DNA of 25,226 nucleotides, taken from assembly GCA_001303705.1 (NCBI GenBank), contig LJUI01000018.1, forward strand, positions 1-25,226, in the 5' to 3' direction. This document shows, one piece after another, positions 1-25,226 of the stretch; the first letter of the stretch is position 1; every line of letters begins with the position of its first letter. A model generated the notes under the pieces. The model saw nothing but the letters and a program-made list of their open reading frames with translations, had not been told where the DNA came from and did not search any database. A program made the position numbers and the translations under genes. The DNA is from a candidate division TA06 bacterium SM23_40. GTDB lineage: Bacteria; LJUI01; SM1-40.

Positions 1-2
1 CC

Positions 3-2114
3 GAGTCGTTCATGAAGGCGGACTACGGGGCGATGGCCTATCTGTCGGCGGTCCAGCCGTCGTATACGATTCCGAACCACGACTTCGACAAGCAGCTGTA
101 TCAGGGTATCTACGATCTGGGGATCTGGACGATCGGGTATGCGGAGAACCATGCGAATGCGTGGATCATCCCGGTGCACGGGTCCCTGGCCGAGGCGAAC
201 ATACGGATGTATCTGTGGCTCGGGGATCCGGAGACAGATGTATGGACCGCGGTTCCCCAGGATATGACGGTCAGCTACCCGGCAGCGATCCCGATCGGCA
301 CGCAGCCCGTGACGGTGAGCGTGTCGATGGGAGGGAGCTCTGTCGAGGATGCGCTCGTCTGTCTGTTGAAGCCGGGCGAGGTGTATGAGGCCGGGTATAC
401 GGACGCTGCGGGGCAGGTGACGCTGACGGTATCGCCCACGGTGCCCGGACAGATGGCGGTGACGGTGACCGCCCACAACGGCCTGCCGTATACGGGGACG
501 ATACAGGTGATTCAGCCTGAGGGTCCATATATCATTCTCGACGAGTATCTGATCGACGACAGTGTCGGCGGCAACAATGACGGACAGGTCGATATCGGCG
601 AGCCGATCAGGCTCCCCGCTGCGCTCAAGAACGTCGGCGTGGAGGCCGCTCAGGATGTCGATGCCGTGCTGGCGACCGACGATCCGTACATGACGATCAG
701 CGACAACTACGAGTACTACGGGGACATCAACCCTGACCAGGTTGTCTGGTGCCCGGACGACTACGACTTTGAGGCAAAGGCGGTCTGTCCTGATGGCCAT
801 ACGGCAGGGTTCTCGATCACAGCCGAGGACATCTACGATTCGACGTGGACGAGCGCGTTCAACATTCCGGTGCACGCGCCGGTGCTCGCGTTTGAGTCGT
901 ACATCATCGACGACACCGGCGGCGGCAATGGCAATGGCCGTCTGGAGCCCGGAGAGACGGCGGAGCTGACGGTGACGCTCGCCAATGAGGGTTCGGGATT
1001 TGCTGCCTCGGTGGAGGCGACGCTCTCGACGATCGACCCGTATGTGACCGTGGTGAGCGGGAGTGCGAGCTACGGGAACATCGCTGCGGGCGGCACGGGC
1101 GTCGGTTCGCCGGCGTATGTGGTCGAGGCAGCGGCTACTGCTCCTGAGGGTCGTCAGGCGCAGCTCGATCTGACCGCGGAGGCGCAGGCCGGGTATGTGC
1201 GCTACGATGCCTGCTGGGTGACGGTAGGCGGCATCTTTGACGACATGGAGCAGGGGCCTGCCGGGTGGACGCACGAGGTGGTCACTCCAGGGTATTACGA
1301 TCAGTGGCACCAGTCGACGGAGCTCAACCACACGCCCGGCGGTTCGGTAAGCTGGAAGTGCGGGGATACGGGTCCTGGCAACTATGCCGACTCGCTGGAT
1401 GCAGGTCTGATGACGGTCGAGCTGATCCTGCCCGAGAATCCCGTGTTGACGTTCTGGCACTGGATGGATGCAGAGGCATCGTCGATGTACCCTGACAGTG
1501 CGTACGACGGCGGTTTGGTCGAGATCTCGATCGACGGCGGGCTGAACTGGACCCAGATCATGCCTGAGGAGGGGTATACGCACGCGATCCGCCCGGGTTC
1601 GGACAACCCGCTGCCCGGTGGGACCATGGTCTACTCAGGTTCCTTTGGCTGGACGCAGGCCATGTTCGATCTGGCCGCCTATTCGGGGCAGACCGTGCAG
1701 TTCCGGTTCCGGTTTGCGTCTGACTGGGGGGTAAACCGTGAGGGCTGGTATATCGACGATGTGTTGATCGCCGGTCAGCCAGCGGTGACGGTCATGGTAG
1801 AGCCTGATGCGTATGAGGTGCCGCGCGGCGGCACGCTCGGGTATACCGCGACGGTCCAGAACCTGAGCTCGTCAGCACAGAGCTTCTACGGTCTGATCGA
1901 GGCGTGGCTGCCGAACGGGTCACCGTACAGCGGGAATCCGCTTGTCGGTCCCCGGCCGGTGACGCTTGCTCCCGGCGGGAGCCAGTCTGTGCACCTGGAG
2001 CATCCGGTGCCGGCCGTTGCGCCGCTGGGTGAGTATCTGCTTCGGGTGAAGGTGGGGAATCCGCCTGCTGATCTTCTCGATCAGGACTTCTTCCATTTCC
2101 GAGTGGTTCCGTAG
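3..2114 (+). CDS. Secreted multi-domain protein, C25 (gingipain-like) peptidase tail; 5' partial
   Basis: The frame is open to the window's left edge, so the start lies upstream and only about 703 residues are seen. The first part (to about 245) reads like the end of a C25 cysteine peptidase domain, including the closing LGDPETDVW. About 270-520 is the Ig-like domain that follows such peptidases (DALVCLLK, then YTDAAGQVTLTV). Two related beta domains follow at about 525-870 and 880-1225; each opens with a [LI]IDD..GGN..G...[IP]GE motif (CARDB-like). A MAM/immune-inhibitor-A-like jellyroll (WYIDDVLIAG near its end) covers about 1236-1780, and a C-terminal module 1784-2111. The catalytic Cys/His would be upstream, so protease activity is inferred only. 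No T9SS-type or FlgD-Ig sorting tail is visible. The C-terminal module is homologous to that of the protein at 9172-10491. It is probably extracellular or surface bound. The family call is fairly secure; the exact function is not. Confidence 0.8.
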   Translation, partial: ESFMKADYGAMAYLSAVQPSYTIPNHDFDKQLYQGIYDLGIWTIGYAENHANAWIIPVHGSLAEANIRMYLWLGDPETDVWTAVPQDMTVSYPAAIPIGTQPVTVSVSMGGSSVEDALVCLLKPGEVYEAGYTDAAGQVTLTVSPTVPGQMAVTVTAHNGLPYTGTIQVIQPEGPYIILDEYLIDDSVGGNNDGQVDIGEPIRLPAALKNVGVEAAQDVDAVLATDDPYMTISDNYEYYGDINPDQVVWCPDDYDFEAKAVCPDGHTAGFSITAEDIYDSTWTSAFNIPVHAPVLAFESYIIDDTGGGNGNGRLEPGETAELTVTLANEGSGFAASVEATLSTIDPYVTVVSGSASYGNIAAGGTGVGSPAYVVEAAATAPEGRQAQLDLTAEAQAGYVRYDACWVTVGGIFDDMEQGPAGWTHEVVTPGYYDQWHQSTELNHTPGGSVSWKCGDTGPGNYADSLDAGLMTVELILPENPVLTFWHWMDAEASSMYPDSAYDGGLVEISIDGGLNWTQIMPEEGYTHAIRPGSDNPLPGGTMVYSGSFGWTQAMFDLAAYSGQTVQFRFRFASDWGVNREGWYIDDVLIAGQPAVTVMVEPDAYEVPRGGTLGYTATVQNLSSSAQSFYGLIEAWLPNGSPYSGNPLVGPRPVTLAPGGSQSVHLEHPVPAVAPLGEYLLRVKVGNPPADLLDQDFFHFRVVP

Positions 2115-2149
2115 GAGGGCGGTGCTGACGTCGCGAATGAGATCAACGT

Positions 2150-2186
2150 TGACTTCGCTCTTCTCATGATGAGACAAGAGAAGTCA
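2150..2186. other. Long imperfect hairpin downstream of the secreted protein gene
   Basis: TGACTT (2150-2155) pairs with AAGTCA (2181-2186), CTCTT (2158-2162) with AAGAG (2176-2180), and CTC (2163-2165) with GAG (2171-2173), with small bulges. It starts 36 bp after the stop codon. No T-run follows, so it is not a textbook rho-independent terminator. It could be a 3'-end-stabilising hairpin or part of a longer structured RNA with the next hairpin. The pairing is seen directly; the role is inferred. Confidence 0.55.
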
Positions 2187-2198
2187 TTGTGACGAACA

Positions 2199-2247
2199 GG
2201 GGCGCGGTACGAGGATCTGTGAGGGGGAAGAATCCTCGCCGCGCCCC
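2199..2247. other. Strong 16-bp hairpin in the 2115-2434 intergenic gap
   Basis: GGGGCGCGG (2199-2207) is perfectly complementary to CCGCGCCCC (2239-2247). Inside it, CGAGGAT (2210-2216) pairs with ATCCTCG (2232-2238). Only a two-base TA bulge and a 15-base loop interrupt it. It lies in the 320-bp gap between the secreted protein gene and the corrinoid protein gene. I see no protein gene, consensus promoter or tRNA in this gap. It may act as a terminator without a U tract or as a structured leader element of the methyltransferase operon. No cobalamin-riboswitch B12 box was recognised. Confidence 0.6.
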
Positions 2248-2434
2248 ACAGTCCTCAAGACGGTTTGCAAGACCGGTGTGGCGCAGTAGCATCTGTCAAG
2301 ATCGATTGTCGAAGTGGATCCGGCGTCCGATTTCGGGTCGTCACGCGGGGTCCGAGGTTGGTGGTTCCGCACAGCCGTCAGCGTAAGACGCTGGGGATGG
2401 TCGGCAGGGCACACGTTGATCATAGGAGGCTCAC

Positions 2435-3091
2435 ATGGCTGAGGCCGCGACTAGTCCGGTGATCGAGGAGATCGTCGATTCCATTCTGTCTGTCCAGGGC
2501 GAGAGGACGTTAGAGCTGGTGCAGAAGGCCCTCGACCAGGGGGTGGACCCGATGACCGTCGTTAACGATGGGCTGACGTTCGGCCTGCGCCAGCTCGGGG
2601 AGAGGTACGAGCGGGGGGAGGCGTACATCCCTCACCTCATGATCGCCGGCGATGCCGTCGGCCGGGCGATGAAGATACTCGAGGTACATCTGCCGAAGGA
2701 GGCGCCGGGGAGGGAACGTCCCACCGTCCTCATCGGAACGGTCAAGGACGATATCCATGATCTGGGCAAGAACCTCGTGGCCACGATGCTTTCTGTTTCC
2801 GGGTTTCGGGTGGTCGATCTGGGGAAGAATGTGAGTGCTGAGGCGTTCGTCGAGAAGGTGAAGGAGGTGAAGCCGCGGCTTCTCTGTCTCTCGGCTCTGA
2901 TGACGACGACGATGCTCAATCAGCGCGCCGTCGTCGAGGCGCTCAAGGAGGCGCAGGAGCGGGAGGGCCTCAAGATCATGGTCGGCGGCGCCCCCGTCTC
3001 CGCGGAATGGGCGGAACAGATCGAGGCCGATGCGTACGCCGAGGATGCGATGGAGGCGGTGCGCAAGGCGAAGGAGCTACTGGGTGTGTAG
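2435..3091 (+). CDS. Corrinoid protein (methyltransferase cognate, MtbC/MttC type)
   Basis: A 218-residue cobalamin-binding protein that would carry the methyl group between a substrate methyltransferase and an acceptor methyltransferase in the cytoplasm. An N-terminal helical cap domain (about residues 8-90) is followed by a Rossmann-like B12-binding domain (about 95-215). The base-off/His-on signature is present: DxHxxG at 106-111 with His108 as predicted lower cobalt ligand, then S-x-L at 153-155 and a GG turn in VGGAPVS. Length is normal for the family. AGGAGG at 2424-2429, five bases before the ATG, supports the start. The MttB-like gene begins 195 bp downstream on the same strand, which makes the two likely partners. 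The substrate cannot be read from this protein. Confidence 0.93.
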   Translation: MAEAATSPVIEEIVDSILSVQGERTLELVQKALDQGVDPMTVVNDGLTFGLRQLGERYERGEAYIPHLMIAGDAVGRAMKILEVHLPKEAPGRERPTVLIGTVKDDIHDLGKNLVATMLSVSGFRVVDLGKNVSAEAFVEKVKEVKPRLLCLSALMTTTMLNQRAVVEALKEAQEREGLKIMVGGAPVSAEWAEQIEADAYAEDAMEAVRKAKELLGV

Positions 3092-3148
3092 CGTGTGTCG
3101 CTACGCGTGGCGTGTGTCGCTGCCCGTGGCGTGTGTCGCTACCTCCTC
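3092..3148. repeat. Three tandem copies of a 19-bp unit
   Basis: Units begin at 3092, 3111 and 3130, each starting with CGTGTGTCGCT. The first two differ at only two or three positions in CGTGG-ending 19-mers; the third diverges after its first 11-12 bases. The array starts on the base right after the corrinoid protein stop codon. The remaining spacer up to the next gene shows no recognised element. Confidence 0.7.
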
Positions 3149-3286
3149 GGTGCACGATTGATCGGGGGGGTGAGGGCGGTTTCATAGTGATGGTTGTGGA
3201 GAAGGGGTCCTGCTGAGGTATGGACCTGTGAAGGGTCGGCGCTGCTGACGCCGTGCCGATAGGGAGGACTTCAAAGAGGGGGAGCG

Positions 3287-4804
3287 ATGGCGAGAGAGAC
3301 GACGCAGGGTGACGAAGTGCGAACCGAGGGGCGCTCGGTGCCGCGGAGGCCGCGCCTCTCTTTGCTTGAGCGATCAACCATTGAGCGGATCGTCGATGAG
3401 GCGCGCGAGCTCTTGCAGTCAGTCGGAGTCATCGTCGAGGAGCCCGAGGCGTTGGATCTGTTGGCAGATGGCGGCGCTGAGGTGGATCTTGAGCAGAAGC
3501 GGGCCCGCCTCACAGCACCGATGGTGGAGAAGGCCCTGGCGACGGTTCCCCGCCGCGTCGAGCTATTCGATCGTGCGGGCACGGCAGCGGTCATCTATGC
3601 CGGCGACAGGGTGCAGTTCGATCCGGGATCGGCTGCCCTCCATGTGCTCGATGCCGATACGCGTCGCATCCGAAAAGCGACGACCGAAGACATCATCTCC
3701 TTCGCGAAGCTCGCCGAAGGCCTGGATGAACTCGATGCCCAGAGCACAGCCATCATCGCCGCAGACGTCCCGGAGGCGATCGCGGACAGCTATCGCCTCT
3801 ACCTTCTGCTGCAGTTGACGGAGAAACCGATCGTCACGGGTGCGTTCAGCGGCGAGGGGCTGCTGGTGATGCATCGTCTTCTGGCCGCATCCTCAGGAGG
3901 TGAAGGAGGGCTGAAGGCGCGGCCGAGGGCCGTGTTCGATGTCTGTCCGTCACCTCCTCTGCTCTGGAGCCAGGCCACCTGCCGCAATCTGGTCGACTGT
4001 GCCCGCTTCGGACTTCCCGCCCAGCTCGTCTCTATGCCGCTGGCCGGCGCCACCGGCCCTGTCACGCTCATCGGCGCGGTGACCCAGCATGCTGCTGAGA
4101 ACCTGAGCGGGATCGTCATCCACCAGCTCGCATGCCCGGGCGCCCCAATTATCTGGGGGGGGTCGCCGGCCATCTTCGACATGCGCGAGGGGACGACGCC
4201 CATGGGCGCGGTGGAGACGATGATGATCGACTGCGCGTACGCGGAGGTGGGCAAGCACTTCGGCTTACCCACCCACACGTATATGGGATTGAGCGATACG
4301 AAGGTGCTCGACATGCAGACCGGGCTCGAATCAGGGATGGGCACGGTGCTTGCGATCCTCGCCGGGATAAACCTCGTCTCTGGGGCGGGCATGCTCGACT
4401 TCGAGAGCTGCCAGAGCCCGGAGAAACTCGTCGTCGACTGCGAGATCATCGGCATGGCTCGTCGCCTGTCGGCCGGGCTGGCGATGCGGGACGAGGAGCG
4501 CGTGCGGTCACTCTATACGGAGGATCACAACACGACCTTTCTCACCCTCGAACATACGCTGAGGTGGCTCAAGGATGAGCAACGCATTCCTTCATTCATT
4601 ATAGATCGTGCTGGTCGGCGGAGGTGGGAGGAGCGCGGCGGCACTGACGTAGTCGCGCGGGCCAGGAAGCGGGTGCAGGAACTCGTCGACACGTACGAAC
4701 CGCGTCCCCTGTCGGGCGAGGTGATGAGTGAGATCGAGAACATTGTGCGGAGCGCGGCGGCAGCAGCCGGTGCAGAGCGATTGCCCGGGAGTACGATCGA
4801 GTAG
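3287..4804 (+). CDS. MttB-superfamily (trimethylamine methyltransferase-like) protein, non-pyrrolysine
   Basis: A 505-residue TIM-barrel methyltransferase that would move a methyl group from a quaternary or tertiary amine to the corrinoid protein encoded just upstream. Family marks include PLAGATGPVTL (about 251-261), the GAPIIWGGSP strand (about 285-294) and GLSDTKVLDMQTGLESG (about 334-350). Length matches full MttB family proteins. The frame has no internal amber codon. The only TAG is the terminal one at 4802-4804, with TGA two codons later, so it is not a pyrrolysine MttB. It belongs with the non-Pyl members, whose known substrates include glycine betaine (MtgB), proline betaine and carnitine. 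A purine-rich stretch (AGAGGGGGAGCG) precedes the ATG. No terminal methyltransferase or corrinoid activase is in the window. Confidence 0.9.
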   Translation: MARETTQGDEVRTEGRSVPRRPRLSLLERSTIERIVDEARELLQSVGVIVEEPEALDLLADGGAEVDLEQKRARLTAPMVEKALATVPRRVELFDRAGTAAVIYAGDRVQFDPGSAALHVLDADTRRIRKATTEDIISFAKLAEGLDELDAQSTAIIAADVPEAIADSYRLYLLLQLTEKPIVTGAFSGEGLLVMHRLLAASSGGEGGLKARPRAVFDVCPSPPLLWSQATCRNLVDCARFGLPAQLVSMPLAGATGPVTLIGAVTQHAAENLSGIVIHQLACPGAPIIWGGSPAIFDMREGTTPMGAVETMMIDCAYAEVGKHFGLPTHTYMGLSDTKVLDMQTGLESGMGTVLAILAGINLVSGAGMLDFESCQSPEKLVVDCEIIGMARRLSAGLAMRDEERVRSLYTEDHNTTFLTLEHTLRWLKDEQRIPSFIIDRAGRRRWEERGGTDVVARARKRVQELVDTYEPRPLSGEVMSEIENIVRSAAAAAGAERLPGSTIE

Positions 4805-4964
4805 GGGCTGTGAACGCTGACGATTTCCGAGACCCGGGAGCGTCTCGCTCGAGGTCGATCGATTTGAGACGCAGCTGTCAATACGCGAGGAAACCCCCCG
4901 CGGTCGCATGCGGCATGCCCGACAACGGCCTGCCTGAGGGTGATCGAGCCGGCACCGCAGGCGT

Positions 4965-5085
4965 CAGTAACCCACAGAACCTACCAGCGTCCCCGGGAAT
5001 GCCAGTAACCTACAGAACCTACCAACGTCCCCGAGACAACGTCCCCGGGAATGCCAGTAACCTACAGAACCTACCAACGTCCCCG
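4965..5085. repeat. Short direct-repeat array (REP-like, GGGGACG-type ends)
   Basis: A 30-bp core (CAGTAACC...CGTCCCC) occurs at 4965-4994, 5003-5032 and 5055-5084. The last two lie within a 46-bp exact direct repeat (4988-5033 and 5040-5085, period 52). Copy 1 has two differences in the core. On the minus strand each unit reads GGGGACGTTGGTAGG... and is flanked by GGGGACG, with CCCGGG at the junctions; a further CGTCCCCGG lies at 5090-5098. This resembles dispersed REP-type extragenic repeats, but no transposase is nearby. It occupies the gap between the two convergent genes and runs into the 3' end of the minus-strand methyltransferase gene. The rest of the 4805-4964 gap shows only weak inverted repeats. 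Confidence 0.85.
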
Positions 5086-5937
5086 TGTGCGTCCCCGGCG
5101 CGCGACGGCGAGGAATTTCCTCCGCCAGCTCTGTCCGCGGACGAGTGCGATGCTGTGGTGGGAGAGGTCGGTGCGGATCGGCTCGAACCGGATCCACCGG
5201 ACGAGGTCGAAGCCGGCGGATTCGAGAAGCGTCTTCACCTGGTTTCTGGTGAAGACGCAATGTGTTTCTTCCATCTCCATTGTCTCCATCGGCGAGCCGA
5301 GCGACCAGATCTTGGTGACGAAGTCCTGGAGATCTCGCTTGCTCAGGCGATAGCGATCGGGTCCGAGCTTTGCTGGATTGATGGGGCGGTAGCGGAAGGC
5401 ATCGGCGAATCGGGTGAGAAGCTCTCTGCCTCTCGCGTCGAGCGACACATCCACGGTCCCATGGCCGGGATCGAGATGGTCGAGGAGGAGGTAGCGGCCA
5501 CCCGGCCGCGTCACTCGGGCGATCTCCCGCACGGTCAATGATGTTTCTTCCGGCCTGCCGAAGAGCTCCACCCCGAAGAGCTCCACCTCGTGGAGCATCT
5601 GTGAAGTAATAACAGCGTCAAAGCTCCTGTCGCGGAAGGGCAGGTATGGTGCACGCGCCACGGCGCCCAGCGCGCACGGGCAGGTTACGCGCAGGTCCTG
5701 CAGGCGATGCGGGGATTCGTCGATGCCGGCGAGCCAGACGGTACGTCGTTCTCTCGCCTTAGCAACTTCTGCCAGCATCATCCCCCAGCCGCATCCTATG
5801 TCGAGGATCGAAGCCGCATCGCCCAGATGCTCGAGGATGAGCTGCACTCTGGTCTCATCGTCCTCGACCCATCGCTTGGCCAGCTCGCGGCTCTGGCAAA
5901 ACTCTGCAGCCTGCCGGTCGTACAGTGGTTTTCGCAT
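5071..5937 (-). CDS. Class I SAM-dependent methyltransferase (Methyltransf_11-like)
   Basis: A 288-residue Rossmann-fold methyltransferase of unknown substrate. SAM-binding motif I is ILDIGCGWG (about 44-52), an acidic residue follows in LAGIDES (about 69-75), motif II is FDAVITSQMLHEV (about 106-118), and a post-motif RPGGRYLLLDH strand follows. The ATG at 5937 lacks a clear Shine-Dalgarno sequence. Last gene of a minus-strand operon, 169 bp after the S58 hydrolase gene. Two oddities: residues VELFG are doubled by a 15-bp tandem duplication (5558-5587), and the last nine or so residues (ending RGRTRGRW) and the stop codon are encoded by the GGGGACG repeat array, so the original C-terminus was probably replaced. 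The fold is clear; a small-molecule substrate is likely but not identifiable. Confidence 0.85.
   Translation of the reverse strand: MRKPLYDRQAAEFCQSRELAKRWVEDDETRVQLILEHLGDAASILDIGCGWGMMLAEVAKARERRTVWLAGIDESPHRLQDLRVTCPCALGAVARAPYLPFRDRSFDAVITSQMLHEVELFGVELFGRPEETSLTVREIARVTRPGGRYLLLDHLDPGHGTVDVSLDARGRELLTRFADAFRYRPINPAKLGPDRYRLSKRDLQDFVTKIWSLGSPMETMEMEETHCVFTRNQVKTLLESAGFDLVRWIRFEPIRTDLSHHSIALVRGQSWRRKFLAVARRGRTRGRW
5558..5587. repeat. 15-bp perfect tandem duplication inside the methyltransferase gene
   Basis: CCGAAGAGCTCCACC occurs twice back to back (5558-5572 and 5573-5587). On the coding minus strand it adds five residues in frame, giving ELFGVELFG just after the LHE motif. Perfect identity suggests a recent slippage event. 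Confidence 0.9.
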
Positions 5938-6106
5938 GGGATCGACGTGCCCGTTGATGTCGATTCGTTGGTGAGGATCGATCTGCCGGGTGCGGGTTCT
6001 GAGTCAAGCGGGAGAGCCGGGCCTGCGGTGATACCCTGGCGGTGAGGGCCGTGTGGTGATGCTCCCCGGATACTGTTTGCTCTGCCCGGCCGAGGATCTC
6101 TCCATC

Positions 6107-7102
6107 TCAGCCCGTGGTGTCCGCGAGTCCGGGGAATCCTCCCGCGGATCTGGCCTTGCGCACGGCGCGCAGGATCGCTCTCCTCAGCATCTCTGCCGCG
6201 ACGTGTCCGACGACATCATGGCGCGCAGGGATCTCCCCCGTTGCGGCGGCGAATATCGTATCTCCGTCGGCAGACATGTGGACAGGGCGGATCGCTCTCG
6301 CCAGGCCGTCGTGGCCCATCTCGGCTATCTTGATCGTCTCTTTGTGGGAGAGCGCGGCGTTGGTGGCAACGAGCCCGATCGTCGTATTCCCTCCGGGTCC
6401 CTGGGGCGGCGGTGTGGGAAACGGTCGCACGGGGTCGAGCAGTTCCGGTAGCAGGTCCTCGAGCTCGACGAAGCCCTGCCCGTCGTCCCGGCGTGCTCCG
6501 GCGATCGTCGTACCCGTCTCCCAATCGAATATGTTGCCGATCGAGTTGACTGCTACGATCGCACCGACGGCGAGGCCGTTGGGGAAGCGCACCGCGCTCG
6601 ATCCGAGACCGCCCTTTGTTGCCCGCGCCATGCCCCGGAGCTTCCCCACTGTCGCCCCTGTTCCTGCGCCGACTGCACCCTCTTCGACCGGCAGCTCGCG
6701 TGCCGCCCGGCAGGCCCGAAGTCCCATCTCCGCGTCGGGCCTGACATCGTTCCTCCCGATCCCCAGGTCGTACAGGATGGCGCCGCATACCGCGGGCACG
6801 ATGCCGTGCGAGGTGGGCCAGCCGATGCCCCGCTCTTCGAGATACCGCATGATGCCGCGGGCAACATCGAGCCCGAAGGTCGAACCTCCGGAGAAGAAGA
6901 CGGCATTGCGCCTCTCGTTCGTGCGTGTGGGGCCGATGCTTGTCGTGCCGAAGGTGGCGGGCATGCCTCCGCGCACGTCGACTCCGGTGACGGCCCCATC
7001 ACCGAGGAGGATGACGGTGCACCCGGTCAGGGCCGTCTCATCCTGAGCGTGCCCGACGGTGATGCCGGGCACGAGCGTGATCGTGTCGTTGTCCGCTTCC
7101 AA
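6107..7102 (-). CDS. P1/S58 family N-terminal-nucleophile hydrolase (DmpA/NylC-like aminopeptidase/amidase)
   Basis: A 331-residue cytoplasmic hydrolase of the DmpA/BapA/NylC group, whose members mature by self-cleavage into alpha and beta chains and act on N-terminal amino acids, beta-peptides or cyclic amide oligomers. Visible marks: ITVGHAQDE (about 14-22), GGMPATFGT (45-53), FFSGGSTFGLDV (69-80), a KGGLGSSAV loop (163-171), AVNSIGNIFDW (184-194) and GGNTTIGLVATNAA (237-250). By analogy with NylC, cleavage is predicted between Asn239 and Thr240, with Thr240 as nucleophile. The start is a TTG at 7102 with GGAG about eight bases upstream; it lies 21 bp after the stop of the desulfurase-like gene, so the two are co-transcribed. 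The family is secure; the substrate is unknown. Confidence 0.9.
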   Translation of the reverse strand: MEADNDTITLVPGITVGHAQDETALTGCTVILLGDGAVTGVDVRGGMPATFGTTSIGPTRTNERRNAVFFSGGSTFGLDVARGIMRYLEERGIGWPTSHGIVPAVCGAILYDLGIGRNDVRPDAEMGLRACRAARELPVEEGAVGAGTGATVGKLRGMARATKGGLGSSAVRFPNGLAVGAIVAVNSIGNIFDWETGTTIAGARRDDGQGFVELEDLLPELLDPVRPFPTPPPQGPGGNTTIGLVATNAALSHKETIKIAEMGHDGLARAIRPVHMSADGDTIFAAATGEIPARHDVVGHVAAEMLRRAILRAVRKARSAGGFPGLADTTG

Positions 7103-7123
7103 CAGAGTGGCTCCGCTGCTCGC

Positions 7124-8542
7124 TTAGAGGGTGAAGTAGTCTTTGAAGTCGGGATCGAATCCCTTGGGCCAGTACTCTCCGGTCACTGAGTTGAGGGAGT
7201 ACTCCCCCTTGTATTTCCCCCGCACAATGTCCCGTAGCGCGGTGATGAGCGTGTCGATCTCCTCGACCGTGTTGTAGATGCCAAAACTGACACGGACCAT
7301 TCCCGGTATCGATGATCGGTCCCCGCGCAGGATGTCGGCGATGACCATCCGTACCTCGTCGGGCGTGAGGTGAAGAAGGCGCTTTACGTAGGGATGAGCG
7401 CAGAAACATCCGTTGCGGGTGCCGATGCCGTACTCACAGCTGAGGATCGCGGAGACGAGGGCGTGGGGGAGGTCACCGAGGGTGAAGCAGATGACTCCGA
7501 GGCGGTCGCGGTCCAGGGAGGGGAGGCCGTACAGGACGAACCCTTCCACCTCGGTCATACGGTCGAGGGCGTATCGGGTCAGCTCACGCTCGTGCTCGGC
7601 GATCGTCTCCAGGTCTATCTGTTGGAGTGTCTCGATCGCCCTTGCGAGCGCGACGGCGCCGACGACGTTTGGCGAGCCCGCCTCCTCCCGGTCCGGAAGT
7701 CCTGCCCAGTGTACCTGATCCGGTGTGACGATGGAGACCGTGCCCCCACCCACGTAGTCGGGGTCGCCCTGCTCGAACAGGACGCGCGGGCCGATGAGGG
7801 CGCCGGTGCCGAAGGGAGCGTACATCTTGTGGCCCGAGAGAGCGACGAAGTCGAGGTGTTGAGGATCGCCTTCCGGCTTCACGTCGATCGCCCGGTGTGC
7901 GGCGAGCTGTGCCGCGTCGACGAGAATCGGGGCGCTTACTTTGTGCGCCTGATCGGCGATCTCGTGGATAGGGGTCAGACACCCAGTGACGTTCGATGCC
8001 CCGCTCACTGCGACGAGCGCCACGCGATCTCCGTACTTGTTGAGCTTCGCCTGCAGATCATCGAGGTCGAGCTCTCCGTTATCATGGACGAGCACGTGTT
8101 CCACGTGCGTCTGCTGTCTCCAGGGCAGGTCGTTCGAATGATGCTCGAGAAGGGTGGAGATGACGACGGAGTCGTTGTTGAGGGGGATGCGCCGCGAGAG
8201 CTTGTTGATGGCTTCGGTTGTATTCTTACCGAAGATGACGGTATTTCGCTCCGGGTCCGCGCCGACAAAGGAGGCTACGCGCTTGTGCGCCTCCTCGTAC
8301 GCGTGGGTGGCGACTTGCGACTTGAAGCCGGCCCCACGATGCACACTTGAGTACCACTCCAGGAACTTCGTGACCGAGTCGAGGACCGGCCTGAGGGCCG
8401 GTGTGCTCGCGGCGTTGTCGAAGTTGATGTACTGCCGGAGCGAACCGTCGAGGACGGGCACCCGGGTTTCGATTCCGACGATCTGTGAACGGAGGTCCGT
8501 GATATGGAGGGTGGCGTGTCGGGCCTTTGTCGTATCTACCAT
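7124..8542 (-). CDS. Class V PLP-dependent enzyme, cysteine desulfurase-like
   Basis: A 472-residue fold-type I PLP enzyme that would take sulfur from cysteine (or selenium from selenocysteine) as a persulfide. Seen: YINFDNAASTPAL (38-50); EHHSNDLPW with the PLP-stacking His (133-141); ILVDAAQ with Asp209 and Gln212; and SGHKMYAPFG with Schiff-base Lys239. The active-site loop GIGTRNGCFCAHP (372-384) holds Cys379 and Cys381 in a CxC pair instead of the single SufS/NifS Cys. A C-terminal tail of about 30 residues (ending FKDYFTL) extends the usual core. The ATG at 8542 was chosen because it is the first Met before the conserved core; an in-frame ATG at 8605 would add 21 residues, and neither has an ideal ribosome site. 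First gene of the minus operon. No Fe-S scaffold genes are nearby, so it may be a variant with another role. Confidence 0.88.
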   Translation of the reverse strand: MVDTTKARHATLHITDLRSQIVGIETRVPVLDGSLRQYINFDNAASTPALRPVLDSVTKFLEWYSSVHRGAGFKSQVATHAYEEAHKRVASFVGADPERNTVIFGKNTTEAINKLSRRIPLNNDSVVISTLLEHHSNDLPWRQQTHVEHVLVHDNGELDLDDLQAKLNKYGDRVALVAVSGASNVTGCLTPIHEIADQAHKVSAPILVDAAQLAAHRAIDVKPEGDPQHLDFVALSGHKMYAPFGTGALIGPRVLFEQGDPDYVGGGTVSIVTPDQVHWAGLPDREEAGSPNVVGAVALARAIETLQQIDLETIAEHERELTRYALDRMTEVEGFVLYGLPSLDRDRLGVICFTLGDLPHALVSAILSCEYGIGTRNGCFCAHPYVKRLLHLTPDEVRMVIADILRGDRSSIPGMVRVSFGIYNTVEEIDTLITALRDIVRGKYKGEYSLNSVTGEYWPKGFDPDFKDYFTL

Positions 8543-8711
8543 AGTGCGATATCCATTCTCCAGATGCGGGCATGCTGTGACCGGCGAATGCCGCAGGTCG
8601 GACACGTTGCGTCATGACCGATTCGCCTGAAGAACTCGCCGGACGAGTGCTTCTCCCTGATCCGGGGTCTCGTTCGGCGGAGGCCAGCTCGGCCGTTCTT
8701 ACTGGATTGTG

Positions 8712-8740
8712 ATGATACCATCCACCATGTATCCGGTCAA
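8712..8740 (-). promoter_or_regulatory. Sigma70-type promoter of the minus-strand desulfurase/S58/methyltransferase operon
   Basis: On the minus strand TTGACC (8740-8735), a 17-bp spacer and TATCAT (8717-8712) form a good sigma70 promoter. Transcription would start near 8705, giving a leader of about 160 nt before the ATG at 8542. A 61-codon minus-strand reading frame (8721-8536) overlaps the -10 and the leader and is not considered a gene. Confidence 0.7.
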
Positions 8741-8769
8741 GGCCAAAACCGGCGAGGATGGGGAGCCTC

Positions 8770-8879
8770 GAGCGCGGGGCCTGAGGCGGGTTATTGGTGG
8801 CTGACGTGGAGCGCGGGATCTTGTGGCGGGCTGTCGGTCCTTGATATGGAGCGCGGCGCTTGTCGCGGGAACGACCCTG
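8770..8879. repeat. Degenerate ~40-bp tandem repeat between divergent promoters
   Basis: GAGCGCGG recurs at 8770, 8809 and 8849, each time followed about ten bases later by GGCGGG or CGCGGG. Copies two and three also share TGGAGCGCGG and CTTGTSGCGGG blocks. Identity is partial, with a one-base indel. It fills most of the 8741-8921 stretch between the two outward-facing promoters; no gene is seen there. Confidence 0.5.
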
Positions 8880-8921
8880 AGTTGACGCGAAGGTTGCTGC
8901 CTGCGGCGAAAAGACTAATAG

Positions 8922-8951
8922 TTGACATCAGTGCTTAAAATGTGGTATAAG
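8922..8951 (+). promoter_or_regulatory. Sigma70-type promoter of the beta-propeller protein gene
   Basis: TTGACA (8922-8927), an 18-bp spacer and TATAAG (8946-8951). This is close to consensus in an otherwise GC-rich region. The start point would be near 8958, leaving a leader of about 215 nt before the ATG at 9172. Confidence 0.8.
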
Positions 8952-9067
8952 GGAGGATGGATGACGCTCCGGCAGGTGTGCTGAGCCGTCCCTCTGGGCG
9001 CTTTGTCAGCCGAATTGCCCGGGGGACGAGGCGTCTGTGGCAACCTGCCTGGGAATCTGTGCGAGAG

Positions 9068-9088
9068 GCGCGAGCCCGAGGCTCGTGC
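9068..9088 (+). other. 9-bp hairpin in the leader of the beta-propeller gene
   Basis: GCGCGAGCC (9068-9076) pairs with GGCTCGTGC (9080-9088), with one G-U pair and a three-base loop. It lies in the ~215-nt leader (8958-9171), which has no convincing reading frame. No known riboswitch class was recognised. Confidence 0.5.
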
Positions 9089-9171
9089 GAGAAACTCCGG
9101 GATAGACGAAGGCAGTGACCCGGTGGAGTGGAGGTCTCTCCGGTGTAAGGACTTGAGAGGAGGCTGTTCTC

Positions 9172-10491
9172 ATGCGTACGCTCAAGATGACAGGGATCCT
9201 CGTGGTGGCCGTATTTCTAGTCCTGGGAACGTGCGGCGCCAGCGAGAACGAATGGACGTACCTCGGCCTTGCCGCCGACAGCGTCCAGTGTGTGGCGGTC
9301 GATCTAACGAACAGCCAGATCGTCTATGTCGGCGCTCTCACGGGCTGCTGGAAGACGACTGATGGCGGATCAAGCTGGTCTCGGCCGTGCGAGTATGACT
9401 TTCCGTTCAAGGAGCTGGTGATGGATCCGGATGTGCCGGATGGGGTATGGGGGATCTGGGGGCTGGGCAGCTGGTCGGACGGCGTCTGGGTGACGACAAA
9501 TGGCGGCCTCGATTGGAATGTTTCTCATTGGATGTACTGCGGCGATGCTTTGGCGATGTGCGCGGGCAACCATGATGTGTTGTACGCCGCTTCCTGGAAC
9601 CCGGACCCGCCCTACGCGAGCGGGGGCATCTGGCGCACCACCAACCACGGCAGTCAGTGGTATGGAGACTGGTTAGACCAATACTCCTTCCGGTGCGTAG
9701 CCGTCCACCCGTCAGATCCCGATGTGGCCTATGCGGGCTGTGACGGGGGGACGCTGTTCAAGACGGAGAACGGCGGCGGGCTCTGGACTCCGTTGCCGAT
9801 CACGTCGCTTCCCGTCCGGTCGCTCGGCATCGATTCATTCGAGCCCAATACGGTCTATGCGGCGATCGGCGCGGGGAGTTACTCGGACGGAATATACAAG
9901 ACCCTCGATGGCGGGGCTTCGTGGGATGTCGCCTTGTGGTGGTACAAGGCAAGCGCCCTGGCGCTCGAGTGGGAGAATCCGGAGGTGATCTACGCCGGCT
10001 CGGATGAGGCCGGGGTGGCGCGTTCCCTCGATGGCGGCGTGTTCTGGGAAGTCATCAACGAGGGTCTCACGAACCAGGATCTCGAGTATATCGCGATCGA
10101 TCCCTCGGACCGGAGGGCTGTGTACGCCGCGACGGGAGGGGGAGTGTTCCGCTACGAGTGGGAGCCGGCAGTGGGGATCTCGCTCGAGCCCGACTCCACG
10201 CTGATACACGGCGGCGGGACGCTCAGCTTCCGGGTCTCGCTATGCAATCATACTGATGAGTGGCAGACGTTCTGGCTGCTCGCGCACGCGTTTCTTCCGG
10301 GCGGCGGCTCCGTGCCAGTCGAGAGGCCGGTTCGCATGACGATGCCCCCGCAGACCTGTCGCTCCGTTCACCCCGATCTTCCCGTGCCTATGGCTGCACC
10401 GATCGGAGAATACCGGTTCAGGACATACCTCGGCACGCCGCCGAGCGATGCCTGGGATGTGGCCAGCTTCAGATTTACGATCGCCCCCTGA
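9172..10491 (+). CDS. Secreted BNR/sortilin-type beta-propeller protein
   Basis: A 439-residue exported protein. A signal peptide covers residues 1 to about 22 (MRTLK, then a hydrophobic ILVVAVFLVLG core); LGTC could also be read as a lipobox with Cys21. The body carries at least six Asp-box-like repeats of the S/T-x-[DNH]-G-x-x-x-W type: KTTDGGSSW, TTNGGLDW, TTNHGSQW, TENGGGLW, TLDGGASW and SLDGGVFW, each preceded by a V(Y/V)YAG- or VYVG-like strand, as in VPS10/sortilin or photosystem-assembly YCF48-like propellers. From 10171 a module of about 105 residues follows, homologous to the C-terminus of the protein at 3-2114. The ATG has GAGGAGG about eight bases upstream. It has its own near-consensus promoter. 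Probably surface or extracellular; ligand unknown. Confidence 0.85.
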   Translation: MRTLKMTGILVVAVFLVLGTCGASENEWTYLGLAADSVQCVAVDLTNSQIVYVGALTGCWKTTDGGSSWSRPCEYDFPFKELVMDPDVPDGVWGIWGLGSWSDGVWVTTNGGLDWNVSHWMYCGDALAMCAGNHDVLYAASWNPDPPYASGGIWRTTNHGSQWYGDWLDQYSFRCVAVHPSDPDVAYAGCDGGTLFKTENGGGLWTPLPITSLPVRSLGIDSFEPNTVYAAIGAGSYSDGIYKTLDGGASWDVALWWYKASALALEWENPEVIYAGSDEAGVARSLDGGVFWEVINEGLTNQDLEYIAIDPSDRRAVYAATGGGVFRYEWEPAVGISLEPDSTLIHGGGTLSFRVSLCNHTDEWQTFWLLAHAFLPGGGSVPVERPVRMTMPPQTCRSVHPDLPVPMAAPIGEYRFRTYLGTPPSDAWDVASFRFTIAP

Positions 10492-10706
10492 ACGGCAATC
10501 GAGGACCGATGACAGAACCAGGGGAGTGAGTTCCGCTTCTGACGGCTGCTCGGAACGGATGAGGAGGTTGCAGCAACTCACTGAGCAAGCGTACGAGCCG
10601 GGGATTGGGTCGAGAGTTGCCGTCCGGCACGCTCGTCCTCCCCGGCATTCTGTTCCTGTGCTTGCGGGCGCGCGGTCAGCCCATTCCCCGAGGAGAGAAT
10701 CGAGAG

Positions 10707-11189
10707 ATGCTCAGCGAACAGGTGAACAAGGCCGGGAATGGTGAGTATCCTCGTGCTCCCGTCGTTGCCGTCGGGGCAGTCGTCACCTGGGGCCAGCGAG
10801 TGCTTCTGATCCGTCGGGGTGCGGAACCCGGGCGCGGCGAATGGTCGATCCCGGGAGGAAAGCTGGAGCTCGGGGAGAAGATCACCCAGGCAGCTCAGCG
10901 CGAGATATGGGAAGAGTGCGGAATAGAGATCGATGTCGGAGACGTGGTGGGGGTGACGGAGCGGATCATCCGGGACGATCAGGGGCGGATTCGATTTCAC
11001 TACATACTCGTCGACGTGGCGGCAGCCCCGGCGGGACATCCGCCCGCCGTCGTGAAGGCCCGGTCAGACGCCCTGGAGGTTCGGTGGGTAGAGCGCACCG
11101 AGCTGACGGACTACGCCCTGCCCGCCGAGACACTAACAGTCATCCGCCGCGCCTTCACAACCAGCACCCCCCCCGAAGATTGGGGTTGA
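10707..11189 (+). CDS. NUDIX hydrolase
   Basis: A 160-residue cytoplasmic pyrophosphohydrolase of nucleoside-diphosphate-linked substrates (ADP-ribose, oxidised nucleotides or similar). The complete Nudix box is at about residues 47-69: GGKLELGEKITQAAQREIWE followed by ECG, matching GX5EX7REUXEEXGU. A VVAVGAVVTWGQRVLLIRRG strand pair precedes it. The ATG at 10707 is preferred over an upstream in-frame start at 10605 because AGGAGA lies ten bases before it and the family homology starts just after. The 215-bp gap to the previous gene shows no firm promoter. A rho-independent terminator follows the stop. The substrate cannot be told from the box alone. Confidence 0.88.
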   Translation: MLSEQVNKAGNGEYPRAPVVAVGAVVTWGQRVLLIRRGAEPGRGEWSIPGGKLELGEKITQAAQREIWEECGIEIDVGDVVGVTERIIRDDQGRIRFHYILVDVAAAPAGHPPAVVKARSDALEVRWVERTELTDYALPAETLTVIRRAFTTSTPPEDWG

Positions 11190-11220
11190 CAGGGGGATGG
11201 GGATATGGTATGTGTGGCTC

Positions 11221-11250
11221 CGTGGGGTAGGGGGCTCCACGCCTTTTTTC
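11221..11250 (+). terminator. Rho-independent terminator after the NUDIX gene
   Basis: CGTGGGG (11221-11227) pairs with CTCCACG (11235-11241), including one G-U, with a seven-base loop, and is followed by CC and six T's (11244-11249). It lies 32 bp after the NUDIX stop codon. Confidence 0.75.
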
Positions 11251-11276
11251 TTCCAAATATCGTCTGATATGTGGAA
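11251..11276. promoter_or_regulatory. Dyad upstream of the sigma factor gene
   Basis: TTCCAAATATC (11251-11261) and GATATGTGGAA (11266-11276) match as an inverted repeat at 10 of 11 positions, around a four-base GTCT spacer. It is AT-rich within GC-rich DNA and begins right after the T-run of the NUDIX terminator, 77 bp before the sigma factor start. It could be an operator for the sigma gene or a second RNA hairpin. The symmetry is seen; the function is inferred. Confidence 0.5.
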
Positions 11277-11352
11277 CCTGCAGGGGCTGCCGTGCGTTAC
11301 AGAAATGGGCACAGGGCAGGCACCTGTAGCCCTTTCGTGATGGGAGATATCG

Positions 11353-12273
11353 TTGAATTCTCAGTTGAAGCTCGAAGGGGGGTTGGATCTTTTGCGGAGA
11401 ACGCGGGGGACATCGTCCGCAACCGGCAGCCGCGGCGTGGACTGCACAGAGGACAGAGCGCTCCGCCTCTATCTTGAGGAGATCGGCGAGGAGCAGCTGC
11501 TTACCGCCGAGGAAGAGCGCGAACTGGCCGAGCGGGTGCGGAGGGGCGATCGCGAGGCGTTGGAGCGCCTTGTGAAGGCAAACCTCAGGTTTGCAGTCGA
11601 TGTCGCCAAGAGGTACCGCCCGTCCGGCCTCAGTCTCCTCGACCTCATCAACCAGGGCAATCTGGGCCTCATCGAGGCGGCAAAGCGCTTCGATCCTGAT
11701 AGGGGGTTTCGGTTTATCACCTACGCCATCTGGTGGGTGAGGCAGTCGATCCTCCAGGCGATCGCGGAGCAGTCCGGCATCACCAGGCTTCCCCTCGAAA
11801 AGGCGAACATGGCGTACAAGATCGGGCGCATGAGGCGGAGGTTCGGGCAGGAACATCACCGTGATCCCACGGTTCGCGAAATCGCGCTGGAGCTCGATGT
11901 CAACCCTCGAGATGTGCAGCTGGTGCAGGAGGCCCTCGGGTCACCCATCTCCCTTGACGGCGTCTGGGCCGGGGAGGGTGACGAGGAGCTCTCGGGACGG
12001 TTTCTCGATCCCGACGCGAGCCGGATCGACGACGAGCTCTCGGAACGATTCTTGCAGCGAGATATCGACTCCGCGTTAGAGGTACTTACGCCGCGCGAAG
12101 GCCGCATCCTCAGGCTCTATTTCGGGATCGACGGAGAGAAGGTTCAGACGCTGCAGCAGATCGGGGACGAGCTCGGTCTGACCAGGGAGCGCGTGCGGCA
12201 GATCAAGGAATCAGCGATCAAGAAACTCCGTCGGCTGCCAGAGGGAAAACGTCTCAAGGCCTATCTCAACTAG
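11353..12273 (+). CDS. RNA polymerase sigma factor, RpoD/SigA family (short, no region 1.1)
   Basis: A 306-residue sigma70-family factor. Region 1.2 is LRLYLEEIGEEQLLTAEEER (about 37-56). Region 2 runs from NLRFAVDVAKRY through DLINQGNLGLIEAAKRFD and FRFITYAIWWVRQ (about 78-137). Region 3 contains PISLDGV, and region 4.2 ends in the DNA-reading helix LTRERVRQIKESAIKKLR. It lacks region 1.1 and the non-conserved insert, like group 2 factors but also like the short primary sigma of Bacteroidetes and relatives, so either role is possible. The start is a TTG at 11353 with GGGAG six bases upstream; no in-frame ATG lies nearby. The first 35 residues are not conserved. A dyad lies upstream and a hairpin downstream. 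Confidence 0.93.
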   Translation: MNSQLKLEGGLDLLRRTRGTSSATGSRGVDCTEDRALRLYLEEIGEEQLLTAEEERELAERVRRGDREALERLVKANLRFAVDVAKRYRPSGLSLLDLINQGNLGLIEAAKRFDPDRGFRFITYAIWWVRQSILQAIAEQSGITRLPLEKANMAYKIGRMRRRFGQEHHRDPTVREIALELDVNPRDVQLVQEALGSPISLDGVWAGEGDEELSGRFLDPDASRIDDELSERFLQRDIDSALEVLTPREGRILRLYFGIDGEKVQTLQQIGDELGLTRERVRQIKESAIKKLRRLPEGKRLKAYLN

Positions 12274-12294
12274 ACGCACACTCTTCTCCTCTAT

Positions 12295-12326
12295 AGGGCT
12301 GCCTTCCTCCGGAGGGAGGTAGCCCT
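12295..12326. terminator. Hairpin after the sigma factor gene, probable terminator
   Basis: AGGGCT (12295-12300) pairs with AGCCCT (12321-12326), and inside it CCTTCCTCC (12302-12310) pairs with GGAGGGAGG (12311-12319) with one G-U. It is stable but not followed by a proper T-run (TGCGACTATTCTTCT). It lies 21 bp after the stop. The following stretch to the promoter at 12422 holds no recognised gene. Confidence 0.55.
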
Positions 12327-12421
12327 TGCGACTATTCTTCTCTCAGAGCGGGGCCCTGGCTCTCTGCCCGGACTCGGCCGATCGGGTTGCACAGGCCCGT
12401 GGAAAGAGTTGAGTTGCACCC

Positions 12422-12450
12422 TTGACAAGTTGCTCCGTTCATAGTATAAA
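12422..12450 (+). promoter_or_regulatory. Near-consensus sigma70 promoter of the parvulin lipoprotein gene
   Basis: TTGACA (12422-12427), a 17-bp spacer and TATAAA (12445-12450): a perfect -35, optimal spacing and a -10 one base from consensus. The transcript would start near 12457, giving a leader of about 190 nt. Confidence 0.85.
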
Positions 12451-12585
12451 GCAGTCCTGTATCCCTCTCGGGTCAAATGGTCGGCGAGGGATGCCGGTTG
12501 GGCTGGGTTGCTGCTGACCCTGCGGCCACATCTGTCCGTGGCGGCAGATCTGGACCTGGCAGGTTGACGGTTGGCTGTGGTTCTT

Positions 12586-12610
12586 GGCCATCGCTCCTCA
12601 GCCGATGGCC
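12586..12610 (+). other. Leader hairpin whose loop can pair with the Shine-Dalgarno
   Basis: GGCCATCG (12586-12593) is perfectly complementary to CGATGGCC (12603-12610). The nine-base loop CTCCTCAGC contains CTCCTC, complementary to GAGGAG in the ribosome site (12635-12640) just before the lipoprotein ATG. A second leader stem pairs ATCCCTC (12461-12467) with GAGGGAT (12486-12492). Pairings are seen; regulation is inferred. Confidence 0.45.
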
Positions 12611-12647
12611 TGAGATTGAGAGTTGCCGGAACAGGAGGAGGATCGAC

Positions 12648-14270
12648 ATGCGTTCGTCCCAGGTGGTTCTGACACTGTGGAAAGGGCTGGCTATCATCTG
12701 TTTGGTGCTCGTGGTTGCGGGATGCCAGAGAGCGGGGCGTGAAGAGGTCTTGGCCAGGGTCGGTTCGGCGAGGATCACCCAGGCCGATTTCGATGCCTTG
12801 CTCGAGGAGGTGCCACCTTACGCCCGGGCGCAGTATACGACTGAGGAAGGTAAGAAGCAGCTCCTGGACATCATGGTCCGATGGGAGGTGCTCTCGAGGG
12901 CCGCGCGGGATGAGGGGATCGACAAGCGCGAGGATATAGCGACACGGCTCAACAGCATCGAGAAGCGGCTCTTGTCCGAGACATACGATGGAGAGGTACT
13001 TCGGGCGATGGCCGGAGTTCCGCGCTCCGACTTTGAAGCCTATTACCGGGAGCACAAGGAAGACTTCAGGATCAAACCGTCCGTCACGGTCTCCCATATT
13101 CTCTTCGAGACCGAGGAAGAGGCGCTGGCGGCACGTCAGCGGCTCGAGGACGGCGAGGACTTCGCGGCTCTCGCGGGCGAGCTGTCGAAAGATCTGGCGA
13201 CCAGAGGAGCAGGCGGCTCTGTGGGCGTGGTTGTCAAAGATGAGCCGATCCCCGGACTGGGCAACCTCGAGGAGTTCGTCGTTGCCGCCTTTGCCCTGCC
13301 CGTCGGCCAGGTGAGCCATCCTGTCGAGACCTCGCGTGGCTATCATCTGATCAAGGTCACCGGCAAGGATGCGGGCGGGTATGAGGAACTCGATACAGTT
13401 ATGGAACGGATCCGGGATGAGATACTCGTCTCAGACGAAGATATCGAGGCCTACTACGGCGAGAATCCGGACGAGTTCATCGAGCCCGAGAAGGCTGATG
13501 TCAGGCACGTGCTGTGTGAGACAGAAGCGCAGGCGCGGCGCGTGTTGCGGCGGCTCGAGGGAGGCGCGGATTTCGAGGAGATGGTAGAGACCTATTCGAC
13601 CGATCGCGGCACGAAGAACCGAGGGGGACGTATAGGATTCGTTACGAAGGGCCGCCGCATTCCCTACGTGGGCAGCTCGGAGGAATTCGAAGAGGCCGTC
13701 TTCGCGCTCCAGCCCGGCGAGATTGGAGGCCCGATTCACACCGACAAGGGCTACCACGTCATCAGAGTCGATTCTCGCGAGGAATCGTACACGAAGACAC
13801 TCGACGAGGTGCGCGATGAGGTGAGACGGAAGCTGTTGCCCGAGCGTCAGCGACAGGGCGCCGAAGACGCCTACGAGGCGCTGAAGACGCGGTACCGCGT
13901 GAGGATCATGGGGGAGGAGGAGCCAGAAGTCGGGCAGCACACGTTCGACGACCTGTTCAAGCTTGCTGAAGAGGCTCAGGCACAGGAGAAGCCCGAGGAA
14001 GCGATCAACTATTATCGAGAAGTGATGAACCGTTTTCCCGATCACAGGGAGGCGTATAAGGCGCAGTTCATGATCGGGTTCGTCTACTCAGAGATGTTGA
14101 CCGACTACGACAAGGCGAAGGTGGCATTCCAGGTCGTCATCGACCGCTATCCTGAATGCGATCTTGCAGATGATGCGCGGTGGATGATCGACAATATGGG
14201 CACGAATGCGGTGCCCTTCGAGCCGACGGGAACTTTGACTGCTGACAAGACGACGATGGGGATGAGCTAG
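12648..14270 (+). CDS. Lipoprotein peptidyl-prolyl isomerase with two parvulin domains and TPR-like tail
   Basis: A 540-residue periplasmic foldase of the SurA/PrsA type. A lipoprotein signal (residues 1-25, hydrophobic GLAIICLVLVVAG) ends in the lipobox VVAGC with Cys26. A SurA-N-like chaperone segment (about 30-135, opening ARVGSARITQADFDALL) is followed by two PpiC/parvulin rotamase domains, at about 141-240 (SVTVSHILF to GYHLIKV) and 278-380 (DVRHVL to GYHVIRV). A C-terminal stretch (about 430-515) resembles YbgF-type TPR repeats (PEEAINYYREVMNRFP, then AKVAFQVVIDRYP). ATG 12648 was chosen for AGGAGGAG seven bases upstream and the signal peptide; the frame is open a further 57 codons but those fall in the leader. 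It has its own promoter and terminator, so it is monocistronic. Likely role: outer-membrane or secreted protein folding. Confidence 0.9.
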   Translation: MRSSQVVLTLWKGLAIICLVLVVAGCQRAGREEVLARVGSARITQADFDALLEEVPPYARAQYTTEEGKKQLLDIMVRWEVLSRAARDEGIDKREDIATRLNSIEKRLLSETYDGEVLRAMAGVPRSDFEAYYREHKEDFRIKPSVTVSHILFETEEEALAARQRLEDGEDFAALAGELSKDLATRGAGGSVGVVVKDEPIPGLGNLEEFVVAAFALPVGQVSHPVETSRGYHLIKVTGKDAGGYEELDTVMERIRDEILVSDEDIEAYYGENPDEFIEPEKADVRHVLCETEAQARRVLRRLEGGADFEEMVETYSTDRGTKNRGGRIGFVTKGRRIPYVGSSEEFEEAVFALQPGEIGGPIHTDKGYHVIRVDSREESYTKTLDEVRDEVRRKLLPERQRQGAEDAYEALKTRYRVRIMGEEEPEVGQHTFDDLFKLAEEAQAQEKPEEAINYYREVMNRFPDHREAYKAQFMIGFVYSEMLTDYDKAKVAFQVVIDRYPECDLADDARWMIDNMGTNAVPFEPTGTLTADKTTMGMS

Positions 14271-14295
14271 CAGTTATCTCTCCGCTCGCTTTTCG

Positions 14296-14329
14296 GGAAA
14301 GGCCCCCTCTGCAGGGGGCCTTTCCGTTT
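14296..14329 (+). terminator. Rho-independent terminator after the parvulin lipoprotein gene
   Basis: GGAAAGGCCCCC (14296-14307) and GGGGGCCTTTCC (14314-14325) form a perfect 12-bp stem with a six-base loop, followed by GTTT. It starts 25 bp after the stop. The T tract is short and runs into the -35 of the next promoter. Confidence 0.8.
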
Positions 14330-14356
14330 GACAGCCGCGATTCGATATGGTAGGCT
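14328..14356 (+). promoter_or_regulatory. Putative promoter of the polyprenyl synthase/ApbE/AmrS operon
   Basis: TTGACA (14328-14333), a 17-bp spacer and TAGGCT (14351-14356). The -35 is perfect and the spacing optimal; the -10 keeps T1, A2 and T6 only. It overlaps the tail of the preceding terminator and lies 46 bp before the ATG at 14403. Confidence 0.55.
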
Positions 14357-14402
14357 GTGCCCTGCAGCAAAGCCGCCTCGTACAGTCGCGTGAGGAGTGG
14401 AC

Positions 14403-15383
14403 ATGAGTCTCGAGCTCATCCTTGCACCTATTGTAGACGATCTCCTGGAAGTGGGGCGCGCCCTGGAGGAAGAGCTCCGGTCGGAGATACCGGCGGTCGA
14501 CAGGGTGACGCGCCATTTGCTGAGTGGCCGCGGGAAGCTCCTCCGGCCGGCGCTCGTCATCCTCGCCTCGAGAAGTATCGGGGAAGGGGTGTCGAAGAGT
14601 GCCATTCGTGCCGCTACTATGATCGAAATGATCCATATGGCCACGCTCGTCCACGACGATATGGTGGATGGTGCCGAGACGAGGCGCGGCATCGCAACCC
14701 TCAACCACAAATGGAGCGATCGCGTCTCCGTCCTCGCAGGAGACTATGTCTATTCAAGGGCTCTCGCTATGCTGTCGCACGAGGAGATGCACCCGATCCT
14801 CGGGATCGTCGCCGAAACGGTCTGCCGCATGAGCGCTGCAGAGCTGATTCAGACCGACCGGCGTGGGGACGTGACAATGCGGGAGGAAGAATATCTCTCG
14901 ATTGCCGGCGACAAGACAGCCTCTCTGATACGTGCATCCTGCCGGATCGGCTCCGTGTTAGCAGACGGGAGCAAGGCGGATAGAGAGGCGCTCTCCGACT
15001 TCGGATGGAATTTCGGGATCGCGTTTCAGATCGTGGACGATCTGCTCGATTTCGTCGGTTCGGGAAGAAAGATGGGAAAGCCTGTCGGGGTCGACCTCCG
15101 CGATGGGCGGGTGACCCTACCCCTTCTCTACATGTTGAAAGAAGGATCGACGGAAGAGCGTCAGCGGATCGCTCAGATGCTCGATGTCTGCGGCGTAGGC
15201 ACCGAGGAGTCGTGGGAAGAGGCGATCGCGCTCGTGAAGGAGCGCGGCGGAGTGGAACGGACGAGAGAGGTAGCCGGGACGTACACAGAGAGAGCGAAGG
15301 AGGCGATCGACACTCTTGCGCCGTCTCAGGCGAAAGATACGCTGTTGCTGCTTGCTGACTTCGTGGTAGACCGTGATGGGTAG
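14403..15383 (+). CDS. Polyprenyl diphosphate synthase (trans-isoprenyl, E-type)
   Basis: A 326-residue all-helical prenyltransferase that adds isopentenyl diphosphate to an allylic primer to make the long side chain of quinones. The first Asp-rich motif is HDDMVDGAETRRG (about 84-96), the second QIVDDLLDF (209-217), and the IPP-binding GRGKLLRP lies at about 42-49. Length is typical of octaprenyl/heptaprenyl synthase catalytic subunits. Two small residues (Ala80, Thr81) precede the first Asp motif by a few positions, compatible with a long product, but chain length cannot be fixed by eye. ATG 14403 follows GAGGAG closely; an in-frame GTG at 14397 is an alternative. It overlaps the following apbE gene by eight bases, so the two are translationally linked. 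Confidence 0.92.
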   Translation: MSLELILAPIVDDLLEVGRALEEELRSEIPAVDRVTRHLLSGRGKLLRPALVILASRSIGEGVSKSAIRAATMIEMIHMATLVHDDMVDGAETRRGIATLNHKWSDRVSVLAGDYVYSRALAMLSHEEMHPILGIVAETVCRMSAAELIQTDRRGDVTMREEEYLSIAGDKTASLIRASCRIGSVLADGSKADREALSDFGWNFGIAFQIVDDLLDFVGSGRKMGKPVGVDLRDGRVTLPLLYMLKEGSTEERQRIAQMLDVCGVGTEESWEEAIALVKERGGVERTREVAGTYTERAKEAIDTLAPSQAKDTLLLLADFVVDRDG

Positions 15384-16467
15384 TACAGTCCGAATGCGGA
15401 GTCGGGCCTTCTGGTGGGGCGCGGTCATCGCGGTGGCGTGCATCGGCGGCTGGGGCTGCTCATCTTCATCCTCCACTCCCGGGGTCTGCGAGCAGAGCCG
15501 CGCGCTGATCGGCACAGTCGTGACTATAAAGGCCCATCATCCGGATCGTCGCTTGGCCGAGGAGGCGATCGATGCGGCATTCGCCGAGATGGCGCGAGTC
15601 GAGAAGATATGTAGCTGGCGCGGAGCGCAGAGCGAAGTCGCCGCGGTCAACGCACAGGCGGGGGGCTGGAGTGAGGTGGGGCCCGAACTGATGGAACTCG
15701 TGCGAAGATCGCACCACTGTTCCCTCCTGAGCGACGGCGCCTTTGACATTACGGTGGGTCCGGTCGTCGAATTGTGGGGCTTTGAACAGGGAGGGGGATG
15801 GGTCCCATCACCAGAGGAGATCGATGGTCGTCTCGGTCTGGTCGATTTCCGTGCACTGGAGATCGACACGGCGGTCGGGCGGCTGAGGACAGCCCGCCCG
15901 GGCATGGGCCTCGATCTGGGGGGTGTGGCGAAGGGGTACGCAGTCGATCAGGCGATCTCCCTGCTACGGGAGCGAGGTGTGCTGGGGGCGCTTGTCGATG
16001 CGGGAGGCGATCTGCGGGCGATCGGTCTGCGCCCTGACGGGAAGCCCTGGCGGATCGGGATCAAGCATCCGCGTGAACCGGGTCATGTCCTTGCCACTTT
16101 CGAACTCGCTGATGGAAGTGTTGCGACCTCAGGGGACTATGAGCGGTACTTCACAGCGGGGGGGATCCGGTACCATCATCTTCTCGACCCGCGAACCGGA
16201 ATGCCGGCCCGAAAGGCGGTGAGTGCGACTGTCTGGGCTTCCGATGCTTGTACCGCCGACATGTGGGCAACTGCCCTGTTTGTGATGGGGCCGGCCGCCG
16301 GCCTCGGTCTCGCCGAAGACCTCGATGGCATTGACGCATTGATCGTCGAGGCTGCCGAGGGAGGACTGGTGGCATCGCTTTCGAGCGGCCTCGCGGGGCG
16401 TATCGATCTCATTGACCCGGCATTGACGGTACGCTGGGCAGACGCCGGGGACCTCAGGGAGCATTAG
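15376..16467 (+). CDS. apbE: FAD:protein FMN transferase (ApbE)
   Basis: A 363-residue exported enzyme that attaches FMN from FAD to a Thr of target flavoproteins outside the cytoplasmic membrane. A signal peptide (about 1-27, AFWWGAVIAVACIGGWG) ends near Cys28 or Cys22, either of which could be lipidated, though neither lipobox is ideal. Family marks: LIGTVVTIKAH near the N-terminus, SDGAFDITVGPVVELWGF (about 118-135), GLDLGGVAKGYAVDQA, VDAGGDLRAIG, YHHLLDPRTGMPA, and SATVWASDACTADMWATALFV with the Asp/Thr of the metal site. The start overlaps the end of the polyprenyl synthase gene; GTG at 15373 and ATG at 15376 are both in frame and ATG is preferred. No obvious FMN-acceptor protein (FMN_bind domain) lies in the window. 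Confidence 0.95.
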   Translation: MGSTVRMRSRAFWWGAVIAVACIGGWGCSSSSSTPGVCEQSRALIGTVVTIKAHHPDRRLAEEAIDAAFAEMARVEKICSWRGAQSEVAAVNAQAGGWSEVGPELMELVRRSHHCSLLSDGAFDITVGPVVELWGFEQGGGWVPSPEEIDGRLGLVDFRALEIDTAVGRLRTARPGMGLDLGGVAKGYAVDQAISLLRERGVLGALVDAGGDLRAIGLRPDGKPWRIGIKHPREPGHVLATFELADGSVATSGDYERYFTAGGIRYHHLLDPRTGMPARKAVSATVWASDACTADMWATALFVMGPAAGLGLAEDLDGIDALIVEAAEGGLVASLSSGLAGRIDLIDPALTVRWADAGDLREH

Positions 16468-16472
16468 AAGAG

Positions 16473-17471
16473 ATGCAAAAAGTGGAGATGCGGAAGGCTC
16501 TGTTCTGGGAGGCCAGGGATGATGGAAGGGTAGAATGTCGGCTCTGTCCGCATCACTGTCTGATCGCCCAGGGAAAGCAAGGAATCTGCCTGGGCAGGCG
16601 AAACGAGGGTGGCGTGCTCTATGCGGCCAACTACGGAAGGACGACGAGCCTTGCCCTCGATCCGATCGAAAAGAAGCCCCTGTACCATTTCCATCCCGGA
16701 ACCGGCATTCTCTCCATCGCGCCGAACGGATGCAACTTCGCCTGCCCGTTCTGTCAGAACTGGCAGATCTCGCAGAAGGAATCTCCGACAGAGGAGATCA
16801 CCCCCCAGGAACTTGTCGACCTGGCCCGCGGCAGGGATTCGGTAGGAGTGGCCTACACGTACACCGAACCGCTCATCTGGTATGAGTTCCTTCTCGATGC
16901 CTGCAGCGTAGTGCGCGAGCACCGTCTGTCGAACGTACTCGTTACGAACGGCATGATCGAAGAGGAGCCGTTGCGCCAGCTCCTGCCCTTGATCGATGCG
17001 ATGAATATCGACCTGAAGTCGATGGACGAGAGTTTCTATAAGAAGGTAGTAAAGGGCAACCTCGAATCGGTTCTCAGAACGATCAGACTGGCGAAGGAAA
17101 GCTGTCACGTGGAGCTCACTCATCTGGTGGTACCAGGTGCTACCGACTCGCCTGAGCAGATTAATCGACTGATCGACTGGATCGTCGAACTGGGGGACGA
17201 TACGCCGGTCCATTTCTCGCGCTACTTCCCCCACTACAACTACGACGTTCCTGCCACTCCAGTCGAGACGCTGGTGGAGATATGGAACAGGGCCCGGGAG
17301 CGGCTGCGTTTCGTCTATCTCGGTAACATAGCTATCGAGGGGTCGAGTGACACTGTCTGCCCCCGGTGCGGGGTGACCGCGGTGCGGAGATCGTACTACT
17401 CAGTCGATCTCTCCGGCCTGAGCAACGGTCGCTGCGGGGCTTGTGGCGCAGACCTTAACATCGTGCGGTGA
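16473..17471 (+). CDS. amrS: AmrS-like radical SAM protein (AmmeMemoRadiSam family, PflA-related)
   Basis: A 332-residue radical SAM enzyme of the AmrS/COG1180 type; the exact reaction of the family is unresolved. Motifs in order: an N-terminal Cys-rich patch CRLCPHHC...GICLGRR (22-42); the cluster motif CNFACPFC (Cys87, Cys91, Cys94), which binds a 4Fe-4S cluster and SAM; DPIEKKPLYHFHPGTGILSI (63-82), a hallmark of AmrS; and HFSRYFPHY in the barrel end. A C-terminal zinc-ribbon-like pair (CPRCG and CGACG) closes the protein. The ATG at 16473 is five bases after the apbE stop. The usual AmrA/AmrB (Memo) partners are absent here; it sits between flavinylation and redox genes instead. The gene symbol reflects family, not proven function. 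Confidence 0.9.
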   Translation: MQKVEMRKALFWEARDDGRVECRLCPHHCLIAQGKQGICLGRRNEGGVLYAANYGRTTSLALDPIEKKPLYHFHPGTGILSIAPNGCNFACPFCQNWQISQKESPTEEITPQELVDLARGRDSVGVAYTYTEPLIWYEFLLDACSVVREHRLSNVLVTNGMIEEEPLRQLLPLIDAMNIDLKSMDESFYKKVVKGNLESVLRTIRLAKESCHVELTHLVVPGATDSPEQINRLIDWIVELGDDTPVHFSRYFPHYNYDVPATPVETLVEIWNRARERLRFVYLGNIAIEGSSDTVCPRCGVTAVRRSYYSVDLSGLSNGRCGACGADLNIVR

Positions 17472-17480
17472 GGCACTCTG

Positions 17481-17900
17481 TTGATCCTGGTGCACAGCAG
17501 GAGATCTCGTGATCCGCGAGGGAGGCTGCGGAGCCTGCTGACCCCGGGGGATGTTGCGCTCATCATTGTTCTCCTTCTCGCTTCAGGCGGTAGCATTGTG
17601 GTGCTGCGGGCCGCGCTCGCGGCAGGAGAATACTGCGTTATCTTCGCGGGGGACGAGGAGTTCGGGCGATTTCCGCTGTCGAAGGATCGCACCGTCCATG
17701 TCCCTGGTCCGCTCGGCACCACGGATGTGGTCATTCGGCAGGGCTCTGTCCGGGTTGTCGACTCGCCCTGTCCCCACAGAGTATGTGTGAGCATGGGGGA
17801 GAAGCGCCGTTCGGGTGAGACGGTCGCATGCGTCCCGAATCGAGTACTCGTTCTGGTTTGTAGCAGGCGGGGGAGCGGTGTGGATGCGATCACCAGGTAG
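17481..17900 (+). CDS. NusG domain II-containing membrane-anchored protein (EetA-like)
   Basis: A 139-residue protein with one N-terminal membrane segment (DVALIIVLLLASGGSIVVL, about 24-42) and an extracytoplasmic NusG-domain-II fold. The family signature is SPCPHRVCVSMG...GETVACVPNRVLV, with three conserved Cys. It is not the transcription factor NusG; stand-alone domain II proteins of this type accompany Gx membrane proteins and ApbE in redox loci. The start is a TTG at 17481 with GAGG seven bases upstream. It begins nine bases after amrS and overlaps the next gene by 17 bp. Involvement in membrane electron transfer is inferred from context. Confidence 0.85.
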   Translation: MILVHSRRSRDPRGRLRSLLTPGDVALIIVLLLASGGSIVVLRAALAAGEYCVIFAGDEEFGRFPLSKDRTVHVPGPLGTTDVVIRQGSVRVVDSPCPHRVCVSMGEKRRSGETVACVPNRVLVLVCSRRGSGVDAITR

Positions 17901-18447
17901 GGAGACCCGTTCGTCGTGGAGCACATACGCGATCAGTCGTTTGTCGTTGCTCGTGGCGGTGGGGATTGCTCTGTACGTCGTCGAGGGTTATCTGCCGCGG
18001 CCGGTCCCCTGGATTCGGCTCGGGCTCTCGAACGTGGTGACGCTGGTGGCACTGGTCGGGTTCGGTTTCGGTGAGGCATTCGCCGTCGGCTTCCTCCGCG
18101 TCCTCCTCGGGGCACTCATCTCGGGGTCGCTCTTCTCGCCCGCCTTTCTCTTCTCGCTCGTGGGCGCCGGGGCGAGCGTATCGCTGATGGGCCTCACTCA
18201 CCTTCGGTGGAAGCGTGTCTTTAGTCCGATAGGGATATCGATCTTCGGGGCGCTGGGCCACAACATCACACAACTTACGCTGGCCTATCTGCTCTTCGTC
18301 AGAAAGTTCGAGTTGCTTCTCATGGCCCCCTTTGTTATCTTTCTATCGGTGATCATGGGAAGCGTGGTCGGGGTGGCCGGGGTACTGCTCCTCGATGGCA
18401 TGGAACGGGCCGGGCTTCGACACCGGGAGCACCTTGCCTCCGGCTGA
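17884..18447 (+). CDS. Gx transporter family / Hpre_diP_synt_I membrane protein (EetB-like)
   Basis: A 187-residue integral membrane protein with about five to six hydrophobic helices and the family opening LSLLVAVGIALYVVEGYLPRPVPWIRLGLSN (about 20-50), followed by GEAFAVGFLRVLLGALISGS. Databases often name it heptaprenyl diphosphate synthase component I, but it looks like an ECF-type S-component and lacks prenyltransferase motifs. ATG 17884 is chosen with GGGAG ten bases upstream; a GTG at 17878 is also possible, and the frame is open for a further 21 codons inside the previous gene. Direct overlap with the NusG-II gene indicates tight coupling. In Listeria-type loci a related pair (EetA/EetB) works in flavin-based electron export; that role is inferred here. 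Confidence 0.88.
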   Translation: MRSPGRETRSSWSTYAISRLSLLVAVGIALYVVEGYLPRPVPWIRLGLSNVVTLVALVGFGFGEAFAVGFLRVLLGALISGSLFSPAFLFSLVGAGASVSLMGLTHLRWKRVFSPIGISIFGALGHNITQLTLAYLLFVRKFELLLMAPFVIFLSVIMGSVVGVAGVLLLDGMERAGLRHREHLASG

Positions 18448-18491
18448 TCTGCGCGGATACTTCTCGCATCGGAAAGGGGGAATCGAACCGA

Positions 18492-18758
18492 GTGCCGCTT
18501 CGTAGAAAACGGACTGGTGTGCTTGTCCTCATTCTCATCGTCGGGGCTCTGGTGGGCAGTGGATTGGGGAAGATTCTCGGGGCCGTCATCCCTGCGGGGC
18601 CGGCAAGAGACTTCTTCATCCAGGTGGTCAATATCGGATTCTCGCCGTTCACGCTGGACCTCTCAGTGATCAGACTCACACTCGGGTTCACGTTCGAGAT
18701 CAACATCATAACCATCCTCGGCGTATTGCTGCTTGCGTATGTCTTGAAGTGGTTCTAG
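18492..18758 (+). CDS. DUF4321 domain membrane protein
   Basis: An 88-residue protein with two predicted membrane segments (about 8-30, VLVLILIVGALVGSGLGKIL, and 66-86, INIITILGVLLLAYVLKW) joined by a segment reading NIGFSPFTLDLSVIRLTLGF, the hallmark of DUF4321. Family function is unknown. The start is a GTG at 18492 with a G-rich stretch (AAAGGGGG) about eleven bases upstream. It lies 44 bp after the Gx gene in the same operon. Confidence 0.8.
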   Translation: MPLRRKRTGVLVLILIVGALVGSGLGKILGAVIPAGPARDFFIQVVNIGFSPFTLDLSVIRLTLGFTFEINIITILGVLLLAYVLKWF

Positions 18759-18869
18759 GACTGAGATCTCTTCCTGTCCGGTTCCGCTGCAGACCGCCGG
18801 CCCTGGCGAGGTGGCTCGCGCGGCGCGGTGGTCAATCCCTGTTGGTGCTGAGGGAAGGAGGCGTGTTCG

Positions 18870-19058
18870 ATGTTCGGGAATATTGGACTTCAGGAGATAT
18901 TGATTATCCTTCTCATCGTTCTGCTCTTGTTTGGGGCAAAACGGATTCCTGAAGTTGCGCGGGCTTTGGGAAAGGGGATCAAGGAGTTCAGGGATTCGAT
19001 GAAGGAGATCGGAAAGGATATTGAAGGAGACACGGGAGAGGAGAAGAAAGAGGGCTGA
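18870..19058 (+). CDS. tatA: Twin-arginine translocase subunit TatA/E
   Basis: A 62-residue TatA-family protein: short periplasmic N-terminus, one membrane helix (about 7-24, LQEILIILLIVLLLFG), the FG hinge, then the amphipathic helix AKRIPEVARALGKGIKEFRDSM and a charged tail. It would form the pore of the Tat export system for folded, cofactor-bearing proteins. GGAGG about nine bases upstream supports the ATG. The TGA stop shares its last base with the ATG of the next gene. No tatC or twin-arginine substrate is in the window. The 111-bp gap before it holds no clear promoter. Confidence 0.95.
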   Translation: MFGNIGLQEILIILLIVLLLFGAKRIPEVARALGKGIKEFRDSMKEIGKDIEGDTGEEKKEG

Positions 19059-19939
19059 TGGAGCGACGGCAGAGAACGACGAGAGAAGATGATCGCGCCA
19101 TTCTAAGGACCATCAGGAGACGGTTGGGCTATCAGGCGCTCTTCGACGTACCTGACGTGGAAGCAGCGATCGATCTGGCGGTGCAGTCGAAGTTGAGCGC
19201 CGTTGAGCTCAACATGAACGCTCCCCACTTCTATCCCGAGCGCTACCCGAGAGGGAAGCGTCGGGAGCTGCGCCGTCGGGCGGAGGATGGCGGCGTCGTC
19301 CTCCTTCTCCACGCGAACGAGGAGATCGATCTCTGCTCCTTCCGGGAAGAGATCAGGTGTGGCAGCATCGAGCTCGTGGCAAGGACGATTGAGTTCGCTG
19401 TCGACCTCGGAGCGCTGCGTGTGACGATCCATCCGGGGAGGCTGGCGCCGCTGTTCGGTGTTGAAGGAAGATATGTCTCCCTATTCGAGAAGTACCCCGG
19501 CGGGTTTGCCAATTCATTCCGCGACAGCATCATGGGCATCTCGCCCTTCCTCGACCCGCGCGTCGACGTCTGCTTCGAGAATGTAGGCCCGTTCCACGAT
19601 CCGATCACCCATCCGCTGCTGGAGGAGCTCTGGGCGAGTGTAGATATCTATCTGGCCTGGGATCTGGGCCATACGCACTTGCTGCAGCGGCGTGACCCGG
19701 ACAGAGGTGAGCTGGAACAACGGTTCTTCCGGCGGCACCTCGACCGGGTGCGCAACTGCCATGTGCACGATAACGATGGAAAACGAGATAGCCACGACGT
19801 CATCGGCCGGGGGACTGCCGACATCCGCAGCTATCTCGAACTCCTTGCCGGTACTCAGACCTGGTTCATCTTCGAGGTACGCCCGCACGAGCGCGCACTC
19901 GAATGTCTTCGCGTCTTCGAGAGCTGGCTTGAGCCCTAG
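19058..19939 (+). CDS. Sugar phosphate isomerase/epimerase-like TIM barrel protein
   Basis: A 293-residue AP-endonuclease-2/xylose-isomerase-like barrel. Candidate metal ligands are spread as in the family: AVELNMNAPHF (about 48-58), LLLHANEEID (about 82-91), VTIHPGRL (about 127-134), VCFENVGPFHD (about 171-181), LAWDLGHTHLL (about 200-210), CHVHDNDGKRDSHD (about 234-247) and IFEVRPHE (about 268-275). A substrate, sugar or otherwise, cannot be named. The ATG overlaps the tatA stop by one base, so it is translationally coupled. The TAG stop at 19937-19939 overlaps the TAG of the convergent chaperone gene on the other strand. Confidence 0.82.
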   Translation: MERRQRTTREDDRAILRTIRRRLGYQALFDVPDVEAAIDLAVQSKLSAVELNMNAPHFYPERYPRGKRRELRRRAEDGGVVLLLHANEEIDLCSFREEIRCGSIELVARTIEFAVDLGALRVTIHPGRLAPLFGVEGRYVSLFEKYPGGFANSFRDSIMGISPFLDPRVDVCFENVGPFHDPITHPLLEELWASVDIYLAWDLGHTHLLQRRDPDRGELEQRFFRRHLDRVRNCHVHDNDGKRDSHDVIGRGTADIRSYLELLAGTQTWFIFEVRPHERALECLRVFESWLEP

Positions 19940-21750
19940 CTCACCTCGATAACTCTCCGATAATCCTCGATCCGTGCAGCCTTTCTCTGTTCCTGCAGCC
20001 ACGAATCGTATGTGTCGTGCCCTCTCTCCTGTCGCAGCCGCGCCTTCAGCATCATCCGCTCGGACTCAAATGTCTCTTCGTTCATGGGGATCTTCTCATT
20101 GCATCGGATGAAGAAGTAGCCGATATTGGTTGGCACCGGTCCGCGCACTTCGCCGGCCTCGAGGGTGAAGGCTGCACCCTGGACCTGGGTCCTGGGAGGG
20201 ACGCCCCGGATGTACGTACTGCGAGTGACGAGGGAGGTCTCGTACACCTCGAGCCCTTCGGCCGCAGCGACCTGTTCCAGACTTCTTCCCTCAGCCAGCC
20301 CCTCGGTGACACGCTCGGCCTTCTCGAAAGCCTGCTCCATCTTCTTCTCTCCCCGCACCAGGCCCTCCATCTGAGGCCGCAGTTCCTCGAGGGAGGGAGT
20401 GTACGCGGGGAATTTCTCGTCCACCTGGCAGACGAAGTAGCTATCCCTCCCGGCGAAGATGGGGCTGATCTCTCCGATCGCGTGCTCGAAACCGAAGTCG
20501 TTGACGAGATCCTTGAGGATCGGTTCGATTCCTATCGGGATGATACCGCGGGGGAATTCATCCGTCTTCATCAGCTTCAGCCCGTGGGCCTCTATCGCTT
20601 CCTCGAACCCTAACTCGTGGGCATCCATCCAGAAACTCCGCGCGGTCTCCTCGAGCGCTGCCAGTGTCTCCCAGCTCGGCCGTGGCTTTATGAGGATGTG
20701 TCTGGCCTTGATCTCGTCCCGGCGTTTCACGTCGATCTTGATGATGTGCCAGCCGTACCGCGTCCTGAATGGTTCGGAGAACTCCCCCGGCTTCAGGGAA
20801 AATGCGATCTCCTCGAACTGGGGGACCATCTGCCCGCGCTGGACCATGCCGAGATCTCCTCCCCGTGCCGCGGATGTGGGGTCATCGGAGCGTTCTTGGG
20901 CGAGCTGCGCGAAATCTGCTCCGTCCAGCAATTCCTCATGAATCTGCTCGATCTCTTCTTTCGCTACGAGTATGTCGGCATCGCTGGGCTCCCGCACCAC
21001 CTTGACGAAGTTGAGCCGGACCAACTCCGGTTTTCCGAACATCCCCTTATTCTCCGCATAGCAGGCGGCGAGTTCCTCGTCGGTCGGCTCGGGCACTGTT
21101 CCCTCCATCTCTCGCGGGTCGACCCGGATATAGCTCAGATCGAACTGCTCATGTTCTTCGCGGTACGCCTCGCGCACATCAGCATCGCTTACCTGAACTG
21201 CGGCGAAAAAGTCGATCATCAGCTTTTGTCGCGGAAGCGCCGTGCGCAAGTCAGCCTCGTACTGGCGCAGCCAGGGGGCGGCCTGGGGATTGGCGAGAAG
21301 CTGGTTGTATCTCGCGAAGTCGAAGCTTCCGTCTTCCAGCCGGAAAGCCTCGTTATACAGGATTGCAGGTGGTGGGTTCGAGCGGATCGCCCCCACGAGC
21401 TCTCTATCTGTGACGATGATTCTCCGCCGCCGAACCTCTTTGTCCAGAATCATCTCCTCGATGATCCTATGCCAGGTCTCCTCCTCGACTATCATCACCT
21501 CGTCGTCCGGGAGGTTCCTCACACCCTTCTCAGCGAGGGCCTGTTCCCAGGCCTGGCCGACCCGATAGCGGAAGTAGTCGGCACGAATCGGCCTGCCATT
21601 GACGCGCCCGATGATCCCTGCTTCGCGGTTGCGCCTGCTCTGTCCCTTAAGCCCTCCCTGGCCGAGCTGCAGATAGACGAACCCGACGACGAACGAGACG
21701 GCGACGACCAACATGATCGTCTTCATGTTGCGGCGCATGCTCTGCATCAT
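19936..21750 (-). CDS. Membrane-anchored peptidyl-prolyl isomerase, PpiD/SurA-like
   Basis: A 604-residue periplasm-facing foldase. A short basic N-terminus and one membrane helix (about 9-28, TIMLVVAVSFVVGFVYLQLG) are followed by a SurA-N-type chaperone domain (about 43-130, GIIGRVNGRPIRADYFRYRV onward). A helical segment and a parvulin domain (about 235-345, with ERSDDPTSAARGGDLGMV and RYGWHIIKID) come next. A second, degenerate rotamase-like region lies near the C-terminus (about 500-560, GAAFTLEAGEVRGPV then NIGYFFIRC). This layout matches PpiD. The ATG at 21750 is followed at once by a second Met codon (21747); AAAGGGG about ten bases upstream fits either. It reads from its own promoter and ends convergently with the TIM-barrel gene. 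Confidence 0.9.
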   Translation of the reverse strand: MMQSMRRNMKTIMLVVAVSFVVGFVYLQLGQGGLKGQSRRNREAGIIGRVNGRPIRADYFRYRVGQAWEQALAEKGVRNLPDDEVMIVEEETWHRIIEEMILDKEVRRRRIIVTDRELVGAIRSNPPPAILYNEAFRLEDGSFDFARYNQLLANPQAAPWLRQYEADLRTALPRQKLMIDFFAAVQVSDADVREAYREEHEQFDLSYIRVDPREMEGTVPEPTDEELAACYAENKGMFGKPELVRLNFVKVVREPSDADILVAKEEIEQIHEELLDGADFAQLAQERSDDPTSAARGGDLGMVQRGQMVPQFEEIAFSLKPGEFSEPFRTRYGWHIIKIDVKRRDEIKARHILIKPRPSWETLAALEETARSFWMDAHELGFEEAIEAHGLKLMKTDEFPRGIIPIGIEPILKDLVNDFGFEHAIGEISPIFAGRDSYFVCQVDEKFPAYTPSLEELRPQMEGLVRGEKKMEQAFEKAERVTEGLAEGRSLEQVAAAEGLEVYETSLVTRSTYIRGVPPRTQVQGAAFTLEAGEVRGPVPTNIGYFFIRCNEKIPMNEETFESERMMLKARLRQERGHDTYDSWLQEQRKAARIEDYRRVIEVS

Positions 21751-21787
21751 GGTCCCTATACCCCTTTCAGTTGGCGATTGCAGTATC

Positions 21788-21817
21788 TATATAGCATCTT
21801 TCCTCCTCAGATTGCAA
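21788..21817 (-). promoter_or_regulatory. Promoter of the PpiD-like gene
   Basis: Minus strand TTGCAA (21817-21812), an 18-bp spacer, then TATATA (21793-21788), about 38 bp before the ATG at 21750. This is an AT-rich island in GC-rich sequence and a good sigma70 match. Confidence 0.65.
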
Positions 21818-21878
21818 GCAGATTCGGTATCGATTGAGCCACTTTCGCGGTGATCCGCCGTTGCATCTGCCCGGGTGT

Positions 21879-21936
21879 CGGGAGCCAGGAGAGAGGGATC
21901 GGGAGGCAGGAGAGATGCGCCGGGAAAGGGGAGAGA
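21879..21936. repeat. Three ~17-bp repeats phased at 20-21 bp upstream of dnaE
   Basis: TCGGGAGCCAGGAGAGA (21879-21895), TCGGGAGGCAGGAGAGA (21899-21915) and the weaker CCGGGAAAGGGGAGAGA (21920-21936). Copies one and two differ at one base. Starts are 20 and 21 bp apart, about two helical turns, and the last ends 20 bp before the dnaE -35. The purine bias may alone create some resemblance. Possible operator cluster; the binding protein is unknown. The rest of the 21751-22053 gap holds only the two promoters. Confidence 0.55.
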
Positions 21937-21956
21937 GGTTGTCGGGATTTATTGTC

Positions 21957-21986
21957 TTGACAGCCCGAAGGGCACCATAGTAGACT
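21957..21986 (+). promoter_or_regulatory. Promoter of dnaE
   Basis: TTGACA (21957-21962), an 18-bp spacer and TAGACT (21981-21986). The -35 is perfect and the -10 matches four of six. The start of transcription would be near 21993, about 60 nt before the ATG at 22054. Confidence 0.65.
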
Positions 21987-22053
21987 GCACGCGGGATTGA
22001 TCGCGTGCATCGTGTAATGCACACTCTCCGGTACGGATCTGCGAGCCGACGAC

Positions 22054-25000
22054 ATGGAACACGCTGGATTTGTCCATCTTCACGTGCATACCGAATACAG
22101 TCTGCTGGACGGAGCATGCAGGATCGACGAGCTCGTTGGCCTCGCTCGCCGGTACCAGATGCCGGCGCTGGCGATTACCGACCACGGCAACATGTTCGGT
22201 GCGATCGAGTTCTATCAGGCGGCCGTCCGCGATGGGATCAAGCCCATCATCGGGTCCGAGTTCTATGTAGCGCCGGGCAGCCATCGGGAGAAGAAGTCGA
22301 CTGGGGGGATACCCGAGGCCTCGTTCCACCTCGTGCTCTTGGCGAAGAATGAGGAAGGGTACAGGAATCTGATGAAGCTCTCGAGCGCGGGATATCTCGA
22401 GGGCTTCTACTATCGCCCACGGATCGATAAGGAGCTCCTCTCGCAGTATGGGTCGGGACTCGTGGGGCTGTCTGCATGTCTGAAGGGGGAAGTCGGGTAC
22501 TACGCCTGCCAGAACAGGATGGACGAGGCGAAGCGGGCAGCGTTCGAGTACCGTGAAATCCTGGGCGATGGTAACTTCTACCTCGAACTACAGGATTTCG
22601 GACTGGAGGAGAACCGTCTGGCGAACAGAGCGGCGCGGGATATCGGAGAGCAGCTCGGGATCCCGGTCGTCGCGACGAACGACTGTCACTATCTGCGCCG
22701 GGAAGACGCCCGCGCCCATGACGTGTTGCTCTGCCTTCAGACGGGAAAGACGCTCGATGATCCAGGGCGGCTCCGGTTTCAGCGGGACGAGCTGTACTTC
22801 AAGTCTCCTGAGGAGATGATGGAGCTCTTCGCCGAGGTCCCTGAGGCGGTAGAGAACACGATCGAGATCGCCGAGAAGTGCAATCTGCAGCTGGGGCTGG
22901 GCGGCGGCAGAGTTCTTCTGCCGCACTATCCGCTCCCCGAGGGCTATCGGTCTGCGGACGAATATCTTGAGTACCTCGCAAACCGCGGCCTGGCCGAACG
23001 GTACTCCAAGGTCACAGAGGGTCTGCGGGAGCGCCTCGAATACGAGCTCGCTACGATTCGCAATATGGGGTACTCCGGGTACTTTCTGATTATCAAGGAT
23101 CTGATCGATGCGGCGGAGAGGAAGGAGATACCGGTGGGGCCCGGTCGCGGGTCGGCCGTCGGGAGTCTCGTCCTCTATGCTCTTGGGATCACTGATGTCG
23201 ATCCACTTCGATACCACCTCATCTTTGAGCGTTTCCTCAATCCCGAGCGCGTCTCGATGCCGGATATCGATATCGACTTCGGTGACGAACGGCGTGACGA
23301 GATCATAGAGTATGTGATCAAGAAGTACGGAGAAGAGAGCGTCACGCAGATCATCACGTTCGGATCGATGATGGCGCGGGCGGCGATTCGCGACGTGGGC
23401 AGAGTGCTCAACATACCCTATTCAGAGGTCGATCGAATCGCCAAGCTTGTGCCGTTCGGGCCGGGGATGACGCTGGAGCGGGCCATCGAGCGAGTTCCCG
23501 CCCTGCGCGAGCTCATCGACTCCGACCCCCGGTATGGTGAACTGATGACCATCGCCAAGAAACTCGAGGGACTGGTGCGCCACGCCTCTACCCATGCGGC
23601 CGGTGTGGTAATCGTGCCGGGCAAACTGACCGACCATGTCCCACTGTTCAAGAGCACGAGCGGAGACGTGGCGACTCAGTATTCGATGTACTCCCTCGAG
23701 GCTACCGGTCTGTTGAAGATGGACTTCCTCGGCTTGCGCACCCTGACAGTCATCGAGAATACGGTATCGGCGTTGAGAGCGCGCGGGGTGCCGATCGATA
23801 TCGGAAGTGTGCCGCTTGATGACCAGGCGACGTTCGAACTCCTCGGGAGAGGGGAGACTACCGGTATCTTCCAGCTCGAGTCGAGTGGAATGCGAGACAT
23901 ATTGACGAAGCTGAAGCCGGAGACCTTCGAGGATCTGATTGCCGTTCTCTCTCTCTATCGCCCCGGGCCGCTGGGGGGAGTGAGCATTGACGATTTCGTC
24001 CAGCGGCGGCAGGGCAAGAAGAAGGTCTCCTATCCTCACCCGCTGCTGGAGCCCACACTGAAGGAGACATATGGCCTTATCATCTACCAGGAACAGGTGA
24101 TGGAGATTGCCAGCACCTTGGCCGGTTTCAGCCTGGGAGAGGCCGACATTCTCCGGCGGGCGATGGGGAAGAAGAAGCAGGAGGTGATGGACGAGCAGCG
24201 GAAGTCTTTCGTCCAGGGAGCGAAGAGACGGGGCGTAAAGGCGTCAGCGGCGAACAAGATATTCGATCTGATGGTGCCCTTCGGCGGCTATGGGTTCGCA
24301 AAGTCACATAGCGCCGGGTACGCCGTCGTTTCGTACCGGACCGCATACCTGAAGACGCACTACACGGCTGAGTACATGGCTGCAACGCTGACGAGTGAGA
24401 TGGGGAACTCAAAGCGGGTGATGGCGCTCGTCGCGGAATGCCGCCGGCTCGGTCTTGGCGTCCTGCCCCCTGATGTGAACGAGAGTCATCACTCGTTTCG
24501 CGTCACCGATGGGGGGTTGAGGTTCGGCCTGGGGGCAGTGAAGAACGTTGGCCGGGGCGCAGTTGAACAGATGACCGAAGCGCGTGAGCATGGCGGACCG
24601 TTCAAGAACTTGGTCGATTTCTGTTCTCGCGTCGATACGCGCCAGGTGAATAAGAGAGTTGTGGAGAGTCTCGTAAAGGCGGGCGCGTTCGACAGCCTGG
24701 GGCGGCCCCGCGAGGAGTTGGCAGCGTCGCTCGACTCGGCGTTCGAGTTGGGGGGGAAGAGACGGCGCGCGAGAAGTAGGGGGCAGGTTTCGCTCTTCGA
24801 TCACGATGCGGGGACGGTGCCTGTGGTGGGGGCCGGTGAGGATGTCAGGAAGTGGTCGCTCACGGAACTCCTGGCTATGGAGCGGGACGTACTGGGATTC
24901 TATATGTCGGGGCATCCGCTCGATCGCTGTCGGCAGGAACTCGAGGAACTGACGACGGTGACGACGTCCGACGTCGAGTTGATGAGCGATGGGAGCTCAG

Positions 25001-25226
25001 TCATCATCGGAGGCATCATCGGTGATATCAGGAAGATCCGGGATCGTCGCAAGAACGAAATGGCGTTCATCACACTTCAGGACTTTGTCGGTGAGATCGA
25101 AGTTGTCGTCTTCTCCGATCTTTTCGAGCGCAGCCGCGCCGTGCTGGTTCCAGAATCGATCGTCCTGATCCATGGGAGGACCTCGACGAAGGAGGAACAA
25201 GAGCCCAAGGTCGTGGCACAGAGACT
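22054..25226 (+). CDS. dnaE: DNA polymerase III subunit alpha (DnaE), 3' partial
   Basis: The catalytic subunit of the replicative polymerase; 1057 codons are seen and the frame is open at the window's right edge. The PHP domain starts at once (FVHLHVHTEYSLLDG, His10/His12). The palm includes GPGRGSAVGSL (about 368-378) and the catalytic aspartates in MPDIDIDFGDERRDE (Asp406, Asp408) and LLKMDFLGLRTL (Asp557). The tail shows the helix-hairpin-helix-like part (RFGLGAVKNVGRGAV, about 825-839) and an OB fold from about 981 (VIIGGIIGDIRKI, then MAFITLQD). This is the DnaE1 layout, not PolC. About 100 residues are probably missing. ATG 22054 is the first Met and starts at the family N-terminus, though the ribosome site is weak. 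Three phased repeats and a promoter lie upstream. Confidence 0.97.
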   Translation, partial: MEHAGFVHLHVHTEYSLLDGACRIDELVGLARRYQMPALAITDHGNMFGAIEFYQAAVRDGIKPIIGSEFYVAPGSHREKKSTGGIPEASFHLVLLAKNEEGYRNLMKLSSAGYLEGFYYRPRIDKELLSQYGSGLVGLSACLKGEVGYYACQNRMDEAKRAAFEYREILGDGNFYLELQDFGLEENRLANRAARDIGEQLGIPVVATNDCHYLRREDARAHDVLLCLQTGKTLDDPGRLRFQRDELYFKSPEEMMELFAEVPEAVENTIEIAEKCNLQLGLGGGRVLLPHYPLPEGYRSADEYLEYLANRGLAERYSKVTEGLRERLEYELATIRNMGYSGYFLIIKDLIDAAERKEIPVGPGRGSAVGSLVLYALGITDVDPLRYHLIFERFLNPERVSMPDIDIDFGDERRDEIIEYVIKKYGEESVTQIITFGSMMARAAIRDVGRVLNIPYSEVDRIAKLVPFGPGMTLERAIERVPALRELIDSDPRYGELMTIAKKLEGLVRHASTHAAGVVIVPGKLTDHVPLFKSTSGDVATQYSMYSLEATGLLKMDFLGLRTLTVIENTVSALRARGVPIDIGSVPLDDQATFELLGRGETTGIFQLESSGMRDILTKLKPETFEDLIAVLSLYRPGPLGGVSIDDFVQRRQGKKKVSYPHPLLEPTLKETYGLIIYQEQVMEIASTLAGFSLGEADILRRAMGKKKQEVMDEQRKSFVQGAKRRGVKASAANKIFDLMVPFGGYGFAKSHSAGYAVVSYRTAYLKTHYTAEYMAATLTSEMGNSKRVMALVAECRRLGLGVLPPDVNESHHSFRVTDGGLRFGLGAVKNVGRGAVEQMTEAREHGGPFKNLVDFCSRVDTRQVNKRVVESLVKAGAFDSLGRPREELAASLDSAFELGGKRRRARSRGQVSLFDHDAGTVPVVGAGEDVRKWSLTELLAMERDVLGFYMSGHPLDRCRQELEELTTVTTSDVELMSDGSSVIIGGIIGDIRKIRDRRKNEMAFITLQDFVGEIEVVVFSDLFERSRAVLVPESIVLIHGRTSTKEEQEPKVVAQR

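Follow-up and report, generated by a model that had tools for sequence, protein, structure and literature searches.

In the genome of the candidate division TA06 bacterium SM23_40, we identified a tightly packed operon that is probably (at about 0.72 by our own estimate) a flavin-export and protein-flavinylation module that matures the Rnf complex, and not a system for reduction outside the cell. The operon lies in the window, by which we mean the whole stretch of 25,226 nucleotides that was analyzed (contig LJUI01000018.1, positions 1 to 25,226, forward strand). According to the mechanism that we propose, the ECF-S protein EetB would act with an ECF-T/ATPase encoded elsewhere to move FAD out of the cytosol, and ApbE, anchored outside the membrane, would spend this exported FAD to attach FMN onto threonines of exported proteins, the client in its own genome being presumably the Rnf complex (RnfG, as well as RnfD judging by its motif). 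EetA would be a membrane-anchored, three-cysteine partner of EetB, whereas the AmrS-type radical SAM enzyme, as a recurrent co-transcribed member of such clusters, would most likely catalyze a cytosolic radical SAM reaction on which this maturation route depends. Recurrent passengers or supports of the module (quinone tail, envelope) may be seen in the polyprenyl synthase, DUF4321, and TatA.

All genes of the operon are encoded on the forward strand. A five-gene core begins with a trans-polyprenyl diphosphate synthase of the DmkB/HepT-like type (PPS; 14403..15383; PF00348, E 2.6e-66), whose ATG at 14403 is preceded by a GAGGAG, and continues with the FAD:protein FMN transferase ApbE (15373..16467; PF02424, E 8.3e-90), which displays an N-terminal export signal and a possible lipoprotein cysteine. 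It is followed by AmrS (16473..17471; TIGR04337, 307.1 bits for a cut-off of 220), by an EetA-like NusG-II protein (17481..17900; PF07009 [NusG_II], E 8.8e-22), and by an EetB-like ECF-S subunit (17884..18447; Hpre_diP_synt_I, PF07456, E 6.5e-37). The successive gaps within this core amount to -11, +5, +9, and about -17 bases, the last one being calculated with the ATG at 17884, which overlaps EetA, as the start of EetB; because all these genes overlap or are separated by less than 10 bases, PPS, ApbE, AmrS, EetA, and EetB are likely carried by one transcript. Beyond EetB, the gaps widen to 44 bases before a small DUF4321 membrane protein with two TM helices (18492..18758; PF14209, E 6e-13), and then to 111 bases before TatA (18870..19058; PF02416, E 6.5e-20; TIGR01411 above cut-off). 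In this respect, Pfam/TIGRFAM matches confirmed all seven genes named in the first-pass annotation, together with their place, strand, and tight packing. An AP-endonuclease-2/CbiR-like TIM-barrel protein (19058..19939; PF01261, E 7.7e-22) overlaps tatA, yet its membership in the module is doubtful: it scores 43 bits against the CbiR model NF041277, below the cut-off of 105, and the window is alone among the surveyed loci in showing this adjacency with TatA. Within the same survey of PF07456 loci, PPS was found immediately upstream of apbE in 4 families, DUF4321 downstream of EetB in 5, and the DUF4321–TatA pair in 3.

The prediction of flavin export comes from EetB. Compared with the PDB, a profile built from the window EetB (7 sequences) picked up RibU, a subunit of a riboflavin transporter (3p5n, E 0.0048), and the five top PDB matches of its AlphaFold model (pLDDT 83.7) are all riboflavin ECF-S structures (TmRibU, RibU), the best one being TmRibU from Thermotoga (5kc0, E 8e-4; TM 0.68/0.75). 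In Listeria, EetB is the FAD-binding exporter subunit that supplies FmnB/ApbE, and the flavinylation of PplA requires it (Rivera-Lugo et al. 2023, PMC9973259). PF07456, the family that these authors used for EetB, was found in their study to colocalize with eetA in 3,328 genomes, with apbE in 2,169, and with Rnf in 572 Clostridia (PMC9973259). By extrapolation from this work, the window EetB is a predicted component of an FAD exporter and, on the same analogy, is not an electron carrier.

We then looked at the flavinylation partners found in the rest of the metagenome-assembled genome (MAG; 2.88 Mb, 189 contigs, 89.8% complete). The window ApbE is the sole ApbE found in this MAG, and the search for FMN_bind (PF04205) returned a single match, RnfG, which carries the flavinylation motif TGATIS (within DALTGATIS). 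RnfG is encoded in an rnfC-D-G-E-A operon located on a separate contig from the window (G000:C124), where tatC lies next to rnfA (Pfam match) and where no rnfB was seen in the stretch that was read. The RnfD of this operon harbors a TTATPL, which we take to be consistent with the known RnfD attachment motif. Since RnfG is the only FMN_bind protein in the MAG and sits in this operon, Rnf appears as the evident client of ApbE, and the acceptor, which the first-pass annotation had rightly expected to be encoded elsewhere, would be Rnf and not a PplA-like surface protein, of which the same FMN_bind search found none at 89.8% completeness. The tie between the window and Rnf is thus suggested by gene context: it rests on RnfG being the only FMN_bind match in a MAG of that completeness, with Rnf on another contig. 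In other lineages, Rnf is directly contiguous with ApbE-(AmrS)-EetA-EetB (loci L117, L129, L151, L155, and L162). As regards ECF-T, the genome encodes two CbiQ-family proteins, one of them adjoining truA, and no ECF ATPase was seen adjoining these ECF-T genes. Menaquinone chemistry is represented too, MenA being detected above cut-off on another contig (G000:C21).

The locus had initially been interpreted as the core of a Listeria-type extracellular electron transfer (EET) system with its acceptor and Ndh2 encoded elsewhere, in which electrons from menaquinol would flow through EetA/EetB to a flavoprotein and then outside. PPS, ApbE, EetA, and EetB are all present, MenA is found in the genome, and mutants of EetA in E. 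faecalis show low ferric reductase activity (PMC9864754), but we nevertheless consider this reading very unlikely. Indeed, the Listeria EetB binds and exports FAD, and a Listeria delta-eetA strain keeps its EET activity and displays no EET phenotype (PMC9973259). Moreover, EET clusters are operationally recognized by a gene for a membrane NADH dehydrogenase that neighbors those for flavinylation (PMC8238504), and the window holds none (neither Ndh2 nor Ndh3); as the first-pass annotation had itself reported, the flavinylated lipoprotein and DmkA are likewise missing from the window, no DmkA standing beside the DmkB-like gene. As the cluster lacks Ndh2, PplA was not found, and DmkA is absent from the locus, membership in an EET locus was rejected. 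Together with RnfG as the sole FMN_bind protein and with the same genes adjoining Rnf in relatives, these observations argue against the proposed quinone-to-flavoprotein electron route and in favor of flavin export and flavinylation of Rnf.

The resemblance of the two last core genes to EetA and EetB was for its part borne out, for EetB by PF07456 and for EetA by its NusG-II/DUF1312 fold. In EetA, a single TM helix at the N-terminus is combined with a NusG-II domain that lies outside the cytoplasm, and the model of the protein (pLDDT 84.8) matches structures of NusG domain II and DUF1312, including EF3258 from E. faecalis (4obi). Its three cysteines, arranged as C-x4-C ... C-x-P-N, are retained in 63, 63, and 64 of 64 homologues, and all three are lost in one Mesoaciditoga homologue.

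The first-pass annotation had also described AmrS as inserted between apbE and the NusG-II gene. To place this arrangement in a broader context, and given that a search across the phylum yielded this genome alone, we considered genomes drawn across Bacteria domain-wide, of which 88 out of 386 encode PF07456, and the neighborhoods of 89 PF07456 loci from 59 families, window included, were read directly around EetB. Of these 89 loci, 23, spanning 13 of the 59 families and unrelated phyla, have AmrS less than 1.5 kb away from EetB, always on the same strand and with a gap of 145–1468 bases, which rules out a one-off insertion. After EetB, EetA, and ApbE, it is the commonest annotated neighbor by spread (the most frequent unlabelled neighbor clusters include opposite-strand shadows of known genes), when about 0.1 AmrS–EetB loci would be expected by chance according to our own estimate, which assumes a uniform placement of 2–3 AmrS-like genes per genome. 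In these 13 families, AmrS is placed inside the cluster, in at least 5 gene orders, among which ApbE-AmrS-EetA-EetB (as in the window), AmrS-ApbE-EetA-EetB, PPS-AmrS-ApbE-EetA-EetB, AmrS-EetA-EetB, and RnfCDGEA-ApbE-AmrS-EetA-EetB. A scan for AmrS provided additional contigs: one from WOR-3 (L205) with the exact order of the window plus DUF4321, one from Eisenbacteria with Rnf, ApbE, AmrS, EetA, and EetB (L203), one from Deferribacterales with PPS-AmrS-ApbE-EetA-EetB (L249), one from Spirochaetales (L260), and one from Pseudothermotoga with AMMECR1-AmrS-ApbE-EetA-EetB, in which AMMECR1 was confirmed (L207). Three contigs from Cloacimonadota carry EetA after AmrS but neither EetB nor ApbE, and in contigs from UBP3 and Chlamydiae, AmrS comes directly after a DsbD_2-FMN_bind-Fer4_5 membrane flavoprotein. 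Identical gene pairs are found again and again in families that are not related to one another, so that the association goes far beyond chance, and conservation of the cluster in other bacteria is supported.

Besides CxxxCxxC, the window AmrS harbors a Cys motif near its N-terminus and a motif resembling a zinc ribbon near its C-terminus, and it possesses every invariant cysteine of 16 cluster-linked AmrS. Among proteins of solved structure, its nearest kin are the pyruvate formate-lyase activases, a relationship that would fit an action of AmrS on a protein or peptide. In a phylogeny of 133 AmrS, the distribution of EetAB linkage requires 15 changes, against 29 with shuffled labels, and no fewer than 4 changes of linkage are needed on account of branches with good support; EetAB-linked AmrS are accordingly clustered but do not form one clade, a point that speaks against our main reading, hinting either at an old link that was often lost or at several gains. 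The window AmrS groups, with weak support, with FCB-like lineages (WOR-3, Eisenbacteria, and Fermentibacterota, with Cloacimonadota nearby). In prokaryotes, AmrS, Memo, and AMMECR1 form a system (AmmeMemoRadiSam) whose Memo and AMMECR1 components are conserved up to humans. Memo is present in the MAG (PF01875, contig C160; TIGR04336, 111.5 for a cut-off of 26). AMMECR1 (PF01871) was not found in the 89.8% complete MAG, which may be due to incompleteness, and is present in 22 of the 22 other genomes with an EetAB-linked AmrS. Our literature search, whose coverage left out many subscription papers, found no paper joining AmrS or AMMECR1 with ApbE, Rnf, EetB, or flavinylation, and the term “radical SAM” is absent from the main text of a large survey of flavinylation.

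We tentatively propose, as a possibility held at clearly less than even odds, that AmrS, with the widely conserved AMMECR1/Memo/AmrS system, could contribute to making flavoproteins that function outside the cytosol, through a radical SAM modification of EetA, of an Rnf-type client, or of the exported flavin, upstream of or in parallel to ApbE. Radical SAM enzymes being cytosolic, the target of AmrS would need to be either a partner in the cytosol or else EetA, an Rnf subunit, or the flavin prior to its export. Any such role in the flavinylation path is suggested by the genomic neighborhoods described above. It must be weighed against a somewhat unlikely alternative in which AmrS is unrelated to flavins and merely shares a transcription unit of housekeeping genes, the flavin-export module otherwise standing. 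In many genomes, AmrS is indeed found next to AMMECR1 or alone, and Maf, which has no known flavin role, is another repeated downstream neighbor of EetB (11 families), so that recurrence is by itself no proof of a shared function. What may argue for a functional link is rather the position of AmrS within the cluster, in several orders and 13 families, its pairing with EetA when EetB and ApbE are lacking (Cloacimonadota), and its pairing with another flavoprotein in two further phyla. A residue of EetA could also covary with AmrS linkage: column 127 is R/K in 22 of 31 AmrS-unlinked families versus 2 of 13 AmrS-linked ones (Fisher p 0.001), but since this column was picked after scanning every column and the observed maximum was reached in 7 of 500 label shuffles, we treat it as a lead only. 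A distinct possibility is that EetA and AmrS serve the iron–sulfur maturation of Rnf (the intramembrane cluster of RnfA/E), as NqrM does for NQR, instead of flavin handling. The three near-invariant cysteines on the outer side of EetA, the frequent presence of Rnf in the same operon, and the V. cholerae nqr operon, which holds both NqrM and ApbE (PMC12174285), would be compatible with it. However, Listeria and other EetAB carriers encode EetA without Rnf in the cluster, and EetA resembles NusG domain II, which is no known cluster carrier, making this possibility rather improbable.

Through the conserved link of AmrS to a process that can be measured, namely the covalent attachment of flavin to Rnf and kindred electron carriers, AmmeMemoRadiSam becomes accessible to a concrete assay. 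Our observations also correct a tempting misreading, in that EetA/EetB-like genes beside ApbE do not, alone, imply extracellular electron transfer. Compared with the Listeria/Enterococcus FLEET locus, the window shares a DmkB-like PPS, an FmnB-like ApbE, EetA, and EetB, but differs by the lack of Ndh2, PplA, and DmkA at the locus and of a PplA-like protein in the MAG. As in the Listeria EetB–FmnA exporter (PMC9973259), a PF07456 ECF-S protein with a RibU-like fold stands beside EetA and ApbE; the window locus, in contrast, has no dedicated ECF-T next to these genes, nor PplA, Ndh2, or DmkA, adds AmrS, DUF4321, and TatA, and apparently has Rnf as its client. The association of EetB and ApbE with Rnf is reminiscent of the clostridial Rnf loci with eetB (572 genomes, PMC9973259), except that here Rnf is on another contig, AmrS belongs to the cluster, and the host is not a Clostridium. 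Finally, the genome resembles those with AmmeMemoRadiSam by an AmrS above the TIGR04337 cut-off and a Memo (TIGR04336) encoded elsewhere, but departs from them in that AMMECR1 was not found in the MAG and that AmrS sits within a flavinylation operon.

At alignment column 127, in the strand that follows C-x-P-N, EetA proteins encoded apart from the radical SAM enzyme AmrS carry mostly R/K, whereas those encoded near AmrS have residues other than R/K, a contrast that was drawn post hoc and was equally high in 7 of 500 shuffles. One Mesoaciditoga homologue of EetA (L221:6769-7200) has lost all three conserved cysteines, and ApbE is present in two copies at its locus. In a UBP3 contig (L264:7826-11014) and a Chlamydiae contig (L277:5576-8503), both without EetAB, AmrS is found immediately downstream of a DsbD_2-FMN_bind-Fer4_5 membrane flavoprotein.

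Elsewhere in the window, at 2435-4804, a corrinoid-binding protein (PF02310/PF02607) precedes a methyltransferase of the MTTB family (PF06253, E 9.5e-81), the two genes forming a predicted B12-dependent methyl transfer pair. CbiR is a cobamide-remodelling phosphodiesterase, to which the TIM-barrel protein encoded at 19058-19939, by a gene overlapping tatA, bears a weak likeness (43 bits, below the cut-off of 105); this protein may be linked to the upstream corrinoid genes. At 3-2114, the window edge cuts into the gene for a gingipain-like peptidase C25 that bears Ig and MAM-like domains, leaving only its C-terminal portion.

The Tat pair of this genome is split between two operons, tatA lying in the window operon and tatC immediately 3' of rnfA on contig C124 (L008:1736-2458). 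In five families, EetB is adjoined by an RseC/MucC-family gene (L155:7471-7965 and relatives), an arrangement reminiscent of E. coli, where RseC has a role with Rsx/Rnf.
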